Positions 1-64,000 of a stretch of DNA of 64,000 bases are shown here, one piece after another (the first letter of the stretch is position 1; each line of letters starts with the position of its first letter). This stretch comes from Catenuloplanes niger (GTDB taxonomy: Bacteria > Actinomycetota > Actinomycetes > Mycobacteriales > Micromonosporaceae). Where the stretch lies: contig NZ_JAVDYC010000001.1 in assembly GCF_031458255.1 (NCBI RefSeq), forward strand, positions 8,666,501-8,730,500. The letters run 5' to 3'. Made by a program: the position numbers and the translations under genes. The notes beneath the pieces are model-generated. The model was not told the DNA's origin. It made no database searches and saw only the letters and a program-made list of their open reading frames with translations.

Positions 1-2
1 CG

Positions 3-593
3 GTGACGACGCCGGACCCGCCGACCGAACAGCCGCCGACCGCGCGGCCCGCCAGGTCGCGGCCGCCGGTTACGTCCGGGCCGCCGAGCACGCCGCCGGT
101 GCCGGACGGTCCGACCGGCGATCCGAGCCCGGCCACGCCCGGCCCGACCGGGACCACGCCGGGCCCGACCGGTTCGCCGACCGGCCGGCCGACGCCGACC
201 ACGGATCCCCGCGAGACCTGCGACGGCGACGACGCCCAGCTCGGCGTGGCCAGCCCGACCGGCGAGACACCACAGGTCCTGGTGGAGGTGTGCGTGGCCG
301 CCGCGCCCCCGGTCGAGTACTGGATCATGACGTTGAACTCCGCCGGTGACTGGTTCGCGAAGCGGCCGGTCGACACCGAGGTGCACGCGGCCACGTACGG
401 CGTCGTGCTGCGGCACGGCTCCGGGCTGCCCGGCAACCGGCGCGCGTTCGTCCTGGTCGCCGCGACGACCGCCGACGCGCGGACCTGGCTCGCGGCGAAC
501 CGGGACGCCGACGTGGACGGCGACCCGTTCCCCCGCCGCGGCCTGCCCGGTGGCGTCATCGAGATCTCCGCGCGCGTGGCCACCACGTCCTGA
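3..593 (+). CDS. Exported-domain protein, probably 5'-truncated by the window edge
   Basis: The visible part opens with about 70 residues rich in Pro, Thr and Gly, like a wall or linker segment that normally follows a membrane helix, and ends in a compact domain of about 120 residues. That domain resembles the mature part of the lipoprotein encoded 25 bp downstream and the C-terminal domain of the opposing CHAT-ATPase gene: a C-containing strand, a central W/Y-rich segment, then a strand and helix of the type vlvaatTADARTWLA. A GTG at position 3 opens the frame, but the gene may well begin outside the window. No catalytic motif is visible. Function unknown; extracytoplasmic location is inferred from the linker and from the lipoprotein paralogue. 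Confidence 0.6.
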   Translation: MTTPDPPTEQPPTARPARSRPPVTSGPPSTPPVPDGPTGDPSPATPGPTGTTPGPTGSPTGRPTPTTDPRETCDGDDAQLGVASPTGETPQVLVEVCVAAAPPVEYWIMTLNSAGDWFAKRPVDTEVHAATYGVVLRHGSGLPGNRRAFVLVAATTADARTWLAANRDADVDGDPFPRRGLPGGVIEISARVATTS

Positions 594-617
594 CCCGACA
601 CCCGACATGGAGCAGTC

Positions 618-1130
618 ATGATCCGACCGACCCGGGCCGCCGCGGCCACGCTGCTGACCGCCCTCGCCCTCACCGGATGCGCCGACGACCGGACCACCGC
701 CGACCCGGTGGCGTCGCCGGTGCCCGAGATCGGCGCCCAGCTGATCCACCCGGTGGACGACGGCGAGGTGCACCAGTGCGAGGTGTTCCGCGGCACCGCG
801 CGCCTGCCCGAGGACAAGACCCTGGTGCTGGGCGTACGCAACGTGGACAACGGCAGCCCGGAACGCTACTTCGAGGTCGTCGACGACTGGGAGTACCCCG
901 GCGACCTGGCCGAGTGGTCCGGCAGCCAGTGGTTCGGGTCCGGCGACAGCTCGGTCGGCCAGCGGTTCCGGGCCGAGGTGCTGATCATGGACCTGGCCGA
1001 GGTGCGGACGGCGGTCCGGGCGGCGGCCGAGAAGGGCTGGCACGCGCCGGACAACCCGGCGGGCGCCACGGTCGCCGCGCACATCACGCTGAAGCGGGTG
1101 CCCGGCCGCGGCCCGTCCGAGTGCGCCTGA
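618..1130 (+). CDS. Small lipoprotein with the domain shared by its two neighbours
   Basis: The 170-residue product starts with a signal peptide ending in a lipobox (LTGC, Cys21), so it should be lipid-anchored outside the membrane. An ATG preceded by GGAG at 6-nt spacing supports the start. The mature part carries the same domain as the upstream gene and the C-terminus of the opposite-strand CHAT-ATPase: a Cys followed by an RGTARLP segment, a central DDW, and a C-terminal RFRAEVLIMDLAEVR strand-helix. It also ends in a Cys close to the stop, as does the CHAT protein, so a disulfide between the two conserved cysteines is plausible. Probably in one transcript with the preceding gene. Biochemical role unknown. 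Confidence 0.75.
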   Translation: MIRPTRAAAATLLTALALTGCADDRTTADPVASPVPEIGAQLIHPVDDGEVHQCEVFRGTARLPEDKTLVLGVRNVDNGSPERYFEVVDDWEYPGDLAEWSGSQWFGSGDSSVGQRFRAEVLIMDLAEVRTAVRAAAEKGWHAPDNPAGATVAAHITLKRVPGRGPSECA

Positions 1131-1158
1131 CCGCCGGCCGAGTGCGCCCGGCCGGCGG
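1131..1158. terminator. Stem-loop between convergent genes
   Basis: A perfect 10-bp inverted repeat (CCGCCGGCCG, loop of 8 nt, CGGCCGGCGG) fills the 33-bp gap between two convergent stop codons. There is no U-tract, as is common for actinobacterial terminators. It could serve both strands. Confidence 0.5.
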
Positions 1159-1163
1159 CCGGT

Positions 1164-3410
1164 TCAGCAGCCGGACGAGGACCCGGTCTGCTCCACCCGG
1201 ATCGCCGCGCCACGGCGCAGCCCTTCGATCTCGGTCGCGCTGGTCATGTTCCGGCTGGCCGGCCAGGCCGCCCGGATCCGCTCCCGGTCACCGACCAGCG
1301 CGATCACGTCGAACTCCTGCCAGATCGCGTTACCGGTCGACACCCGCGCCGTCCACGTCGCCGGCGGAACCGGCTCGTCCCAGCCGACGACCCGGTGGAG
1401 GAAGAACGGCTCGCCGGTGAAGCGGTCCGCCCGCCGGATCGCCACGACGATCGTCTCGTTCGGCGCGAGCCCGTCCGCGGTGCCGCTGACCTGCATGCAG
1501 GCCTCCACGCCCGCGCCCGGCGACGGCGCGGTGATCCGCACCCCGGGCGCCTGCACGGCACCGTCCGCCCACTGCGGGTCCACGGTCACGGCCGGCCGCG
1601 CCGGCTCACCGCTGGCGCCCCCGGCCGAGCCGGTGGGAGTGCTCCAGGCCGAGCCGGTGGGAGTGATCCCGGCCGGCCCGGTGGTGGGGAGCCCGGCCGG
1701 GCCGGCGGAACCGCGCGGGTCCACCAGGTTCGCGAGCAGACCGGTGCCCGCGAGCAGCAGGACGAGCGCGCCGCCGGCCAGCGCGGCCCGGACGCGCCGG
1801 TGCGGCCGGGCCGCCGTGCCGGACGGGGCGCCCGCGGCGGCCACCGGCGGGCTCACCCGGTAGCGGGCCACCGTGGGCGTGGGCAGCCACGGCTCGTCCG
1901 AACGGGAGCCGATCAGCACCAGCGTGCGACCGCCGCGCAGCCGGGTCAGCACCGCGCGGTACGTCTCCTCGCCGTCGTCGTCGAGGTCGCGCAGCGAGTA
2001 CCCACCACAGTCGAGGATCAGCAGGTGCCGGTCGTCGCGCAGTCGCCGGACCACGCCGCCGAGCAGCGCCGGCCAGGCCATCTCCGCGGTCGCCGCACCC
2101 TCGGCCGTGGCCAGGCCGCTGGCGATCCACTCGACCATCGTCCGTGGCGTCACGTCCGGCTCGTCCAGTGAGAAGCGGAAAACCCGCGACACCGGCCCGG
2201 TGCGCTGCCACCACCAGGCGAGCAGCCGCAGCAGCCAGGTCTTCCCGGCCCCCGCCGGGCCGTGCAGGACGAGCTCGTTCGGTGCGCCGCGGAAGAACAG
2301 CCGCCGCTCGACCGCGAGCACGTCGGCGTCCCGGCCGCGCACCTCGGCCGGTTCCGGACCGCCCCGGGTCAGCGACTCGTGGAACGCGGCCCGTTCGGAC
2401 TCGCTCAGCTCGGCCAGCGTGATCGTGACGTCGCGCTGCTGGTAGAGCACCGGCAACCGCCAGTCCCGCGCCGGGTCGAGGCGCTGCCGCGTGCGGCGTA
2501 CCGCCTCACCTGGGGTGTCTCCGGCCGCCAGGCCGCGGTAGAGGTCCGTGATCATGCGCCCGGCCGTGTCCGGTGCGGACGGTGCGGTCATGCCGACGAC
2601 CACGGGCACCCCGGCCGCGGCGAGGCGCTGCGCCAGGTCGCCGCCGCTGCCCGGCAACGTCAGCACCGCCACGGCCAGCCGGTTGTCCCGCAGCAGGCGT
2701 GCGACGTCCGCGACCGGCACCGGATCGGCGACGTCGTCGGCCCGCGTCTCGAACAGCAGAAAACCCTGTTCGCCCCGGTACGGCGGGATCGGCAGCGACG
2801 GACTGAACCGCCCGGCGTCGATCTCCGCCTGCAGGCCGGCCCAGTCCAGGACCACGCCCGCGAGATCCGCGTGGACCGCCTCGTACCGGCCGTCCGCCAG
2901 GTGCTCGTGCAACGCCCGCCAGGTGCCGGGGCGGGACAGGCCGACGCGCAGCGGCGGGGACGCGTCCCAGGCCGCGGTCACCAGCGTGCGGGAGACCGTC
3001 GGCGGTCCACTCCCGAACGGACGGGCCGCGACGACCAGCACGGCCAGGCTCGGCCCGGGCGGCAGCGGCGCGTACTCCGCCTCCTGGTGGGTGCGGCGTT
3101 CGAACCGCATGCGTACGGACAGCGGGTGGTCGTCGCGCGGGTCGCGCATCATCTCCCAGTGCAGCCGGTGGAACGCCGCGGTGCCGGAGACCACGAGCCG
3201 GCCGTCGCCCAGCCGTGCGTACCGCCGCAGCGCCCGGCCCGTGAAGACCTGACCGAACAGGCTGGTGCCGTACGCGGCCGGCGCCCGGTCCGCCGGGTCC
3301 CGCACGGTGACGGCGTGCCGGTAGGGGTCGCCGGTGAACTCCACGGTGGCGTGGAACGTGTCACCGGACCGGGACTGCTCCGTGATCGTGACGACCGGCG
3401 GTTCGGTCAT
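1164..3410 (-). CDS. Degenerate CHAT domain - P-loop ATPase - transmembrane - exported domain protein
   Basis: The 748-residue protein has four parts. Residues about 100-360 follow the CHAT caspase-like fold, including the fill-in segment before the AAGVPVVVGM strand. A P-loop ATPase follows (GPAGAGKT near residue 385, Walker B HLLILD, then LVLIGSRSD). A single membrane helix lies near residues 540-560 after a basic patch, then a Pro/Thr linker and a C-terminal exported domain like those of the two upstream genes. The CHAT catalytic residues look lost: the usual GHG reads DLAG and the usual NAC-S reads TLPGS. The start is the ATG preceded by GGGAG; the frame stays open 108 bp further upstream without a ribosome site. 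It probably signals across the membrane; no protease activity is expected. Convergent with the two paralogue-bearing genes. Confidence 0.75.
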   Translation of the reverse strand: MTEPPVVTITEQSRSGDTFHATVEFTGDPYRHAVTVRDPADRAPAAYGTSLFGQVFTGRALRRYARLGDGRLVVSGTAAFHRLHWEMMRDPRDDHPLSVRMRFERRTHQEAEYAPLPPGPSLAVLVVAARPFGSGPPTVSRTLVTAAWDASPPLRVGLSRPGTWRALHEHLADGRYEAVHADLAGVVLDWAGLQAEIDAGRFSPSLPIPPYRGEQGFLLFETRADDVADPVPVADVARLLRDNRLAVAVLTLPGSGGDLAQRLAAAGVPVVVGMTAPSAPDTAGRMITDLYRGLAAGDTPGEAVRRTRQRLDPARDWRLPVLYQQRDVTITLAELSESERAAFHESLTRGGPEPAEVRGRDADVLAVERRLFFRGAPNELVLHGPAGAGKTWLLRLLAWWWQRTGPVSRVFRFSLDEPDVTPRTMVEWIASGLATAEGAATAEMAWPALLGGVVRRLRDDRHLLILDCGGYSLRDLDDDGEETYRAVLTRLRGGRTLVLIGSRSDEPWLPTPTVARYRVSPPVAAAGAPSGTAARPHRRVRAALAGGALVLLLAGTGLLANLVDPRGSAGPAGLPTTGPAGITPTGSAWSTPTGSAGGASGEPARPAVTVDPQWADGAVQAPGVRITAPSPGAGVEACMQVSGTADGLAPNETIVVAIRRADRFTGEPFFLHRVVGWDEPVPPATWTARVSTGNAIWQEFDVIALVGDRERIRAAWPASRNMTSATEIEGLRRGAAIRVEQTGSSSGC

Positions 3411-3630
3411 GGCGGCTCCCGGGAATCGCGGAACCCCATCCTGCCCACGGCCCGGCGCCCGGGGCATCGCCCGACGGACCCACCCCCGATCGGCTGATCC
3501 GGCCCCCGATTCCGTCATCCGGCAGGAGCTGCCGATACATCATGTCCGATCAGGGACTCGACGCACTCCCGCGGGCCGGTCCCGGCACAAGCTGGGGGTG
3601 GATTCGTCCACGAGTGCTAGGGGGGCACAG

Positions 3631-6213
3631 ATGCAACTCGTCCTGGAGAATTTCGGGTACACCGCCGGTGGGTGGCGGGTGGAACGGCATCCGCGGTTCG
3701 TCACGGACCTCACCGGGGACGGCGTCGCGGACATCATCGGGTTCGGCGACGCCGGCGCCTGGGTGTCGGCCAACAAGGGCGGCGGCACGTTCAACGACCA
3801 GTTCCTCGGCGTCACGAACTTCGGCTTCACCGCCGGTGGCTGGCGCGTCGACCGGCACCCGCGGGTCCTCGCGGACATCACCGGCGACGGCCGCCCGGAC
3901 ATCGTCGGCTTCGGTGACGGCGGCGTGTGGGTGTCGTTCAACGACGGCAACGGCCGCTTCACCGAGCCGCGCCTGGCGGTCCGCAACTTCGGTTACTCCG
4001 CCGGTGGCTGGCGTGTGGAGCAGCATCCTCGGTTCGTCGCGGACCTGACCGGCGACGGCCGCGGCGACCTCGTCGGCTTCGGCAACGGCGGCGTCTGGGT
4101 GTCGCTCAACAACGGCGACGGTACGTTCGGCGCGCCCCGGCTGGCCGTGCCGAACTTCGGCTACGACGCCGGTGGGTGGCGCGTGGAGCGGCACCCGCGG
4201 TTCGTGACGGACGTGACCGGTGACGGCCGCGCCGACATCGTCGGGTTCGGCGACGGCGGCGTCTGGGTCGCCCGCAACAACGGCGACGGCACCTTCGCCG
4301 ACCCGGTGCTGGCCGTGCCGAACTTCGGTCACACCGCGGGCGGCTGGCGCGTCGAGCGGCACCCGCGGCTCCTGGCCGACACGACCGGCGACGGCCGGCC
4401 GGACGTCGTCGGGTTCGGCGACGGCGGCGTGTGGGTGTCCCGCAACGACGGCAACGGCGGCTTCGGCACGCCCACCATGGTGCTGGCGAACTTCGCGTAC
4501 GGCGCCGGCGGCTGGCGGGTGGAGCGGCACCCGCGGTTCGTGACGGACCTGACCGGTGACGGCCGCGCCGACATCGTCGGGTTCGGCGACGGCGGCGTGT
4601 GGGTGTCGCTCAACAACGGCGACGGCACGTTCGGGCCGGCGCGCATGGTGATCGCGAACTTCGCCTACGACGCCGGCGGCTGGCGGGTGGAGCGGCACCC
4701 GCGTGTGCTCGCCGACGTCACCGGCGACGGCCGGCCGGACATCGTCGGCTTCGGCGACGGCGGCGTCTGGACCGCCCACAACAACGGCGACGGCACGTTC
4801 CAGCGGGTACGGATCCGCCGCGACATCTGGGAACTGCAGGCCGACGGTCCGTGGGACCCGATCACGCTGGCCTACGCGCGGGCGGTCCGCGCGATGCAGG
4901 CCCGCCCGCTGACCGACCCGCGCAGCTGGGAGTACCAGGGCGCGATCCACGGCCGGACCGGGCAGCCACCGGCCGGCGCGATCTGGAACGAGTGCCAGCA
5001 CGGCAGCTGGTACTTCCTGCCCTGGCACCGCGGCTACCTCTACTACTTCGAGGAGATCGTCCGGGCCGAGGTGATCGCGCAGGGCGGCCCGGCCGACTGG
5101 GCGCTGCCGTACTGGAACTACGCGATCCCGGGCCGGGCCGCGCTGCCGCCCGCGTTCCGGGAGCGGACCATGCCGGACGGTTCGCCGAACCCGCTGTTCG
5201 TCGCGGACCGCAACCCGTCCATGAACAACGGTGCGACGCTGCCGTCCACGTCGACCACCGCGGCGCGGGCGATGGCGCACACCACGTTCACGCCGCCGCC
5301 GGCACCCGGCTTCGGTGGTGGCCGCACCACGCCGCAGCACTTCTTCAACCTGGGTGGCGAGCTCGAGTTCACCCCGCACAACGGCATCCACGTGCTGATC
5401 GGCGGCTGGATGGGCGATCCCGACCTGGCCGCGCTCGACCCGATCTTCTGGCTGCACCACGCGAACGTCGACCGGCTGTGGTCGTCGTGGCTGGCGCTCG
5501 GCGGCGGCCGGGCCGACCCGGCCGACACCGCCTGGCGCAACCAGTCGTGGCCGTTCTACGACGCGGACGGTGACCGGGTGACCATCACGAACGCGCAGAT
5601 GGTCGACACCGCGCTGCACCTGGGGTACGTCTATCAGGACGGCGTCGCACCCGGCGCCCGCGCGATGCAGGAGCCGATCATGAGTGCCCCGTCCGACGGT
5701 GAGCCCGAGTTCGTCGGCGCGTCCGACCGGCCGATCACGCTGGCCGGCACGCCGGTCCGCGTCGAGGTCCCGATCGACGGGCCGACCGCCGCCGGCCGCC
5801 GCACCGCCGCCGCGGCCCCGGCCCAGGTGCTGCTGAACCTGGAGGACGTGGCGGCGGAGCGGTCACCCGCCACCGTCTACGAGGTGTACGTGCGCCCGAT
5901 CGGCTCGCCGGACGCGGTCCCGTACCACGTGGGTAACGTGTCGTTCTTCGGCATCGAGCACGTCACGCGCGCCACCTCGGCCGGCGACGGCCCGCACGGC
6001 TTCCGCCGCACGTTCGACATCTCCGCTTGGGTCGCGGACCTGCGCGACCGTGGCGAATGGTCCGACCAGGGCGCCGCGGTCTCGTTCCGCCCGGTCGTGG
6101 TCGAGATCCCGCCGGACGTCCGCGCGTCCGCCGACGCCGCGCTCGCCGACGCGGCCGTGGAGGCGCAGTCCGTCCCGGTCACCATCGGCCGCGTCAGCAT
6201 CTTCTACCGATGA
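3631..6213 (+). CDS. Tyrosinase/polyphenol oxidase with N-terminal FG-GAP repeat array
   Basis: The 860-residue protein begins with seven 56-residue FG-GAP/VCBS-type repeats (residues 8-399; core TGDGRADIVGFGDGGVW) with Asp/Gly calcium-loop patterns. Next is a tyrosinase domain. The CuA ligands are in GAIHG (H440), CQHGS (H457) and LPWHRGY (H466); the CuB ligands are in HNGIH (near 583 and 587) and FWLHHANVDRLW (near 609). A C-terminal beta-rich segment resembles the KFDV-type lid domain of plant polyphenol oxidases. The family oxidises phenols to quinones with O2. The start ATG follows AGGGGGG. No signal peptide or Tat motif is visible, which is odd for an FG-GAP protein. The stop overlaps the start of the DUF2182 gene (ATGA), so the two are probably co-translated. 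Confidence 0.85.
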   Translation: MQLVLENFGYTAGGWRVERHPRFVTDLTGDGVADIIGFGDAGAWVSANKGGGTFNDQFLGVTNFGFTAGGWRVDRHPRVLADITGDGRPDIVGFGDGGVWVSFNDGNGRFTEPRLAVRNFGYSAGGWRVEQHPRFVADLTGDGRGDLVGFGNGGVWVSLNNGDGTFGAPRLAVPNFGYDAGGWRVERHPRFVTDVTGDGRADIVGFGDGGVWVARNNGDGTFADPVLAVPNFGHTAGGWRVERHPRLLADTTGDGRPDVVGFGDGGVWVSRNDGNGGFGTPTMVLANFAYGAGGWRVERHPRFVTDLTGDGRADIVGFGDGGVWVSLNNGDGTFGPARMVIANFAYDAGGWRVERHPRVLADVTGDGRPDIVGFGDGGVWTAHNNGDGTFQRVRIRRDIWELQADGPWDPITLAYARAVRAMQARPLTDPRSWEYQGAIHGRTGQPPAGAIWNECQHGSWYFLPWHRGYLYYFEEIVRAEVIAQGGPADWALPYWNYAIPGRAALPPAFRERTMPDGSPNPLFVADRNPSMNNGATLPSTSTTAARAMAHTTFTPPPAPGFGGGRTTPQHFFNLGGELEFTPHNGIHVLIGGWMGDPDLAALDPIFWLHHANVDRLWSSWLALGGGRADPADTAWRNQSWPFYDADGDRVTITNAQMVDTALHLGYVYQDGVAPGARAMQEPIMSAPSDGEPEFVGASDRPITLAGTPVRVEVPIDGPTAAGRRTAAAAPAQVLLNLEDVAAERSPATVYEVYVRPIGSPDAVPYHVGNVSFFGIEHVTRATSAGDGPHGFRRTFDISAWVADLRDRGEWSDQGAAVSFRPVVVEIPPDVRASADAALADAAVEAQSVPVTIGRVSIFYR
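3652..4827 (+). repeat. Seven tandem 168-bp coding repeats
   Basis: Seven in-frame units of exactly 56 codons, with no spacer or length variation. Each carries AGGWRVE(R/Q)HPR, TGDG and GFGDGGVW. Units 3, 4 and 6 are nearly identical at protein level. This regularity points to recent internal duplication or gene conversion. Confidence 0.9.
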
Positions 6214-6896
6214 CCGCACTCGCACTCGCACTCCGGCTCCGGGTCGCGCGCGCGGCCCGGAGCCACCCCCACTGGCCCGCGATGCTGCTCGCGCTCGTCG
6301 CCTGGGCCGTGCTGCTGGCGCAGCCCGCCGCGCACCACGCGACCCCGCCGACGCTGCCGTCATGGGTGCTGATGTGTGTGGCCATGATGGTCCCGGTGGT
6401 GCTGCCCGCGGTCCGGCACGTCGCCGTCAACAGCCTGCGCCGCCGGCGGCTCCGCGCGATGACCTACTTCCTCACCGGGTACGTCACGGTCTGGGCCGCC
6501 GCCGGTGCGCTGCTCATCCCGGTCCTCGCCGTGCCGCCCCGCCTGCCGCTGCTGGTCACGCTGATCGTGCTGGCCGCGCTCTGGCAGCTGCTCCCGGCCC
6601 GCAGAGCGTGCATGCGCGCCTGCCACCGCACGGTCCCGCTGCCGCCCACCGGCTGGCGCGCCGCCCGCGGCGCGCTGCACTTCGGCGCCCGGCACGGCGT
6701 GGCCTGCGCCGGCGTCTGCGGCCCGCTGATGGCGGTGATGGCCGTGCCCGGCACGCACACCCCGCTCTGGATGCTCGCGGTGACGGCCGCGGTCCTGCTG
6801 ACCCGCTACCCGCCGCGCGGCCGCTTCGTCCCGCGCCCCGGCCCGCTGGTCCTCGACATCCGCTTCCGCGCCACCCCGGACCCGGCCGACCGGTGA
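6210..6896 (+). CDS. DUF2182 integral membrane protein, candidate copper-handling partner of the tyrosinase
   Basis: A 228-residue polytopic membrane protein with about five to six helices. It shows DUF2182 hallmarks: an MCVAMMVP helix near the N-terminus, a Cys-rich cytoplasmic-side motif CMRACHR, and a second one CAGVCGPLMAVM followed by a helix. The family is annotated as predicted metal-binding integral membrane protein and has no settled function. The ATG overlaps the tyrosinase stop by ATGA, so translational coupling is likely. Streptomyces tyrosinases need a dedicated copper chaperone (MelC1) encoded next to them, and no MelC1-like gene is seen here. I infer that this protein may supply or sense copper for the oxidase. 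The family call is firm, the role is not. Confidence 0.7.
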   Translation: MTALALALRLRVARAARSHPHWPAMLLALVAWAVLLAQPAAHHATPPTLPSWVLMCVAMMVPVVLPAVRHVAVNSLRRRRLRAMTYFLTGYVTVWAAAGALLIPVLAVPPRLPLLVTLIVLAALWQLLPARRACMRACHRTVPLPPTGWRAARGALHFGARHGVACAGVCGPLMAVMAVPGTHTPLWMLAVTAAVLLTRYPPRGRFVPRPGPLVLDIRFRATPDPADR

Positions 6897-6992
6897 CGAC
6901 CGGCGCTCGTCCCACGTCCGGCGTGCCCGGGTTCCGCGCACACCCGCGGGTACGTGACATCGGGCGCCCGCGTACGGCCGCCGGTCGTCACC
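6892..6992. terminator. Long-loop inverted repeat between convergent genes
   Basis: The 14-bp sequence GGTGACGACCGGCG at the end of the DUF2182 gene has its perfect complement 73 nt downstream, just before the convergent hydrolase stop. It may fold as a bidirectional terminator, though the loop is long and there is no U-tract. Confidence 0.3.
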
Positions 6993-6999
6993 GTCCGGC

Positions 7000-7758
7000 T
7001 CAGGGCAGCGACGTCCAGAACGAGCGGAGTACGGCCGCGGCCGCCGCCGGGTCCTGCATCATCCACCAGTGGCCGGCACCGTGCAGTTCGGCCGTGCGGG
7101 CGCCGAGGCGGGCCGCGACCTCGGCGGAGGTGGCCGGGTCGTCCGAGTCGTCGGCGGTCGCGCGGAGCACGAGACCCGGGACCGGCGCGGGGCGGGCCAG
7201 CTCGGCCGCCCACCCGGCGTGCAGGTTGGGCGTGGCGGAGCGGTACAGATCGAGGACGCAGTCGGCCATCGTGTCGTCGAGGCTCGCCACCAGCTCCGCC
7301 GCGTCCGCCGGGTCCGGGCACGCGGCCAGCAACGCGTCCCGCAGGAACGCGGTCTCGCCGGGCCGTCCGGCCACGAAGTCCGCCATCCACGCCTCGCCGC
7401 GCCCGGGCGTCCGCCACGCCCGGGCCATGTCGTGCCAGACGTACCCGGGGTGGGCCACGGACGCGCAGTCCATCGCCCAGCTGCGTACCGGCACGTCGAA
7501 CGCGGTCACGGTCCGCAGCACGATCGCGGCACCCCAGTCGTGCCCGACCAGGTCCACCGGCTCGTCGAAGTCGCGCAGCGTCGCCGCCAGCCACGACGCG
7601 TACTCGTCCTTCGTCGCGCCGAAGCCGGCGGGCCGTGGACCGCCGAAGCCGGGCAGCCGGAGCGCGACCGTCGCCACGCCGTCCGCCGCGAGCGCGCGGC
7701 GCAGACCGTTCCAGATGACGCCGGTCTCCGGGACACCGTGCAGAAGGACAGCCGTCAT
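7000..7758 (-). CDS. Alpha/beta hydrolase of the Asp-nucleophile type
   Basis: The 252-residue protein has the alpha/beta-hydrolase core: oxyanion HGVPE near residue 8, nucleophile elbow GHDWGA near residue 96 with Asp in the nucleophile position, and the catalytic His in GAGHWW near the C-terminus. Asp nucleophiles are typical of haloalkane dehalogenases, fluoroacetate dehalogenases and epoxide hydrolases, so it is probably one of these rather than a Ser esterase; the substrate cannot be told. The start is the ATG with GAGGAG five bases upstream; a GTG two codons earlier would waste that site. The start codon overlaps the stop of a short upstream reading frame. Last gene of a probable minus-strand run beginning at the FAD oxidoreductase. 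Confidence 0.8.
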   Translation of the reverse strand: MTAVLLHGVPETGVIWNGLRRALAADGVATVALRLPGFGGPRPAGFGATKDEYASWLAATLRDFDEPVDLVGHDWGAAIVLRTVTAFDVPVRSWAMDCASVAHPGYVWHDMARAWRTPGRGEAWMADFVAGRPGETAFLRDALLAACPDPADAAELVASLDDTMADCVLDLYRSATPNLHAGWAAELARPAPVPGLVLRATADDSDDPATSAEVAARLGARTAELHGAGHWWMMQDPAAAAAVLRSFWTSLP

Positions 7759-7874
7759 ACCCACTCCTCGCTCAGATGGAACCGGTACCCATCCTGGGCG
7801 AGCGCCGCGGCGATCGCGTTGACCATGCGCGCCGTCGGGTTGCTGATCGGCGACGGTCGTCGGCTGCCCGGCAC
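7755..7874 (-). CDS. Possible 39-residue protein or 3' remnant overlapping the hydrolase start
   Basis: Between the FAD oxidoreductase stop and the hydrolase there is a 40-codon frame, from GTG or from an internal ATG. It ends with a natural-looking helix-rich peptide (NPTARMVNAIAAALAQDGYR, then FHLSEEWV). Its TGA overlaps the hydrolase ATG, and the hydrolase ribosome site GAGGAG lies inside its last codons, the arrangement expected for a coupled upstream gene. No ribosome site precedes its own start. It could be a real small protein or the surviving 3' end of a lost gene. Confidence 0.35.
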   Translation of the reverse strand: MPGSRRPSPISNPTARMVNAIAAALAQDGYRFHLSEEWV

Positions 7875-7904
7875 GTGGGTCGGGTGCGCCGGGCCGGCCG
7901 GTGC

Positions 7905-8798
7905 TCAGCCGAGCAGCGCGTGCGCCACCGCGCGGCCGGAGAGCCAGGCGGTCTGCACCCGGGGCCGGCCGAACGCGTCACCGCAGAGCCAGACGTCACC
8001 GTCCACCGCGTACCGGGCGTCGGTGGCCTCGTCCGGTTGCGCGTAGGTCCAGCGGTGCACGTCCACGACCGGCGGCGCGGACAGGCCGAGCAGCTCACCG
8101 ACCGCGGCGGCGAGAACCGGCCCGGCGGCTCCGGGGTCGTCCAGGTGGCGCGCGGCCAGGGCGGCGGTCGAGTGCGCGACCAGGACCGGTGCGCCGTCGC
8201 CGCGCCGGTCGCCGTCGTCGCAGACGGTGGCGAGCACCGGGTGGTCGTTGACGAACGCGCCGGGCAGGTCGTCCCACTCCCGGGTGGGATAGCGCAGGAC
8301 CGCCGCGATCACCGGATGCCACACCTGGGCCCGCGCCGCCGCCGCGATCGCCGGGGGCGGGTCCAGGCGCAGCGCCTGCGGTCCCGGCACGGCGAGCACC
8401 ACCGCGTCCGCGTCCGCGGGCAGCCGGTCGACCGGCTGCGAGCAGCGGACGTCGAGCCCGTCGGCGAGGTCGGCCGCCAGCGACCGCAGCCCGCCCGGCG
8501 CCGCCCACCGCACCGGCCCGGTCGTCGGCGCACCGCCGGGATAGACCCGCAGCGTGTCCGTCCACGGCCGGATCAGCCCGCGCGTCTGCCACGACGCGAC
8601 CTGCGCGGTGAAGCCCGGATCGTCCGCGACGAGGTAGGCCGCGCCCATGTCCGCGTACCGCCCGTCGTACCGCTTGCTGGCCAGCCGCCCACCGGGCACC
8701 CGCCCCCGCTCGAGGACCCGCACCCGCGCCCCGCCGTCCACCAGCGCCCGCGCGCACGCGAGCCCCGCCACCCCGGCCCCCACCACGACAACGTCCAT
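7905..8798 (-). CDS. FAD-dependent amine oxidase-like protein (renalase-type)
   Basis: The 297-residue protein opens with a Rossmann FAD-binding motif (VVVVGAGVAGLACARAL) followed by an E at the end of strand 2 (LERG), then the GGRLA(S)K motif of the amine oxidase/renalase family, and ends with a second flavin motif, WLCGDAFGRPRVQTAWLSG. Length and motif order match small renalase-like oxidoreductases, which oxidise NAD(P)H isomers or amines; the substrate is unknown. The chosen ATG has no ribosome site but has a -10-like TAGTGT seven bases upstream, suggesting a leaderless transcript. It heads a minus-strand group with the 39-residue frame and the alpha/beta hydrolase, and is divergent from the ABM monooxygenase gene. 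Confidence 0.8.
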   Translation of the reverse strand: MDVVVVGAGVAGLACARALVDGGARVRVLERGRVPGGRLASKRYDGRYADMGAAYLVADDPGFTAQVASWQTRGLIRPWTDTLRVYPGGAPTTGPVRWAAPGGLRSLAADLADGLDVRCSQPVDRLPADADAVVLAVPGPQALRLDPPPAIAAAARAQVWHPVIAAVLRYPTREWDDLPGAFVNDHPVLATVCDDGDRRGDGAPVLVAHSTAALAARHLDDPGAAGPVLAAAVGELLGLSAPPVVDVHRWTYAQPDEATDARYAVDGDVWLCGDAFGRPRVQTAWLSGRAVAHALLG

Positions 8799-8805
8799 GA
8801 TCGCG

Positions 8806-8811
8806 ACACTA
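8806..8811 (-). promoter_or_regulatory. -10 element for a leaderless FAD oxidoreductase transcript
   Basis: TAGTGT on the minus strand lies seven nucleotides before the ATG. In actinobacteria TANNNT at this distance typically places the transcription start on the initiation codon. Confidence 0.45.
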
Positions 8812-8908
8812 TCGAGAACGTCCCGTTGTCCGCTTCCGGTACGCCGTCGCGCGGCGGAACGTGGCATCGTCGGGACGCACACCCACGACGCCCCGCCGAG
8901 GAGACATT

Positions 8909-9193
8909 TTGATCATCATCGCCGGTACGCTGCACGTCCAGCCGTCCGACCGCGACCGCTACCTGGCCGGGGTCGCGGACGTGACCCGCCGGGCCCGCGC
9001 CACGCCCGGATGCCTGGACTTCACGCAGGCCGCGGACCCGCTGGACCCGGCGCGGATCACCGTCTTCGAGCGCTGGGAGTCCGACGACCGGCTGGACCGG
9101 TTCCGCGCCGCCGGCGCCCCACCGGCCGACCTGCCCCCGCTGCGGGGCGCCGACGTCCACAAGTACCGGATCTCCAGCGTGGAGGCTCCGTGA
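8909..9193 (+). CDS. Antibiotic biosynthesis monooxygenase (ABM)-family protein, YgiN-like
   Basis: The 94-residue protein has the dimeric ferredoxin-like ABM layout: a strand with IIIAGTLHV, a helix with a DRDRYLAGVADVTRRAR pattern, TPGCLDF, ITVFERWES, and the closing helix and strand. Family members include quinol monooxygenases and heme-degrading enzymes; the substrate is not predictable. The start is TTG, chosen because GAGGAG lies five bases upstream and the conserved first strand begins immediately after it. Divergent from the FAD oxidoreductase, so both may respond to the same redox or small-molecule signal (inference). Confidence 0.8.
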   Translation: MIIIAGTLHVQPSDRDRYLAGVADVTRRARATPGCLDFTQAADPLDPARITVFERWESDDRLDRFRAAGAPPADLPPLRGADVHKYRISSVEAP

Positions 9194-9269
9194 CACCGGC
9201 CGCCCCCGCACCGGCCGCGGTCCCGGCTGGCCGCGGTGCGGCGGGTGCCGCATCAGGGATGGTCGGGGA

Positions 9270-9644
9270 ATGCGTGACCTGGAAGAGCTGAGCCACCGGT
9301 GGTGGGACTGGCAGGTCGCCGGCTGGGACGCGGCCGGGCTCCGCCTGGTAGCGGACAACGATCTGACCTATCACCACAGCGTCGAGGTTACCTTCGTCGA
9401 TGTCGCGTGGGCGGCGTGCGCGGACCTGTTCCACCACCCGGTCTTCCGGCCCGCGACGCCGGCCGAGAGGGAGTTCGCCCGGCAGGTCACCGCCGACGAG
9501 ACACATCACGTGTTCGCGTGGGACGCCGAGACCGCCGCCGGAACCGTCACGATGATGGTCGTCGCCCAGAGCGTACGAATCGCAGCGGACTTCGTCCGTC
9601 GGCCAGATCAGGACGCGCCCTCCGGCGCGACCCCGGGTCGGTGA
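9270..9644 (+). CDS. Hypothetical protein, 124 residues
   Basis: I do not recognise this family. The protein is acidic and rich in Trp and His in its first half (HRWWDWQVAGWD; YHHSVEV), with alternating strand-like segments (VEVTFVDVAWAACADLF; HVFAWDAE), and no signal peptide or membrane helix. Its 3' end has weak coding character and may be extended past the true domain. The ATG is preceded by a GGGGA stretch. It follows the ABM gene by 76 bp on the same strand. Confidence 0.55.
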   Translation: MRDLEELSHRWWDWQVAGWDAAGLRLVADNDLTYHHSVEVTFVDVAWAACADLFHHPVFRPATPAEREFARQVTADETHHVFAWDAETAAGTVTMMVVAQSVRIAADFVRRPDQDAPSGATPGR

Positions 9645-9848
9645 GCCGTACGCCGTGCCTGAACGGTCTGTCTGGTGCTGCGGCGGCCGAGTGGCTGGTC
9701 TCCCGACGTGGTCCGAGTTGCGCCGGAGCCGAAGGGCTCGATCGCGGTTGCCGAGGCTCCTCGGTTCGCACCGCGGGAAGATGCCGACACGGCGGGAAAC
9801 CGTCGCTTCTCGTCCGGATCACGGGGGTTCGCAGCACGCCGGTCGGCC

Positions 9849-9854
9849 TAGGGT
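9849..9854 (+). promoter_or_regulatory. -10 element for the HD-domain gene
   Basis: TAGGGT ends seven nucleotides before the ATG, with no ribosome site in between, consistent with leaderless transcription. The 217 bp between the preceding gene and this start hold no other recognisable feature. Confidence 0.4.
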
Positions 9855-9861
9855 TTTCGGC

Positions 9862-10506
9862 ATGGATCAGTTCGGTGAGGTGGCCGGCGTCCGCGTTCCG
9901 CGGACGCGACTGGCACGGGAGACGACGGCGTTCGCGCGGGACACCATGCCGGCGGTGTTGGTCAACCACGTGATGCGCACGTACCTGTTCGGCGCGATCC
10001 AGTTGCGGCGAACGGGTACGGCGTTCGACGAGGAGATCGCGTTCGTCGGCTGTCTGCTGCACGATCTGGGTCTGCTCGAGTCGTTCTGGTCACCGGCGGA
10101 ACGGTTCGAGGTCGACGGCGCGGACGCGGCCCGGCGGTTCCTCGCCGGCCGGGGCACGCCCGCGGAGACCGTCGACGTGGTCTGGGACGCGATCGCGCTG
10201 CACACGTCCGGCGGCATCGCGTTGCGCAAACGCCCGGAGATCGCGATCGTGGCGCTCGGCTCCGGGCTCGACTTCGCCGGAATGGGCCTGGAGCACCTGC
10301 CGGACGGTGCACTCGGTGAGATCCTCTCGGCGTACCCGCGGCTGGGTTTCAAGAGGGACGCGCTGGACACGATGGTGGCGCTCTGCGCCGGTAAGCCGGC
10401 CGGCGTGATGATGCACTATTTCGCCGAGGTCGGCCGCCGGCACATCCCCGGGTTCGGCCTGCCCACGGTGGACGACGTGCTGATGGCCGCGCCGTTCGAC
10501 GAGTGA
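9862..10506 (+). CDS. HD-domain protein, cyanamide hydratase-like subfamily
   Basis: The 214-residue protein has the HD-superfamily metal site: NHVMRTYLFG (first His) near residue 35, the HD pair in CLLHDLGLL near residue 63, a helix with VDGADAARRFL, and IALHTSGGIA near residue 112 supplying another His. This spacing matches the cyanamide-hydratase/DDI2-like group rather than the nucleotide-cleaving HD-GYP group. It probably acts on a small nitrile or carbonyl metabolite in the cytosol; the substrate is unproven. The start is set by the leaderless-type -10 and by the first helix beginning soon after. Convergent with the diguanylate cyclase gene, only 16 bp apart. Confidence 0.75.
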   Translation: MDQFGEVAGVRVPRTRLARETTAFARDTMPAVLVNHVMRTYLFGAIQLRRTGTAFDEEIAFVGCLLHDLGLLESFWSPAERFEVDGADAARRFLAGRGTPAETVDVVWDAIALHTSGGIALRKRPEIAIVALGSGLDFAGMGLEHLPDGALGEILSAYPRLGFKRDALDTMVALCAGKPAGVMMHYFAEVGRRHIPGFGLPTVDDVLMAAPFDE

Positions 10507-10522
10507 GCCGCCACGGCTCCGG

Positions 10523-12025
10523 TCAGCCTCGCGCGGGCGCGTGCTCGTCGGCGGGCCGCCGGGCGTCGCCGACGTGGCCGCGGGGTGACATGCCGCCGTC
10601 CGTGACCGCGGTGCGGCCGCGGCCGTCGTTCTTGGCCCAGTAGAGCGCCCGGTCCGCGTCCGCGACCAGCTGTTCCGGCACCTCGTGCCCGTCCCACAGC
10701 GCCACGCCGGCGGAGAACGACTGGCCGTACGGCGTGACCGTGCGCATCCGGTCGAGCAGCACCGCGGCCTCGTCCGCGGTGACGCCCGGCAGCAGCACGC
10801 CGAACTCCTCGCCGCCGTAGCGGGCCAGCAGGTCGCCGGGCCGCAGTCGTTCGCGCCAGGCCGCCGCGGCCTCCTTGAGCAGGCGGTCGCCGGCCGGGTG
10901 GCCGTGCGTGTCGTTGTACTTCTTGAAGTGGTCGAGGTCGATCAGCGCGACCGCCACGGGCGCGCCGCTGCGCACCGCCTTGGCCATCTCCCGGCTCAGT
11001 TCCAGGTCCCAGGCCCGCCGGTTGGGCAGGCCGGTCAGCTGGTCGTTGTGGGCGAGCGCGCGCAGTTGCGCGGCCTGGTCCTGCACCCGCGCGACCAGGC
11101 CGCCCATCCGGCACACGACCAGCAGGAACAGCACCGCCGAGCTGATCGCGATGGCCGGCCAGTCGATGGCCGCCGGGTGGGCGAAGCCCTGCACGGTCAG
11201 CACGGCCGGCGCGAGCAGTGAGGCGGCGGCGAGCAGGGTGAGCCGTCCGCGGGTGAACCGTTCGGCCCGGTCCGGGGCGACCTCGGACAGCGCCCGCATC
11301 GACGGGTGCAGCGCGGCCGCGCCCCACAGCAGGTACATCAGGATCCAGCCGAAGTCGAGTACGCCGTCGGTGTAGACGGTGAACATGTTGACGGTGGCGT
11401 AGCCGACGTCGCTGACCAGCTGGGCGCCGATCGCGGCCATCAGCAGCCGGTAGCTGGTGGTCCGCGCGCCCGGCGTGGTGGCCAGCCGGACCACCATGAC
11501 GAGCAGCAGCAGATCACCCGCCGGGTACGCGAGCGCGACCAGCCGTTGCAGCACGGTGAGCGATTCGTCCGCGGCGATCGGCCGCATCAGGAACGACCAG
11601 GCCAGCAGCGCGAGTCCGGTGGAGACGATGGCCGCGTCCAGCAGCCCGGCCCGGTCCCGCCCGGAGATCCGGCCCGCGATGAGCCGGTACGCCCCGGCCG
11701 CGAAGACCGGGTAGGCGAGCAGGTAGGGCACGTCCGCCGGGGCCGGGAAGCTGTCCCAGCCGAGCACGAAGTACTGCACCTGGTAGACGACGTCGCCGAG
11801 CGCCCACAGCGTGAGCCCGGCGGCGAACAGGTACCAGGGCATCACCCGCTCCGGCCGGTTCCGCCGGACGCCCAGCACGATCAGGGTGGCGGCGGCCAGC
11901 CCGAACAGGTTGTACACGGCCCAACTCCACGGACTCTCGGCCGGCAGCGAACGGTAGACGGCGGCCAGCAGCCCGCCACCGAGCAGCCACCACTGCCAGC
12001 CGGCCATCCGGCGTACGAGACTCAT
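10523..12025 (-). CDS. Membrane-bound GGDEF diguanylate cyclase
   Basis: The 500-residue protein has roughly nine hydrophobic helices in its first 320 residues, a short coiled linker, then a GGDEF domain beginning at NDQLTGLPNRR. The active-site motif is intact (GGEEF, residues 404-408), and an RPGD sequence exactly five residues before it (395-398) matches the product-inhibition I-site. It should make cyclic di-GMP from two GTP, with the membrane region as sensor; in filamentous actinomycetes this messenger affects development. Start choice is uncertain: the ATG used here has no clear ribosome site, and the frame remains open 60 bp upstream. No EAL domain is attached. Confidence 0.85.
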   Translation of the reverse strand: MSLVRRMAGWQWWLLGGGLLAAVYRSLPAESPWSWAVYNLFGLAAATLIVLGVRRNRPERVMPWYLFAAGLTLWALGDVVYQVQYFVLGWDSFPAPADVPYLLAYPVFAAGAYRLIAGRISGRDRAGLLDAAIVSTGLALLAWSFLMRPIAADESLTVLQRLVALAYPAGDLLLLVMVVRLATTPGARTTSYRLLMAAIGAQLVSDVGYATVNMFTVYTDGVLDFGWILMYLLWGAAALHPSMRALSEVAPDRAERFTRGRLTLLAAASLLAPAVLTVQGFAHPAAIDWPAIAISSAVLFLLVVCRMGGLVARVQDQAAQLRALAHNDQLTGLPNRRAWDLELSREMAKAVRSGAPVAVALIDLDHFKKYNDTHGHPAGDRLLKEAAAAWRERLRPGDLLARYGGEEFGVLLPGVTADEAAVLLDRMRTVTPYGQSFSAGVALWDGHEVPEQLVADADRALYWAKNDGRGRTAVTDGGMSPRGHVGDARRPADEHAPARG

Positions 12026-12094
12026 GGGTGGTTCATCGGCCGCGCGCCCGTGGACGTGAACGACTCCGGCGGAGAGCCACGTCACGCCGGCGGC

Positions 12095-12820
12095 TCAGTC
12101 CCAGACGACGATGTTGCGGCGGACCGGGGCCGTGCCGCCGTTGGAGGCGAACAGCTCGGGGGAGCGGGCGCGGATGCGTTCGACGTCGGCGAAGACGGCG
12201 CGCAGGTGGTGGCGCATGGCGGTGCGGGCGGCGGGCAGGTCGCGGCGGCGGACCGCGTCGAGGATGGCGCGGTGCTGGTCCGCGTTGACCGCGGGCGGGG
12301 TGGCGTCGTGCAGGCCGAGGCGGCGGGCGCGGTCGAGGTGGCCCTTGGCGGCGCTGACCGTGGCCCAGGCGGCGCCGTGCCCGCTGAGTCTGAGCAGGCC
12401 GTGGTGGAAGTCCTCGTCGAGCGCGAAGAAGTCCTCGACGGTGATGCCGGGACGGTCCTGGCGGCGCAGGTTGTCCTCGAGGTCGTCGAGCAGCGCCGGG
12501 TCGAGGTCCGGCGGCAGGTCGTCGAGCGCGGTCAGTTCGACGGCCTCGCGGATGAACTGGGCGTCGGCGACCCGGACCGGGTCGACCCGCGAGACGAACG
12601 AGCCGACCTGCGGGAACACCTGGACCAGGCCTTCCTCGGCGAGCAGGATCAGGCTCTCCCGGACCGGGGTGCGGCTGACGCCGAGCGCGGCGGCGAGCTC
12701 GTTCTCGCTGAGCGCGGCGCCGGGCGGCAGCTCCATGGTGAGGACCTTCCGGCGCAGCGTCGCATAGACCGTCTGCCGGTTTGTCCGTTTACGCCCGTCG
12801 GTCGCCACGGCTCCCAGCAT
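12095..12820 (-). CDS. GntR/FadR-family repressor of the adjacent sugar-acid operon
   Basis: The 241-residue protein has an N-terminal winged helix (TVYATLRRKVLTMELPPGAA, then SENELAAALGVSRTPVRESL with the recognition helix) and a C-terminal all-helical FCD domain with the metal-binding Asp/His pattern (DEDFHHGLLRLSG; NADQHRAILDAV; MRHHL). FCD repressors sense sugar acids or keto acids. It is divergent from the mannonate dehydratase gene, and a perfect 14-bp palindrome of GntR type sits between them on the operon promoter. I infer it represses the operon until a pathway intermediate binds. The ATG chosen gives a normal N-terminus; a GTG four codons later with GGGAG nearby is an alternative. 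Confidence 0.85.
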   Translation of the reverse strand: MLGAVATDGRKRTNRQTVYATLRRKVLTMELPPGAALSENELAAALGVSRTPVRESLILLAEEGLVQVFPQVGSFVSRVDPVRVADAQFIREAVELTALDDLPPDLDPALLDDLEDNLRRQDRPGITVEDFFALDEDFHHGLLRLSGHGAAWATVSAAKGHLDRARRLGLHDATPPAVNADQHRAILDAVRRRDLPAARTAMRHHLRAVFADVERIRARSPELFASNGGTAPVRRNIVVWD

Positions 12821-12835
12821 AGGTGAACCGAATGC

Positions 12836-12870
12836 TTGACTTTCTGACCGACCACCACTTGTATACAAGT
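12836..12870 (+). promoter_or_regulatory. Promoter with overlapping GntR operator
   Basis: TTGACT (12836-12841) is a good -35, and 17 bp downstream the -10 region falls in TTGTAT/TATACA. The same bases form a perfect palindrome, ACTTGTATACAAGT (12857-12870), of the TNGT-N2-ACNA type bound by GntR/FadR proteins. Occupancy would block RNA polymerase directly. Confidence 0.65.
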
Positions 12871-12905
12871 ACCTGCTTACAAGCGCGTAACAAGGGAGTG
12901 ATCCG

Positions 12906-14114
12906 GTGGCAACGATCGAACGGGTCGAGGTGCTGGTGACGTCGCCGGGCCGCAACTTCGTCACGCTGCGCATCACCACCTCGGACGGGGTGACCGGCCT
13001 CGGCGACGCCACGCTCAACGGGCGCGAGCTGGCCGTCGCCTCCTACCTCGAGGACCACCTGGCGCCGCTGCTGATCGGCCGCGACCCGGCCCGCATCGAG
13101 GACACCTGGCAGTACCTCTACAAGGGCGCCTACTGGCGGCGCGGGCCGGTCACGATGACCGCGATCGCGGCGGTGGACGTCGCGCTGTGGGACATCAAGG
13201 GCAAGGTCGCCGGGCTGCCGGTCTACCAGCTGCTCGGCGGCCGCTCCCGGGACGGCGTGCTGGTCTACTGCCACGCCAGCGGCACCGACGTCGAGGAGCT
13301 GCTCGACGACGTCGCCCGCTACCAGGAGCAGGGCTTCCAGGCGATCCGCGCGCAGGCCGCGGTGCCCGGGCTGAGCGGCAGCTACGGCGTGCGCAAGGGG
13401 CAGCTCTACGAGCCGGCCGCCACCCACCTGCCGGACGAGCAGGCCTGGAGCACCGAGGCGTACCTCGACTTCGCGCCCGGCTACCTGGCGAAGGTGCGTG
13501 ACCGTTTCGGGTTCGGCTTCCACCTGCTGCACGACGTTCACCACCGGCTCACCCCGATCGAGGCGGCCCGGTTCGGCCGGAGCGTCGAGGAGCTGCGGCT
13601 GTTCTGGATGGAGGACCCGACGCCGGCCGAGAACCAGGAGGCGTTCCGGCTGATCCGGCAGCACACCACCACGCCGATCGCGACCGGCGAGGTGCTCAAC
13701 TCGATCTGGGACGTGCAGGGCCTGATCACCGAGCAGCTCATCGACTACGTGCGCACCACGGTCGTGCACGCGGGCGGCATCACGCACCTGCGCCGGATCT
13801 TCGACCTGGCCGCGCTCTACGGCGTGCGGACCGGCTCGCACGGCGCCACCGACCTGTCGCCGGTGACCGTGGCCGCGGCCGTGCACGTGGACGTCTCCGT
13901 GCCGAACTTCGGCATCCAGGAGCACATGGGCCACACCGCGGAGACGTACGAGGTGTTCCGCGGCACGCCCCGGCTGGCGAACGGCATGCTGTACCCGTCG
14001 GACGAGCCGGGGCTGGGCATCAGCTACGACGACGAGGTGGCCGCGCGCTTCCCGTACGACGCGAAGTACCTGCCGGTCGCGCGGCGCCTCGACGGCTCGA
14101 TGCACGACTGGTGA
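12906..14114 (+). CDS. manD: D-mannonate dehydratase, ManD/RspA type of the enolase superfamily
   Basis: The 402-residue protein matches the length of ManD enzymes. The Mg2+ ligands D210, E236 and E262 fall in HDVHH, WMEDP and ATGEV, H212 is the paired base, and H312 lies in [10 protein letters not shown]. The loop with [16 protein letters not shown] carries the Tyr and Arg typical of this subgroup, in contrast to other enolase-superfamily dehydratases. It should convert D-mannonate (possibly also D-gluconate) to 2-keto-3-deoxygluconate. GTG start with GGGAG eight bases upstream. First gene of the operon, behind the GntR-type promoter; its stop overlaps the next start (GTGA). No KDG kinase or aldolase is in the window. 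Confidence 0.88.
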
Positions 14115-15466
14115 CGCGCGTGCTGCTCTCCAGGGCCACGATGACGGATCTCGCGCCACCGGCCGCCCCGCGCATCCTCCACTTCGGACTGGGCGCGTTC
14201 CACCGCGCGCACCAGGCCGTGTGGACCGAGGCGGTCGCGGCGCGCACCGGCGAACCGTGGGGCATCGTGGCGGTCGCGCCCCGCTCCCGGGACACCGTGG
14301 CGGCACTGCGCGCCCAGGACCACCTCTACTCGGTGATCACAAAAAATCCGGACCACGCGGCGGTACGGGTGTGTGGCGCGCTCTCCGGCGCGCTGCACCT
14401 GGCCGACGACGCGGCCGAGGTCGCGCGGCTGCTGACCGCGACCGAGACGACCGTGGTCACGCTGACGATCACCGAGAAGGGCTACTTCCGTACCCCTGAC
14501 GGGCATCTAGATCTCCAGACCGACCACGGGAGTACGGTGGTGGGCGCACTGACCCGGGGACTGCGGGCCCGGCACGCCGCCGGTGGCGCGCCGCTCACCG
14601 TGATCTCCTGCGACAACATGGCCGCGAACGGTGCCGCGCTGCACGGCGTGGTCCGCGACCTCGCGATCGCGACCGGCGCCCCCGACGACTTCCTCACCTG
14701 GCTGGGCACCGGCGTGGCCTGGCCGTCGACCGTGGTGGACCGGATCGTACCCGCGACGGTGGCCGGTGACCGTGACGTCGCGGAGGCCGCGCTCGGCCTG
14801 CGCGACGAGATGCCGGTCGCGGCCGAGCCGTACCGGATGTGGGTCATCGAGGACACGTTCGCCGCGGACCGGCCGCGCTGGGAACTCGACGGCGCGCTGA
14901 TCGTCCCGGACGTCACCCCCTACCAGCTGACCAAGCTGCGGCTGCTCAACGGCGCGCACTCCGCGCTGGCCTACCTCGGCGCGGCCGCCGGCCTGACCAC
15001 GATCGCGGACACGATGGACACCGAGTGGGGCCCGCGCCTGGTCCGGCGGCTCGCGGCCGAGGTCGGGCCCACGCTGCCGGCCGGCGGCCCGGACCCGGCC
15101 GAGTACGCGGACAGCCTGGTCGACCGGTTCGGCAACCCGGGCATCCGGCACTCGCTGCGGCAGATCGCCACCGACGGGTCCCGCAAGCTTCCGGAGCGCT
15201 GGTTCGGCGTGCTGCGCGCGACCGGTGCCCCGATCCTCGAACTGGCGCTGGCCGGCTGGGTGCACGCCACCCGCCCGGACGCCGCCGCACCCGACCCCCT
15301 CGGCGCCGACCTGGCGCACTCCTGGGGAATTTATCGCGATTTATCAGATCTGGTCGCCGCTCAGCTCCGGCTGGCCGGCGCACCTGATCTCGCCGACCGC
15401 ACCGAGCTCGTGAACTCGGTCGCGGCGCGGCTGCCCGCCCTCCGTGACGGGCGCATCGAATTCTGA
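14111..15466 (+). CDS. uxuB: D-fructuronate reductase (mannitol dehydrogenase family)
   Basis: The 451-residue protein begins with the family signature (LSRAT, then [13 protein letters not shown]) and contains the TITEKGY and SCDNMAANG segments, the VDRIVP motif, and the catalytic [16 protein letters not shown] lysine helix. Mannitol dehydrogenase-family enzymes near a mannonate dehydratase are usually fructuronate reductases, making D-mannonate from D-fructuronate with NADH. The GTG start overlaps the upstream stop by GTGA; I prefer it to a later ATG because the conserved LSRAT lies between them. It is slightly shorter than the E. coli enzyme. Mannitol or arabinitol dehydrogenase activity is possible but fits the neighbours less well. 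Confidence 0.82.
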
Positions 15467-15503
15467 CGTTCTCTCCCGGTTTGACGTTACGACGGAGTTC
15501 CAG

Positions 15504-16871
15504 ATGACCGATACATCCGCTGCACCCACGCCGGCCACGCCGGTCACGCGCAGCACCAAGGACCTCACCCGGGCCGCCGTGTCCGGGTGGCTCGGCACGG
15601 CCATGGAGTTCATGGACTTCCAGCTGTACTCGCTGGCCGCCGCGATCGTGTTCAACCAGATCTTCTTCCCGGACGTCTCGCCCGCGATCGGCCTGATCGC
15701 GGCGATGGCCACCTACGGCGTCGGCTACGTGGCCCGGCTCGCCGGTGCGATCTACTTCGGCCGGATGGGCGACCGGATCGGCCGCAAACGCGTCCTGTTC
15801 ATCACCATCGCGATGATGGGCGCGTCGACCACGCTGATCGGCGTGCTGCCCACCTACGCCACGATCGGCATCCTCGCGCCGATCCTGCTCGTCGTGCTGC
15901 GCCTGGTCCAGGGCTTCGGCGCGGGCGCGGAGATCGCCGGCGCCACCGTCATGCTCGCCGAGTACGCACCGGTCCGCCGGCGCGGCCTGATCGCGTCGCT
16001 GGTGTCGCTCGGCACGAACTCCGGCACGCTCGCCGCGTCCGGCCTGTGGGCGATCCTGCTCGCCGTGCTCACCGAGGAACAGCTGCTCAGCTGGGGCTGG
16101 CGCCTGCCGTTCCTGCTCAGCTTCGTACTCATGATCTTCGCGGTGTGGATGCGGCGCTCGCTCAAGGAGAGCCCGGTCTTCGAACAGCGCGCCGACGTCG
16201 TGGACGGCAAGGCCGTCGCGCTGTCCGCCGTCGACGGCTCCTCGACCGTCGAGGCCGCGCTGCACCAGCGCAAGGGCCGCGCCTTCTTCCTCGCGCTCGG
16301 GCTGCGCTTCGGCCAGGCCGGCAACTCCGGCCTGGTGCAGACGTTCCTGGTCGGCTACATCGCCACCGACCTGCTCGTCGACCGCTCGGTGCCGACCACC
16401 TCGATCGTCTGGGGTTCGCTGCTCGGCTTCGCGACGGTCCCGCTGATCGGCCTGCTCGGCGACCGGGTCGGCCGGCGCCCGGTGTACATCGGCCTGACCG
16501 TGGCGACCATGATCCTGGCCGTACCGCTGCTGCTTCTCATCACCGGCGGCACCACGGCGGGCATCATGGCCGGCATGATCCTCGCGCTGAACGTGGGCGT
16601 GCTCGGCCTGTTCTCCCTGGAGAGCGTGACCATGGCCGAGCTGTTCGGGGCCCGCACCCGGTTCACCCAGCTCGCCCTGGCCAAGGAGATCGGCGGCATC
16701 CTCGCCACCGCGATCGGCCCGGTCACCGCCGCCGCGCTGACCGCGTGGACCCAGCACTGGTGGCCGATCGCCGCGATGCTCATCGCCTACTCCGCGATCA
16801 CCCTGGTCGCCGCGCTGCTGTCGCCGGAGACCCGCGGCCGCGACCTGGTCCGGCTGGAGGACGCCCGATGA
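15504..16871 (+). CDS. MFS transporter of the metabolite:H+ symporter (MHS) group
   Basis: The 455-residue protein has 12 predicted helices. The MHS/sugar-porter loop motif GRMGDRIGRKR lies between helices 2 and 3 and VLRLVQGFGAGAEIAGA in helix 4, with a second copy GDRVGRRPV after helix 8. The family imports organic acids by proton symport, so this is the likely uptake route for the sugar acid metabolised by the operon (inference from position). The ATG follows ACGGAG at six bases. A hydrophilic stretch of about 25 residues sits between helices 6 and 7. Its stop overlaps the dehydrogenase start by ATGA. Confidence 0.85.
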   Translation: MTDTSAAPTPATPVTRSTKDLTRAAVSGWLGTAMEFMDFQLYSLAAAIVFNQIFFPDVSPAIGLIAAMATYGVGYVARLAGAIYFGRMGDRIGRKRVLFITIAMMGASTTLIGVLPTYATIGILAPILLVVLRLVQGFGAGAEIAGATVMLAEYAPVRRRGLIASLVSLGTNSGTLAASGLWAILLAVLTEEQLLSWGWRLPFLLSFVLMIFAVWMRRSLKESPVFEQRADVVDGKAVALSAVDGSSTVEAALHQRKGRAFFLALGLRFGQAGNSGLVQTFLVGYIATDLLVDRSVPTTSIVWGSLLGFATVPLIGLLGDRVGRRPVYIGLTVATMILAVPLLLLITGGTTAGIMAGMILALNVGVLGLFSLESVTMAELFGARTRFTQLALAKEIGGILATAIGPVTAAALTAWTQHWWPIAAMLIAYSAITLVAALLSPETRGRDLVRLEDAR

Positions 16872-17884
16872 GGGCCGTCGTCGTGCACGGCCCGCGGGAC
16901 GTCCGGGTGGACTCGCTCGACGTACCCGCCCCCGGCCCCGGCGAGGTGCGCGTGGCCGTCGAGTGGGGCGGCATCTGCGGCTCCGACGTCTCCTACTACG
17001 CACACGGCGCGTCCGGCACCGCCACGGTGCGGCACCCGCTGATCCTCGGCCACGAGATCGCCGGCCGGGTCGCCGCGACCGGCCCCGGCGTCCCGCCCGA
17101 TCTCGTCGGTGTGCCGGTGGCCGTGCACCCCGCGTCCCCGGCCGGTGAGCTGCCCGCACGGCTCGCCGGCCGGACCAACCTCAACACGCGGGTCCGCTAC
17201 CTCGGCTCGGCCGCGTTCGACCCGCACACCGACGGCGGCTTCGCCGAGGCCGTCGTCGTCCGCGCCGACCAGCTGCGGCCGCTGCCGGACGGCGTCTCCA
17301 CCCGGCACGGCGCGCTCGCCGAACCCCTCGCGGTCGCCATGCACGCGGTCTCCCGCGCCGGCGACGTCACCGGCCGGGACGTGCTGGTCAACGGCGCCGG
17401 CCCGATCGGCTGCCTGGTCGTGGCCGCGCTCCGCCTCGCCGGCGCGGCCACGGTCACCGCCGCCGACGTGGCCGACGCGCCCCTGGCGACGGCCCGCGCA
17501 CTCGGCGCCACCGAGGTGATCAACCTGCGGTCCGGCGGCACGCTGCCGTCCGACGCCGAACTCGTCCTCGAGGCCTCCGGCGTGCCGGGCGCACTCGGCG
17601 CGGTGCTGGCCGCCACCGCGCGCGGCGGCACGCTGGTCCAGGTCGGCAACCTGCCCGGCACCCCGACCCCGGCCGCGCTCGGCGACCTGGTCACCCGCGA
17701 GATCACCTGGATCGGCTCCTACCGCTTCGCCGACGAGATCACCGACGCGGTACGCGCCCTCGCCACCGGCCTCGACCTCGAGCCGCTCATCGCCGCCACC
17801 TACGACCTGACCGACGCCCCCGCCGCCCTCGACCGCGCCGCGGCCGGCGGCAGCGGTGGCAAGATCATGCTCCGCCTCGGCTGA
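16868..17884 (+). CDS. Zinc-type MDR dehydrogenase, L-gulonate/L-idonate 5-dehydrogenase-like, lacking the structural-zinc cysteines
   Basis: The 338-residue protein has catalytic zinc ligands in GGICGSDV and LGHEIAG and the AEPLA glutamate, and a Rossmann NGAGPIGCLV motif. The segment RYLGSAAFDPHTDGGFAE is characteristic of the idonate 5-dehydrogenase/RspB group. In relatives the preceding loop carries four Cys for a structural zinc; here it reads HPASPAGELPARLAGRTN and has none. With ManD and fructuronate reductase, the best-fitting reaction is L-gulonate to D-fructuronate, completing gulonate to fructuronate to mannonate to KDG. The substrate is inferred from context. The start overlaps the transporter stop, and a strong stem-loop follows. 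Confidence 0.8.
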   Translation: MRAVVVHGPRDVRVDSLDVPAPGPGEVRVAVEWGGICGSDVSYYAHGASGTATVRHPLILGHEIAGRVAATGPGVPPDLVGVPVAVHPASPAGELPARLAGRTNLNTRVRYLGSAAFDPHTDGGFAEAVVVRADQLRPLPDGVSTRHGALAEPLAVAMHAVSRAGDVTGRDVLVNGAGPIGCLVVAALRLAGAATVTAADVADAPLATARALGATEVINLRSGGTLPSDAELVLEASGVPGALGAVLAATARGGTLVQVGNLPGTPTPAALGDLVTREITWIGSYRFADEITDAVRALATGLDLEPLIAATYDLTDAPAALDRAAAGGSGGKIMLRLG

Positions 17885-18471
17885 GCACGATCCCCCACGC
17901 GGTCCCGGACTTGAGCACATCACTCGGGGGAGTCCGGGACCGCGCGGGGCCACTGACAGGTGCGCCCCGGCACCCACCGGCCGCGGGGTCCCGGTATCGG
18001 CCGTCGCCACCGGCGTCTCGTCGGCGCCGCCGCGCGCGCCGTTCAGTCCGGTTCGGTGCGGCGACCGGGACGAGGCGCGGCTTCCGCGGTCGTCCCGGAT
18101 CCGGGTGACAGTGCCGACGGATCCGTTCGAGCACCCAAGCCAAGCCCGCCAGCAGCGCCACCGCGACCAGAGACGGCACGGATCGGGCGATGCGCATCCC
18201 CGCGACGGTTGACGTACACGCGGACCGTACTACCGCGCGCCGCCCCCTCGGTCGGTGCGCGACCCGCACGCTCGCCCTCCCACATGTAGGTCGACCGGTA
18301 CTCGCGCACCGACCCGTGCAGGCCGCGCACGCTCAGCACCGTCGCGCCCGCACGCCCACCGCCCAGCACGGTCTCCAGGTGCACGACGAGGTCGAAGGCG
18401 CTTGTCACACAGACGCTCAGCGCGATGAAGGTCACCATCCCCGTGACAGCCCGCCACCGCCACGATTCCAC
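17865..18471 (-). pseudogene. Frameshifted small membrane protein, DUF3592-like
   Basis: Reading leftward from a GTG at 18471 preceded by GGACGG, the frame encodes an N-terminal membrane helix (MVTFIALSVCVTSAFDLVVH) and a beta-rich middle ending in STVRVYVNRRG, the pattern of DUF3592 proteins. The expected second membrane helix (VPSLVAVALLAGLAWVLERI) is present but in a different frame, so a one- or two-base indel near 18195 separates the halves. The second frame then stays open into the operon terminator, so the true 3' end is uncertain. Either a decayed gene or a sequence error. Function unknown. Confidence 0.45.
17892..17949 (+). terminator. Operon terminator stem-loop
   Basis: A perfect 14-bp inverted repeat (CGCGGTCCCGGACT at 17898 and its complement ending at 17944, loop 19 nt) is extended by outer CCCC/GGGG pairs and begins 8 bp after the dehydrogenase stop. 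No U-tract. Confidence 0.65.
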
Positions 18472-18848
18472 GCCCGCCGTCCTGACCGCTCCGCGCAAAT
18501 CCCCGCACGAGAGCGGGTCCGAGGGCTTGGCCGAGGGGTCGAGATGCCGTGCCTCTTCTCCAGGTCGGCGGCGACGTCTTCGAGACCGTCGTCGCCGTAG
18601 TAGAAGTTGTCCAGCTGCGCTTCGATCTCCGCGGTCGCGTAGTAGTCGACCGGGTCGACGGGCTTGACGCCCACCGATGGCTGCCGCAGCGTCGCGGTGG
18701 ACAGGTCGGCGACGTAGACGACCTGTCCCGGCAGATCGCCGAGAACGCTGAGTCCTTCGCCCCAGAAGAACAGCAGCTCCCCCGACTCGGGGAAGGGCAG
18801 GTCCAGCTGATCGTGGTCCCGCCATGCCGTTCGCGGGTGGCCAGCACC
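18432..18848 (-). pseudogene. DUF1963/YwqG-like remnant without its 5' part
   Basis: An open stretch on the minus strand reads QLDLPFPESGELLFFWGEG, then VVYVADLSTATLRQPS and VDPVDYYATAEIEAQLDNF. This resembles the middle and C-terminal part of YwqG-type (DUF1963) proteins, which normally have about 200-260 residues. An in-frame stop at 18849-18851 cuts it off upstream, and no start with a ribosome site is visible except a GTG at 18674. The missing N-terminal region is not found in other frames with confidence. A full-length DUF1963 gene lies 8 kb to the right. Probably a truncated gene. Confidence 0.4.
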
Positions 18849-19066
18849 TCAGCCGACCCCCACGGCTGCGGGCCCCGCCGGTGCCTTACCTCAGACCTGA
18901 GACCGCATGCCTGCGCCGGCCCCGTCTGTGCTGAACCGGTCCAACCTGCTCATCGAACTCGGACGGGACGTGCACGGCATGCACAGCCCGCCGTCGGCCC
19001 GCGTCGCCGGAATGACCGAATCGAAAACCCGTTCGCCGGGACGGCGCGGCGGCGTGTCCGCCCCGG

Positions 19067-19072
19067 TAGTCT
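19067..19072 (+). promoter_or_regulatory. -10 element of a leaderless gene
   Basis: TAGTCT ends six nucleotides before the GTG start of the following gene, with no Shine-Dalgarno sequence. Confidence 0.4.
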
Positions 19073-19078
19073 CGCCGC

Positions 19079-19726
19079 GTGAATCTGAAGGTGATCGAGG
19101 GCCGGTTGACCGGGACGCGCGTCGGAGCGGGTGTGGAACGGCGCGCGTTCGGGGAGTTCGTCGGGCCGCGCGGCGAGCTTGCCTCGTATGCGTTCGGCTG
19201 GACGACCGGCTCCGATCCCCACGTCGCCCGGCTGACCGTGGGGATCGGGGCCGGCAACCCGGGCGGTGCCAGCTTCCACGCGATCGTCTTCGACGACGAG
19301 GGCCGCTACGCCTGTTCGCTCGTCGACGCGCCGTTCGAGCGGGTGCCCGAGGGCGGCGCCGACCTCACCGCGAGCCAGGCTCGCGAGCACGCGGACCTGC
19401 CGTTCGTCTGGTGGGTGGTGGACCGGGTCATGGAACGCGACCGGCGCGCGTGGTGGATGACGCACTGGCTGCTGGGCACGACCAGCATCCAGACCGGTGA
19501 GGTCTTCGCACGGACCGAGCCGATTCTGTACGTCGGTCACGACGCCGACGACGGACTGTGGCAACTCATCGGCGCGAGCGACGCCGACCCCGCCACGGGC
19601 AAGCTCGGCCATCTGCACCACGCCGTCGAACACGACCTCACGCTGCTCGACATCCTCGACCTCGCGCCGGGCGAAAGCGTCTCCCGGACAGCACCGTACG
19701 CCCCGTGGACCGCCGAACACTCCTGA
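19079..19726 (+). CDS. Hypothetical cytosolic protein with a DUF2185-like C-terminal segment
   Basis: The 215-residue protein has no signal peptide or membrane helix. Its last 60 residues (VGHDADDGLWQLIGASDADP, then HDLTLLDILDLAPGESVSRT) resemble the DUF2185/Imm33-type domain, in which a DDG-W motif is followed by a helix and a short Arg-rich tail. The first 130 residues, with several Trp (FVWWVVDRV; AWWMTHWLLG), are not recognised. DUF2185 domains occur in toxin-immunity contexts, but no toxin gene lies beside it, so I do not assign that role. GTG start chosen from the leaderless-type -10. Confidence 0.6.
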   Translation: MNLKVIEGRLTGTRVGAGVERRAFGEFVGPRGELASYAFGWTTGSDPHVARLTVGIGAGNPGGASFHAIVFDDEGRYACSLVDAPFERVPEGGADLTASQAREHADLPFVWWVVDRVMERDRRAWWMTHWLLGTTSIQTGEVFARTEPILYVGHDADDGLWQLIGASDADPATGKLGHLHHAVEHDLTLLDILDLAPGESVSRTAPYAPWTAEHS

Positions 19727-19824
19727 ACCGGGCGGAACGGCGGCGGGGACGCGACCACGGCGGACCGAAGGCCCGCCTCCGCCGGCGGCAGATCGGGGTG
19801 CCCGACGGCGCGGCCGGCCGCTGT

Positions 19825-19830
19825 TAGGAT
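19825..19830 (+). promoter_or_regulatory. -10 element of the kinase-like gene
   Basis: TAGGAT ends five nucleotides before the GTG start; no ribosome site is present, so the transcript is probably leaderless. Confidence 0.4.
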
Positions 19831-19835
19831 TCGCT

Positions 19836-20471
19836 GTGCCGGATCAGCGCGAACCCGAGACCCCGTGCGTCGAGGACGTGCCCCGGACACGGAGCACGCT
19901 CGTCGTCATCCGGGGCAACTCGGCCAGCGGGAAGACGACGGCCGCCCGGGAGGTCCGCGCCCGCTACGGGCGTGGAGCCGCGCTGATCGAGCAGGACTAT
20001 CTGCGCCGCGTGCTGCTGCGCGAGCACGACATCGGCGGCATCGACGCGGCCGCCCCGGCAGTCATCACCGCCACCGCCCGCGCGGCGCTCGAACACGGAT
20101 ACCACGCGATCGTCGAAGGCATGCTGATCGCCTCCCGATACGCCACGGCCCTGCGCGAGCTGATCGCCGGCCATCGCGGCCCGTCACACGTGTTCTACCT
20201 GGACGTCAGCCTCCCGGAGACACTACGCCGGCACCGGGGCAAGGACGGTCTGGCCGGCGTCACCGACGAGGACCTACGGTCCTGGTACACCGAGCGGGAC
20301 CTCCTCGGCGTACCCACCGAGACGGTGATCGACGAGTCGTCGACGTTCGAGGACACGGTCACCACCATCCTGCGCGAGTCCGGTCTCGCCACCGCACCTC
20401 AGCTTGCCGCCTGCCCCACCCGCTGCCCGCGCTGCCAGGAGAAGACCCGGACCCCACCGGGCCGCCGATAG
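19836..20471 (+). CDS. P-loop kinase-like ATPase of small-molecule phosphotransferase type
   Basis: The 211-residue protein has a Walker A motif GNSASGKTT near residue 30 after the strand TLVVIRG, an EQDYLRR segment following the first helix, a second strand AIVEGML, and FYLDVSLPETLRRHRGK resembling the lid of AAA_33/zeta-toxin or chloramphenicol phosphotransferase-like kinases. The last 25 residues carry a CPTRCPRCQ cluster. It should bind ATP and phosphorylate a small molecule; the target is unknown. GTG start set by the -10 at five bases. Of the possible alternatives (antibiotic kinase, gluconate kinase, zeta toxin), none is favoured; no antitoxin-like gene precedes it. Confidence 0.7.
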   Translation: MPDQREPETPCVEDVPRTRSTLVVIRGNSASGKTTAAREVRARYGRGAALIEQDYLRRVLLREHDIGGIDAAAPAVITATARAALEHGYHAIVEGMLIASRYATALRELIAGHRGPSHVFYLDVSLPETLRRHRGKDGLAGVTDEDLRSWYTERDLLGVPTETVIDESSTFEDTVTTILRESGLATAPQLAACPTRCPRCQEKTRTPPGRR

Positions 20472-20769
20472 ACAGCGAACCGCCGGCGACCCGCCCGGCC
20501 CCCGGACCTTCCCGGCCCTCGCGCACGGACCGGCGGCAGTGCCCGCGGAGCCCGACAGTGGCTCGTTCGGCCCGCGCGTGACGGCTGCGACGGGCTGGCC
20601 AACCGCGGCAACGGCCCTGACGCACCATCCTCGCTCCTTCCGCGGCCGCCTCGCATCCGGGTGGTGACGCCGTCACCACTGGTGGAGCGCCGGGGCCGAT
20701 GCACGTGTCCGGCCGTGGTCGCGGGAGGTGCCTGAGAGACTTCCCGGCAGAGACCAGCGAAAGGCGACC
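20472..20769. other. Intergenic stretch without a recognised gene
   Basis: About 300 bp of mixed composition. No frame shows convincing codon bias on either strand. The AAAGGCG ribosome site of the next gene lies at its right end. I see no strong stem-loop or repeat. Confidence 0.5.
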
Positions 20770-21114
20770 ATGGACCCCAGGCCGTTGACGACGAGGGAAC
20801 GTGCGGTGCTGGACGCGCTGCTGAGCGCCGGCATCGACAACGCCGACGCGCTGCGTGCCCAGGCGGCCCGCGCGGTCGTCGTCGGCGGCTGCTCCTGCGG
20901 CTGCCCGTCCGTCGACTTCGAACCGTACCGTGGAATCGGCATGACGATCCGGGTCAACGCTGTCGTTCCCGGCACCGACGAGCAGCTCTTCCTCTACACC
21001 ATCGTCGATCCCCGCCGGGGTGAACTGCTCGGCGGCATCGAATGGTTCACCGTCGGGGACACCGTCGCACCCGAACTCCCCGCCCCCGAGCTCCTCGACA
21101 TCACCCCGGCATGA
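20770..21114 (+). CDS. Conserved-looking small protein with a CSCGCP cysteine motif
   Basis: The 114-residue product starts with a helical segment (LTTRERAVLDALLSAGI) and then has VVVGGCSCGCPSVDFE near residue 40, followed by a beta-rich half. The tight Cys-x-Cys-x-Cys cluster suggests a metal or iron-sulfur ligand, or a redox site, but I know no function for it. No signal peptide, so it is probably cytosolic. The ATG has AAAGGCG upstream. Same strand as its neighbours but 300 bp from the kinase gene, so probably separately transcribed. Confidence 0.65.
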   Translation: MDPRPLTTRERAVLDALLSAGIDNADALRAQAARAVVVGGCSCGCPSVDFEPYRGIGMTIRVNAVVPGTDEQLFLYTIVDPRRGELLGGIEWFTVGDTVAPELPAPELLDITPA

Positions 21115-21276
21115 CGATGGTCCTGCGGGTCCAGAACGGGGATGCGTCGACCCGCTCACATGCCATCGAGCGTGCGCTCCGGCCACCGAAGGTGGTCCCG
21201 CAGCGCGATCCGGTGCGTGGCCGGCCTGCGCGCAGGGCGCGCCGAGTGGAGGACATCGCCATGGCAGGATGATTCG

Positions 21277-21663
21277 GTGGACGAGGCCAATCAAGCTCTG
21301 CGCGCGCGACTGACGACCCTCGACGGCGCGATAGCCGAACTTGTGCACAACGGCGAGGTCGCCGGTTGGCTGGCCATCCAGACCGCGCCGTTCAGGAACC
21401 TGTTCTCCGTGAAGCAGGTCGGATGCTGGCTTCTGTTCACCTGGGCGGACGGAACGATCGAGATCGAGGAGGACTACCCGCCCTTCGCTGTCCTGCCCGG
21501 CATCCTCGAAGGAACGTTCCCGAGCGACGACGGCGGGCCGGACTACGAAGTGCGCTGGGTGACCGATGACCGCCGCGGCGAACTCCGGCGACACTACGGA
21601 ATCCACGAGGCACCCGGCTATTACATGGGCCGCGCCCCGAAACAGCAGCGCGATCACCCCTGA
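21277..21663 (+). CDS. Hypothetical small cytosolic protein
   Basis: The 128-residue protein begins with a helix (DEANQALRARLTTLDGAIAELV) and continues with a strand-rich core (GEVAGWLAIQTAP; GCWLLFTWADGTIEIEEDYPP) and a Tyr-rich tail. The pattern is reminiscent of small immunity or SMI1-like proteins, but I cannot assign it to a family. The GTG start has a -10-like CAGGAT six bases upstream and no ribosome site, so it may be leaderless. It is the last plus-strand gene before the IS110 remnant. Confidence 0.55.
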   Translation: MDEANQALRARLTTLDGAIAELVHNGEVAGWLAIQTAPFRNLFSVKQVGCWLLFTWADGTIEIEEDYPPFAVLPGILEGTFPSDDGGPDYEVRWVTDDRRGELRRHYGIHEAPGYYMGRAPKQQRDHP

Positions 21664-21844
21664 GAACGCGGCCAACCGCCTGGGTAAGTTCCCGGCGGCG
21701 TGACATTGCAACAACCCGCGCACCGGGCCGCAGGCAGTGGCCGACGGGTCGGCACGCCGACTACGCCCTCGCCGCCTTCGTGGCATCCGGCACCGGCCAC
21801 GTACGCGCGAAACTGCCGAACGGAGTACGCCGGGCAGGGCCGGA

Positions 21845-22109
21845 GCTGAACACGCGGGCGCGGGCGGACAGTTCGGCCGGTACATCCACGACGGTCTCGC
21901 AGTCGGCGACGAGCCGCTGGGCGGCATACCGTCGCAACCCTCGACCGCCCATACTCGGTCGGCGTGCTTGCGGCCGGCGGCAAGCATCGCCTTGTAGCCG
22001 TCACGATCGGTGGCGAAGCGGCCTGACCCGAGGGCCAGCTCCCGCTCGTTGATGACTCGATGGTCGCGGACCGCTTGTGTCGATCCACCCCGATGATGAC
22101 CCGAGCCAT
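21845..22109 (-). pseudogene. IS110-family transposase fragment, frameshifted and truncated
   Basis: Reading leftward, the N-terminal third of an IS110 transposase is recognisable in three successive frames: MARVIIGVDRHKRSATIE (RuvC-like DEDD start with the first Asp), then ELALGSGRFATDRDGYKAML with ADRVWAVEGCDG, then AQRLVADCETVVDVPAELSA with RARVF. After that point homology ends; the rest of the catalytic domain and the whole C-terminal Ser domain are missing. At least two indels separate the pieces, so it cannot encode an active enzyme. It marks an old insertion in this accessory stretch. Confidence 0.7.
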
Positions 22110-22348
22110 CTGCTGATCTCCCTCCCCGGTCCCGACATGGACGTCGGCGGGAGGGCAGCGCTACTTCGAGCTGGGCATACTCCTCTGGAGCCTCTTCACG
22201 CCACGGTGACCAGCGGAGCGCACGCCAAATGAGAGCCACACCAACTACGGTGGGCAGCCGATGAGAGAGCTGTCCCGCTGGTCACCTCGACCAAGCCTGG
22301 CCGGGCTGCGGTCGTGCTGCCAGCAAACAAGTAGCCGATGAGAGCACA
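22110..22348 (-). mobile_element. Probable non-coding left end of the IS110 remnant
   Basis: About 240 bp upstream of the transposase start show no coding character. They contain a perfect 12-bp inverted repeat, GGTGACCAGCGG (22205-22216) and its complement (22275-22286), enclosing 58 nt. In IS110-group elements the region upstream of the transposase encodes the bridge RNA that pairs with donor and target DNA. The placement and hairpin fit such a remnant, but no IS boundary or core dinucleotide could be fixed by eye. Confidence 0.35.
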
Positions 22349-22815
22349 TCAGCTGTCGGACTGGCGCCGGAACCGGCGGGCAACGATCAGAGTGCCGGCA
22401 GGCACGTCGCCTGCGCGTGCGCCGCGCAGGAGAACGAAGGGTCCCTCTCCCGGAGCCTCGTCGGCGACCGGAAAGTCCACATGCGCGTCGTCGATGAGGA
22501 TCCTTGTGCCATCGGGCCTTGCTAGTTCGGCCGAGAATTCCACTACCAATGACGCTCCGAACTCGGGAGCTGCCGGGCCACTTATCAGGGCACCGAACAC
22601 AACGATGAACTCATCGGAGTGCCGTCCGTTCGGCTCGTAGATCCGACCGTCGGTCACGAACTCAATCGGTGGTACTTCACCATCCATGGCCTCATTCTCT
22701 ACTAGATGCGCTTGCCCTCTCATGCCGCAGTCCGCGCGTGCTGGCGCCCTCGCGGGTTGTCACCCTGCGTATAGGGCGCGGGACGCTCCCGAACGCACGC
22801 TCTTGCCGATGAGAG
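22257..22815. repeat. Three copies of GCCGATGAGAG flanking a small gene
   Basis: The 11-mer occurs at 22257-22267, 22334-22344 and 22805-22815, all in the same orientation. The first two share one more base (AGCCGATGAGAG). The second and third bracket the 112-codon gene. They could be recombination or target-site scars; chance is not excluded. Confidence 0.4.
22349..22687 (-). CDS. Hypothetical protein, 112 residues
   Basis: The product is acidic and strand-rich (EFIVVFGALISGP; ASLVVEFSAEL; GPFVLLRG), with a final RRFRRQSDS tail and no signal peptide. I do not recognise the family; the last third resembles a short DUF with a VPAGTLIVARR turn. The ATG is chosen because the upstream extension of 12 codons lacks coding bias. 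GC content and codon bias are lower than in the core genes around it, consistent with accessory DNA next to the IS110 remnant. Confidence 0.5.
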   Translation of the reverse strand: MDGEVPPIEFVTDGRIYEPNGRHSDEFIVVFGALISGPAAPEFGASLVVEFSAELARPDGTRILIDDAHVDFPVADEAPGEGPFVLLRGARAGDVPAGTLIVARRFRRQSDS

Positions 22816-22843
22816 TGCGTTCGTGCATCCCGGCCGTCAGCCG

Positions 22844-23419
22844 CTATTCGGTCAATGCAGATCTGGAGAACGCAGCTCGGACCGTCGGTTTCCAGCGGCG
22901 CGCGAACATTTCTGCAAACCGTTCATGTTCCGATGTCCGTCGCACGCTGTAGAACTTCCGAGCACGGTGTTGAAGCACATGATGTCCAAGCTCGTGCAGC
23001 AGAACGTCGAACCGCATGAAATTCTGCAATTCCGAGGCTTCGTTCTCCGGTTGTTCGTACAGGAGGATCTCGCCGGGTGTTCGGGTCCGGCCGTAAACGA
23101 TCGATCGTCGATCGAAGTCCTCGGTCTGGCGCAGCTCGACGACGCGCAAGCCGTACCACGCTTCCGGCCCGATGGCATCCAGCACCGCACGAACGTCTTG
23201 CTTGCCTGCCGGGTGCGCGAATCCAGGACGCGGAGAGTGAACGCGGATTCGCACCCGTTCGAGCTGCGTAGCGTTACGGAGCGCCTGCCGATGCCGGGGG
23301 TCTGTTCGCAGGCTTCGACTCACAACGCAGATCTTCGACGTCCGAACCCAGGCTCGGCAACTTGTTTTTCTGTTCGGCCCCAGCGTCGAGAACTTTGTAA
23401 GCGCAGAGTGACCATTCAT
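22844..23419 (-). CDS. Small putative zinc metallopeptidase (HExxH)
   Basis: The 191-residue product contains RFDVLLHELGHHVLQH near residue 140, a classic HExxH zinc site. About 20 residues further SEHERFAEMFARR may supply the third ligand Glu, as in gluzincin-type or ImmA/IrrE-like peptidases. Upstream, the sequence GRTRTPGEILLYEQP precedes the catalytic helix. There is no signal peptide, so it is probably cytosolic. The first 45 residues have poor coding bias and the true start may be a later GTG. Its codon use is less GC-rich than that of neighbouring core genes. Target unknown; no antitoxin-like or repressor partner was recognised nearby. Confidence 0.6.
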   Translation of the reverse strand: MNGHSALTKFSTLGPNRKTSCRAWVRTSKICVVSRSLRTDPRHRQALRNATQLERVRIRVHSPRPGFAHPAGKQDVRAVLDAIGPEAWYGLRVVELRQTEDFDRRSIVYGRTRTPGEILLYEQPENEASELQNFMRFDVLLHELGHHVLQHRARKFYSVRRTSEHERFAEMFARRWKPTVRAAFSRSALTE

Positions 23420-23481
23420 GACAAGCCCAGGGGGCGGGCATCCTCATCTGCCGCCGACAACGCGCGGCTTCGGTAAGTACG

Positions 23482-23742
23482 TTACGAGGTGTCGTCCTCG
23501 CCGCTGAAGAGGTAGACCCACGCTGACGGCTCGGTAGCGTCGGCATCCAGTAGGTAGGCGTGCCAGTTTCCACTGCCGTGCCGTACGCGTAGTCCGGCTG
23601 GTGGTCTGGCCTGGTTGTCCAGTCCTACGATCTTGATTCGACCGTGCGAAGGGCCACCGCGCAACCGCACACCTACTTCGCCGTTCACCGTCTCGCCACG
23701 CAGCTGGCGCCGAATGATCTCGTGCGAGTCTAGGACTGCCAT
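23482..23742 (-). CDS. Hypothetical protein, 86 residues
   Basis: The product (MAVLDSHEIIRRQLRGETVN start) has a GVRLRGGPSHGRIKIVG segment and a C-terminal WHAYLLDAD/AWVYLFSGEDD pattern suggesting a small beta domain. Family not recognised. The ATG is chosen over a start 15 codons upstream because coding bias begins here and a TCAGAT -10-like hexamer lies six bases ahead, suggesting a leaderless message. One of several small minus-strand genes with lower GC in this stretch. Confidence 0.5.
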   Translation of the reverse strand: MAVLDSHEIIRRQLRGETVNGEVGVRLRGGPSHGRIKIVGLDNQARPPAGLRVRHGSGNWHAYLLDADATEPSAWVYLFSGEDDTS

Positions 23743-23850
23743 GCCAGCATCTGACCACACTGCCGACAATCGCAACAGCAGGCACATGGCGCCACACCTT
23801 TACGCGGATCTGCCGCGATCCGCGCGCCGGCGTTTGGAATCTCGACCGGA

Positions 23851-24219
23851 TTACCGTGGATCAGCGGTGTCCCAAACGTAGCGGAAGTGGGTCGGGTCGC
23901 GATGCCATTTTCGCAGCACCGTCAAGAGTTCTGACTCGTCGGCCGCCGTAGCGCTGCGCAGACAGACGGCAGCGATGTCGTAGTCGAGTCCGTCGATCGC
24001 TGCGGCGTCGTACTCCCAGTGCTGAACGGTGAAGGACCGGGCAGTGCTCCGGTGGGTCCACCGCTCGGCGCGGGCCTGGGCATCGGCGTCCACGCTGCCC
24101 GGCGTGATGTCGACGAAGGCGCGTCGTCCTGGTCCGGTCGGGGGCACCTCTACTGCAAGCCGCTTGCCGAGCCGCAGCGCTGACAACGACTCCAGCGGCC
24201 AAGCCGACTCGTGCGTCAT
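23851..24219 (-). CDS. Hypothetical protein, 122 residues
   Basis: The protein has a basic N-terminal half (LSALRLGKRLAVEVPPTGPG) and an acidic, helix-rich C-terminal half (YDIAAVCLRSATAADESELL, then VLRKWHRDPTHFRYVWD). No motif, signal peptide or membrane helix is seen and I do not recognise the family. The ATG is chosen because the preceding 23 codons lack coding bias; no strong ribosome site is visible. Separate from the small gene to its left by 108 bp. Confidence 0.5.
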   Translation of the reverse strand: MTHESAWPLESLSALRLGKRLAVEVPPTGPGRRAFVDITPGSVDADAQARAERWTHRSTARSFTVQHWEYDAAAIDGLDYDIAAVCLRSATAADESELLTVLRKWHRDPTHFRYVWDTADPR

Positions 24220-24332
24220 GACGATCCGCAACACTCGGTGGACACGAGACGAGGGTAGAGCAGGTTCCTCACGCACCTGACCGAACATCCGGATCTGCCG
24301 CTGTCAATGCGTTGTTGGTTATCGAGGGTTGG

Positions 24333-24858
24333 TCACGTTGCGCCGATGAGGCAGGGGCACGTCTGGTCCTGGTGCTTGTAGTCGTAGGAGTGGGGATGAC
24401 CGCAGTAGCGGACGCTGAGCAGGGTGTGCTGGGGTCGGTGGACTGGTCCGGGCCAGCGCCGCATGCCGGGCACGGTGTCGGCGCGTCTGGTCCGGTCACC
24501 GTCGGCGCTGTGCGGGCCCGCCAGGCAACGACGCGCTCGGCCACGGAGTCGAACTCGTCGTCGGCCACGTCGAGCGGCCGCGCGGCGGGCGGGCGGGCGC
24601 GACGAGCCTCGGAGTCGTTCGCGACTGCGTAGTGACGAGCAGCCCGGTTCACCGCACGCGTCCACGAGACGTGGCCGCCCGGCGGTATCCGCTCGTGCGA
24701 CCGCCAGTGTGTGCGTGGGCGGGACGTCGATGTTCGCCGGTAGCAGGCGGAAGCGAGACGCGGTCCAGCCGGCTTCGAGTCCCGGGTGGCCGGCATGAGA
24801 TCGGTACCGGTGCGGTGCCGGCCACGCGGCGCGGGATCTGCCGGGGCGGGGAGTGGTT
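24333..24858 (-). pseudogene. Multiply frameshifted gene with a zinc-ribbon-like 3' part
   Basis: Three coding segments can be read leftward in changing frames: GWTASRFRLLPANIDVPPTH with TLAVARADTAG, then a stretch with IPPGGHVSWTRAVNRAARHY, DVADDEFDSVAERVVAWRAR and TPCPACGA, then HTLLSVRYCGHPHSYDYKHQ ending in CPCLIGAT. The last switch is a single-base shift near 24465, inside what looks like a zinc-binding Cys set (CPAC ... CGH ... CPC). The first switch lies near 24690. The segments look like one former protein. Function unknown. Decay or sequence error cannot be separated here. Confidence 0.5.
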
Positions 24859-25218
24859 TCACCTGCCGGGTCGTCGAGGGCCCGATCGCCGGTCGCTACG
24901 TGCCGGGCCGGACCTGCGGGGGCGTGACGGCTGATCAGCCGGGCTGTCGACGGCGCCGGGGCTGGAGAACAGCACCGACGGTGCCGCACGCTGGGAGGAC
25001 ACGGGTGGCGGCCACTGCGATGCCGTGATCTGTGCGCCGGTGACGGGTGGCGTGGGTGAGATCTGGTCGAGCAGACGCTGTGCCATAGCGGCGTTGATCT
25101 TGTGGTCAGCGCTGATTCGGACATCGGCGGCGGTTGCCAGGTCGACGACGTCGTCGCTGGTGAACGTATCAGCTCCGACGGTGCTCAGCCGCCGCGCGAA
25201 TTCCTGCATGTCAATCAT
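24859..25218 (-). CDS. Hypothetical protein, possibly the 5' part of the broken gene downstream
   Basis: The 119-residue frame starts with MIDMQEFARRLSTVGADTFT and a convincing helical region up to residue 60 (INAAMAQRLLDQI), then becomes Pro/Ser/Arg-rich. The ATG has GAGG six bases upstream. The N-terminal 60 residues show normal coding bias and the last 25 do not, so this frame may originally have continued into the frameshifted segments to its left. Family not recognised; no membrane helix. Confidence 0.5.
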   Translation of the reverse strand: MIDMQEFARRLSTVGADTFTSDDVVDLATAADVRISADHKINAAMAQRLLDQISPTPPVTGAQITASQWPPPVSSQRAAPSVLFSSPGAVDSPADQPSRPRRSGPARSDRRSGPRRPGR

Positions 25219-25469
25219 CTGCAGCCTCATTCCGGGGTTGCTGTTGATCCACGGTAACCCCCGCCCCGGTCGGCGGTTACCGCACCCGCCGCCCGGTCTA
25301 TTGCGGCCCACAATGATGCCAGCTGCTCGGCGGTCCCGTCTCGTCGGCCGGCCGATTTCGTACGATGGTCGGCGGGGCCGTCACACTCCGCGCAACGCGC
25401 GCTTGCCCGCGACGCGCGGAAATGCCGGGACGAGTGTGTCACGTCGGAGAATGTGTGAGGCTGCGGCGC

Positions 25470-26093
25470 GTGGAATACCCTCTCGAGGTACTTCGATCAG
25501 CGGCAGCCGATCCCGCCTCCCCGGCGTGGAGCACCATCTGGCAGCAGTCGTGCCATCAGGGCACCTGTGACCCCGCGAGCGCTGCTCTTCTGCCCTGGCT
25601 GTCGACGACGATTGCTGCCTTTCCCGCGGACCGGCGCGAGGCACCGTTGGCTCTGGCCGGCTTCATCGCGGTGGACGCCACCGATGCGGACCGCGCTTGC
25701 TACGCCGACGACATCGCGGCCCTGCGCACGATGGCGGTCGAGCGTCTGCCGGCGGCATCCGACGATTCGGCGTTCGTCTACCTTCTCCAGGCGATCCTGG
25801 GCTTCGACGGCGACGACACGTGGGGCAAGCACCTCGATCACCTCAACGACGGAGAGGTCGAGGTGCGATGCCCGGAGTGCGATGAGGAAACCCTGGTGAA
25901 CCTGTCCGCCGGTGACCCTGACATCGTGCCCGGACTCTCCGGCGAACTGGCCGAACGTCTCCATGCCGAGGCGACGCAAGCCGGTCGCGTGGCGGTCGCC
26001 ACGAACGTGACCCGCCTCTTCGGCCGGATCGTCTGTCCCGGCTGCGGCAATCGGTTCGACGGAGCCGACAATGTGGCGGGTGCCTCCACCTGA
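25470..26093 (+). CDS. Hypothetical protein with paired CxxC zinc-ribbon motifs
   Basis: The 207-residue protein begins EYPLEVLRSAAADPASPAWS and contains SCHQGTCDPAS near residue 25 and two CxxC pairs in the last 90 residues (VRCPECDEE and IVCPGCGNRF), which would fold as a split zinc ribbon. The middle is helical (APLALAGFIAVDATDAD; AFVYLLQAILGFDG). Cytosolic by absence of signal or membrane segments. I take the GTG in front of EYPLEV, with TGAGG upstream; the frame continues 35 codons further with weaker bias. Function unknown. Confidence 0.65.
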   Translation: MEYPLEVLRSAAADPASPAWSTIWQQSCHQGTCDPASAALLPWLSTTIAAFPADRREAPLALAGFIAVDATDADRACYADDIAALRTMAVERLPAASDDSAFVYLLQAILGFDGDDTWGKHLDHLNDGEVEVRCPECDEETLVNLSAGDPDIVPGLSGELAERLHAEATQAGRVAVATNVTRLFGRIVCPGCGNRFDGADNVAGAST

Positions 26094-26184
26094 TCCGGCG
26101 CCATCCGAACCTGCCGCGATCCCGATGCTGCCATGGGGCCGGTGCTGTGCCCGCTCGTGACGCTGCCACCGCCGCGGGTGCCGC

Positions 26185-26239
26185 GCCGTTCCGCGAGACG
26201 GCGACGACCGGGCCGTTCCGCGAGACGGCGACGACCGGG
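26185..26239. repeat. 27-bp tandem duplication
   Basis: Two exact copies of a 27-bp unit starting GCCGTTCCGCGAGACGGCGA lie between two hypothetical genes. Each unit contains the inverted pair CCG-TTCCGCGAGA-CGG. Confidence 0.7.
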
Positions 26240-26284
26240 CCAGCCGGGCCGGTGAATCACGCCCGGGTGGCCGGGCGGTGCGCC

Positions 26285-26290
26285 TAAGGT
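26285..26290 (+). promoter_or_regulatory. -10 element of the DUF1963 gene
   Basis: TAAGGT ends seven nucleotides before the ATG, without a ribosome site; leaderless transcription is likely. Confidence 0.45.
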
Positions 26291-26297
26291 CAGGCGT

Positions 26298-26915
26298 ATG
26301 CGTCGTCCAGTAGCGTTCGAGGAAGCCGGTGCGGCGGTTGCCGGGCCGGTCACCAAGCTGTGCGGCCGGCCCACGTGGCTGGACGGGCCGCAGTGGCCGG
26401 TGTCGCGGGCACTCGGGCGGCCGATGTTCTTTCTCGGCCAGTTCCGGTTGGATGACGGGCCGGACGGCGAACCTCGGCTGGCCTATCTATTCATGACCGA
26501 CAGCGAGACGCTGCAGATCCGGGACGACGATTCCGGGTACGACGAGAACCGGCCGGGGATGCCGGACGTCCACGAGACGTTCGAACCCGAGGCGGGCGAG
26601 AACGCGGTCATCGTCCAGCCGGGTGGGCGGGTGCCGTCGTTCGTCACCGTGCGGGCGATGGACGAGCCGCGGATGTGCTGGCGCGACGAGGATCATCTGC
26701 CGGTGGACGCTTCGCCGGCCCCGGGCCGGGTGCCGATGCAGTTCCTCGGCGGCGAACCGGTGTGGTTGCAGTTCGACCAGACGCCGGCACCGGGCTGGCG
26801 ACTCGTCGCGCAGCTGACCGAGCAGCTCGGTTTCAACTTCGGCGATGACGGCGTCGGCTACGTCTTCGTCTCGCCGGACGGCACCGAGGGCCGCTTCCTC
26901 TGGCAGTGCCACTGA
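26298..26915 (+). CDS. DUF1963 (YwqG-like) protein
   Basis: The 205-residue protein has the YwqG layout: TKLCGRPTWLDGPQWPVSRA near the N-terminus (the GG-P-W-WP pattern), GRPMFFLGQFRL, a long acidic middle, and the closing GVGYVFVSPDG with GRFLWQCH. YwqG proteins are cytosolic and have no established biochemical role; several sit in polymorphic-toxin or accessory loci. It begins with a leaderless-type start. It is intact, in contrast to the DUF1963-like remnant 8 kb to the left. Followed by a minisatellite and then a convergent gene. Confidence 0.75.
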   Translation: MRRPVAFEEAGAAVAGPVTKLCGRPTWLDGPQWPVSRALGRPMFFLGQFRLDDGPDGEPRLAYLFMTDSETLQIRDDDSGYDENRPGMPDVHETFEPEAGENAVIVQPGGRVPSFVTVRAMDEPRMCWRDEDHLPVDASPAPGRVPMQFLGGEPVWLQFDQTPAPGWRLVAQLTEQLGFNFGDDGVGYVFVSPDGTEGRFLWQCH

Positions 26916-26960
26916 CCGACGCACCAGCCGAAGCCACACCCCACACCGGGCGCGGACGAC

Positions 26961-27091
26961 CGAGCCCACGAGCCCGGCGCGACAGCCGAGCCCACGCGCC
27001 GGGCGCGACAGCCGAGCCCACGCGCCGGGCGCGACAGCCGAGCCCACGCGCCGGGGCGCGGCACCCGAGCCCACGCGCCGGGCACGGCAGC
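26961..27091. repeat. Five-unit 26-27-bp minisatellite between convergent genes
   Basis: Units of 26 bp (one of 27) each begin CGAGCCCACG and most continue CGCCGGGCGCGACAGC. Units 2 and 3 are identical; units 1, 4 and 5 differ by a few bases. No spacers separate units. The array fills the gap between the DUF1963 stop and the STAND-gene stop and may act as a structured 3' region for both. Confidence 0.85.
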
Positions 27092-27143
27092 CGGAGCCGG
27101 TCCGGCGAAAGCGCATGACGCGGACCGCGGCGCGGGCGGCCGG

Positions 27144-30100
27144 TCAGGGGCAGCCGGCCGGGTGCGCGCGGCCCGCGGCCGTCTCGGCCGGGACCAGGAC
27201 GCGGCAGACCGAGGTGAGGGCCGCGGACGGGTCCAGGTTCCAGACGCCGGCCGTGTTGTCGGCGGACGCGGTGACCAGCAGCGTGGGCGTGTGGAAGGCG
27301 ATCGAGTTGATCAGGTTGACGTGCCCGGTGAGCTGCGCGGTCAGCGTGCCGGTGCGGACGTCCCAGAGACGGACGGTGTTGTCGACGTCGGTGGCGGTGG
27401 CGAGGGTACGGCCGTCCGGTGACCAGGCGACCGCGATGATCATGCCGGGGTGCTCGCCGAACGTGCGCGGTGGGCCGCTGCCGTCCGCGGCGTAGATCTG
27501 CAGGTGCCGGTCGACGCCGCCGACCGCGACCTCCCGGCCGTCCGGACTGCGGGCGGCGTCGACGATCTGGCGGGTGCCGACCGGGTGGGCGGAGTCCCGC
27601 AGCAGGTTCGCGACGCGCCAGGTGACGAGCTGCGCGGCGGTCGGGCGATCGAGTTCGCCGGTGACGTTGACGATCGCGGCGACCGTGCTCCCGTCCGGGC
27701 TGAACAGCAGGTCGGACACGGTGTCCCCGCCGGTGTCGAGGGTGCCGCGCGGCTGCAGCGTACGCGTGTCGAACAGCGTCGTCAGGCCGGTGGGGAAGCC
27801 GCTCTCGTCCGGCGGGCCGGACCCGGTCGCGGCCAGCACGGCACCGTCGGGGGAGAACTCGATCTGGACCGGGGTGCCGAACCGGTCCGGCGCGCCGACC
27901 GTGACCTCGCCGCGGACCGTGCCGTCCGGCGCGCGGACCTGCACACGGCCGTCCGTGGTGGAGATCGCCGTCGTGCCGTCCGGGGCGATCCGCAGGTCGT
28001 GTGCGGGCAGGCGGGTCTCCGCTCGGCGTACCGTGTCGCGGGTCTCGAGGTTCGTGATCGTCAGGGTGCCGTCGCGGGAGACGGCGGCGACGCGCGGGCC
28101 GGTGGGGTCCGGCACGGCGTCGACCACGGGCTCCGGGTGGAAGATCCAGTTGTCGCCGCGGCGGAACACGGCGGTCGGCGCCTCGGTGCCGGCGACCACC
28201 ACCACCCGGCCGTCCGCGGAGATCGCGGCGGTGTGGGGCGCGCCGGTGAAGCCGACGAAACCGCGGTTCTCCTCGCCGTCGGGCAGCGGCCACGAGTTGA
28301 GGTGCGCACGCTGCTCGGTGCCGAACGTGAGCAGCCGGTTAGTGGGCGTGACCACCAGCGGGTCGGGGGCGCGGGACCGGGCCGGGTCGGTCAGCGTGGC
28401 GATCTGGGCGCCGCCGTCGACGCGCCAGGTGCGGATCACGCCGTCCTGACCGTTCGTGACGAGCACGCCGCCGGCGGCGAGCGCGACCCGCACGGTGCCG
28501 GGCACGGACATCAGCCGGGCGCCGTCGCGGATCCGCCAGACCGCGGCGCCGCGCCGGCTGTCCGCGGCCGCGGCGTACGCGCCGTCCGGGCTGACCGCGA
28601 GGTCGAACGGGACCAGGTCGCCGATCCCGAACGAGGTCGTGCGCGCGCCGGTCTCCGCGTTCCAGCCGCCGAGCTGGTGGTCGCCGGTGACGTCGGTGCG
28701 CATGGCGACGAGCGTGCCGGTGCCGGGCAGCCACGCGGCGGCGCCGAGCGCGGGCAGCCGGTGTCGCCGCGTACCGGCGGGCACGTCCCAGATCTGCACG
28801 CCGTTCTCGACCGGCACGCTGATCGCCAGGTGGCGGCCGTCCGGGGAGAACGACAGCGACAGCACCACCTGACCGGGCGCGGCGACCAGATCCGGCCCGG
28901 TCCGGGTGAGCGTCGCGGTGTCCCACAGCTCGACGTGCCCGTCCACGTGTCCGATCGCGATCAGTGAGCCGTCCGGGCTGACCGCGGCCGCCGGACCGCC
29001 GAAGCCGGTGCCGAGGCTGCCGGACGCGCTGGTCATCTGCGCGGACAGCAACGCGCCGCGGGCCTCCACGGTGGGTGCCTCCGCCCACGCGGCCACGGCC
29101 CGGCGCATCGCGGTCAGGTCGTCGCTGCCCAGCGTGGTCAGCGTCGCCATCGCCAGCTGCCGGGACACGGCCTCGCGCCGCCGCTGCTGGGCGTCGCTGC
29201 CCTGGTCGACCGCGACGACGAACCCGGCCACGGCGAGCAGCAGAGCCACCCCCAGAGCGGAGGCCAGGACCCGCAACCGGTGGGTACGCCGTCGGCGCGC
29301 CCGCTCCGCGGCACCGGCCGCGACGGCGCTGGCCTCGAGGTAGTCCCGGAAGACGTCACCCGGTGCCGGCGCTCCGGGGCCAGGTTGATGCGACGTGCCG
29401 GGCTCATGTGCGGCCGATCGGGACGCGGCCGGTGGGGGCGCCGCGGGCTGGGGCGCGGCGCCGGGGTCGTGCACGCCGGCCAGTTCGCGGGCCGCCGCCA
29501 GCCGGGCGCCGCGCAACAGCAGGTCGGGATCGCGGCCGGAGGCGTGCCAGTCGTCGGCCGCGTCGCCGAGCCGCTGGCGCAGCAGCAGTTCCTCACGCGC
29601 GGTGGCCAGCCAGTCCGCCAGCCGCGGCCAACTGGTCAGCAGCGCCTCGTGGCTGATCTCCACGGTCTCGTCGCCCGCGGTCAGCAGCCGCGCCGAGACC
29701 AGCAGCCGCAGCACCTCCGCGTCGATCGTGCCGCGCGGCCCGCGCCGCCGTACCGGTGTGCCGCCCGCCGCGATCGTGACCAGCCCGAGCATCGCGGTCC
29801 GCAGCCGTTCCCGCCCGGGCGGGTCGAGGCCGAGATAGATGCCCTCCGCGGTCTCCGCGACCGCGTGGTGGATGCCGCCGGTCGCGCGGTAGCCGGCCAC
29901 GGTCAGCCGCCGTCCCTCGCGCCGGGTCCAGGTGGCGTGCAGCGCGTGCGCGAGCAGCGGCAGCGTTCCCGGCTCGGGCCGGTGCCCGGGTGCTCCCGGC
30001 GCGGTCAGGTCGCGCAGCAGCAGCTCGGTCAGCCCGGGCTCGACCGTCAGCCCGGCGCGCGCGGCCGGCTCGGTGACCACCCGGCGCAGCTCCTCGTCGC

Positions 30101-31328
30101 CGAGCGGTTCGACCACGGTCATGCCGGCGGCCAGCATCCGGGCCAGCGGCGGCAGCTCGGTGCACGCGGCGTAGAAGTCCGCCCGCACGCCGATCACGAC
30201 CAGCGCGGGTGCGGCGTCGGCGAGCGCGTCCGCGAACGCGATCCGCTCCGCCGGGTCCGGACACCGGGTGAACAGCTCCTCGAACTGGTCGACCACGATC
30301 ACCGGCCGCTGCCCCTCCGCGGTCAGCCGCCGGATCGTGTCCCGGCGGCCGGCCGAGGTGCCGGTCGCGGTGAGCGCGGCGATCCGCACCGACAGGTCGG
30401 CCAGCGGGTGTTCGCCCGGCGTCATCAGCACCCACGGCCACGCCGTCGCCTCCGTGCCGAGCCCGCCGGCCGCGATCGCCGGGAGCAGGCCCGCGCGCAG
30501 CAGCGACGACTTCCCGGCCCCGGAGACGCCGGTGACGATCAGCGGCGGCCCGCCGACCCGCTGCTCGGCCAGCCGGCCGAGCAGCAGCGCGGTCTCCCGG
30601 TCACGGCCGTGGAAGAACGGCGCGTCCACCGGCTGGAAACTGCTCAGCCCGGGGTACGGGCAGACCGCGTCCGCCGGCGGGAGCGGCGTTGCCGGCGGCG
30701 GGCCGGAGGAGCGCAGCTGCGCGTACGCGATCAGCTGCCGCCGGATGCCGTCCAGGCGCGCGTGCAGTTCCACGCTCTGCGTCGCCAGCCGGTCCTGGAC
30801 GTCGTCCAGCACCCGCCGGGAGTCCGCGACCATCCAGCGCAGCTCGCCGATGTCCGTGCCGAGCACGGTGAACGCGGTGACCAGCTCGTCGCGCCACCGG
30901 GTGTCGTCGGCCGCGACCGCGGTCAGCGTGGTCCCGACCGCGTCGACCGCCCGCAGCAGCCGCCCGACCTCGGCCCGCAGCGCCCGGCCGTTCTCCCCGT
31001 CCGATGCCAGCAGCGGCTCCAGCTCGGCCGCGATCGCGGCCCGCCACTCCGGCTCCGACGGCTCCGGCCGCCCGCGGAACCGGCGGGCGGTCCGGGTCAG
31101 CGTGTCGGTGAGCACGCCGACGCCGATGCCGCCGATCTGGCCGAGCGCGGCCGCGAACGCGGCCGGCAACTGCAGCGCCACCGCGGCGACCGGCGCGATC
31201 GCGGACGCGGTGACCAGCGCGAGCACCGCGTACGGCCCGGCGCGCTGCGCCTGCCGGCCGGCGTCACGCACCCAGGCGCGCAGCCCTTGCCGGGCCCGGT
31301 CGGCGGCGTGGTCGTCCACACATGACAT
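27144..31328 (-). CDS. nSTAND ATPase with membrane N-terminus and C-terminal WD40 propeller
   Basis: The 1394-residue protein starts with a hydrophobic region (residues about 30-75, two helices) and a helical, coiled-coil-like region (about 80-230). Then comes the nSTAND1 signature: CPYPGLSSFQPVDAPFFHGR, a P-loop GVSGAGKSSLL near residue 266, and a VDQFEELFTRC Walker B. A third membrane helix (near 690) precedes about 600 residues of WD40 repeats (SPDGR, LWD and GHVN motifs). STAND proteins are signal-triggered oligomerising switches; some act in phage defence or development. No separate effector domain is recognised, so the membrane segments may be the output. The start is an ATG without a clear ribosome site. 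Divergent from the response regulator, 79 bp away. Confidence 0.85.
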   Translation of the reverse strand: MSCVDDHAADRARQGLRAWVRDAGRQAQRAGPYAVLALVTASAIAPVAAVALQLPAAFAAALGQIGGIGVGVLTDTLTRTARRFRGRPEPSEPEWRAAIAAELEPLLASDGENGRALRAEVGRLLRAVDAVGTTLTAVAADDTRWRDELVTAFTVLGTDIGELRWMVADSRRVLDDVQDRLATQSVELHARLDGIRRQLIAYAQLRSSGPPPATPLPPADAVCPYPGLSSFQPVDAPFFHGRDRETALLLGRLAEQRVGGPPLIVTGVSGAGKSSLLRAGLLPAIAAGGLGTEATAWPWVLMTPGEHPLADLSVRIAALTATGTSAGRRDTIRRLTAEGQRPVIVVDQFEELFTRCPDPAERIAFADALADAAPALVVIGVRADFYAACTELPPLARMLAAGMTVVEPLGDEELRRVVTEPAARAGLTVEPGLTELLLRDLTAPGAPGHRPEPGTLPLLAHALHATWTRREGRRLTVAGYRATGGIHHAVAETAEGIYLGLDPPGRERLRTAMLGLVTIAAGGTPVRRRGPRGTIDAEVLRLLVSARLLTAGDETVEISHEALLTSWPRLADWLATAREELLLRQRLGDAADDWHASGRDPDLLLRGARLAAARELAGVHDPGAAPQPAAPPPAASRSAAHEPGTSHQPGPGAPAPGDVFRDYLEASAVAAGAAERARRRRTHRLRVLASALGVALLLAVAGFVVAVDQGSDAQQRRREAVSRQLAMATLTTLGSDDLTAMRRAVAAWAEAPTVEARGALLSAQMTSASGSLGTGFGGPAAAVSPDGSLIAIGHVDGHVELWDTATLTRTGPDLVAAPGQVVLSLSFSPDGRHLAISVPVENGVQIWDVPAGTRRHRLPALGAAAWLPGTGTLVAMRTDVTGDHQLGGWNAETGARTTSFGIGDLVPFDLAVSPDGAYAAAADSRRGAAVWRIRDGARLMSVPGTVRVALAAGGVLVTNGQDGVIRTWRVDGGAQIATLTDPARSRAPDPLVVTPTNRLLTFGTEQRAHLNSWPLPDGEENRGFVGFTGAPHTAAISADGRVVVVAGTEAPTAVFRRGDNWIFHPEPVVDAVPDPTGPRVAAVSRDGTLTITNLETRDTVRRAETRLPAHDLRIAPDGTTAISTTDGRVQVRAPDGTVRGEVTVGAPDRFGTPVQIEFSPDGAVLAATGSGPPDESGFPTGLTTLFDTRTLQPRGTLDTGGDTVSDLLFSPDGSTVAAIVNVTGELDRPTAAQLVTWRVANLLRDSAHPVGTRQIVDAARSPDGREVAVGGVDRHLQIYAADGSGPPRTFGEHPGMIIAVAWSPDGRTLATATDVDNTVRLWDVRTGTLTAQLTGHVNLINSIAFHTPTLLVTASADNTAGVWNLDPSAALTSVCRVLVPAETAAGRAHPAGCP

Positions 31329-31363
31329 TGAAGAGGGTGCACGCAACCCTGGCAATGGGCCGG

Positions 31364-31371
31364 ACTCTCAT
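31364..31371 (+). promoter_or_regulatory. ACTCTCAT site before the response regulator
   Basis: ACTCTCAT lies 37 bp before the start codon. Eleven bases on, GTTCACAC is a weaker second half, the spacing of OmpR-type tandem sites. The same octamer precedes the DUF2993-MMPL pair. Candidate autoregulatory site. Confidence 0.4.
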
Positions 31372-31407
31372 CCGGTTCACACGTGACCGTGATGTCATGG
31401 CGGCATC

Positions 31408-32097
31408 ATGACCGCCCGCATCCTCGTCGTCGACGACGCGCCGAACCTGGTGGATCTCCTCCGTACCGTGCTGGAGTTCCACGGTTTCACCGTGCGAGCC
31501 GCGACCACCGCGGCCGGCGCGGTCGAGGCCGCGACCGCGCACCGGCCCGACCTGATCCTGCTGGACGTGATGCTGCCGGACGGTGACGGCATGGACGTGT
31601 GCCGCCGGCTGCGCGCGGCCGGCTCGGACGCCGCGATCGTGTTCCTGACCGCGCGCGACGCCCGCGCGGACGAGATCGCCGGGCTCGCCTACGGCGGCGA
31701 CGACTGGATCACGAAGCCGTTCGACATGGACGTGCTGCTGGCCCGGGTCCGCGCGGTGCTGCGCCGCGCCCGGGCCGCACCGCCGGAGCCGGACCCGACG
31801 CTGCGCTACGCCGATCTGGAGCTGCACCCGGACACGCTCGAGGTGCGCCGCGCCGGCCGGGAGGTGCGGTTGTCCCCGACCGAGTTGCGGCTGCTGCGCT
31901 ACTTCCTGGAGAACCCGGGCCGGGTGCTGTCAAGGTCGCAGATCTACCGGGCGGTGTGGGAGTACGACCTGGACGCCGGCTCCAACGTGGTCGACACCTA
32001 CGTCGGGTACCTGCGCCGCAAGCTGGACCCGCTCGGCCCGCCGTTGCTGGTCACGCACCGCGGGTTCGGCTACGCGCTGCGGGCGGCCCGGCCGTGA
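31408..32097 (+). CDS. OmpR-family response regulator
   Basis: The 229-residue protein has a receiver domain with acidic pocket (VVDDA), phospho-acceptor Asp in ILLDVMLPDGDG (about residue 52), the conserved Thr in FLTARD and Lys in ITKPFD, followed by a winged helix (LSPTELRLLRYFLENPGRVL, then VVDTYVGYLRRKLD and HRGFGYAL). It should be phosphorylated by the kinase encoded immediately downstream, whose GTG overlaps its stop (GTGA). An ACTCTCAT motif ahead of it recurs before the downstream DUF2993-MMPL pair. Specific orthology (MprA, TrcR, CseB) cannot be decided from sequence alone. Confidence 0.9.
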   Translation: MTARILVVDDAPNLVDLLRTVLEFHGFTVRAATTAAGAVEAATAHRPDLILLDVMLPDGDGMDVCRRLRAAGSDAAIVFLTARDARADEIAGLAYGGDDWITKPFDMDVLLARVRAVLRRARAAPPEPDPTLRYADLELHPDTLEVRRAGREVRLSPTELRLLRYFLENPGRVLSRSQIYRAVWEYDLDAGSNVVDTYVGYLRRKLDPLGPPLLVTHRGFGYALRAARP

Positions 32098-33431
32098 CGC
32101 TGCGCCGTTCGCTGCTGCTGGTGATGGCCGGCCTGACCGCGTGCGGCCTGCTGGTCGTGACCGGCACGGCCGCGGTGGTGCTGCACGCCTACCTGATCCA
32201 CCGCACCGACGAGCAGCTGCTGGCCGCGGCCGAGCTGGCCCGGCACCGCTATCGGACGGACACGCTGCCCGCGGAGCGGCGCCCGGAGACGGTCCGCGAG
32301 GTCATTTCCGTCACCGAGTACCTGATCGAGGTGCGTGGCGACCGGATCGGCACGCTGCGCATGATGGGCACGGTCCCGCTGCCGTCCCGTCCGCTGCTCG
32401 ACCGCGCCGACCCGGACGACCCGAAGCCGCAGGACGTCGCCGGGTTCCGGGCCGTGGTGGTACGCGACCGGGGCCTGACGGTCCTGGTCGCGCTGCCGCT
32501 GGACCGGGCCGGGGACACGGTGACCCGGCTGGCCGTGGTCGCCGGGAGCACCTCGCTGGCCGTGCTGGCCGTGCTCACCGCGGCCGGCCGGTGGCTGCTG
32601 ATCCGCCGGCTGCGCCCGCTCAACGAGATCGCGGCGGCCGCCACCGAGCTGGCCGACGGGCACCTGGACCGGCGGGTGCCGGACCCGCCGCACGGGCCCC
32701 GGACCGAGGTCGGGCGGCTGACCGGCGCGGTCAACGGCATGCTGACCCGGATCCAGGCCGCACTGGCCGCCCGGGAACGGTCGGAGGCGCGGATGCGGGA
32801 CTTCGTCGCGGACGCCTCGCACGAACTGCGCACGCCGGTCACCGCGATCCGGGGTTACCTGCAGCTGATCCGTACCGGCGTGGTGGACCTCAACGACCGG
32901 CCGGACGTGCTGCGCCGGCTGGAGCAGGAGGCGAACCGGATGAGCGCGATGGTCACGTCGCTGCTCTACCTGGCCCGGCTGGACGCGGAGCCGCCGGCCC
33001 GGCACGGGCCGGTCGACCTGGCCGCGCTGGCCCGGGACGCGGTCGCGGACGCGGCCGCGGTGGAGCCGGACCGGCCGCTGACCGTGGACGCACCGGACCG
33101 CTGCGTGATCACCGGCGACGAGGACTCGCTGCGCCGGGTGCTGGCGAACCTGCTCGGCAACGTGCGCGCGCACACGCCGCCGGGCACGGCCGCGCGGGTC
33201 ACGGTCACGCACGGGCCGGACCGGGTCCGGCTCGCGGTCACCGACGACGGTCCCGGCCTGGACGCGGTGGCGGCCGTGCACGCGTTCGACCGGTTCTGGC
33301 GGGCCGGGTCGGCCCGGTCCGAGTCGGACGGCGCGGGCCTGGGGCTCGCGATCGTGGCCGGTGTGGTGCGGGCGCACGGCGGCGAGACCGGCGTCGACGG
33401 CTCCACCGTGTGGTGCACGCTGCCACGCTGA
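32094..33431 (+). CDS. Sensor histidine kinase partner of the OmpR-type regulator
   Basis: The 445-residue protein has two membrane helices (about residues 5-28 and 145-165) bracketing an extracytoplasmic sensor loop of about 115 residues. It continues with a HAMP domain (RRLRPLNEIAAAATELADG), an HisKA H-box (DASHELRTPVTAIRGYLQL) and an HATPase_c domain with LANLLGNVRAHTP (N-box), DDGPGLD (G1) and GAGLGLAIV (G2). All catalytic motifs are intact. The GTG overlaps the response-regulator stop, so translation is coupled. The sensed signal is unknown; the neighbouring lipid-handling genes suggest an envelope cue. Confidence 0.9.
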   Translation: MTLRRSLLLVMAGLTACGLLVVTGTAAVVLHAYLIHRTDEQLLAAAELARHRYRTDTLPAERRPETVREVISVTEYLIEVRGDRIGTLRMMGTVPLPSRPLLDRADPDDPKPQDVAGFRAVVVRDRGLTVLVALPLDRAGDTVTRLAVVAGSTSLAVLAVLTAAGRWLLIRRLRPLNEIAAAATELADGHLDRRVPDPPHGPRTEVGRLTGAVNGMLTRIQAALAARERSEARMRDFVADASHELRTPVTAIRGYLQLIRTGVVDLNDRPDVLRRLEQEANRMSAMVTSLLYLARLDAEPPARHGPVDLAALARDAVADAAAVEPDRPLTVDAPDRCVITGDEDSLRRVLANLLGNVRAHTPPGTAARVTVTHGPDRVRLAVTDDGPGLDAVAAVHAFDRFWRAGSARSESDGAGLGLAIVAGVVRAHGGETGVDGSTVWCTLPR

Positions 33432-33464
33432 GCGGTGCCCGGCCGGCGCGCCGACTCACGAGCA

Positions 33465-33472
33465 ACTCTCAT
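33465..33472 (+). promoter_or_regulatory. ACTCTCAT site before the DUF2993-MMPL pair
   Basis: ACTCTCAT is preceded 11 bp upstream by ACTCACGA, giving a tandem pair of the kind bound by OmpR-family regulators. It lies 44 bp before the DUF2993 start and after the kinase stop, so the pair probably has its own regulated promoter. Confidence 0.45.
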
Positions 33473-33516
33473 CGTTCCCGCACCGCCCCGGCATCCGCGG
33501 CTGGTGGCATGTCGAG

Positions 33517-34260
33517 GTGCTCAGAAAACCTTCGAAGGCCGTGGTCGCGGTCGCGGCCGTGGTGGCGCTCGCCGTGCCGGTCGCGGCGGACCGGATCACG
33601 GCCGTCCTGGCCGGTGACCGGCTGGCGGCGCGGCTGCGTTGCACGGCCGCGATCACCGGCGACGTGGACGTGACGCTCCGCGGCTTCCCGTTCCTGACCC
33701 AGCTGGCGCGCGGCGAGTTCGACGGCGTCAGCCTGCGCGCGGACCGGGTGACGGCACGCGACGTGCCGCTCGGCGACGTGCGCGTGGAGGCGCGCGGGCT
33801 GCGGGGCACGTCCGCGGACGCGCTGACCGCGAGCGCCGTGCTGCCGTACCCGGCGCTGACCGGGCTGGCCGGCGACGCGCTGTCCGGCCCCGGGCTCGCC
33901 GGCGCCGAGTTCGGCGGCGACGGCGGCCGGCTCACCATCACCACGACGCTGCCGGTCCGGGGCATGACCATGCCCGCGACCGTGTACGCGGACCTGACCG
34001 TGGACGGCAACCGGCTGACCGTCACGCCCGGTGAGATCGAGCTGGCCGGCCTGGGCCTGCGCGTGCCCGCGTCCCGCCTGCCGGACGGCATGGCCGGTGC
34101 GCGCACGGTTGCGCTGCCCGCGCTCCCGGACGGCCTGGTCTACCAGCGGATCTCCGCGACCACCGGCGGCCTGCTGCTGGTGGTCGCCGGCACCGGCTTC
34201 GACCTCGGCTCCGGCCGGGCCGACGAGGACAACAACTCCTGTGGGGGTACGCGCCGATGA
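33517..34260 (+). CDS. DUF2993 (LmeA-like) exported lipid-binding protein
   Basis: The 247-residue protein has an N-terminal signal or anchor helix (KAVVAVAAVVALAVPVAA) and the DUF2993 fold: DVDVTLRGFPFLTQLARGEF near residue 45, the GVSLRADRV strand, and repeated beta-alpha segments ending in GLVYQRISATTGGLLLVVAG. In mycobacteria the DUF2993 protein LmeA works in lipomannan elongation and binds phospholipid, so a periplasm-side lipid role is likely. GTG start chosen because the signal helix begins at once. Its stop overlaps the MMPL start (ATGA). Confidence 0.8.
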   Translation: MLRKPSKAVVAVAAVVALAVPVAADRITAVLAGDRLAARLRCTAAITGDVDVTLRGFPFLTQLARGEFDGVSLRADRVTARDVPLGDVRVEARGLRGTSADALTASAVLPYPALTGLAGDALSGPGLAGAEFGGDGGRLTITTTLPVRGMTMPATVYADLTVDGNRLTVTPGEIELAGLGLRVPASRLPDGMAGARTVALPALPDGLVYQRISATTGGLLLVVAGTGFDLGSGRADEDNNSCGGTRR

Positions 34261-36362
34261 GCACGATCGAGAGCGGCGCGGCGCACCGGGTGATGGCCCG
34301 CTGCGGGCGCGTCATCACCCGCCACCCGTGGCCGGTGATCGCTGCCTGGCTGCTGCTCACCGTCACGGTCGCCACGCTGGTGCTGGCGTTCGGGCGGCCG
34401 GTCGACGAGGACGCCACGCTGCCCGGCAGCGCCGGCCAGCACGGCCGCGACCTGCTGGAGGCGCACCTCGACGGTGCGGACAACGCGAACGGCCAGGTCA
34501 TCCTGCGCTCCGCCGGCGAGCGCCTGGACGACCCGGCCGTCGCGGCCGCGATCACGCGGACCGTGGACCGGATCCGTGGTGTGCCGCACGTCGACTCCGT
34601 CGGCGCGCCGGTGCTCGGCGCCGACGGCCGCACCGGCTATCTGGACGTGACGCTGGACGTCGGCCCGCAGGAGCTGACCCGGGCGATGACCGAGGACGTG
34701 ATGGACGCGGCCGGGACACCCGGCCTGGAGACGCTGCCCGGCGGCGCGCTGACCCGCGCGCAGCCCAGCACCGGTCACAGCGAGCTGATCGGCGTCACGG
34801 TCGCGCTGGCCGTGCTCGTCGTCGCGTTCGGCGGCCTGGTCGCGGCCGCGCTGCCGCTGGTCACTGCCGCGATCGTGCTGGTCGTCGGTATCGGCGCGAT
34901 CGGGTTGGCCGGCCACCTGACCGGCGTCCCGTCGGTGGCCACCACGCTCGGCACGATGATCGGGCTCGGCGTCGGCATCGACTACGCGCTGTTCCTGATC
35001 ACTCGCTACCGGGCGCTGCTGGCCCGTGGGCGGGACGTCCGGGACGCGGTCACGGAGACGGTGGCGTCGTCCGGCAGCGCGATCGTCTTCGCCGGCGGGA
35101 CCGTGGTGGTGGCGCTGTGCGGGCTGGGCGTGGCCGGCGTGCCCATCCTGACCACGCTCGGCTGGACGTCCGGCCTGGTCGTGGTGATTGCGGTCGGAGC
35201 CGCCACCACGCTGCTGCCGGCCCTGCTCACGCTGCTCGGCGCGCGCGTCGACGCGCTGCCGGTGCGCCGGGCCCGGACCGGCAGCGCGTCCGGGTGGGGC
35301 CGGCTGGCCGACCGCGTGATCCGCCACCCCTGGCGGTACGCGCTGACCAGCGGCGCGCTGCTGCTCGTGCTGGCCGCACCCACGCTGGCCATGACGCTGG
35401 GCCAGACCGACGCCGGTGACCGGCCCGCGTCGTCGGCCGAGCGGGCCGGCTACGACGCGATGGCGGCGGCGTTCGGGCCCGGCATCAACGGCCCGCTGAC
35501 CGTGGTGGCCGAGCTCAGCCCGGCCGCGACCGGCCCCGGCGATCCGCGGCTGGCGGCGCTGACCGGTGCGGCGGCGGGCGTGCCGGGTGTGGCGCGGGCC
35601 AACCCGGCCCGGCTCGCCCCGGACGGGCAGGTCGCGTCCGTGCGCGTCATCCCGGACACCGCGCCGTCCGACCCGGTCACGCTGGACACAGCCGGCCGAC
35701 TGGCCGCGCTCGACGTACCCGGAGCCGCTGTCTCGGTGACCGGTCAGACCGCGGTCCGCGGCGAGCTGGCCGACCGGGTTGCGGACCGGATGCCGCCGGT
35801 GATCGTGGTCGTGGTGCTGCTCAGTGGCCTGCTGGTGCTGGTCGCGTTCCGGGCGCCGGTGGTCGCGGCCAAGGCCGCGGCGATGAACCTGCTGTCGGTG
35901 GCCGCGGCCTACGGCGCGCTGACCGCGGTGTTCCAGTGGGGGTGGGGCGCGGAGCTGATCGGGCTGGACGGCCCGGTGCCGATCGAGGCGTACGTACCGA
36001 TGATGCTGTTCGCCCTGCTCTTCGGGCTGTCCATGGACTACGAGGTCTTTCTGCTCACCGCGGTCCGCGAGCACTGGGAGCGGACCGGCGACAACCGTCG
36101 CGCGGTCCGGGACGGCCTGGCCGAGACCGGTGTGGTGATCACTTCGGCCGCACTGATCATGGTGTGCGTGTTCGCCAGTTTCGTGCTCGGCGACGAACCG
36201 GTGATCAAGATGATGGGCCTCGGCCTGGCCGTGGCGATCACGGTCGACGCCACGGTGATCCGGGGCCTGCTGGTCCCGGCCGTCATGACGCTGCTCGGCG
36301 CGGCGAACTGGTGGACGCCGCGCCGGCGGGCCGCGGCCGTGATGCCCGAGCGGGCCGCCTGA
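34257..36362 (+). CDS. MMPL/RND-family membrane exporter
   Basis: The 701-residue protein has the duplicated RND topology: a first helix (WPVIAAWLLLTVTVATLVLA), a periplasmic loop, a 5-helix block with GLGVGIDYALFLITRYR, a second loop, and a second block with LFGLSMDYEVFLLTAVREHW. The two Asp-Tyr pairs are the proton-relay positions of MMPL transporters. Such proteins export lipids or siderophore-like molecules to the outer envelope. Length is typical of the smaller actinobacterial MMPLs. Translationally coupled to the DUF2993 gene, supporting joint lipid handling. Specific cargo unknown. Confidence 0.88.
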   Translation: MSTIESGAAHRVMARCGRVITRHPWPVIAAWLLLTVTVATLVLAFGRPVDEDATLPGSAGQHGRDLLEAHLDGADNANGQVILRSAGERLDDPAVAAAITRTVDRIRGVPHVDSVGAPVLGADGRTGYLDVTLDVGPQELTRAMTEDVMDAAGTPGLETLPGGALTRAQPSTGHSELIGVTVALAVLVVAFGGLVAAALPLVTAAIVLVVGIGAIGLAGHLTGVPSVATTLGTMIGLGVGIDYALFLITRYRALLARGRDVRDAVTETVASSGSAIVFAGGTVVVALCGLGVAGVPILTTLGWTSGLVVVIAVGAATTLLPALLTLLGARVDALPVRRARTGSASGWGRLADRVIRHPWRYALTSGALLLVLAAPTLAMTLGQTDAGDRPASSAERAGYDAMAAAFGPGINGPLTVVAELSPAATGPGDPRLAALTGAAAGVPGVARANPARLAPDGQVASVRVIPDTAPSDPVTLDTAGRLAALDVPGAAVSVTGQTAVRGELADRVADRMPPVIVVVVLLSGLLVLVAFRAPVVAAKAAAMNLLSVAAAYGALTAVFQWGWGAELIGLDGPVPIEAYVPMMLFALLFGLSMDYEVFLLTAVREHWERTGDNRRAVRDGLAETGVVITSAALIMVCVFASFVLGDEPVIKMMGLGLAVAITVDATVIRGLLVPAVMTLLGAANWWTPRRRAAAVMPERAA

Positions 36363-36425
36363 TACGGACTGTCCGGAATCGAACGCTGCGATCTCCCGGC
36401 CGGGGTCCGATGACACCCTGGCCGG

Positions 36426-38000
36426 TTGGAGCTGTTCGTGCTGGGACCCTTGACGGTGCGTCACGGCGGGCGGGACGGGGTGATGCCGGGCGCGAAGGCG
36501 CGGACCGTGCTCGGGCACCTGGTCGTGCACGCGGGACAGCTCGTGACGACGGACGCGCTGATCGCGGAGGTGTGGGCGGACGCGCCGCCGGCCACGGCCG
36601 CGAACACGCTGCAGACGTACGTGTCGCAGCTGCGCCGGCTGCTGGAGCCGGGCCGGGCGGCCGGGGAACGGCCGCGCGTGCTGCGTACCGTGCCGGGTGG
36701 CTACCTGCTCGACCTGCCACCGGACCAGCCGGACAGCCGGCGGTTCGAGGAGGCGGTGCGGCGTGCGCGGGCCGCGGTCGAGGAGCGGGAATACGACAAG
36801 GCGGCGGATCTGCTGCACGCGGCGCTCGGCTGGTGGCGCGGTCCCGCCTACGGCACCGTGCCGGGCGAGACCGCGGCCCGGGAGGCGGCGCGGCTGGCGG
36901 AGTGCCGGCTGGCCGCCACGGAGCTGCGGATCGACGCGGATCTGGCGCTCGGCCGGCACGCCGAGATCGTGGGGGAGCTGGAGCGGTTCGTCGCGGAGCA
37001 GCCGTGGCGGGAGCGGCCGGTGGCGCAGCTGATGCTGGCGCTGTACCGCTGCCACCGCCAGGCGGACGCACTCGCGGTGCACCGGGCGGCGCGACTGCGG
37101 CTGGTGGACGAGCTGGGCGTCGAGCCGGGACCGGAGCTGCGGGCGCTGGAGCAGCGCATCCTCCGCCAGGACCCGGATCTGCTGCCGGACGGCGGCACCC
37201 CGGCACCGGCCCCGGCGACACCACGGGCCGCGCCGTCGCATGCCGCTGTACCGCAGGTCGCGTCACCGCAGGTCGTGCCGCCCCAGGTCGCGCCGCCCCA
37301 GTCCGCGCCGCCGCAGGCCGCGCCGCCGCCTATTGGACCGCCCGAGCCACGGATGATCGCGACCGCCACCCCGCGGGCCGCGACCGTATCGCGGGCCACG
37401 CCCGAGCCACTCCGGACGCCGGACACCGGCACGCCGGACACCGGTACGCCGGGAGCCAGGACACCGGCGGTCGGTCGCCGGCGAGCGTGGTGGCGGGGGA
37501 TCGCCGCCGGGGTCGCGCTGCTGCTCGCGGCGGGTGCCGGGACCGCGGTGCTCGCCTCCCGGCGTACCGCTGATGCCGCCGGTGGCGTCTTTCACGAATT
37601 CGATCTGGCGGTACGCCCCGGGCTCGGCTACGACCTGGACATCCCGGACGGCCGGCCGAGCGACTGGCACGCGACCAACAATCCGCGCTCGCCCGACTAC
37701 GACTTCCTCGACCTCTACCGCACCAGCCCGGAATCCGCGCACGACCAGCTCTCCGGCGTCGACCTGACCAACACGAACGCGTTCAACGCGATCCACGCGG
37801 TCAACCGCACCGACCCGCCCGGTACGTGCCGGGGCCTGCCGCGGGACGGTGGCGGCAACGTGCGGCTGGCCGCGCTGGCCGCGGGTGCGCGGATCTGCCT
37901 GCGCACCCACGACCGGCGCTGGGCGATGCTGACCGTGACCCGGATGCCGGAGACCCGCGAGGCCGTGCTGGCCCTGCGGGTCACCGTCCTGAACGACTGA
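36426..38000 (+). CDS. Membrane-anchored BTAD (AfsR/SARP-type) transcriptional regulator with exported C-terminal domain
   Basis: The 524-residue protein starts with a Trans_reg_C winged helix (LFVLGPLTVRHGGRD; TTDALIAEVWADAPPATAAN) and a BTAD domain (about residues 98-245, ending DELGVEPGPELRALEQRIL). A Pro/Thr-rich linker of about 100 residues leads to a single membrane helix (GIAAGVALLLAAGAGTAVLA, near 360-380) and about 140 exported residues with two Cys (GTCRGLP; ARICLRTHD). SARP regulators are normally cytosolic, so a CadC/ToxR-like transmembrane design is unusual. TTG start; the strand LFVLGPL begins directly after it. Targets are unknown; no biosynthetic cluster adjoins it. Confidence 0.82.
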   Translation: MELFVLGPLTVRHGGRDGVMPGAKARTVLGHLVVHAGQLVTTDALIAEVWADAPPATAANTLQTYVSQLRRLLEPGRAAGERPRVLRTVPGGYLLDLPPDQPDSRRFEEAVRRARAAVEEREYDKAADLLHAALGWWRGPAYGTVPGETAAREAARLAECRLAATELRIDADLALGRHAEIVGELERFVAEQPWRERPVAQLMLALYRCHRQADALAVHRAARLRLVDELGVEPGPELRALEQRILRQDPDLLPDGGTPAPAPATPRAAPSHAAVPQVASPQVVPPQVAPPQSAPPQAAPPPIGPPEPRMIATATPRAATVSRATPEPLRTPDTGTPDTGTPGARTPAVGRRRAWWRGIAAGVALLLAAGAGTAVLASRRTADAAGGVFHEFDLAVRPGLGYDLDIPDGRPSDWHATNNPRSPDYDFLDLYRTSPESAHDQLSGVDLTNTNAFNAIHAVNRTDPPGTCRGLPRDGGGNVRLAALAAGARICLRTHDRRWAMLTVTRMPETREAVLALRVTVLND

Positions 38001-39191
38001 TCAGCAGGTGCGCGCGGCCACGCACGGGTCGAGCACGCGCAGGTTGCTCCACACCACGGCCATCCAGTCGAGCTGCGGGTTCGGGTCGCCGGTCCGGCCG
38101 TAGAGCTTCGCCACGTAGGAGGTGACGCCGCCCTCGGTGTACGGCTCCCAGTTGTCCTTGCCGTACTTCAGCCACGGGTCGGCCTGCCCGAACGCGGTGT
38201 ACTGGTTGCCGGACTCGATCTCGATGGAGAAGAGGTTCCGCGAGCCGGTGTCGCCGAAGTACATGCCGTACTCGGCCATCGCCCGGAGGAAGACCTTCTT
38301 CCACTCCTGCACCGGCAGCGCGTCGATCTCGGCGCGCGTCATGTCCAGCTGCAGCAGCGCGCCCATCGGCGGCGCGTTGAGCGGGTTCGCGCAGGGCCGG
38401 CCCTTGCCGCGGGCCGGGTAGACCGCGGTGCCGTTGTCGCAGTCGATGACGATGTTCAGCGCGTGGTCGATCCGGCCGGCCACCAGCTCCTCGGCCCGGA
38501 CGCGCCCGGCCAGTCCGGCGAAGTGCGCGGCGGTGCCGTGCCCGACGCCGCCGCCGGGCGGTTCGCAGTTGGTGCCGTCCGCGGGGACGCCGGCGCAGTC
38601 GCCGACGATCCGGGACCGGCCGCCGAACGAGATCTGCAGCGTGCCGCCGGGTGCGGGCAGGCCGGTGCCGCGGACCTGCCACATGTCGTACGACCAGCCG
38701 GTGGCCTGGTCGACCACGGTCAGGTGCCGGTCCGCGGTGGCCGGCGCGGACCAGCCGCCCTCCGGTGCGGCCTGCGCCGGGATCGGCACCAGCAGGCCGT
38801 CGATGGTGAAGTTGCCGCCGTACTCGACGCAGTCGACGCGGAATACCGGGTCGCCGGGCTGGGCGTAGTAGGTCGGTTCGCCGCCGTGCCCGGCCGGGTC
38901 CGCGGTCAGGTGCCCGACGTAGTCGCGCGCCGAGATGTCGCCGAGCACCCGGCCGACGATCGCGCTCGACTGCGCCATCAGCCGCGGGTTCGCCGGGATC
39001 GGGGTGTTGAACGGGCTGGTCGCCTCGAACGGCCGCCAGCACGCGGGCGGCCAGTTGCCGGGCCCGTAGGAACCCCAGGCCGGCGTGCACGCGGCCGGGG
39101 TGGCGGCCGGCGCGGCCGGCGCGGGCGCCGGTGCGGCGAGCGTGCCGGTCGCCACGAGCAGCGCCGCGGCGAGGCGGTACAGCGGTGTCAT
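38001..39191 (-). CDS. Secreted protein of unknown function
   Basis: The 396-residue protein has a clear signal peptide (LYRLAAALLVATGTLAAPAP) and a mature part beginning with a Cys/Trp-rich stretch (ACTPAWGSYGPGNWPPACW) and SPFNTPIPANP. It contains regularly placed Cys (VDCVEYGG; GDCAGVP; CDNGTAVYPARG; final LDPCVAARTC) and HGTAAHFAGL, suggesting disulfides and perhaps a metal or hydrolase site. I do not recognise a family with certainty; polysaccharide-active or structural roles are possible. The ATG has GAGGT four bases upstream. Its stop abuts the stop of the convergent BTAD gene with no gap. An ACTCTCAC motif lies 75 bp upstream. Confidence 0.7.
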   Translation of the reverse strand: MTPLYRLAAALLVATGTLAAPAPAPAAPAATPAACTPAWGSYGPGNWPPACWRPFEATSPFNTPIPANPRLMAQSSAIVGRVLGDISARDYVGHLTADPAGHGGEPTYYAQPGDPVFRVDCVEYGGNFTIDGLLVPIPAQAAPEGGWSAPATADRHLTVVDQATGWSYDMWQVRGTGLPAPGGTLQISFGGRSRIVGDCAGVPADGTNCEPPGGGVGHGTAAHFAGLAGRVRAEELVAGRIDHALNIVIDCDNGTAVYPARGKGRPCANPLNAPPMGALLQLDMTRAEIDALPVQEWKKVFLRAMAEYGMYFGDTGSRNLFSIEIESGNQYTAFGQADPWLKYGKDNWEPYTEGGVTSYVAKLYGRTGDPNPQLDWMAVVWSNLRVLDPCVAARTC

Positions 39192-39265
39192 CGATACCTC
39201 CACGGTGGTGAGTGGACGTGCCCCCTCACGGTCCCGGCGCCGCTGGAGAACCGCTGAAGGTCCGC

Positions 39266-39273
39266 GTGAGAGT
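39266..39273 (-). promoter_or_regulatory. ACTCTCAC site before the secreted-protein gene
   Basis: On the minus strand ACTCTCAC lies 75 bp before the start codon. It shares seven of eight bases with the two sites of the two-component locus. The 233-bp divergent region also holds an AT-rich block (39320-39350) likely to include promoter elements for the plus-strand gene. Confidence 0.35.
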
Positions 39274-39424
39274 TCCTGGACATCGCGCGTCTGTCCTGTT
39301 TGACCGTACTTTTGCACGACTCAGGAAAAAGTTAATTCCGCACGATCGAAAGATGTAGACGTACCGACGGAAGTACTTCAGGATGTTCACAGCCCTGAAT
39401 CACACCCGTAACCCGGGAGCGCAG

Positions 39425-42388
39425 ATGAGAAAACGTCTGTCCGTGGCCGCCGTGATCGTGACAAGTCTGATAGCGACGCCCACACCGGCGTTCGCGGTCG
39501 ACCCGCCAGCGCAGGAGCCGGGGGTGACGCTCCGGACGTACGACATCGGGGTGCCGCTCAGCAAGGTCTGCGAACTCAAGCCCGGCCAGACGCCCAACGT
39601 GGACAAGCTGATGCCCACGATCGACTGGTCCACCGACGCGGACTTCGGGCTCGCGTCCAACTTCGTCACGCACGCGATCGCGAACCTGACCGCGCCGTCC
39701 GCCGGGGCGTACACGTTCCGGCTGACCAGTGACGACGGCTCGAGGCTGTGGATCGGCGACAGGCTCGTCATCGACCACGACGGGCTGCACGGCGTCGATC
39801 CGCCGAAGGAGGGCACGATCGACCTGACCGCGGGCGTGCACCCGCTGCGGATCGAGCACTTCGAGCGGGACGGCGGCCAGGAGCTGCGGCTCGCCTGGCG
39901 TACCCCCGGCGCGGGTGACTTCGAGACCGTGCCGAACAGCGCGCTGACCACGGACGCGGGTGTGGTCCGGGTGACCGCGCCGGGCCGCAAGGAGTGCGTC
40001 TCCGGCACCGACACCCCCGGTGACGGGCTGCCGCTGGCCGGCGTCAACCCCGGGTACGACCTCACGAACCTGCGCCCGCCGGGCTTCGAGCCGCAGGTCA
40101 GCGGCATCGCGTGGCGGCCGGACAAGAAGATGGTGATCACCACCTGGGGTGGTTCGGACACCGTCGCCGGCGAGGTGTACCTGGTCGAGAACGTGACCGG
40201 GAAGACCGGCCCGGACAGCGTGAAATACAAGAAGATCGCCGACGGGCTCAAGGAGCCGATGGGCGTGGCCGTGGTCGACGGCATGGTCTACGTGTCACAG
40301 AAGCACGAGCTGACCGAGCTGCGCGACACCGACAAGGACGACGTGCTGGACACCCGGCGGACCGTGGCCACCTGGCCGTTCGGCGGGAACTTCCACGAGT
40401 TCGCGTTCGGGCTGCTCTACCGGAACGGCAAGTTCTACCTCAACCTCTCCGTGTCGATCAACTACGGTGGCGCGACCACGGACCCGCAGCCGGTCGGCGG
40501 GCGCGGCACGCACATCGTCGTGGACCGCAGGAGCGGCGAGGTCACCACGGTCGCCGGCGGCCTGCGCACGCCGAACGGCATCGGCTGGGGGCCGAACAAC
40601 TCCATCTACGTGACCGACAACCAGGGTGGCTGGCTCCCGTCGTCGAAGCTGATCAAGATCCAGGACGGCGCGTTCTTCAACCACTACACGAACCCGGACG
40701 GTCCGTTCGACGCGAAGGCGCCGACCCGGCCGGTGCTGTGGCTGCCGCAGAACCAGATCGGCAACTCGCCGAGCACGCCGGTGCTGCTGGACTCCGGGAC
40801 GTACCGTGGGCAGCTGCTGATCGGTGACGTCACCTACGGCGGGCTGCAGCGCGCCGCGCTGGAGACCGTCAACGGCGTGGAGCAGGGCGCGGTGTTCCGC
40901 CACACGCAGGGCCTCGAGGCCGGCATCAACCGGGTGTCGGTCGGCCCGGACGGCGCGATCTACGTCGGCGGGCTCGGCGCGGACGGCAACTGGGGCCAGG
41001 AGGGCAAGCTCCGGTTCGGCCTGCAAAAGCTCACGCCGAACAAGACCTCCGTCTTCGACATGAAGACGATGAAGGCGGTCGAGGGCGGCTTCAAGATCGA
41101 GTACACCGAGCCGCTGTCCGACGCCACGATCGCGAAGCTGCCCACGGCGTACCAGCTGCAGCAGTGGCGGTACGTGCCGACCGAGCAGTACGGCGGCCCG
41201 GAGGTCGACACCGAGGCGCTGCAGGTGACCGGCGCGAAGGTCTCCGCCGACCGGAAGACCGTGACGCTGACCGTGCCCGGCCTGCGCCGCGACCGCGTCG
41301 TCCACCTGCGCTCGCCGCGCCCGTTCGCGGCCCGGGACGGCGAGACGCTGTGGAGCACCGAGGCGTGGTACACGATGAACGAGCTGCCCGGCAAGAAGGC
41401 GCAGCAGGTCTACTACGAGGCCGAGGAGGGCAACCGGGAGGGCGGCGCGTCGCTGGCCACCGACCACCGCGGCTACTCCGGCGTCGGCTTCACCGCCGGC
41501 TTCGGCAAGCTCAACGCGTCCACCACCATGCACGTCACCGTGGACCGGGCCGGCGGCCACGCGGTCGGGCTGCGCTACTCCAACGGCCCGGACCCGTTCA
41601 GCGGCACCAAGACGGTCAGCGTGCACGTCAACGGGCGCAAGGTGAAGCAGGTGTCGCTGCCGTCCACGGTCACCTGGGAGGAGTGGGCGACCGTCACCGA
41701 GAAGCTGAACCTGCGCAAGGGCGCCAACACCATCCAGTTCCGGGTGGACGCGCTCGACACCGGGCACGTCAACCTCGACCTGATCAGCGTCCGCGAGTGG
41801 GGCAAGCGCATCACGCTCTTCGACGGCGGCTCGCTCGACAACTGGATCCACACGGACGGCCGCCGTGCCCAGTGGCCGGTCCTGCCCGCGACGAAGGCAA
41901 CCGAGGTGTGCTGCGGTGACCTGCGGACCAAGGACGCGTACGGCGACTACAAGCTGCACGTCGAGTTCAAGGTGCCGCTGCTGCCGCCGGACGTCACCGG
42001 CCAGGACCGCGGCAACAGCGGCGTCTACCAGCAGGAGCGCTACGAGCTGCAGATCCTCGACTCGTTCGGCGACACCACGCTGAACAACAACGAGGCCGGC
42101 GCGATCTACCAGCTGAAGCCGCCGGACGTGAACGCGGCCACCGCGCCGGAGACGTGGCAGACCTACGACATCACGTTCCGCGCGGCCCGCTACGACGCCG
42201 CCGGCGTCAAGACCGAGAACGCGCGCATCACGGTCGTCTGGAACGGCAAGAAGATCCACGACAACGTGCAGATCCCGGCCGGCACCGGCGGCAACATCCC
42301 GGAGGGCCCGTCCACCGGCGCGATCCGCCTCCAGGACCACGGCAACAAGGTCCAGTACCGCAACATCTGGATCGAGCCGGCACTGTAG
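39425..42388 (+). CDS. Secreted multidomain protein: PA14, beta-propeller dehydrogenase-like, CBM6-like and 3-keto-glycoside hydrolase-like (DUF1080) domains
   Basis: The 987-residue protein has a signal peptide (RKRLSVAAVIVTSLIATPTP, cleaved after AFA). A PA14 domain follows (about 35-165; YTFRLTSDDGSRLWIGDRL). Then comes a propeller of the PQQ-sugar-dehydrogenase-like, membrane-bound dehydrogenase type (about 190-540; LKEPMGVAVVDGMVYVSQKH, GLRTPNGIGWGPNNSIYVTD). An Ig-like linker and a CBM6/35-type domain (about 655-790; YYEAEEGNREGG ... NLDLISV) lead to a 3-keto-disaccharide hydrolase domain (about 795-987; ITLFDGGSLDNWIHTDG, GNSGVYQQERYELQILDSFG). Probably extracellular oxidation and cleavage of glycosides. 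ATG with GGGAG upstream; a strong terminator follows. Single-gene transcript. Confidence 0.85.
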   Translation: MRKRLSVAAVIVTSLIATPTPAFAVDPPAQEPGVTLRTYDIGVPLSKVCELKPGQTPNVDKLMPTIDWSTDADFGLASNFVTHAIANLTAPSAGAYTFRLTSDDGSRLWIGDRLVIDHDGLHGVDPPKEGTIDLTAGVHPLRIEHFERDGGQELRLAWRTPGAGDFETVPNSALTTDAGVVRVTAPGRKECVSGTDTPGDGLPLAGVNPGYDLTNLRPPGFEPQVSGIAWRPDKKMVITTWGGSDTVAGEVYLVENVTGKTGPDSVKYKKIADGLKEPMGVAVVDGMVYVSQKHELTELRDTDKDDVLDTRRTVATWPFGGNFHEFAFGLLYRNGKFYLNLSVSINYGGATTDPQPVGGRGTHIVVDRRSGEVTTVAGGLRTPNGIGWGPNNSIYVTDNQGGWLPSSKLIKIQDGAFFNHYTNPDGPFDAKAPTRPVLWLPQNQIGNSPSTPVLLDSGTYRGQLLIGDVTYGGLQRAALETVNGVEQGAVFRHTQGLEAGINRVSVGPDGAIYVGGLGADGNWGQEGKLRFGLQKLTPNKTSVFDMKTMKAVEGGFKIEYTEPLSDATIAKLPTAYQLQQWRYVPTEQYGGPEVDTEALQVTGAKVSADRKTVTLTVPGLRRDRVVHLRSPRPFAARDGETLWSTEAWYTMNELPGKKAQQVYYEAEEGNREGGASLATDHRGYSGVGFTAGFGKLNASTTMHVTVDRAGGHAVGLRYSNGPDPFSGTKTVSVHVNGRKVKQVSLPSTVTWEEWATVTEKLNLRKGANTIQFRVDALDTGHVNLDLISVREWGKRITLFDGGSLDNWIHTDGRRAQWPVLPATKATEVCCGDLRTKDAYGDYKLHVEFKVPLLPPDVTGQDRGNSGVYQQERYELQILDSFGDTTLNNNEAGAIYQLKPPDVNAATAPETWQTYDITFRAARYDAAGVKTENARITVVWNGKKIHDNVQIPAGTGGNIPEGPSTGAIRLQDHGNKVQYRNIWIEPAL

Positions 42389-42400
42389 GAACCGCTTCCC

Positions 42401-42433
42401 GGGCCCCGGCGGCATCTGCCGCCGGGGCCCTTT
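42401..42433 (+). terminator. Strong intrinsic terminator
   Basis: A perfect 14-bp stem (GGGCCCCGGCGGCA and complement, with TC at the apex) followed by TTT begins 12 bp after the stop codon. One of the few canonical U-tract terminators here. Confidence 0.85.
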
Positions 42434-42647
42434 CCATGCCCGATCTGCCCGCTTCCGGCGGCGCGGGTCCCGCACGCTCCCGCGGGCACCGGTCGGCCGC
42501 GGGCGGCCTCCCTGTCGGATCCGTGGCCGCACGACCGGGACGCACGGCCGTCGCTCGTGGCCCTGCTCGCGGGGGTCGGCCGCGCCGCGGTTTCGGATCT
42601 GACCGTCCGGGTAGGACAGCGTCGTCGAACCGAAGCCAGGAGGCCTC

Positions 42648-42863
42648 ATGGACAACGGAACCGGCGCCACGCGCCGCAACATCCCGGCGCGGACGCCGAT
42701 CAGCCTGGCCGCCATCCTGGTCGGCGTGATCGTCCTGGTCACCACGGCCCCCGACGTGCTCCGCGGCGAGGTCGCCATCCTGCCGGTGTTCGCCGTGGTG
42801 GCGGCGCTGGCCGCGATCGCCGTCGGCGTGGCCGGCCTGATCGGCGCCGCCCGTCACCCCTGA
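42648..42863 (+). CDS. Small two-helix membrane protein
   Basis: The 71-residue protein has a short basic N-terminus (NGTGATRRNIPARTP), a membrane helix (ISLAAILVGVIVLVTTAP), a short loop and a second helix (ILPVFAVVAALAAIAVGVAG). An excellent ribosome site (AGGAGG) precedes the ATG at five bases. Both ends should face the cytoplasm by the positive-inside rule. No family recognised. It stands alone, followed immediately by a long perfect palindrome. Confidence 0.75.
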   Translation: MDNGTGATRRNIPARTPISLAAILVGVIVLVTTAPDVLRGEVAILPVFAVVAALAAIAVGVAGLIGAARHP

Positions 42864-42868
42864 TCCCA

Positions 42869-42908
42869 CTCCTACGGGTACGACCGCCGGCGGTCGTACC
42901 CGTAGGAG
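42869..42908. terminator. Perfect 40-bp palindrome, likely terminator
   Basis: Two 20-bp arms (CTCCTACGGGTACGACCGCC and its exact complement) abut with no loop, five bases after the stop of the small membrane protein. The RNA would form a very stable hairpin; no U-tract follows. A dyad-symmetric protein-binding site is an alternative. Confidence 0.7.
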
Positions 42909-43081
42909 CGGTCACGGGAAGCCATGTCAGGCCAGGCGGCCGCGGAGGCCGGCGAGGACGCGGTCGTAGCGGTACCTGCCGGTGGCCACCCCGATGCCGG
43001 TCGGCATCACCGGGCCGAGCCGGCCGGTCGGGGCGACCCCCGCTTCGCGCGTCCATCCGCCCGTCGCGTCATGATCTCAGA

Positions 43082-43492
43082 ATGTCCGCATCGTATCGAG
43101 GGCCGTTCGTCGGGGTCAGCGCCGTGGTGATCCGGGACGGGGCCGTCCTGCTCGGCCGGCGGCGGGGCGCGCACGGGCCCGGCACCTGGGCGTTTCCCGG
43201 CGGCAAGGTGGACGCCGGTGAGGACCCTGCGGTGACCGTGGCCCGGGAGCTGCGGGAGGAGACCGGTCTGCGGGCCACCCGCGTCGAGCCGGTCCGCTGG
43301 ACCAGCGACCTGTTCCCGGACAGCGGCCTGCACTACGTCACGCTGCACCACCTGGTCGAGGCGGACGGCGAGCCGGAGGTCCGGGAGCCGGACAAGGCGC
43401 ACGAGTGGCGCTGGTGGCCGGATCTCGAACGCCTTCCGGAACCGCTGTTCGGCCCGGCCGCCGCGCTGTGGGCGACCGGCTGGCGTCCCTGA
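43082..43492 (+). CDS. NUDIX hydrolase, MutT/MTH1-like
   Basis: The 136-residue protein carries a complete Nudix box (about residues 40-62: GGKVDAGE ... RELREETGL), matching GX5EX7REUXEEXGU with all metal-binding Glu present. Flanking strands are typical (GVSAVVIRDGAVLLGRRRGA; HEWRWWPDLERLP). It should hydrolyse a nucleoside diphosphate derivative, for example oxidised nucleotides; substrate unproven. The ATG lacks a ribosome site and is probably leaderless. The preceding 170 bp contain only a possible 3' gene remnant on the other strand. Confidence 0.82.
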   Translation: MSASYRGPFVGVSAVVIRDGAVLLGRRRGAHGPGTWAFPGGKVDAGEDPAVTVARELREETGLRATRVEPVRWTSDLFPDSGLHYVTLHHLVEADGEPEVREPDKAHEWRWWPDLERLPEPLFGPAAALWATGWRP

Positions 43493-43510
43493 CCGGCTGA
43501 CCCGGCCGGG

Positions 43511-44752
43511 TCAGCCCCGGCGGCGGCCGGCCATCCACTGCCAGAGGTGGGTGCCGTCGACGCTCGGGTCGTTGCGCGCGACGTAGATCCAGGACCAGTG
43601 GCCGTTGAACCGGTAGCCGTTCCGGACGACCTGGTCGTAGAGCGTGCGCAGCGCGCCCGGGATCAGGTCGGCGGCGTGCACCGTGTTCGGCACCGGCGGG
43701 ACCGTGGGGTCGTCCATCGAGGTGACCAGCCACGTCGGCGTGGTGATCGCGGTCAGCTCCGCGTCCGGGATCAGCGGCGGCGCGCCGGTGCCGCCGAGCG
43801 GCATGACCACACCGCAGATTGGTACGGACGAGGCGAACAGGTCGCGGTAGACCGTGGTCATCTTCAGGCTCATGTAGCCGCCGTTGCTGCAGCCGACGAC
43901 GTGGACGCGGGAGCGGTCGACCGGGTGGCGGCGGGCTACCTCGTCGATGATCTCCCGGATCAGCGGCGCGAACCGGTCGCCGTCCTCCATCCAGAACGAC
44001 GTGCTCTGCGGCGCCACCACGTACGCCCCGGCGAAGATCTTCTGGGCCTCGGGGGTGGCGAACCCGAGCGCGCCGCGGTTCGCGCGCAGCTGGGTCTCGT
44101 TGTCGTAGTAGCCGTCCGGCAGCGACGCGCCCTCGCCGCCGCCGTGCAGCCACACGATCAGCGGCCGCCGGCCGGCCCGGCGGCCGGGGGAGTAGAGCCG
44201 GTACTTCATGCCGGACGCGGACTCGTGGTGGCTGAACGCGTCCACCTCCGGGTCGGCGAGCCGGCCCTGGGTGAACCCGGTGATCGTGACCGCGCGGCCG
44301 TGGCGCAGCCGGATCGGCGCGTGCTGCGTGATCGTGTACGTCAGGGCGAGCCGGACGTTGCGGCCGCGGTCGAGCACGTAGCCGAGCGTGTTGCCGCCGG
44401 CGACGCCCTCGCCGTGGGCCAGCGTGAGCACGACGTCGCCGTGCCGGTCGAGCCGGGCCTCGGTGACGGTGCGATCCAGGTCGTAGAGGCCGGCGGTGTT
44501 CGGCAGCGGGCTGGTCGCGGTGGCGTGCACGCCGAACGTGCCCGGCGTCAGGCTCGCCGGGTCGATCGCCCCGAGCCGCGAGGTGCCGAGCGTGACGGAG
44601 ACGACCTGCTCGCCGCCGTCCAGCGTCCGCGCGTCGAGCCGGAACCGCACGGTCGTGGCGTGCCCGCCGGCGGAGGCGGCACCGGGCAGGGCGAGACCGG
44701 CGGCGGCGCCCGCTCCGGCGGTCAGGACGAGACGACGGCTGATCGCGGCCAT
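43511..44752 (-). CDS. Tat-exported esterase/polyhydroxybutyrate-depolymerase-like alpha/beta hydrolase
   Basis: The 413-residue protein has a twin-arginine signal (ISRRLVLTAGAGAAAG, Ala-rich, cleaved near GAASA). An N-terminal beta-sandwich (about 30-170) precedes an alpha/beta-hydrolase domain: LIVWLHGGGEG (oxyanion), the nucleophile VGCSNGGYM near residue 290, an Asp in SMDDPTVPP and a His in DGTHLWQWM at the C-terminus. The GCSNGG elbow and HGGGEG are typical of PHB depolymerase/feruloyl-esterase-like enzymes. Extracellular polymer or ester breakdown is likely. ATG with GGGAG upstream. Confidence 0.82.
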   Translation of the reverse strand: MAAISRRLVLTAGAGAAAGLALPGAASAGGHATTVRFRLDARTLDGGEQVVSVTLGTSRLGAIDPASLTPGTFGVHATATSPLPNTAGLYDLDRTVTEARLDRHGDVVLTLAHGEGVAGGNTLGYVLDRGRNVRLALTYTITQHAPIRLRHGRAVTITGFTQGRLADPEVDAFSHHESASGMKYRLYSPGRRAGRRPLIVWLHGGGEGASLPDGYYDNETQLRANRGALGFATPEAQKIFAGAYVVAPQSTSFWMEDGDRFAPLIREIIDEVARRHPVDRSRVHVVGCSNGGYMSLKMTTVYRDLFASSVPICGVVMPLGGTGAPPLIPDAELTAITTPTWLVTSMDDPTVPPVPNTVHAADLIPGALRTLYDQVVRNGYRFNGHWSWIYVARNDPSVDGTHLWQWMAGRRRG

Positions 44753-44834
44753 GCGGAACTCCCTCGATTGGAACGAGGCGTGTCGATGTCCGCAAACCTA
44801 TCGTGTGGGAAATGCCCCGGCAACACTCCAGAAA

Positions 44835-44856
44835 CGCCCCGCCCGCGGGCGGGGCG
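44835..44856 (-). terminator. Terminator after the lnt gene
   Basis: A perfect palindrome, CGCCCCGCCCG with its complement, followed on the minus strand by TTT, lies 15 bp past the stop of the N-acyltransferase gene and separates it from the esterase. Confidence 0.7.
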
Positions 44857-44870
44857 TCACCGGCGGCGGC

Positions 44871-46526
44871 TCAGCGGGACGCGCGCCGCATCCGGAGTGC
44901 GGCGAGCGCGGCGAGCGTGAGCAGCGACGCGGCGGCCAGCGCGACCGGCAGGACGACGCGGAGCCGGGTGGCGGGCGTCAGCCCGTCCCGCAGCGTCACG
45001 GTCTGCACCATGGCGCCGGCCCGGAACGTGGGCAGCCGGTCGATCGTGCTGCCGTCCGCCGCGATGATCGCGCTGGTGCCGACCGTGGAGACGTTGACCA
45101 CGTCGCGGCCGGTCTCGATCGCGCGGACCCGGGCGATCGCGAGCTGCTGCACGCTCTCGTCCGTGGTGCCGAAGTCGCCGTTGTTGGACTGGGCCAGGAT
45201 CACCTGGGCGCCGCGGACCGGCAGGTCGGCGATCACGTCGTCGGCGGTGATGTCGAAGCAGATCGCGGAGCCGAGCCGCATCCCGGACACCTCGAGCACG
45301 CCCTCGCGGGTGCCGGGCACGTAGTCGCGGGCGACCATGCCGATCAGGTCCGGCACGATCGCGGCGTAGAACGCGCGGTCCGGCACGTACTCACCGAACG
45401 GCACCGGCCGCTTCTTGTCGTAGTGGTCCGACGGCGCGGACGCGCCCGGCTCCCAGGCCAGGCTGGTGTTGTAGTACTGCCCGTCCCGTTTCGTGATGGT
45501 GCCGAAGACCAGCGGCGCGTCCATCGCCTCGGTGAGCTGCCGGATCCGGGTCTGCCCCTCCGGGTAGCGCAGCGGGTCGAGGTCCGCGCCGTCCTCCGGC
45601 CAGACCACCACGTCGACGTCCTGACCCAGCAGCGGCGCGGTGGCCAGCTCCTGCGCGGCCAGCAGGTCCCCGCGCGTCTTCTTCGTGAAGTACCCGGCCG
45701 GCCCGTTGCCCTGCACCGCGGCCACGGTGATCTCCCCGGTCGCCGGCACGTGCGCGATCGGTACCAGCGCGAGCGCGAGCACCGCGAGTGACCAGCCGGC
45801 CAGCGCCGGGACCGGCAGCGCGCGGCGCCGGCCCGGGGCGTCCGCCGGTGCGCGGTCCGCGTCGTGCCCGGCGGCCACGCGCACGCGCCGGGCGCGGACC
45901 GTGGCGCGAACGATCTGGAAGGCGGCCGCGGCGATCGCGACCAGGACGAACGACAGGCCGGACGTGCCGACCCAGGACAGCAGCGGCGCGAGCGGGCCCT
46001 CGCTGTGCGAGAAGCCGACCCGGCCCCAGGAGAAGCCGTTGTACGGCCAGCGGGCCGCGACCTCCTCCCGGGTCACCCACAACCCGGCCGCCAGCAGCGG
46101 GTACAGCAGGAAGGCGCCGCGCCGGCCCGGCAGCACCGAGGCGGTCAGCCGGGACGCGACCGCGATCAGCCCGCAGCCCACCGCGAAACTCGCCGCCTGC
46201 GACGCGGAGAGCGCGAACCACGGCACCGGGCCGAGGTAGAGCCCGCTCCACGACACGTGCACCAGGTAGAACGCCAGCCCGGCCAGCAGCCCGAGCCCGG
46301 CACCGGCGCGGAAGCGCACCCCGTCGACGGCCGCGAGCACCAGCGCCACGCCGGCCAGCGTCAGCGGCCACCAGCCCAGACCCGGGAAGCCGAGGTCCAT
46401 CACGACGCCGCCGGTCACGGCCACGGGCACCCGCCACAGCACGGCGAGCCGGCGGCCGGTGAGCCGCGGTCGCGCCGGTCGCGCCCGCGTCTCCGCAGGT
46501 GCGGGCGCCGTGATGTCCACCGTCAT
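44871..46526 (-). CDS. lnt: Apolipoprotein N-acyltransferase
   Basis: The 551-residue protein has an N-terminal membrane region of about six helices (PGLGWWPLTLAGVALVLAAV; FYLVHVSW) and a C-terminal nitrilase-like domain. The catalytic triad is visible: Glu in VVWPEDG, Lys in HYDKKRPVPFGEYVP and Cys in GSAICFD. The family motif SNNGDFG follows. Lnt adds the third acyl chain to lipoproteins at the outer face of the membrane. A final membrane helix (VVLPVALAAASLLTLAALAA) closes the protein. The start is the ATG before TVDITAP; the frame stays open 17 codons further without a better site. Confidence 0.88.
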   Translation of the reverse strand: MTVDITAPAPAETRARPARPRLTGRRLAVLWRVPVAVTGGVVMDLGFPGLGWWPLTLAGVALVLAAVDGVRFRAGAGLGLLAGLAFYLVHVSWSGLYLGPVPWFALSASQAASFAVGCGLIAVASRLTASVLPGRRGAFLLYPLLAAGLWVTREEVAARWPYNGFSWGRVGFSHSEGPLAPLLSWVGTSGLSFVLVAIAAAAFQIVRATVRARRVRVAAGHDADRAPADAPGRRRALPVPALAGWSLAVLALALVPIAHVPATGEITVAAVQGNGPAGYFTKKTRGDLLAAQELATAPLLGQDVDVVVWPEDGADLDPLRYPEGQTRIRQLTEAMDAPLVFGTITKRDGQYYNTSLAWEPGASAPSDHYDKKRPVPFGEYVPDRAFYAAIVPDLIGMVARDYVPGTREGVLEVSGMRLGSAICFDITADDVIADLPVRGAQVILAQSNNGDFGTTDESVQQLAIARVRAIETGRDVVNVSTVGTSAIIAADGSTIDRLPTFRAGAMVQTVTLRDGLTPATRLRVVLPVALAAASLLTLAALAALRMRRASR

Positions 46527-46712
46527 GCCGTGCGTCTCCTCCGAGGTCGGCCGTTCGTGAACCCCGATCACGTTCACGACCAGCGGGTACGGAGTATCAC
46601 AGCCGATCCTGAGAGCGGCGCTCAGCGGGGTCCTCGGCGATCATCACGTGCCGCGTCGTCGGCATCGTGGCGCCACGTGCGGCCTCGGCGCCGTCCGGCC
46701 GCGCCCCGGGGG

Positions 46713-47909
46713 TCAGCCGCGGGAGCGGAACGAGTCGTAGGCCGGTTTCCGGGTGCCGTCGGCGCGCAGCAACCCGAAGTGGCCCTCCCGGTCGGCGCCG
46801 CCGAAGTCGCGCAGCGTGTAGTAGAGCAGCGGGCCGGTGCCGGGGATCTCGCCGGTCCACAGCGCGTAGAGGTCGGGCAGCAGGTCGGCCTGGGCGCTCT
46901 CGCCGATCGACGGGCGGCCGCCGGTGGGCGCGCCGGTCTCGGTGCCCCAGAGCGTCGTGGCGCCGTCGCCGTTCGCGTCCATCAGCGCGCGGACCTCGCG
47001 GGCGGTCGCCATCTCGCCGCTGTCCGGTGCCGGGGCGTCCGGGTACGGGTGCACGGCCACGGCGTCGCAGGCGTCCCGCAGCCCGCGGTCGTAGAGCGCG
47101 CGGTACCAGTCGAGCGTCGGTACGCCGGTCGCGCCGCCGCCGGTGCCGCCGGAGAGCACGACCGCGTCCGGGTCGGCCGCGTGGATCGCCCGGTAGGTCT
47201 CGGCCAGCAGCGCGGCGTAGGCGTCCGGGTCCGGTGCCGGGCTCCAGGCGACCGGCAGGTTCGGCTCGTTCCAGATCTCCCAGTGGCCGACCCGCCCCCG
47301 GTAGCGCTGCACGGCCATGGTCGCGAACGCGGCGAAGCCGGCCCGTTGCGGCGCGGTCGCCGGGCCGTGGTTCCACGCGGTGCCGGGTGGGCGGGCCCAG
47401 ATCGCGGTGCTGCCGAGGATGAGCAGCACGTCCAGGCCGCGGGCCCGGGCGGCGTCGACGCCGCGGTCCAGCCGGGACCAGTCGAACGTGCCGCGCGCGA
47501 CCTCGATCTCCGACCAGGCCGCGTCGAAGCGCACCCAGCCGGCGCCGAGCGCGGCGACCCGGTCCAGGTCCGGGCCGGGGTCGGCGTAGAGCAGCCGGTG
47601 ACCGGGGATCGCCACCCCGGCCCGCGGGTCCCGCCTCGCCGCCGGGGCGGCCGGGGCCGCCGGTGGGGCGGACGGGCCGGGCGCCGTCCCGAGCAGCGCG
47701 GACGACCAGGGCGCGGGCGCGGGTGCCGCGGGTGCCGGCGGGGCGGGTGCCGGTGGTGGGGCGGCCGGTGCGGCCGGCGGCGGGGCGGCGCGCCGGGCCG
47801 GGATGCCGCCGGCCGCCACGAGCAGCGCCGCGGGCAGGACCAGCGCGACGACGGCGGCCATCGCCCACCGGGCCCGGGTGCGGGCCCGGCGTCGTCCGGA
47901 CCGAATCAT
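46713..47909 (-). CDS. Membrane-anchored or secreted GH39/GH5-like glycoside hydrolase (PslG-like)
   Basis: The 398-residue protein has an N-terminal signal anchor (WAMAAVVALVLPAALLVAAG), an Ala/Pro linker (about residues 40-95) and a TIM-barrel glycosidase. The acid/base Glu lies in HWEIWNEPNLPVAW and the probable nucleophile Glu in LWGTETGAP; GWVRFDAAWSEIE marks the first barrel strands. PslG-type GH39 enzymes sit in exopolysaccharide loci and cut the polymer during export or remodelling. Divergent from the polysaccharide glycosyltransferase run across a 303-bp promoter region, which supports that role. The ATG follows GAGG at seven bases. Confidence 0.82.
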   Translation of the reverse strand: MIRSGRRRARTRARWAMAAVVALVLPAALLVAAGGIPARRAAPPPAAPAAPPPAPAPPAPAAPAPAPWSSALLGTAPGPSAPPAAPAAPAARRDPRAGVAIPGHRLLYADPGPDLDRVAALGAGWVRFDAAWSEIEVARGTFDWSRLDRGVDAARARGLDVLLILGSTAIWARPPGTAWNHGPATAPQRAGFAAFATMAVQRYRGRVGHWEIWNEPNLPVAWSPAPDPDAYAALLAETYRAIHAADPDAVVLSGGTGGGATGVPTLDWYRALYDRGLRDACDAVAVHPYPDAPAPDSGEMATAREVRALMDANGDGATTLWGTETGAPTGGRPSIGESAQADLLPDLYALWTGEIPGTGPLLYYTLRDFGGADREGHFGLLRADGTRKPAYDSFRSRG

Positions 47910-48212
47910 GAAAATCCTCTATTCGTGAACCGGTCTCACGTGTGAGAACGGTGTGGCAACCGAAATTAACATTGACGTTCCTTGTTCAACCTGTCCGATG
48001 TGCACTACGGTATCGCTGCGTTACTCGCCGTTGTTTCCGGCACGGGCAAGGGGGACCCCCAACGACTTTTCCGCACGGGGGCGGACTTCCATCAGGCATG
48101 CGAGCTGCTGACTCGCAAATTTGCATCCCGAGACCCCGGATGCGCCTGGAATGGTGTGGAGCAACTATTACATTGTTGTTTCTCGATGCTCACTGCCTTG
48201 AAACGGAGAATC
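47910..48212. promoter_or_regulatory. Divergent promoter region with long leader of the glycosyltransferase operon
   Basis: This 303-bp stretch is more AT-rich than its surroundings. It contains TTGACG (47973-47978) and a TATTAC-type block near 48164-48172 that may be promoter elements for the plus strand. The self-complementary GGGGGACCCCC is centred near 48056. If transcription starts at the left promoter, the operon would have a leader of about 200 nt. No small gene with convincing bias is seen. Confidence 0.4.
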
Positions 48213-48998
48213 ATGGCGACCGTATCGGTCATCATCCCCGCGTACAACGAGCAGCAGAACATCCCGCAGACGATCGCGGCCATTCCCGCGGCCCGGCTGC
48301 GCGCGGCCGGCTACGACGTCGAGATCCTGGTCGTGGACAACGCGTCCACCGACGAGACCGGGCGGCTGGCCCGCGAGCACGGCGCCAGGGTACTGGTGCA
48401 GCCGGTCCGCGGCTACGGCAACGCGTACCGGGCCGGCTTCGCCAACTGCGTCGGCGACGTGATCGCGACCGGGGACGCGGACCTGACGTACCCGTTCGAG
48501 ATCCTGCCCGAGGCGGTGCACCGGCTGGAGACCGACCGGCTGGACTTCCTCACCACCGACCGGCTGGCCCGGCTGGACCCGCAGTCGATGACCCGCTCGC
48601 ACATCTGGGGCAACCACGCGCTCAGCTTCGTCACCCGCCAGCTGTTCGCGGTGCCGTTCCGCGACTCCCAGTCCGGCATGTGGATCTTTCGGCGGCACCT
48701 GCTGGACCGGATGCGGCTGCGCTCCGGCGGCATGGCGTTCTCCCAGGAGCTGAAGGTGGAGGCGTACCGCAGCGGCTTCCGGTGCGCGGAGATCCCCATC
48801 TCCTACTACCCGCGCGGCGGCGAGACGAAGAACCGCACCGTGGTCGACGGCATCGGCAACCTCAGCCAGCTCATCGCGGCCCGGCTGCGCAACGGCCGGC
48901 GGGCGCCCGCGCACGCCGCCCCGGGCCGTCCGCTGCTGTCCGCGACCGTGCCCGCGGCCGGCACCGCCGCGCACGCCGACCGGCACGCACGGGACTGA
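48213..48998 (+). CDS. Family 2 glycosyltransferase, dolichyl/polyprenyl-phosphate sugar synthase-like
   Basis: The 261-residue protein has the GT-A start VSVIIPAYNEQQNIP, VVDNASTDET, and the metal-binding DADLTYPFE motif; SQSGMWIFRR and FSQELKVEAYRSGF match polyprenyl-phosphate mannose/glucose synthases. There is no C-terminal membrane helix. It should transfer a sugar from a nucleotide donor to a lipid carrier, a plausible early step of the polysaccharide pathway. The ATG follows CGGAGA at close spacing; 77 codons of open frame upstream lack coding bias and are taken as leader. First gene of the tight operon that runs to 57.6 kb. Confidence 0.85.
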   Translation: MATVSVIIPAYNEQQNIPQTIAAIPAARLRAAGYDVEILVVDNASTDETGRLAREHGARVLVQPVRGYGNAYRAGFANCVGDVIATGDADLTYPFEILPEAVHRLETDRLDFLTTDRLARLDPQSMTRSHIWGNHALSFVTRQLFAVPFRDSQSGMWIFRRHLLDRMRLRSGGMAFSQELKVEAYRSGFRCAEIPISYYPRGGETKNRTVVDGIGNLSQLIAARLRNGRRAPAHAAPGRPLLSATVPAAGTAAHADRHARD

Positions 48999-48999
48999 C

Positions 49000-50139
49000 G
49001 TGCGCATCCTGATCGTCTCCAGCTACTTCCCGCCGCACATCGGCGGCGTCGAGGCCGTCGCACACCGGCAGGCACGCGTGCTCGCCGCGCACGGGCACGA
49101 CGTCGCGGTCGCGACCGGCCGCGTCGACCCGCACCTGCCGGAGTACGCGCGGGAGCACGGGTTCTCCGTCTGGCGGCTGCCCGCGGCGAACCCGGTCGAG
49201 CGGCGCACCGGTGTGCCGTACCCGTTGATGGGCGCGGGTTTCTGGCACGGACTGCGCCGGCTGGTGACCTGGTCGGAGGTGGTGCACGTGCACGACGTGC
49301 TGTACCAGCCGCCGCAGGCCGCCGCGCTGCTGGCCGTGCGTGCCGGGCGGCCGCTGTTCGCCACCCAGCACGTCGGCCCGGCCACCCACCCGCACCCGCT
49401 GGTCCGCGGCGTCGAGCACACGGTCGGCACGGTCGCGGGCCGGCTGATCTGGCCGCGCTGCCGGTCCGTGGTCGCCTACAACCCGCGGGTCGTGGCGCAC
49501 CTGCGGGCCGGTGGCGTGCCCGCGGACCGGATCGCGCGCGCGGAGATCGGCGTGGACACGGACACGTTCGCGCCCGGGCCACCGGACCCGGCGCTGCGCG
49601 CGGCCTGGGGCCTGCCGGCCGAGGGAAGGATCGTGCTCTTCGTCGGGCGGATGATCGCCAACAAGGGGTACCAGAGCGTGCTCGCCGCCGCCGGTCCCGG
49701 CCGGCACGTGGTGCTGGCCGGCTCCGGCACCCCGGCCGGGCCGATACCGCCGGGCGCCACCTGGCTCGGGCCGGTGTCCCCGGACCGGCTGCCCGGCCTC
49801 TACCGGCTCGCGGACGTGTTCGTGCTGCCGTCCCGCGGCGAGGTGTTCCCGATCGTGGCCCGCGAGGCGATGGCCACCGGGCTGCCCGTGGTGCTCACCG
49901 ACAGCCCGCGCTACGACGACTACGACGTCGACCGCGCGCTGCTGCGCCTGGTCGCGCCGGAGCCCGCACCGGTCCGGGCCGCGATCGACGCCGTGCTCGC
50001 CGACGACGCGCTGCGCCGGCGGATGGGCGCCTGGTCCCGCACGTTCGCACTCCGGCACTTCGACGCGGCGGCCGCCGACGACGCGCTGCTGCGCCTGTAC
50101 GACGACACGCCGGCGGTGCCGGCCGGAGGGACCCGATGA
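49000..50139 (+). CDS. Family 4 glycosyltransferase
   Basis: The 379-residue GT-B protein begins ILIVSSYFPPHIGGVEAVAH (the Gly-rich acceptor loop). Its C-terminal domain carries IVLFVGRMIANKGYQSVLAA, GPVSPDRLPGLYRLADVFVL and the donor-binding SRGEVFPIVAREAMATGLPV, with the E-x7-E motif present. It should be a retaining transferase acting on a lipid-linked glycan at the inner membrane. GTG start one base after the upstream stop; its own stop overlaps the next ATG. Confidence 0.87.
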   Translation: MRILIVSSYFPPHIGGVEAVAHRQARVLAAHGHDVAVATGRVDPHLPEYAREHGFSVWRLPAANPVERRTGVPYPLMGAGFWHGLRRLVTWSEVVHVHDVLYQPPQAAALLAVRAGRPLFATQHVGPATHPHPLVRGVEHTVGTVAGRLIWPRCRSVVAYNPRVVAHLRAGGVPADRIARAEIGVDTDTFAPGPPDPALRAAWGLPAEGRIVLFVGRMIANKGYQSVLAAAGPGRHVVLAGSGTPAGPIPPGATWLGPVSPDRLPGLYRLADVFVLPSRGEVFPIVAREAMATGLPVVLTDSPRYDDYDVDRALLRLVAPEPAPVRAAIDAVLADDALRRRMGAWSRTFALRHFDAAAADDALLRLYDDTPAVPAGGTR

Positions 50140-51047
50140 CGCTCACCGTGGTGGTGCTGACCTACGACAGCGCCGAGACCGTCGACGCGTGCCTGCGGTC
50201 CGTCGCGGAACAGGACCCGCGACCGGTGGAGATCATCGTCGTGGACGACGACTCCGCCGACCGTACCCTCGAGATCACGGCCGCGTTCGCGGCACACAGC
50301 CCGGTCCCGGTACGGGTGCTGCGCAACGGCGCCCGCAACATCTCCCGCGGCCGCAACATCGGGCTCGCGGCCGCGACCACGCCGATCGTGGCGTTCCTCG
50401 ACTCGGACGCGTGCGCCGACCCCGGCTGGCTCGCCGGGATCGAGGCCGCGTTCGCCGCGCACCCGGACGCCGCGGTCGTCGGCGGCGGTGTGGAGACCGC
50501 GTACGCCACCCGGTTCGCGCGTGCGATCGCGGTCAACGACGGCGCGGTCCGGTCCGCCGCCGCCACCGGCTCCCTGCTGGTCTGCGGCGCGAACCTGGCC
50601 GTGCACCGCGACCGCGCCGGCGGCGCCGGCTTCGACGAGCGGTGGGTGTACGCGGAGGACATCGAGTTCGCGCACCGCGTCCGCCGCTGGGTGATCGCAC
50701 CCGAGGCCCGGGTCCGGCACGCCAGCCGCGCCACGCCCCGCCGCTACCTGCGTCAGATGTACCGGTACGGCATGTGGAAGGCCCGCTACACCCGGCACAC
50801 CGGGCACGTGCGGCTGGTCGACTACTCGGCCAGCGCCGCGCTGGTCGGCACGGCCGGGCTGGCGCTGCTGCTCGGCCCGGTGTGGCTGCTGGCCTACCCG
50901 GCGTTCTGCGCGGCGGAGACCGCCGTGGTTGCCGCGTTCCGGCGGCCCGCGCCCTGGCTGCTGCCGCTGATGTTCCTCGGCTGGCTGGTCAAGAACGCGG
51001 CCTGGGGACTCGGCATGCTCGCCGGTTTCGCCCGCCCGGCGGTCTGA
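50136..51047 (+). CDS. Family 2 glycosyltransferase with C-terminal membrane helices
   Basis: The 303-residue protein starts LTVVVLTYDSAETVDACLRS and has the GT-A motifs VVDDDSADRT, ISRGRNIGL, FLDSDACADPGW (DxD) and DERWVYAEDIEFAHRVRR (catalytic ED). Two to three hydrophobic helices follow (LVGTAGLALLLGPVWLLAYP; WLLPLMFLGWLVKNAAWGLG). It probably extends the growing repeat unit at the membrane. The ATG overlaps the previous stop (ATGA). Confidence 0.87.
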   Translation: MTLTVVVLTYDSAETVDACLRSVAEQDPRPVEIIVVDDDSADRTLEITAAFAAHSPVPVRVLRNGARNISRGRNIGLAAATTPIVAFLDSDACADPGWLAGIEAAFAAHPDAAVVGGGVETAYATRFARAIAVNDGAVRSAAATGSLLVCGANLAVHRDRAGGAGFDERWVYAEDIEFAHRVRRWVIAPEARVRHASRATPRRYLRQMYRYGMWKARYTRHTGHVRLVDYSASAALVGTAGLALLLGPVWLLAYPAFCAAETAVVAAFRRPAPWLLPLMFLGWLVKNAAWGLGMLAGFARPAV

Positions 51048-51048
51048 C

Positions 51049-52131
51049 GTGGAGATCGTGCACGTCGCCGGCCACTACCCGCCCCACCTCGGCGGCGAGG
51101 AACTGGTCGCGCAGCGGCTCGCCGAGCTGCAGGCCGCCCGGCACCGGGTCACCGTCTACACGTCCGCGAGCGACGGCGCGCCGCCGGACGAACGGCACGG
51201 GAACCTGCGCGTGGTCCGGGACCGCGCGCTGCCGGTCGGCAACACGCCGGTGATCCCGGCGCTGCCCGGCCGGCTGCGGCGGCACACCCCGGTGCCGGAC
51301 GTGCTGCACGTGCACGGCGGCCTGGCCGTGCTGCCGGAGATGGTGCGCTTCGCGGCCCACCGCCGCCGGATCCCGTACGTGGTGCACGTCCACCTCATGG
51401 TGCGCCCGTCGTCCGCGGCCGGGCAGGTGCTGCTCGCGCCGTACCTGCGGCACCTGTACGCCCGGTTCCTGCGCGCGGCGGACGCGGTCATCTGCCTGAC
51501 CGGCGCGATGCGGGCGGAACTCGCCGACGCGTTCGGCGTCGACGACACCCGGATCGCGGTGGTACGCAACGGAGTCGACCGGGACCGGTTCGCGCCGGGC
51601 TCGTTCGCCGACCGGGCCGACCGGACGCTGCTGTTCGCCGGCCGGCTCACCGCGCAGAAGGACCCGCTCGCCGCCGTGGAGGCGATGCGCACCATGCCGC
51701 CGGACGTGTCGCTGCGCATCGCCGGCGACGGCCCGCTGCGCGACGCGGTCGCCCGCCGGGTGTCCGAGCTGGGCCTGCGGACCGTGACCATGCTCGGCCG
51801 GCTCGACGCGCCCGCGCTCGCCGAGGAGTACCGCCGGGCCACCGCGGTGCTGATGCCGTCCACCCACGAAGGGCTGCCGCTGGTGCTGCTGGAGGCGATG
51901 AGCACCGGCGCGCCGGTGGTCTGCACCGCGCTGCCGGAACTGGTCGAGGCCGGCGGCGACGCGGTCCTCGCGGTGCGCCGGCCCGCGTTCGGCGCGGCGA
52001 TCCGCGCGCTGCTGGCCGACCCCGGCCGGCGGGCCGTGCTGTCCCGCGCGGCCGCGCGCCGGGCCGCGGACTTCACCTGGACGGCCACGACCGACGCGGT
52101 CGAGCGCGTCTACCGGCGGGTGCGCGGATGA
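51049..52131 (+). CDS. Family 4 glycosyltransferase
   Basis: The 360-residue GT-B protein opens IVHVAGHYPPHLGGEELVAQ and has TLLFAGRLTAQKDPLAAVEA, LRIAGDGPLRDAV and the donor-site segment MPSTHEGLPLVLLEAMSTGA with E-x7-E. It is distinct from the GT4 two genes earlier, so the repeat unit probably contains several different linkages. GTG start one base after the upstream stop; its stop overlaps the following ATG (ATGA). Confidence 0.87.
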   Translation: MEIVHVAGHYPPHLGGEELVAQRLAELQAARHRVTVYTSASDGAPPDERHGNLRVVRDRALPVGNTPVIPALPGRLRRHTPVPDVLHVHGGLAVLPEMVRFAAHRRRIPYVVHVHLMVRPSSAAGQVLLAPYLRHLYARFLRAADAVICLTGAMRAELADAFGVDDTRIAVVRNGVDRDRFAPGSFADRADRTLLFAGRLTAQKDPLAAVEAMRTMPPDVSLRIAGDGPLRDAVARRVSELGLRTVTMLGRLDAPALAEEYRRATAVLMPSTHEGLPLVLLEAMSTGAPVVCTALPELVEAGGDAVLAVRRPAFGAAIRALLADPGRRAVLSRAAARRAADFTWTATTDAVERVYRRVRG

Positions 52132-54572
52132 CGCTCACGCTGCAGCGCCCGGTCGCGGCACCACCCCGGCGCGCGTTCCCGGCGCTGCCCGTGGTGGCGC
52201 TGACCGCGCTGGTGCTGCTGCACGCGCTGGTGCTGGCCGGCGCGCCGGCCGTGCCGCGCACCGCGGTCGGGCTGCCGCTGGTCGTGCTGCTGCCCGGCGC
52301 GCTGCTGCTGCGCGCCCTCGGCGTCCGGCGGCGCGGCGTCGAGCTGCTCTTCCTCGCGGTCGTGATGTCGCTGGCGGTGCTGCTGGCGACCGCGACCGCG
52401 CTGGCACTCGCGGGCCGGCTCAGCCCGCTCGACTGCCTGATCGGATTGGACCTCACCCTGGTGGTGCTGGCTGTGGCGGCTGCGGTGCGCGGTCGCCATC
52501 ACGCCCGTGCCGGCGAGGACGGCCGGGTGCCGGTGGGTCGGAGCCCGGCCCCGGTCGTCCTCGTGACCGCGGCCACGGTCGGTGCCGGCGCGGTGGCCGT
52601 GCTGCTCGCGGCGCTCGGCGCGGCGCGGCTCAACGCCGGTGACGGGCCGCAGGTGTCGCTCGCCGCGCTCGCGGCCGTGCTGGCCGCGGTGGCCGGTGCG
52701 GCGCACGCGGCCGGCCGGCGCCGCACCGGGGTCGCGGTGACCGCGCTGTACCTCGCCGGGCTCGCCGTGCTGCTCGGCACGTCGCTGCGCGGCACCGGCG
52801 TGACCGGCCACGACATCAAGATCGAGTACCACGTGCTGGTGGACGTGCTGGAGGCCGGGCGATGGCGGCCCGGCGGCACCTACCCGGGCTACAACTCCTG
52901 CCTGAGCCTGACCACGCTGCCGGCGTTCCTCACCCGGCTGTTCGGGACGGCGCCGCTGGACGTGTTCCGGGTCGTCTACCAGCTGATCTTCGCGCTCGCC
53001 CCGGTCGGCGCGTTCCTGCTGGCCCGGCGCCTGCTGCCACCGGTCGCCGCGGTGCTCGCGGCCGGGCTGTTCATCGCGTTCCCCACGTTCGTCAACGACA
53101 TGCCGATGCTGAACCGGCAGGAGCTGGCGCTGCTGTTCTTCCTGGTGCTGCTGCTCGCGCTGCTGGACGCCCGCGGGCCGCGCGGCCCCCGGATCGCGCT
53201 GCTGCTGATCGCGGCCGCCGGGCTGACCGTGTCGCACTACTCCAGCACCGCGGTCGCGGTGGCGCTGCTGTCCGTCGCGGCGACACTGCGGCTGATCCGC
53301 CGGCGGGTGCCCGCCACCACGGACGGCGTGCGCCGGCCACCGGCGCTGGCGTGGCCGGCCGGGGCGCTGGCCGTGATGCTGGTCGGCTGGGCGGTCTGCA
53401 CCGGCAGCGCGCCCGCGTTCGCGACCGGGCTGGCCGAGACCGGCCGGGCGATCGGCGCCCGCGCGGCCGTCCTGTCCGACTCCACCCGCTATCTGCGCCC
53501 CGGCACGGACGCACCGGACGACCGGGCCGCGCTGACGTCCTATGTGGAGGTGCTCGGCGCCGAGCGGGAACTGGCACCGGACGCGGCCTGCCCGCCCACG
53601 GTGCTGCCGGCCGACGCGCTGCCGCCGACCGGGCTCGGCCGCTCCCTCCAGGCCCCCGGTGCCGCGAACACGCTGCTGCGGCAGGCGGCGATGCTGCTGT
53701 TCCTGGGCGGCGCGGTGGCCGGCTGCGCGCTGCTCTGGTGGCGCTCACGCCGCACCGGGCCACCCACGAACCGCGCGATCGGCACCGGATCGGGAGGCGC
53801 CGCGGACCCGGCCGGATCGTTCCCGAGCGGTCGCGCCGGGACCGTCGTGGGCCGTGGCGCGTCCCTCACGAGCCGGGTGCGCGACGCCGGGCTGCTCCCG
53901 CGCCGCGGCCGGCACGCCGGGTCCGTCACGAGCGGGGGACCGCACGGAGCGCGGCCCACGGTCCGGGTCGCCGCCGAACTCGGCACGGCCGCGCTGGTGC
54001 TGCTCGGCGTCGCCGTGATCGCACCGCAGATCACCGACTCCTACGGGCTGCTGCGCCTCTACCAGCAGATGCTGCCGCTGCTCGGCGCGGCCGCGCTGCT
54101 GGCGCTGTGCGCGCTGCCCGGCCTGACGGCGACCGCGCGGTCCGGCCTGGCGACCGCGCTCGTCATCGTGGTGCTCGCCTCCACCAGCGGCCTCGTTCCG
54201 CGGCTGACCGGCGGATACCCGCCACAACTGAACCTCGCCGACGCCGGGCCCTACTACCACGCCTGGTACGCCACGGACGCGCACGCCCGCGACGCCGCCG
54301 CCGTCGAACGCGCGCTGCCACCCGGCGCGCCGCTGCTCGCCGACAGCCGGGTGTCCGCGCTGCTGCGCACCTACACGGAGCTGGAGCCGGTCGAGGGCAT
54401 CGCGCCCGGCGTGCTCTGGCGCGACGCCTACCTGGCCGTCCGCGCGGACGGCGTGACCACCGCGGTGATCGGCGAACGGGTGGTGCGCTACACCTATCCG
54501 CCGGGCTGCCTGACCGGCGGGCGCACGCTGCTCGCCACCGCCGGCAGCCTCCAGGTGTGGAGCCCCGCATGA
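52128..54572 (+). CDS. Large polytopic membrane protein, candidate polymerase or GT-C-type transferase
   Basis: The 814-residue protein has roughly 14-16 hydrophobic helices. A conserved-looking loop HDIKIEYHVLVDVLEAGRWR with YPGYNSCLSL and an inter-helix FPTFVNDMPMLNRQELALLF and SHYSSTAVAV resemble DUF2206-like or GT-C membrane proteins, in which acidic loop residues face the outside. A hydrophilic cytosolic-type insert (about residues 545-610) is low in complexity. In this operon it could polymerise repeat units or add a sugar outside. No canonical Wzy signature was identified. The ATG overlaps the previous stop. Confidence 0.65.
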   Translation: MTLTLQRPVAAPPRRAFPALPVVALTALVLLHALVLAGAPAVPRTAVGLPLVVLLPGALLLRALGVRRRGVELLFLAVVMSLAVLLATATALALAGRLSPLDCLIGLDLTLVVLAVAAAVRGRHHARAGEDGRVPVGRSPAPVVLVTAATVGAGAVAVLLAALGAARLNAGDGPQVSLAALAAVLAAVAGAAHAAGRRRTGVAVTALYLAGLAVLLGTSLRGTGVTGHDIKIEYHVLVDVLEAGRWRPGGTYPGYNSCLSLTTLPAFLTRLFGTAPLDVFRVVYQLIFALAPVGAFLLARRLLPPVAAVLAAGLFIAFPTFVNDMPMLNRQELALLFFLVLLLALLDARGPRGPRIALLLIAAAGLTVSHYSSTAVAVALLSVAATLRLIRRRVPATTDGVRRPPALAWPAGALAVMLVGWAVCTGSAPAFATGLAETGRAIGARAAVLSDSTRYLRPGTDAPDDRAALTSYVEVLGAERELAPDAACPPTVLPADALPPTGLGRSLQAPGAANTLLRQAAMLLFLGGAVAGCALLWWRSRRTGPPTNRAIGTGSGGAADPAGSFPSGRAGTVVGRGASLTSRVRDAGLLPRRGRHAGSVTSGGPHGARPTVRVAAELGTAALVLLGVAVIAPQITDSYGLLRLYQQMLPLLGAAALLALCALPGLTATARSGLATALVIVVLASTSGLVPRLTGGYPPQLNLADAGPYYHAWYATDAHARDAAAVERALPPGAPLLADSRVSALLRTYTELEPVEGIAPGVLWRDAYLAVRADGVTTAVIGERVVRYTYPPGCLTGGRTLLATAGSLQVWSPA

Positions 54573-57500
54573 GCGCCGCCGTCCGCATCCTGCACGTGAT
54601 CAACCTGGGTACCACGTGCGGTGGCGCCGAGCGCCTCGCGGCCGCGCTCGCCGCCGTGCAACGCGACCGGGGCCACCAGGTCCGGGTGCTGTCCAGCGAC
54701 CGGGACGGCGACGGCGTCCGGTTCAGCGACGTCACCTGGCCGCAGCGCACCGGCGGGCCGTGGTGGCGCCGCCTCGCCGGCCTGGTCCGCAACCCGGCCG
54801 CCGCGGACGCGCTCGTCGCCGAGGTCCGGCAGTGGCGCCCGGACGTGGTCCACCTGCACACGGTCGGCCTGCTCTCGCCGAGCGCGCTGCGGGCGCTCGC
54901 CGGCGTGCCGACCGTCCACACGCTGCACGGGCCGGAGCCGTTCCTGCGCCGCACCGCCCGGTACTGCATGCCGGCCGCCTACCAGCGGCCCGACTCCCCG
55001 GCCCGGCTCACCTGGCGCGGCCGGCTCTGGCTGCTGCTGATCTCGGTGCTGCTCGGCCCGCTCTGGCGGCGCGCGCTGCGCGTCGTCGACCTGCGGATCG
55101 CGCCGAGCCGCTACATCGCCGGCCTGGCCGGCGGCCCGACCGTGATCGTGCCGAACGGCCTCACCACCGTGACACCGGCCTTCACGCCGACCGCGCCGGT
55201 GGCCTTCACGCCAACCGCGCCGGTGGCCTTCACGCCGACCGCGCCGGTGGCCTTCACGCCAATCGCGCCGGCGGCCTCCGTGCCGGCCGTATCGGCGGCT
55301 TCTGCCGGCGGAGTCCCGGCGGTTCCGGTGCGGGCACCTGCGGTACCCACCCCGACCGCCGCTCTCGTTCCGCCCGCGGTCCCCACTCCGCCCGCGGGCC
55401 CGGCGGCGGGACCGGAGCCGGGCCCGGCCACGGCGGACGACGGCTCGGGACCGGACCGGGCCGGCGGCCGCGTGGTGTTCGCGGGCCGGCTCGTACCCGC
55501 GAAGGGTCCTCAGGTTCTGGTGGAGGCCGTGCCGCGGCTGCTGGAGATCGCACCCGGCGCGCGCGTCACGATCTGCGGCGACGGGCCGCTGCTGCCGTCG
55601 CTGCGCCGCCGCATCGACGAACTCGGCGTCGGCCACGCGGTCGAGCTGACCGGCTGGCTCGACCCGGCCGCCGTCGCCGCCCGGATCGCCGCGGCGGACG
55701 TGGTCGCCGTACCGTCGATCTGGCCCGAGGGTTTCGGGCTGACCTGTCTCGAGGCGCTCGCCGCCGGCCGGGCCGTGGTCGCCTCCGACGTCGGCGCGCT
55801 CGGTGAGCTGATCACGCCGGGCCGCACCGGCCTGCTGGTCCCGGCGGGCAACCCGGACGCGCTCGCCGGCGCGGCCGGGCTGCTGCTCGGCAACGCGCCG
55901 CTGCGCGACCGGCTCGGCACGGCCGGGCGCGCGCTGAGCGACGACTTCGGCATGGCCGCGCACCACACCGCGGTCCTCACCGCCTACACGACCGCGATGA
56001 CCCGCGAACCCGCCCGCGCCGGCGTCCTGGCCCGGCTGCGGGACGACAGCCTGCTGCGCAACTCCGTGATGCTGCTCGCCGCCACCGTCGCGCTGGCCGG
56101 CGGCGGGTTCGTGTTCTGGCAGATGGTGGCGCGGCTGTTCACCCCAGCCGCGGTCGGCGAGGCCAGCGCGCTGATCTCCGTCTCCACGCTGCTGGCCAAC
56201 GTCGCGCTGCTCGGCATGAACAACTCGCTGATCCGCTACCTGGACCGGTGGCCTGACCCGGCCCGCACGGTCAACACCGGCGTGTTCCTGGTCGCCGCCG
56301 CCGCGACCGCCGGCGCGACCGGGTTCGTGCTGGCCGCGCCGGTGCTGCTGCCCGGCGTCGCGGCCGAGCTGACCCCGGCCCGGTCGGCCGTGTTCGTGGC
56401 GCTGACCGTGGCCGCCGCGCTCGGCATGCTCTACGACAACGTGTTCGTGGCGCTGCGGCGGACCGGGCACATCCTGTCCCGCAACGTGCTGGTCGTGGCG
56501 CTGCGGCTGGTCCTGCCCGGGCTGCTGGCCGGGCTGGGCGCGTTCGGTGTGTTCGGCGCGTACTGGCTGGCGTTCGCGGTCGCGCTGGTGCCGAACCTGG
56601 TGGTGCTCGGCCGGACGTTCCGGTTGCGGGCGGCCGGCAGCGTGCGGCGGCTGCGCGACATGTGGCGGTACTCGATCGGCACGCACCTGTCGTCGATCAT
56701 CCTGATGCTGCCGACGCTGCTGATGCCGGCGCTGGTCACCGCGCGCGCCGGTGCGGAGGCCGCCGGCCGGTTCTACATCGCGGCGCTGGTCGCCAGCGTG
56801 CTGCTGTTCGTGCCGCAGGCGGTCGGCCGGGGACTGTTCGCGGAGGCGCAGGCGGACGGCGGGCGGGCCGGCGACCACCTGCCCCGCGTGCTGCGGCTGA
56901 CCGCGCTGACCCAGCTGCCGCTGCTGGTGTTGCTGATCGTGGCCGGCTGGCCGCTGCTGCGCGTGTTCGGCGACGTGTACGCGGACGCGTACCCGCTGCT
57001 GATCCTGCTCGCGGTCGCGAACGCGCTGAACTCGGTCGGCTACGTGGGCAGCACGCTGCTGCTGGTCGCCGGCCGAACCCGGCTGCTGTGCCTGCTCTCC
57101 GGCGCCGCCTACGGGATCGCCGTGGCCGGCGGCTGGCTGGTCGCGCCGTACGGCCTGCTCTGGATCGGCGGCGCTCTGCTGGCCGGCGAGATCGTGCTCG
57201 CGGCCGGTTACACCTGGGTGATCCACACCGCGGTCCGCGACGGCCGGCGCCGCACGGCGGCCGCGAACGGCTGCGATCCGGCGGTCGCGAACGGCCGCGA
57301 TCCGGCGGTGGCCGTGGATGACCGCGGGCGGACGGCGGCCGCGGAGAGCTCCGAGCGGAATCCGACCGTCGCAGGTCGGGAGTGGACGGACGGGGCGGAA
57401 GGCCGACAGCGGCCGGCGGCGACGGGTGGCCGGGAACCGACAGCGGCGGCCGACCGTCGGGAGCGGACATCGACGTCGCACGGTCGTGAGTGGACCGAGT

Positions 57501-57589
57501 CGGACGGCCCGGCACCGGCGGCAGCGGACGACCGGCCGGGCGGCCCGGATCGCTCGGTGGCGGACCGCGACCGGCGGGGCCGACGGTGA
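54569..57589 (+). CDS. Fusion of a family 4 glycosyltransferase with a Wzx/MOP-type oligosaccharide flippase
   Basis: The 1006-residue protein starts with a GT-B glycosyltransferase: RILHVINLGTTCGGAERLAA, then after a repeat-rich insert (about residues 200-300) RVVFAGRLVPAKGPQVLVEA, VTICGDGPLLPSL and PSIWPEGFGLTCLEALAAGR. From about residue 485 it continues into a 12-helix MOP-superfamily flippase (LLRNSVMLLAATVALAGGGF; RLFTPAAVGEASALISVSTL; SIGTHLSSIILMLPTLLMPA), then a hydrophilic, repeat-like tail of about 110 residues. Joining the last transferase to the flippase would hand the finished lipid-linked unit straight to export. The ATG overlaps the previous stop. No frameshift is needed; the fusion is in one frame. 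Confidence 0.85.
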   Translation: MSAAVRILHVINLGTTCGGAERLAAALAAVQRDRGHQVRVLSSDRDGDGVRFSDVTWPQRTGGPWWRRLAGLVRNPAAADALVAEVRQWRPDVVHLHTVGLLSPSALRALAGVPTVHTLHGPEPFLRRTARYCMPAAYQRPDSPARLTWRGRLWLLLISVLLGPLWRRALRVVDLRIAPSRYIAGLAGGPTVIVPNGLTTVTPAFTPTAPVAFTPTAPVAFTPTAPVAFTPIAPAASVPAVSAASAGGVPAVPVRAPAVPTPTAALVPPAVPTPPAGPAAGPEPGPATADDGSGPDRAGGRVVFAGRLVPAKGPQVLVEAVPRLLEIAPGARVTICGDGPLLPSLRRRIDELGVGHAVELTGWLDPAAVAARIAAADVVAVPSIWPEGFGLTCLEALAAGRAVVASDVGALGELITPGRTGLLVPAGNPDALAGAAGLLLGNAPLRDRLGTAGRALSDDFGMAAHHTAVLTAYTTAMTREPARAGVLARLRDDSLLRNSVMLLAATVALAGGGFVFWQMVARLFTPAAVGEASALISVSTLLANVALLGMNNSLIRYLDRWPDPARTVNTGVFLVAAAATAGATGFVLAAPVLLPGVAAELTPARSAVFVALTVAAALGMLYDNVFVALRRTGHILSRNVLVVALRLVLPGLLAGLGAFGVFGAYWLAFAVALVPNLVVLGRTFRLRAAGSVRRLRDMWRYSIGTHLSSIILMLPTLLMPALVTARAGAEAAGRFYIAALVASVLLFVPQAVGRGLFAEAQADGGRAGDHLPRVLRLTALTQLPLLVLLIVAGWPLLRVFGDVYADAYPLLILLAVANALNSVGYVGSTLLLVAGRTRLLCLLSGAAYGIAVAGGWLVAPYGLLWIGGALLAGEIVLAAGYTWVIHTAVRDGRRRTAAANGCDPAVANGRDPAVAVDDRGRTAAAESSERNPTVAGREWTDGAEGRQRPAATGGREPTAAADRRERTSTSHGREWTESDGPAPAAADDRPGGPDRSVADRDRRGRR
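55177..55272 (+). repeat. Four 24-bp coding repeats inside the glycosyltransferase
   Basis: Units GGCCTTCACGCC(G/A)A(C/T)CGCGCCGG(T/C) encode an eight-residue FTPTAPVA repeat, with units 1 and 3 identical. They lie between the two Rossmann domains of the GT-B fold. Confidence 0.85.
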
Positions 57590-57665
57590 GTCGCGACCGG
57601 CCGGGGCCGATGGTGAGCCGCGACCGGCCGGGGCCGACGGTGAGCCGAAACCGGCGGGGCCGGCC
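57585..57665 (+). repeat. Three 27-bp repeats across the fusion-gene stop
   Basis: Units of 27 bp starting GGTGAG(T/C)CG, each with a CCGG(CC)GGGGCC core, span the end of the fusion gene and the space before the deacetylase. The fusion stop codon is the TGA of unit 1. The third unit is more diverged. Confidence 0.8.
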
Positions 57666-58481
57666 GTGAGCGGCCGGCCCGGCTCCCCGGTGCGGGGCGT
57701 CGCCCGGCGTCTGGTGCAGGCGTCCGGGACGCGCTGGCGCCGCCGGGTCGCCGCGCGCGCGGCCGACGCCACGGACACGCTCACCGGCCGCGCGCTGATG
57801 GTCCTCGCCCCGCACCCGGACGACGAGACGTTCGGCTGCGGCGCGCTGATCGCCCGTGCCCGCGCGAACGGCGACCCGGTCACCGTGGTCGTGGCCACCG
57901 ACGGCGCCCGCAGCACCACGTCGGCCCGGCTCAGCGCCACCGGCCTGGCCCGGCTGCGCACCGGCGAGCTGCACGCGGCCTGCACCGAGCTGGGCGTGAC
58001 CGACGTGGTCCAGCTCGGCTTCCCGGACGGCACGCTGACCGCGAACCGGGACGCGCTCACCGCACGGCTGGGCGCGCTGTTCGAGGACCGCCGCCCCGGC
58101 CACGTGCTGCTGCCGTGCCGCGAGGACGCGCACCCGGACCACCGGGCGCTGCACCACGCCGGGCTGGCCGCCGGGCCGGTGCGCGCGTTCGCGTACCCCG
58201 TCTGGGCCTGGTTCGAGGCTCCGGTCTTCCCGGCCGCCGCGGCGGCCGACCGGGCGCGGCTGTGGGCGTGGGCGGCGGCCCGCTCCGGTTGGCTGCGCGT
58301 GCCGGCCGGCCCGTTCCTGGACGCGAAACGGCAGGCGATCGCCGCCTACGCGAGCCAGACCACGAACCTGACCGGCGAGCCCGGCTGGAGCCACCTCGAC
58401 CCGCGGTTCGTGGCCGCGTTCCTCGGCCCGCACGAACTGTTCCGTGCCTTGACCTCACGCGCGGTTGAGGTTCGAGACTGA
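57666..58481 (+). CDS. PIG-L family N-deacetylase
   Basis: The 271-residue protein has the zinc-site motif APHPDDETFGCGAL near residue 48, with the AHPDD His-Asp pair, and the distal His in CREDAHPDHRALHHAG. PIG-L/LmbE enzymes remove acetyl groups from N-acetylglucosamine-type sugars. At the end of the operon it may deacetylate the polysaccharide or a precursor; there is no signal peptide, so a cytosolic precursor is more likely. The GTG directly after the 27-bp repeats is chosen; upstream in-frame sequence is repeat-encoded (ADGEPRPAG) and overlaps the fusion gene. Confidence 0.82.
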   Translation: MSGRPGSPVRGVARRLVQASGTRWRRRVAARAADATDTLTGRALMVLAPHPDDETFGCGALIARARANGDPVTVVVATDGARSTTSARLSATGLARLRTGELHAACTELGVTDVVQLGFPDGTLTANRDALTARLGALFEDRRPGHVLLPCREDAHPDHRALHHAGLAAGPVRAFAYPVWAWFEAPVFPAAAAADRARLWAWAAARSGWLRVPAGPFLDAKRQAIAAYASQTTNLTGEPGWSHLDPRFVAAFLGPHELFRALTSRAVEVRD

Positions 58482-58504
58482 CCCCCGACGAGCGAGGGGG
58501 AGAC

Positions 58505-59404
58505 ATGAAAGCAGTGCTGTACCGGCGGACCGGCGGGCCCGAGGTGCTGGAGTGGGACGACGTCGAGACGCCGCGGGCCGGCCCGGGGGAGGTGCGCGTC
58601 CGGGTGCGCGCGGCCGGCGTCCAGCCGATCGACTGTGCGGTCCGGTCCGGGTTCACCCCGGTCTGGCTGACACCGGTGCTGCCCGGCATCCCCGGCAACG
58701 AGTTCGCCGGCGTCGTCGACCAGCCCGCGGACGGCTTCGAGGTCGGCGATGAGGTGCTCGGCTTCGGGTTCACGCGCGCGGCCGCGGAGTACGTCGTGGT
58801 CCCCGCCACCCAGCTGACCGCGAAGCCGGCCGCGATGCCGTGGGAGGTCGCCGGCGGGTTCAGCGGCGCCGCCCAGACCGCCCACATCGCACACGAGCTG
58901 CTGCGTCCCGCGGCCGGCGAGACGATGCTGGTGCACGGCGCCGCCGGGGCCGTCGGCGGGGTCGCCGTCCAGCTGGCCCGCGGATCACAGGCCCGAGTCG
59001 TGGGTACGGCGAGCGCCGCCAACCAGGAGTACCTGCGCTCGCTCGGCGTCGAACCGGTCGTCTACGGTCCCGGCCTCGCCGACCGGCTCCGCGCGCTGCT
59101 GCCGGACGGCGCCGACCTGGTCCTCGACGGCGCCGGCGGCGAGGCCCTCGACGTGTCCCTGGACCTGTGCGCGGACCGCTCCCGCATCCTCACGCTGGTC
59201 GACCACGGCCGCGCCGCCGACCTCGGCATCCGTACCACGCAGAACCTGCGCTCCGCGGCCCGTCTCGCCGAGCTCGCGGCCCGCTACGCCGCCGGCGAGC
59301 TGCGCTTCCCGATCCGCCGCACCTACCCGATGCCCGACGCCGCGGCCGCGCACCGCGAGGTCGAGACCGGCCACGGCCGCGGCAAGGTCGTCCTGGTCGC
59401 ATGA
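58505..59404 (+). CDS. NADPH:quinone oxidoreductase-like MDR protein
   Basis: The 299-residue protein begins MKAVLYRRTGGPEVLEWDDV, the quinone oxidoreductase start, with GIPGNEFAGVV and the Rossmann motif MLVHGAAGAVGGVAVQLAR. Zinc ligands are absent, placing it with zinc-independent QOR/crotonyl-reductase-like MDRs. It probably reduces a quinone or enone with NADPH. The ATG follows GAGGGGGAG. It starts 23 bp after the deacetylase stop, so read-through from the polysaccharide operon is possible. Its stop overlaps the next ATG. Confidence 0.85.
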   Translation: MKAVLYRRTGGPEVLEWDDVETPRAGPGEVRVRVRAAGVQPIDCAVRSGFTPVWLTPVLPGIPGNEFAGVVDQPADGFEVGDEVLGFGFTRAAAEYVVVPATQLTAKPAAMPWEVAGGFSGAAQTAHIAHELLRPAAGETMLVHGAAGAVGGVAVQLARGSQARVVGTASAANQEYLRSLGVEPVVYGPGLADRLRALLPDGADLVLDGAGGEALDVSLDLCADRSRILTLVDHGRAADLGIRTTQNLRSAARLAELAARYAAGELRFPIRRTYPMPDAAAAHREVETGHGRGKVVLVA

Positions 59405-60279
59405 GGATCGGCGTCGTCCTGCCCTCGGTCGAGGTCCAGCGCCGCGACCGGCTGGACCTGGCCACCGCGGCCCGGCACGCCGAGGACGCGGGCCTGGACA
59501 GCGTCTGGCACGGTGACCACCTCGCGACCGGCGCGCCGACCGTGGAGTGCACCGTCGCGCTGGCCGTCGCCGCGACCGCGACCCACCGGATCGGCATCGG
59601 CGCGTCCGTGTTCGTACCGGCGCTCCGGCCGTTGGTCTGGGCCGCGAAGGCGGTCGCCGGCCTGCAACTGGTCTCCGGCGGCCGGCTGCTGCTCGGCGTC
59701 GGCTCCGGCGGCGGGCCCGCCCAGTGGGCCGCGGCCGGTGTGCCGTTCCGTGAGCGCGGCCCACGCACCGACACCGCGCTGCGCCTGCTGCCCCGCCTGC
59801 TGACCGGCGCGCCGGTGACGCTGCCGGACGGTGCGCCGGTGACGCTCGCGCCGGGCGTGCGGGTGCCGCCGCTGTGGGTCGGCAACGCCTCCGCGGTCGC
59901 GATCGACCGCGCGGCCAGGCTCGGCGACGGCTGGTTCCCGTCGCTGATCACCCCGGACGCGGTCGCGGCGGGCCGGGAACGGTTGCTCGGCACGGCATCG
60001 CGCCACCTCACGATCACGATCGGCGCGGTGGCCGCGCTCGGCGAAGCACCCGGCACGCCCACCCGCGCCGACCTGGCGGCCGGGATCGCCGCCGCCTACC
60101 GGCACACCGCCCGGGACGCCGCGGACATCCCGCTCACCGGCGGGCCGGCCGAGGCCGCGGACCGGGTGGCGCGATACGCCGCGTCCGGTGCCACCCACCT
60201 GGTCGCCGGTGTGTCCGGCCCCGACTGGCGAACCCAGGTCGACCTGCTCGCCGAGGTCCGCCGGACGGTACGCACCTGA
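59401..60279 (+). CDS. LLM-class (luciferase-like), probably F420-dependent oxidoreductase
   Basis: The 292-residue TIM-barrel protein has the family segments RIGVVLPSVEVQRRDRLDLA, AEDAGLDSVWHGDHLA, TATHRIGIGASVFVPALRPL and LGVGSGGGPAQWAAAGVPF, then VPPLWVGNASAVAIDRAARL with GDGWFPSL. The pattern fits actinobacterial F420-dependent reductases more than bacterial luciferase alpha chains. The substrate is unknown. Overlaps the quinone oxidoreductase gene by ATGA, so the two reductases are probably co-translated and may act on one substrate. Confidence 0.83.
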   Translation: MRIGVVLPSVEVQRRDRLDLATAARHAEDAGLDSVWHGDHLATGAPTVECTVALAVAATATHRIGIGASVFVPALRPLVWAAKAVAGLQLVSGGRLLLGVGSGGGPAQWAAAGVPFRERGPRTDTALRLLPRLLTGAPVTLPDGAPVTLAPGVRVPPLWVGNASAVAIDRAARLGDGWFPSLITPDAVAAGRERLLGTASRHLTITIGAVAALGEAPGTPTRADLAAGIAAAYRHTARDAADIPLTGGPAEAADRVARYAASGATHLVAGVSGPDWRTQVDLLAEVRRTVRT

Positions 60280-60291
60280 CCCGCCACCGCG

Positions 60292-60320
60292 CGCCCCGGC
60301 GGCGGCCCGCGGCCGGGGCG
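60292..60320 (+). terminator. Stem-loop after the oxidoreductase pair
   Basis: A 9-bp perfect inverted repeat (CGCCCCGGC and complement, loop 11 nt) begins 13 bp after the stop. GC-rich and without a U-tract. Confidence 0.45.
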
Positions 60321-60557
60321 GACGGCGTCCGGCTGCGTCCGCGGCCGGGTCCACGCGCGGGCGGGTGGTGTCCGGCGACGTCCGCAGCCGGGAGGTCGGC
60401 GCGGCGACCGCGTCGGTGGCCGCGTCGGTGGCCGGGAGGGTGGCGTGATCACCCGCGTACCGTGGCCGGTCGTGGGCCGGTTGACCGCGCACCGCACGGA
60501 GGACGCCGCTGCGCTCGTCACCCCCGTGCCCTCCCCACCGGCGCGGGCTGCCGGCCG

Positions 60558-60563
60558 TAGGAT
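60558..60563 (+). promoter_or_regulatory. -10 element of the phosphatase gene
   Basis: TAGGAT ends seven nucleotides before the GTG start; no ribosome site. Leaderless-type arrangement. Confidence 0.45.
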
Positions 60564-60570
60564 CAGGCAC

Positions 60571-61782
60571 GTGCCGGCGCCCAGAGATGTCGATGTCGAA
60601 CAGCGTCTGCGCCGACTGCAGACCCTGGCCGACACCGGCCTGTCCCGGCTGCGCGGCGCGGAGCTGACCGACGTGCTGCTCGACCGCGCCCGCACCGTGC
60701 TCGACGCGGAGACCGCCGCGGTGCTGGTGCTCGACCGGCACGCCCGCCAGCTGGCCGTCGTCGCGGCGAAGGGGCTGGAGGACGAGGTGCGCCGCCGCAT
60801 CCGGATCCCGGTCGGCGCCGGTTTCGCCGGCCGGGTCGCGTCGACCGGTGAGCCCGTCATGATCGCCGAGGTCACCGCCGCGGAGGTGGTCAGCCCGGTC
60901 CTGATCGAGGCGGGTGTCCGGTCGCTGCTCGGTGTGCCGATGTTCGCCGGCGGCGAGGTGGTCGGCGTGCTGCACGTCGGCACCCGCACGCCGCGCCGGT
61001 TCACCGCCGAGGACGTCGAACTGCTCGCCCTGTGCGCGGACCGGATCGGCGCCGCCACCGTGGCCGGCACGCGCGGCCTCGACCATCAGGCCGCGCTCGC
61101 GCTGCAACGCAGCCTGCTGCCGACCCGGCTGCCGGACGTGCCCGGCCTGGAGCTGGCCGCCCGCTACGTGCCCGGCCACGACGCCGGCGTCGGCGGTGAC
61201 TGGTACGACGTGTTCCCGCTCCCCGGCGACCGTCTCGGGCTGGTCATCGGTGACGTCTCCGGTCACGGCCTGGCGGCCGCCGTCGTGATGGGCCGGCTGC
61301 GCAGCGCGCTGCGCGCCTACGCGCTGATCTCCGCCGACCCGGCCACCGTCCTCACGCACCTCGACCACAAGGTCCACCACTTCGAGGCCGGCAGCCTCAC
61401 CACCGTCGCGTACGCCGTGATCAGCGCGGACCGCACCCGGGTCGACCTCTCGCTGGCCGGGCACCTGCCACCGGTCCTGGCCGTCCCGGGCTGCTCCGCC
61501 GCGCCGGTCACCACCCCGGTCGACGCACCGCTCGGCCTGCGCCCGAGCCACCGGGCGCGCCGCACCACCATGATCCCGCTGCCGCCGGGCGCGCTGCTCG
61601 TCTGCTACACCGACGGCCTGGTCGAACGCCGCACCGAGATCATCGACGAGGGCATCGCCCGGCTCACCGCCGCCGTCCACCCCGGCTCCGCCGAGGAGAC
61701 CTGCGCCAAGACCATGACGCTGCTCGGCCTCGAGCAGCCGGCCGACGACATCGCCTTGCTCGTCGTCCACCGGACCGGGTGA
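60571..61782 (+). CDS. GAF-domain PP2C (RsbU/SpoIIE-type) serine phosphatase
   Basis: The 403-residue protein has an N-terminal helix (VEQRLRRLQTLADTGLSRL), a GAF domain (about 25-165; RIPVGAGFAGRVASTGEPVM, SLLGVPMFAGGEVVGVLHVG) and a SpoIIE-type PP2C domain (about 180-400) with LQRSLLPTRLPDVPGLELAA, GGDWYDVFPL and VIGDVSGHGLAAAVVMGRLR supplying the metal-binding Asp residues. Such phosphatases dephosphorylate anti-sigma-factor antagonists in partner-switching control of stress responses. No anti-sigma or antagonist gene adjoins it. The GTG start follows a leaderless-type -10; an earlier in-frame start lacks coding bias. Confidence 0.87.
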   Translation: MPAPRDVDVEQRLRRLQTLADTGLSRLRGAELTDVLLDRARTVLDAETAAVLVLDRHARQLAVVAAKGLEDEVRRRIRIPVGAGFAGRVASTGEPVMIAEVTAAEVVSPVLIEAGVRSLLGVPMFAGGEVVGVLHVGTRTPRRFTAEDVELLALCADRIGAATVAGTRGLDHQAALALQRSLLPTRLPDVPGLELAARYVPGHDAGVGGDWYDVFPLPGDRLGLVIGDVSGHGLAAAVVMGRLRSALRAYALISADPATVLTHLDHKVHHFEAGSLTTVAYAVISADRTRVDLSLAGHLPPVLAVPGCSAAPVTTPVDAPLGLRPSHRARRTTMIPLPPGALLVCYTDGLVERRTEIIDEGIARLTAAVHPGSAEETCAKTMTLLGLEQPADDIALLVVHRTG

Positions 61783-61908
61783 CGGCCTGCCGGTCTTCTA
61801 CACCGGAGGCTGGAACGAGTCAAGAAACGAATCCTCGCGACTGTGCAGCCGACCGCGATCGCGGAAACATCTCCCGTGTCCAGAACGGACATCTTCCGAG
61901 GGAGGACC

Positions 61909-62301
61909 ATGAACAAGCGGGGACTGCACATGGCCGGCGCGCTCGGCGTCGCGCTGGTCTCGGCCCTGGCCCTGGCGGGCCCGGCCGGTGCCGCTCACAA
62001 GAACGGCGTCGTCGAGGCCGGCGAGTTCGGGCTGTACTACTCGCCGAACCGGGGCGGGCCGGTGCTCGACCTCTACACCGACGACGACAACTTCGCCAAC
62101 GACTACTTCCCCGGCACGAGCACGCCGGCGAACGACAACACGGCGTCGTACTGGAACCGGGACAGCTTCATCTGGCACGTCTACACCAACGCGGGCTACA
62201 CCGGCTCGCACGGCTGCCTGGACCCGGGGCACATCGGCAACGCCTCGACGACGTTCCGCAACCGGATCTCGTCGGCGCAGTACCTGAGCACCAGCTGCTG
62301 A
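61909..62301 (+). CDS. Small secreted protein, peptidase-inhibitor I36/crystallin-like (paralogue 1)
   Basis: The 130-residue protein has a signal peptide (LHMAGALGVALVSALALAGP, cleaved near AGAAH) and a mature domain of about 100 residues. It contains AGEFGLYYSPNRGG, VLDLYTDDDNFANDYFPG, a Trp-rich WNRDSFIWHVYTNAGYTG and HGCLDPGHIG, resembling a single beta-gamma-crystallin-like or I36 inhibitor domain. Two Cys may pair. The gene two positions downstream encodes a clear paralogue. Excellent ribosome site (GAGGGAGG). Secreted, function unproven; a protease inhibitor or matrix protein is possible. Confidence 0.7.
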   Translation: MNKRGLHMAGALGVALVSALALAGPAGAAHKNGVVEAGEFGLYYSPNRGGPVLDLYTDDDNFANDYFPGTSTPANDNTASYWNRDSFIWHVYTNAGYTGSHGCLDPGHIGNASTTFRNRISSAQYLSTSC

Positions 62302-62379
62302 GGCATCGGCTGCCGCGCAGTCGGCAGCTGAGCATCCGGCAGCTGAGTGTCGGCTGCTGAGACGGGCTGCGGCCCGGCT

Positions 62380-62412
62380 GCCGCTCCGCCCACCGCAATT
62401 GGGCGGAGCGGC
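62380..62412 (+). terminator. Stem-loop before the lipoprotein gene
   Basis: A perfect 12-bp inverted repeat (GCCGCTCCGCCC, loop 9 nt, complement). Between the preceding stop and this hairpin, a GGCAGCTGAG-like motif is repeated imperfectly three to four times. Probably the terminator of paralogue 1. Confidence 0.6.
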
Positions 62413-62445
62413 GGTGCCCTGAGCATACCGCCGGACGGGGGAGAG

Positions 62446-63327
62446 ATGAGTTTTCGACGGGGCGCGGCCGCGGTGCTGGTCGCCGTGCTGGTGACGGCCG
62501 GATGCGGGACGCCGGCCGCGGACGACGGCGGCGAGCCGGAGATCGGCGACGTGCCGGTCATCGCGGACGCCAGCGACCTCAAGCTGCCGGTACAGGACTA
62601 CATGCCGACCCCGGAGCAGGCGAAACGGATCGGGGTCGCGCAGATCGAGCTGATCAAGCGCTGCATGGCCCGGTTCGGCAAGGCGTACGACGTCGATCCG
62701 GTCGACGGCGACGCGTACGGGCCACGGAGCCTCACCGACCGCCGGTACGGCATCACCGACCTGGAGCTCGCCCGCGCGGACGGCTACGGCCTGGGCGACC
62801 GCGATCCCGCGCGACAGCCGGAGGCGAAACGCCCGGCGCTGGACGCCGACGCGGAGACGGTGCTCGGCGGTGACGGCCGGTCCGAGGTGAACGGCCAGAA
62901 GGTTCCGGAGGGCGGCTGCCTGGCCGAGGCCGGCCGGAACCTGAACGCGGAGATCCCGGAGGGTGCCGACTACCGGCGCGGCACGGACCTGCAGGAGTGG
63001 TCGTTCAAGAAGTCCCGCGAGGACAGCCGGGTGCGCAACGCGTTCGTGGCCTGGTCGCGGTGCATGGCCGAGGCGGGATACTCCTATGCGGACCCGTTCG
63101 CCCCGGCCGGGGACCCGGCGTTCGCCGAGGGGAAGGCGAGCGCGCAGGAGACCGCAGTGGCCGTGGCCGACGTCGGCTGCAAGCAGCGCACCAACCTGGT
63201 CGGCATCTTCTACACGGTGGAGTCCGCCTACCAGACGCGGGAGATCGACAAGGAGTCCAACAACTTCGACGCGACGCTGGACGCGATCGCGGCGCGCGAC
63301 CGGGTGGCGGCCGCCGCGCTGAGCTGA
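62446..63327 (+). CDS. Lipoprotein of unknown function
   Basis: The 293-residue protein has a lipoprotein signal (AAAVLVAVLVTAGCG, Cys20) and a soluble, charged mature part. Two segments, KRCMARFGKAYDVD and WSRCMAEAGYSYADPF, each place a Cys before a helix end; a further GGCLAEAGRNL and VGCKQRTNL complete two probable disulfides. The pattern RCM-x-x-x-G-Y repeats and may indicate an internal duplication, a feature of several actinobacterial surface lipoproteins. The ATG follows GGGGGAGAG. It lies between the two I36-like paralogues, 14 bp before the second, so at least these two are co-transcribed. Confidence 0.7.
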   Translation: MSFRRGAAAVLVAVLVTAGCGTPAADDGGEPEIGDVPVIADASDLKLPVQDYMPTPEQAKRIGVAQIELIKRCMARFGKAYDVDPVDGDAYGPRSLTDRRYGITDLELARADGYGLGDRDPARQPEAKRPALDADAETVLGGDGRSEVNGQKVPEGGCLAEAGRNLNAEIPEGADYRRGTDLQEWSFKKSREDSRVRNAFVAWSRCMAEAGYSYADPFAPAGDPAFAEGKASAQETAVAVADVGCKQRTNLVGIFYTVESAYQTREIDKESNNFDATLDAIAARDRVAAAALS

Positions 63328-63341
63328 CGAGGGGGAGAGCG

Positions 63342-63722
63342 ATGAGAAGGACGTGGTGGGGCGCGGGTGCGGTCGCGGTGGTCGCCGCGGTGGGCGTGGC
63401 GGCGCCGGCGCACGCGGCCGAGCGTGACGGGACGCTGGAGAGCGGCGAGTTCGGCCTGTTCCACCGGACGAACACCGCCCTGGTGCTGGACCTGCGGCAG
63501 TCCGACACCGACCTGCGCGACGACGTCTTCCCGGGTACGGCGATCGCCGTCCACGGCAACACCGGGTGGTTCGCCAATCGCGACACGGTGACATGGCACC
63601 TCTACACCGGCCCGAACTTCACCGGTTCGCAGGGCTGTGTGGAGCCGGGACACATCGGCGGCCCGGGGGGTCCGATCCGATTCACCATCGCGTCGTCCCG
63701 CCGGTCCTCGGCCGGCTGCTGA
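63342..63722 (+). CDS. Small secreted protein, peptidase-inhibitor I36/crystallin-like (paralogue 2)
   Basis: The 126-residue protein has a signal peptide (WGAGAVAVVAAVGVAAPAHA) and a domain matching the first paralogue segment by segment: ESGEFGLFHRTNTALVLDLR, DVFPGTAIAV, GNTGWFANRDTVTWHLYTGP, NFTGSQGCVEPGHIG. The shared core is GEFGL, VLDL, FPGT, NRD-x-x-x-WH-x-YT and GC-x-x-PGHIG. ATG with GGGGGAGAG upstream, 14 bp after the lipoprotein stop. Followed by a strong hairpin shared with the convergent regulator gene. Function unknown. Confidence 0.7.
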   Translation: MRRTWWGAGAVAVVAAVGVAAPAHAAERDGTLESGEFGLFHRTNTALVLDLRQSDTDLRDDVFPGTAIAVHGNTGWFANRDTVTWHLYTGPNFTGSQGCVEPGHIGGPGGPIRFTIASSRRSSAGC

Positions 63723-63736
63723 ACCTGCCGTACCGC

Positions 63737-63774
63737 ACGTCACCCCGGTGTCCTTTTCGACACCGGGGTGACGT
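63737..63774. terminator. Bidirectional terminator
   Basis: A perfect 16-bp stem (ACGTCACCCCGGTGTC and complement) with a T-rich 6-nt loop lies between the stops of the secreted protein and the convergent LuxR-type gene. Confidence 0.75.
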
Positions 63775-63783
63775 CGCTGCGAT

Positions 63784-64000
63784 TTACTCAGCGTTTTCGC
63801 AGCGCGTTTCCAGTTGCACACCCAATCGTACGAGTTCGGCGCTGTTGCGAATTCCCGTCTTCGCGCGGATCCTGCGCAGATAGGTGTCCACCGTGCTGTG
63901 GGCTATCCCCATTCGACGGCCGATCTGGAGATAGGTCAGGCCCTGGGACAGGTGGATGAGAACTTCTTCCTCTCGGTCCGATAGGTTGCCATGGTCAACC
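63784..64000 (-). CDS. LuxR/NarL-type helix-turn-helix regulator, N-terminal part outside window
   Basis: The minus strand encodes the last 71 residues of a regulator: LSDREEEVLIHLSQGLTYLQ, then IGRRMGIAHSTVDTYLRRIR with AKTGIRNSAELVRLG, a standard GerE/LuxR tetrahelical DNA-binding domain. It ends with TAA after CENAE. The gene runs off the right edge, so its sensor or receiver part is not seen. Codons such as ATA, CTA and GAA and a TAA stop make this stretch less GC-rich than its neighbours. Convergent with the secreted paralogue across a shared hairpin. Confidence 0.85.
   Translation of the reverse strand, partial: VDHGNLSDREEEVLIHLSQGLTYLQIGRRMGIAHSTVDTYLRRIRAKTGIRNSAELVRLGVQLETRCENAE

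Follow-up and report, generated by a model that had tools for sequence, protein, structure and literature searches.

Three adjacent genes at the edge of the window, the 64,000-nucleotide stretch of Catenuloplanes niger DNA analysed here, each encode a domain placed behind a signal sequence or membrane helix. A sequence-only reading had proposed that this was a single exported domain present in three copies, one of them fused to a CHAT-like membrane ATPase, and that the three formed a membrane signalling system not previously described. The locus raises the question of which of these genes share a domain and of what a gene set built in this way might do.

Genes at the edge of the window

The gene models bear out the order of the three genes and their topology, a signal or membrane helix preceding the domain in each. 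The edge gene lies mostly outside the window; from the selected ATG it encodes 583 residues, with its start 1,159 bases upstream of position 1 and its end at position 593 on the forward strand, so that 1..593 (+) is its 3′ part. Its product consists of an N-terminal helix, a 300-residue region that we read from the sequence as propeller-like, a Pro-rich linker and, at the C-terminus, domain B (204..590, +), which is conserved in L043, L082, L049, L052 and L070. Searches of Pfam and the PDB gave no match to the edge protein, and its relative in L108 matches the propeller family PQQ_2 with an E-value of 9.5e-8. The neighbouring genes encode MoxR, DUF58 and TgpA-type transglutaminase proteins.

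The second gene (618..1130, +) encodes a lipoprotein of 170 residues with an LTGC lipobox, the Cys being residue 21. It has no matches in Pfam or PADLOC, and those in NCBIfam are below the cut-off. Sequence comparison and a profile place domain A at 711..1127 (+), and an AlphaFold2 model of 681–1127 (pLDDT 70) suggests a fold of Ig/fn3 type for this domain. The third gene (1164..3410, −) encodes a protein of 748 residues, and its stop codon faces that of the lipoprotein gene, 33 bases apart. It carries a CHAT domain (2469..3230, −; Pfam CHAT, E = 2.2e-9) in which the catalytic His and Cys are absent, an AAA/NACHT-like NTPase with Walker A and B motifs (2010..2273, −; Pfam AAA_22, E = 4.9e-7, and NACHT, E = 4e-4, below cut-off), a single transmembrane helix (1731..1787, −; hydropathy 2.07) and a copy of domain A (1167..1562, −) located by BLASTP and profile, which would lie outside the membrane according to the inferred topology.

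Domains A and B and their recurrence in relatives

The claim of one domain common to all three genes holds for the lipoprotein and the CHAT-NTPase C-terminus, which carry domain A, and is not supported by sequence for the edge gene, which carries domain B. The lipoprotein and the CHAT-NTPase C-terminus align in BLASTP with an E-value of 2e-5 and 27% identity over 96 columns. An independent profile, built from 17 A sequences with those of the window, L043 and L082 left out, finds the lipoprotein at E = 2.4e-33 and the CHAT-NTPase C-terminus at E = 5e-15, compared with best values of 0.07 among 3,000 shuffled tails and 5.9 among 227 other ORFs of the window. Chance resemblance is ruled out by these controls. 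The Cys near the C-terminus noticed in the earlier reading is a real feature of the family: all 23 A domains contain exactly two Cys, the last of them 0–6 residues from the end.

Within one locus the lipoprotein and CHAT copies of A are just 22–28% identical. In the tree of A, the locus lipoproteins, the CHAT copies and the TIR copies form separate groups (support 0.97–0.99), and this grouping by gene type rules out a recent tandem duplication.

BLASTP gave no match for the C-terminal part of the edge gene, and the A profile misses it; B stands apart, by sequence, as a second conserved family. Profile–profile comparison of A and B gave P = 0.018, and P = 0.044 after rows were added. The predicted order of strands and helix in B is the same as in A, but the B model is poor (pLDDT 44) and too poor for a fold search. 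As homology of A and B is not evident from sequence, the membrane protein of the three CHAT loci has, by that measure, no domain in common with the propeller protein. Searches for solved structures related by sequence to A, B or the propeller region gave none that was convincing.

The neighbourhood itself, which the earlier reading had proposed to look for in other actinomycetes, recurs. Genes for MoxR, propeller-B, lipoprotein-A and CHAT-NTPase-TM-A proteins are found in the same layout in L043 (genome G168) and L082 (G623), both from one other genus of the host family, which brings the loci of the window type to three. Three further genomes (loci L048, L049 and L052) contain a TIR version of the set; their estimated contamination is 5–10%, so that their taxon is uncertain. 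All six loci contain two A domains and one B domain, the B gene of L048 being broken. MoxR and DUF58 motifs occur in 6/6 loci and the transglutaminase motif in 5/6, while in L049 it was read by eye, and Pfam detects the transglutaminase in all three loci tested (L009, L043 and L082). A propeller-A protein is paired with a TIR-A protein in each of the three TIR loci, where no lipoprotein with A was found.

Beyond the cluster, A lies outside seven kinases and one caspase. The output types are matched by Pfam in all seven kinases, in the caspase (1/1) and, above cut-off, in 4/5 TIR proteins. A membrane helix separates the inside and outside parts in all 15 effector proteins of the hydropathy table, which does not include L045; two of the 15 have a weaker second window.

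Overall, domain A was found in 17 of 354 family genomes, counting the window genome and two weak matches; the absences in this count are soft because the profile searches scored just the best 10–20 initial candidates per genome. Seven candidates were dropped before A and B were counted: L051, L053 and L054, whose gene under the match has no such domain, L068, L069 and L088, whose gene models were unconvincing, and L071, a fragment of 84 residues. This last, from Paractinoplanes ovalisporus, was the one result of searching genome contigs with alignment A4; the query P0003 found no related loci in genome contigs. No plasmid-borne relatives were found when P0002 and the L070 protein were compared by tblastn with 72,556 plasmid records. 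The L070 domain was found in none of 246 genomes of the class, an empty answer that shows nothing.

Relatives of the propeller protein are present in 118 of 150 family genomes. In several canonical relatives, a propeller protein with fn3 domains adjoins a TPR-TM protein whose end is fn3-like, the membrane-side fn3 matches all being below the Pfam cut-off; L103, a full canonical cluster, showed no fn3-like membrane partner.

Possible functions of the gene set

That one outside domain is common to the lipoprotein, the membrane ATPase and other cell-death-type proteins in relatives suggests a modular bacterial surface receptor, and the recurrence of the set supports a membrane system in which several ectodomain copies act together. 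Our reading, to which we give about an even chance, is that this is a surface-signalling cluster similar to the PFNA operon of bifidobacteria, with another recognition module outside the cell and another output inside it in place of the original ones. Counting against it are the small number of loci of the window type, the dissimilarity of A and B in sequence, the sub-threshold membrane-side fn3 matches of canonical loci, the case of L103 and the uncertain taxon of the TIR genomes. Across loci the cytoplasmic part is exchanged, being CHAT-NTPase or TIR within the cluster and kinase or caspase outside it. At the cell surface, the exported protein would join the anchored A and B domains in a single complex, which MoxR, DUF58 and the transglutaminase would assemble or mature. 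A change in the complex, caused by wall damage, phage, or contact with a competitor or kin, might then bring the membrane proteins together and switch on the inside domain, by nucleotide binding and, in relatives, also by proteolysis or NAD+ cleavage. Of the earlier proposals of ligand, decoy or partner for the free copies, partner fits best, since the copies of A are ancient, stay grouped by gene type and did not arise as recent tandem duplicates. A conflict function is argued from the domain types.

The state of the CHAT domain bears on this scheme. In the alignment the window protein has DLAG in place of DMHG and the segment with the Cys is deleted, so that it should not be a working protease, and we predict from its sequence that this activity is dead. 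The sequence-only reading had missed this loss. Any signal here would then pass by NTPase-driven assembly, or the protein may act as a regulator. It could also be supposed that the gene is a relic, either degenerate or with regulation as its sole role: the catalytic pair is kept in L043, L082 and the soluble relative L015, a stretch of ~30 residues near the N-terminus is missing in the window protein, and a small one-helix gene that precedes the CHAT gene in L043 and L082 was not found among 520 ORFs of the window and L009 (best E-value with its profile, 0.34). Yet the frame is open across 748 codons with a third-position GC of 0.93, neither the Walker motifs nor the positions conserved in domain A have been lost, and loss of catalysis with retention of the fold is usual among regulators. 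We regard a relic as very improbable. None of four same-genus genomes searched supplied a close strain with the CHAT gene.

Two other explanations concern the outside of the cell, and we consider each of them unlikely. The lipoprotein and the propeller protein might bind an external molecule and pass it to domain A of the membrane protein, the copies of A then being alike through binding related ligands and not each other; the low identity of the two copies within a locus would be odd for one shared ligand site, and the TIR loci appear to do without any A lipoprotein. Alternatively, the genes might be an operon for envelope maintenance or adhesion in which maturation of surface proteins falls to MoxR, DUF58 and the transglutaminase, with the membrane proteins reporting the state of the wall. 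PFNA has been discussed for adhesion and signal reception in the part of its description available to us (PMC8430577), mycobacterial MoxR1 is reported, in a source likewise available in part, to bind RipA, a wall hydrolase, and to help in transporting it (PMC12067865), and the wide occurrence of propeller relatives is more like housekeeping. Against this, the outputs of the A/B versions are of CHAT, TIR and caspase type, and the scatter of A among the family genomes is what one would expect of conflict or kin systems.

Returning to the surface-receptor reading, a broader rule for MoxR/DUF58/transglutaminase clusters is conceivable, although we hold it only tentatively. Under this rule, matching outside domains would be found on the exported propeller protein and on its partner in the membrane, and outside domain and inside output would have been swapped as a pair on several occasions, giving combinations of fn3 with TPR or kinase, of A/B with CHAT or TIR, and of a third domain with an HExxH protease-like membrane protein. 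These would constitute a family of surface receptors working like Toll-like or death receptors; if so, matched ectodomains outside and TIR, caspase or CHAT inside would be an outside counterpart of the EAD principle. Most bacterial effectors of the death type described so far respond, to our knowledge, to events within the cell. In the present loci, effectors of these types occupy the inner side of a membrane helix that has one conserved domain on its outer side, and they are tied to a surface gene set. If right, this offers a concrete, testable hypothesis for the actinomycete MoxR/DUF58/transglutaminase clusters: their products would assemble a receptor complex at the surface, in which recognition is the task of the ectodomains.

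Comparison with known systems

PADLOC yields nothing fitting a known defence system for the window proteins. Among relatives, a kinase matches PD-T4-6 kinase models (best E = 3e-19) and the TIR proteins match TIR-bearing models (best E = 3e-7), which we read as matches of domain type.

Three systems may be compared from the part of one paper available to us (PMC7159879). The MoxR-vWA-beta-propeller ternary systems (Pfam bpMoxR, with a cut-off of 27 bits and scores of 26.2 for the window and 36.2 for L048) also combine MoxR with a propeller-like protein, but here the propeller-like region belongs to an exported protein of its own and is not fused to a vWA protein. The two-gene EACC1 membrane conflict system likewise has a caspase-superfamily N-terminus, a swappable C-terminal part that may be a TM helix and ectodomain, and a small gene comparable to that before CHAT in L043 and L082. 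The latter has no Pfam match and its profile is not EACC1 by Pfam, which makes the profile search of the window and L009 ORFs an indirect test for EACC1; no EACC1 gene was found in the window, where CHAT, in addition, is predicted dead. The EAD principle, in which one small domain is repeated on the core component and effectors of one locus, may have a parallel here: the pairing of propeller-A with TIR-A in the three TIR loci fits it, whereas propeller-B and CHAT-A do not match by sequence. It differs in that A and B would lie outside the membrane and that adjacent copies of A each have their nearest relatives elsewhere.

Of the known clusters, PFNA, with the genes pkb2, fn3, aaa-atp, duf58 and tgm (PMC8430577), comes closest. 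The gene set of MoxR, DUF58, transglutaminase, secreted FN3 protein and membrane kinase is already described, which narrows what the earlier reading could take as undescribed; for domains A and B, our literature searches, in sources available in part, found no description. As far as the available part of the PFNA paper goes, both clusters have adjacent MoxR, DUF58 and transglutaminase genes and encode, beside these, a protein that is exported and a signalling protein in the membrane; in its propeller region the edge protein has propeller-FN3 proteins as relatives. In place of the Ser/Thr kinase the window has a CHAT-NTPase as its membrane protein, in place of FN3, which Pfam does not detect in the edge protein, it has domains A and B, and its genes, with an extra lipoprotein among them, run divergently and convergently whereas those of PFNA run in one direction.

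Domains A and B in the window genes

The window begins within the edge gene, which ends at 593 on the + strand; its missing 5' part was read from the 9.74-Mb single-contig genome. The exported product of 583 residues has a helix at its N-terminus, then ~300 propeller-like residues and a Pro-rich linker, and at its C-terminus a domain that we call B. Upstream, on the opposite strand, are genes encoding MoxR, a protein of the DUF58 family and a transglutaminase of TgpA type. Downstream, the lipoprotein gene (618–1130, +) is faced by that of the CHAT-NTPase (1164–3410, −), in which a single membrane helix is followed by the C-terminal domain. The next gene (3334–6213, +) encodes a fusion protein in which FG-GAP-like repeats (Pfam FG-GAP_3, six stretches, E = 1.1e-39) are joined to a tyrosinase domain (E = 1.3e-35) and to DUF7868 (E = 2.1e-17).

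The sequence-only reading had placed one exported domain in all three adjacent genes. This is borne out for the lipoprotein and the CHAT-NTPase C-terminus, while homology of the edge gene is unconfirmed by sequence. The former two match at E = 2e-5, and a profile of their shared, putatively Ig/fn3-like domain, A, made from 17 sequences with the window and the loci L043 and L082 of two other genomes all left out, recovers them at E = 2.4e-33 and 5e-15, respectively; the best E among 3,000 shuffled tails was 0.07. Domain B is unmatched by this profile, and profile–profile comparison of A with B was unconvincing (P = 0.018, then 0.044 after rows were added). The predicted order of elements is similar in both (strands, helix, strand, with a poor model for B, pLDDT 44), and homology between A and B is possible. 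All 23 collected A domains have exactly two Cys, one in a fixed early column and one 0–6 residues before the end, so that the C-terminal Cys picked out by eye is a feature of the A family; the two probably form a disulfide. Five of six domain B members have a conserved Cys pair of their own.

The CHAT region was aligned with those of L043, L082 and L015, a soluble CHAT-NTPase-TPR relative. The window protein reads DLAG where these have DMHG or DVHG, and it lacks the segment bearing the catalytic Cys. We take the altered His position and the missing Cys to be the catalytic residues of the CHAT family. As the relatives retain the His–Cys pair, the loss is local to the window protein, which retains its Walker motifs and is predicted from these residues to be no protease.

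The neighbourhood in other genomes

The CHAT copy and the lipoprotein as queries gave matches in 10 and 12 of 200 family genomes, respectively (window genome counted), three of the matches being false. Domain A profile A5 matched 17 of 354 genomes, G155 and G722 most weakly, and profile A2, run on 394 genomes of the class, matched 3, the window genome among them. The one match with a host name, in Paractinoplanes ovalisporus, suggests Micromonosporaceae as the family of the G genomes. A search for the three-gene neighbourhood had been proposed, and the window layout was indeed found in G168 (L043) and G623 (L082), in another genus, each with MoxR, propeller-B, lipoprotein-A and a convergent CHAT-NTPase-TM-A. 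In both, CHAT is preceded by a small one-helix gene, conserved between them (E = 3.5e-17), for which no counterpart was found in the window and which gave no match in a Pfam search.

A TIR version, with propeller-A, TIR-TM-A and TIR-TM-B, occurs in three further genomes (L048, L049, L052). Of five TIR proteins tested against Pfam, four passed the TIR_2 cut-off, the exception being TIR-A of L052 (E = 0.054), and a frame change breaks the TIR-B gene of G143 (L048, 6780–7298), whose two B-domain pieces were matched separately. All six loci, three CHAT and three TIR, have two A domains, one B domain, MoxR motifs, DUF58 motifs and a transglutaminase.

Domain A is also found on the outside of seven membrane kinases (L044–L047, L067, L084, L086; Pkinase over cut-off in all), on one caspase protein (L085, E = 8e-17), on two plain membrane proteins (L050, L087) and on one lone lipoprotein (L083). 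Propeller, MoxR, DUF58 and transglutaminase signals are absent from the examined stretches of these settings except at L050, where a kinase with an fn3-like end directly precedes the membrane A protein, the pair (5148–7654) standing behind MoxR, DUF58 and transglutaminase genes with a propeller relative just beyond the examined stretch. Beside each of the L045 and L067 kinases stands a gene with an FHA match under cut-off; the genes next to the kinases of L047, L084 and L086 have weak helix-turn-helix-type matches only. A B-like domain was also seen in G001, of the same genus as the window genome, where the protein bearing it is hydrophobic in three places (L070, 7757–8551); the examined stretch of L070 has no propeller or MoxR signal.

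The tree of A domains groups mostly by gene type rather than by locus (support 0.99 for locus lipoproteins, 0.99 for CHAT and 0.97 for TIR). Support is weaker (0.53–0.66) for a group of the propeller copies together with L050 and L087, and the L083 lipoprotein and the caspase copy are both placed with the kinases. Identities are 22–38% between copies of one locus and 34–62% for one gene type across loci, for the pairs computed. Thus, from this sequence-based tree and these identities, the A copies are old and have been kept together.

Outside domains across propeller loci

Relatives of the edge-gene propeller region occur in 118 of 150 family genomes; the region itself has no Pfam or PDB match, and its relative at L108 matches the PQQ_2 propeller family (E = 9.5e-8). 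We compared 16 propeller loci, nine of them hand-picked from the match list. The three TIR loci have A on both propeller and membrane protein. L101, L102, L104, L105 and L106 have propeller proteins with strong fn3 matches (E = 3e-28 to 6e-36) and a neighbouring TPR-TM protein with an fn3-like end, all under cut-off, that of L105 matching an fn3-related family only. L101, the second copy in the window genome, has three fn3 domains (E = 5.7e-36), adjoins the TPR-TM protein and has MoxR, DUF58 and transglutaminase downstream of it; these last three are absent from the examined stretch of L102.

At L107 (3763–5535 and 6911–8530) and L109 (8112–9785 and 6406–8352), a third outside domain was seen on the propeller protein and also on a membrane protein that has an HExxH-type motif and a weak M48 match. 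The domain is shared within L107 at E = 9.6e-6 (33.5 bits versus at most 23.9 in 500 shuffles); sharing within L109 is unsupported (E = 0.18), and between the two loci the membrane protein of L107 and the propeller protein of L109 match at E = 2.8e-4. L107 has MoxR and DUF58 motifs and L109 a MoxR motif; a small gene beside the L109 pair matches EACC1, encoded in a two-gene membrane conflict system, under cut-off (E = 0.0013), and L107 carries a homologue.

No matched pair was found in three of the 16 loci: L103, a full canonical cluster; L108, whose propeller protein has no end domain; and L110, a second MoxR/DUF58 cluster of G168 with two consecutive propeller-type genes bearing PKD-type domains. 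In the three CHAT loci the propeller protein carries B, whereas the membrane protein carries A. Matched outside domains are therefore suggested, not proven, as a rule, and it holds for the window type only if its two domains are related or are partners.

Proposed mechanism and known systems

These genes co-occur, hydropathy places helices in their products, domains are shared and outputs are swapped. The best supported reading is that propeller-B, lipoprotein-A and membrane-A would form one complex outside the cell, controlling the membrane NTPase; we infer both this topology and the physical complex. MoxR, DUF58 and the transglutaminase may help to assemble it. The trigger is likewise conjectural, and the outcome, judged from the output types of relatives (TIR, caspase, CHAT), would be death or a stress response.

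Our literature searches did not find the A and B families or their link to CHAT, TIR or caspase outputs. PFNA, EACC1 and effector-associated domain (EAD) systems are already published. The small one-helix gene of L043 and L082 is like EACC1 in layout, without the Pfam match. The L101 arrangement closely resembles the PFNA cluster of bifidobacteria (pkb2, fn3, aaa-atp, duf58, tgm; PMC8430577), to which a mycobacterial moxR operon has also been likened (PMC12067865).
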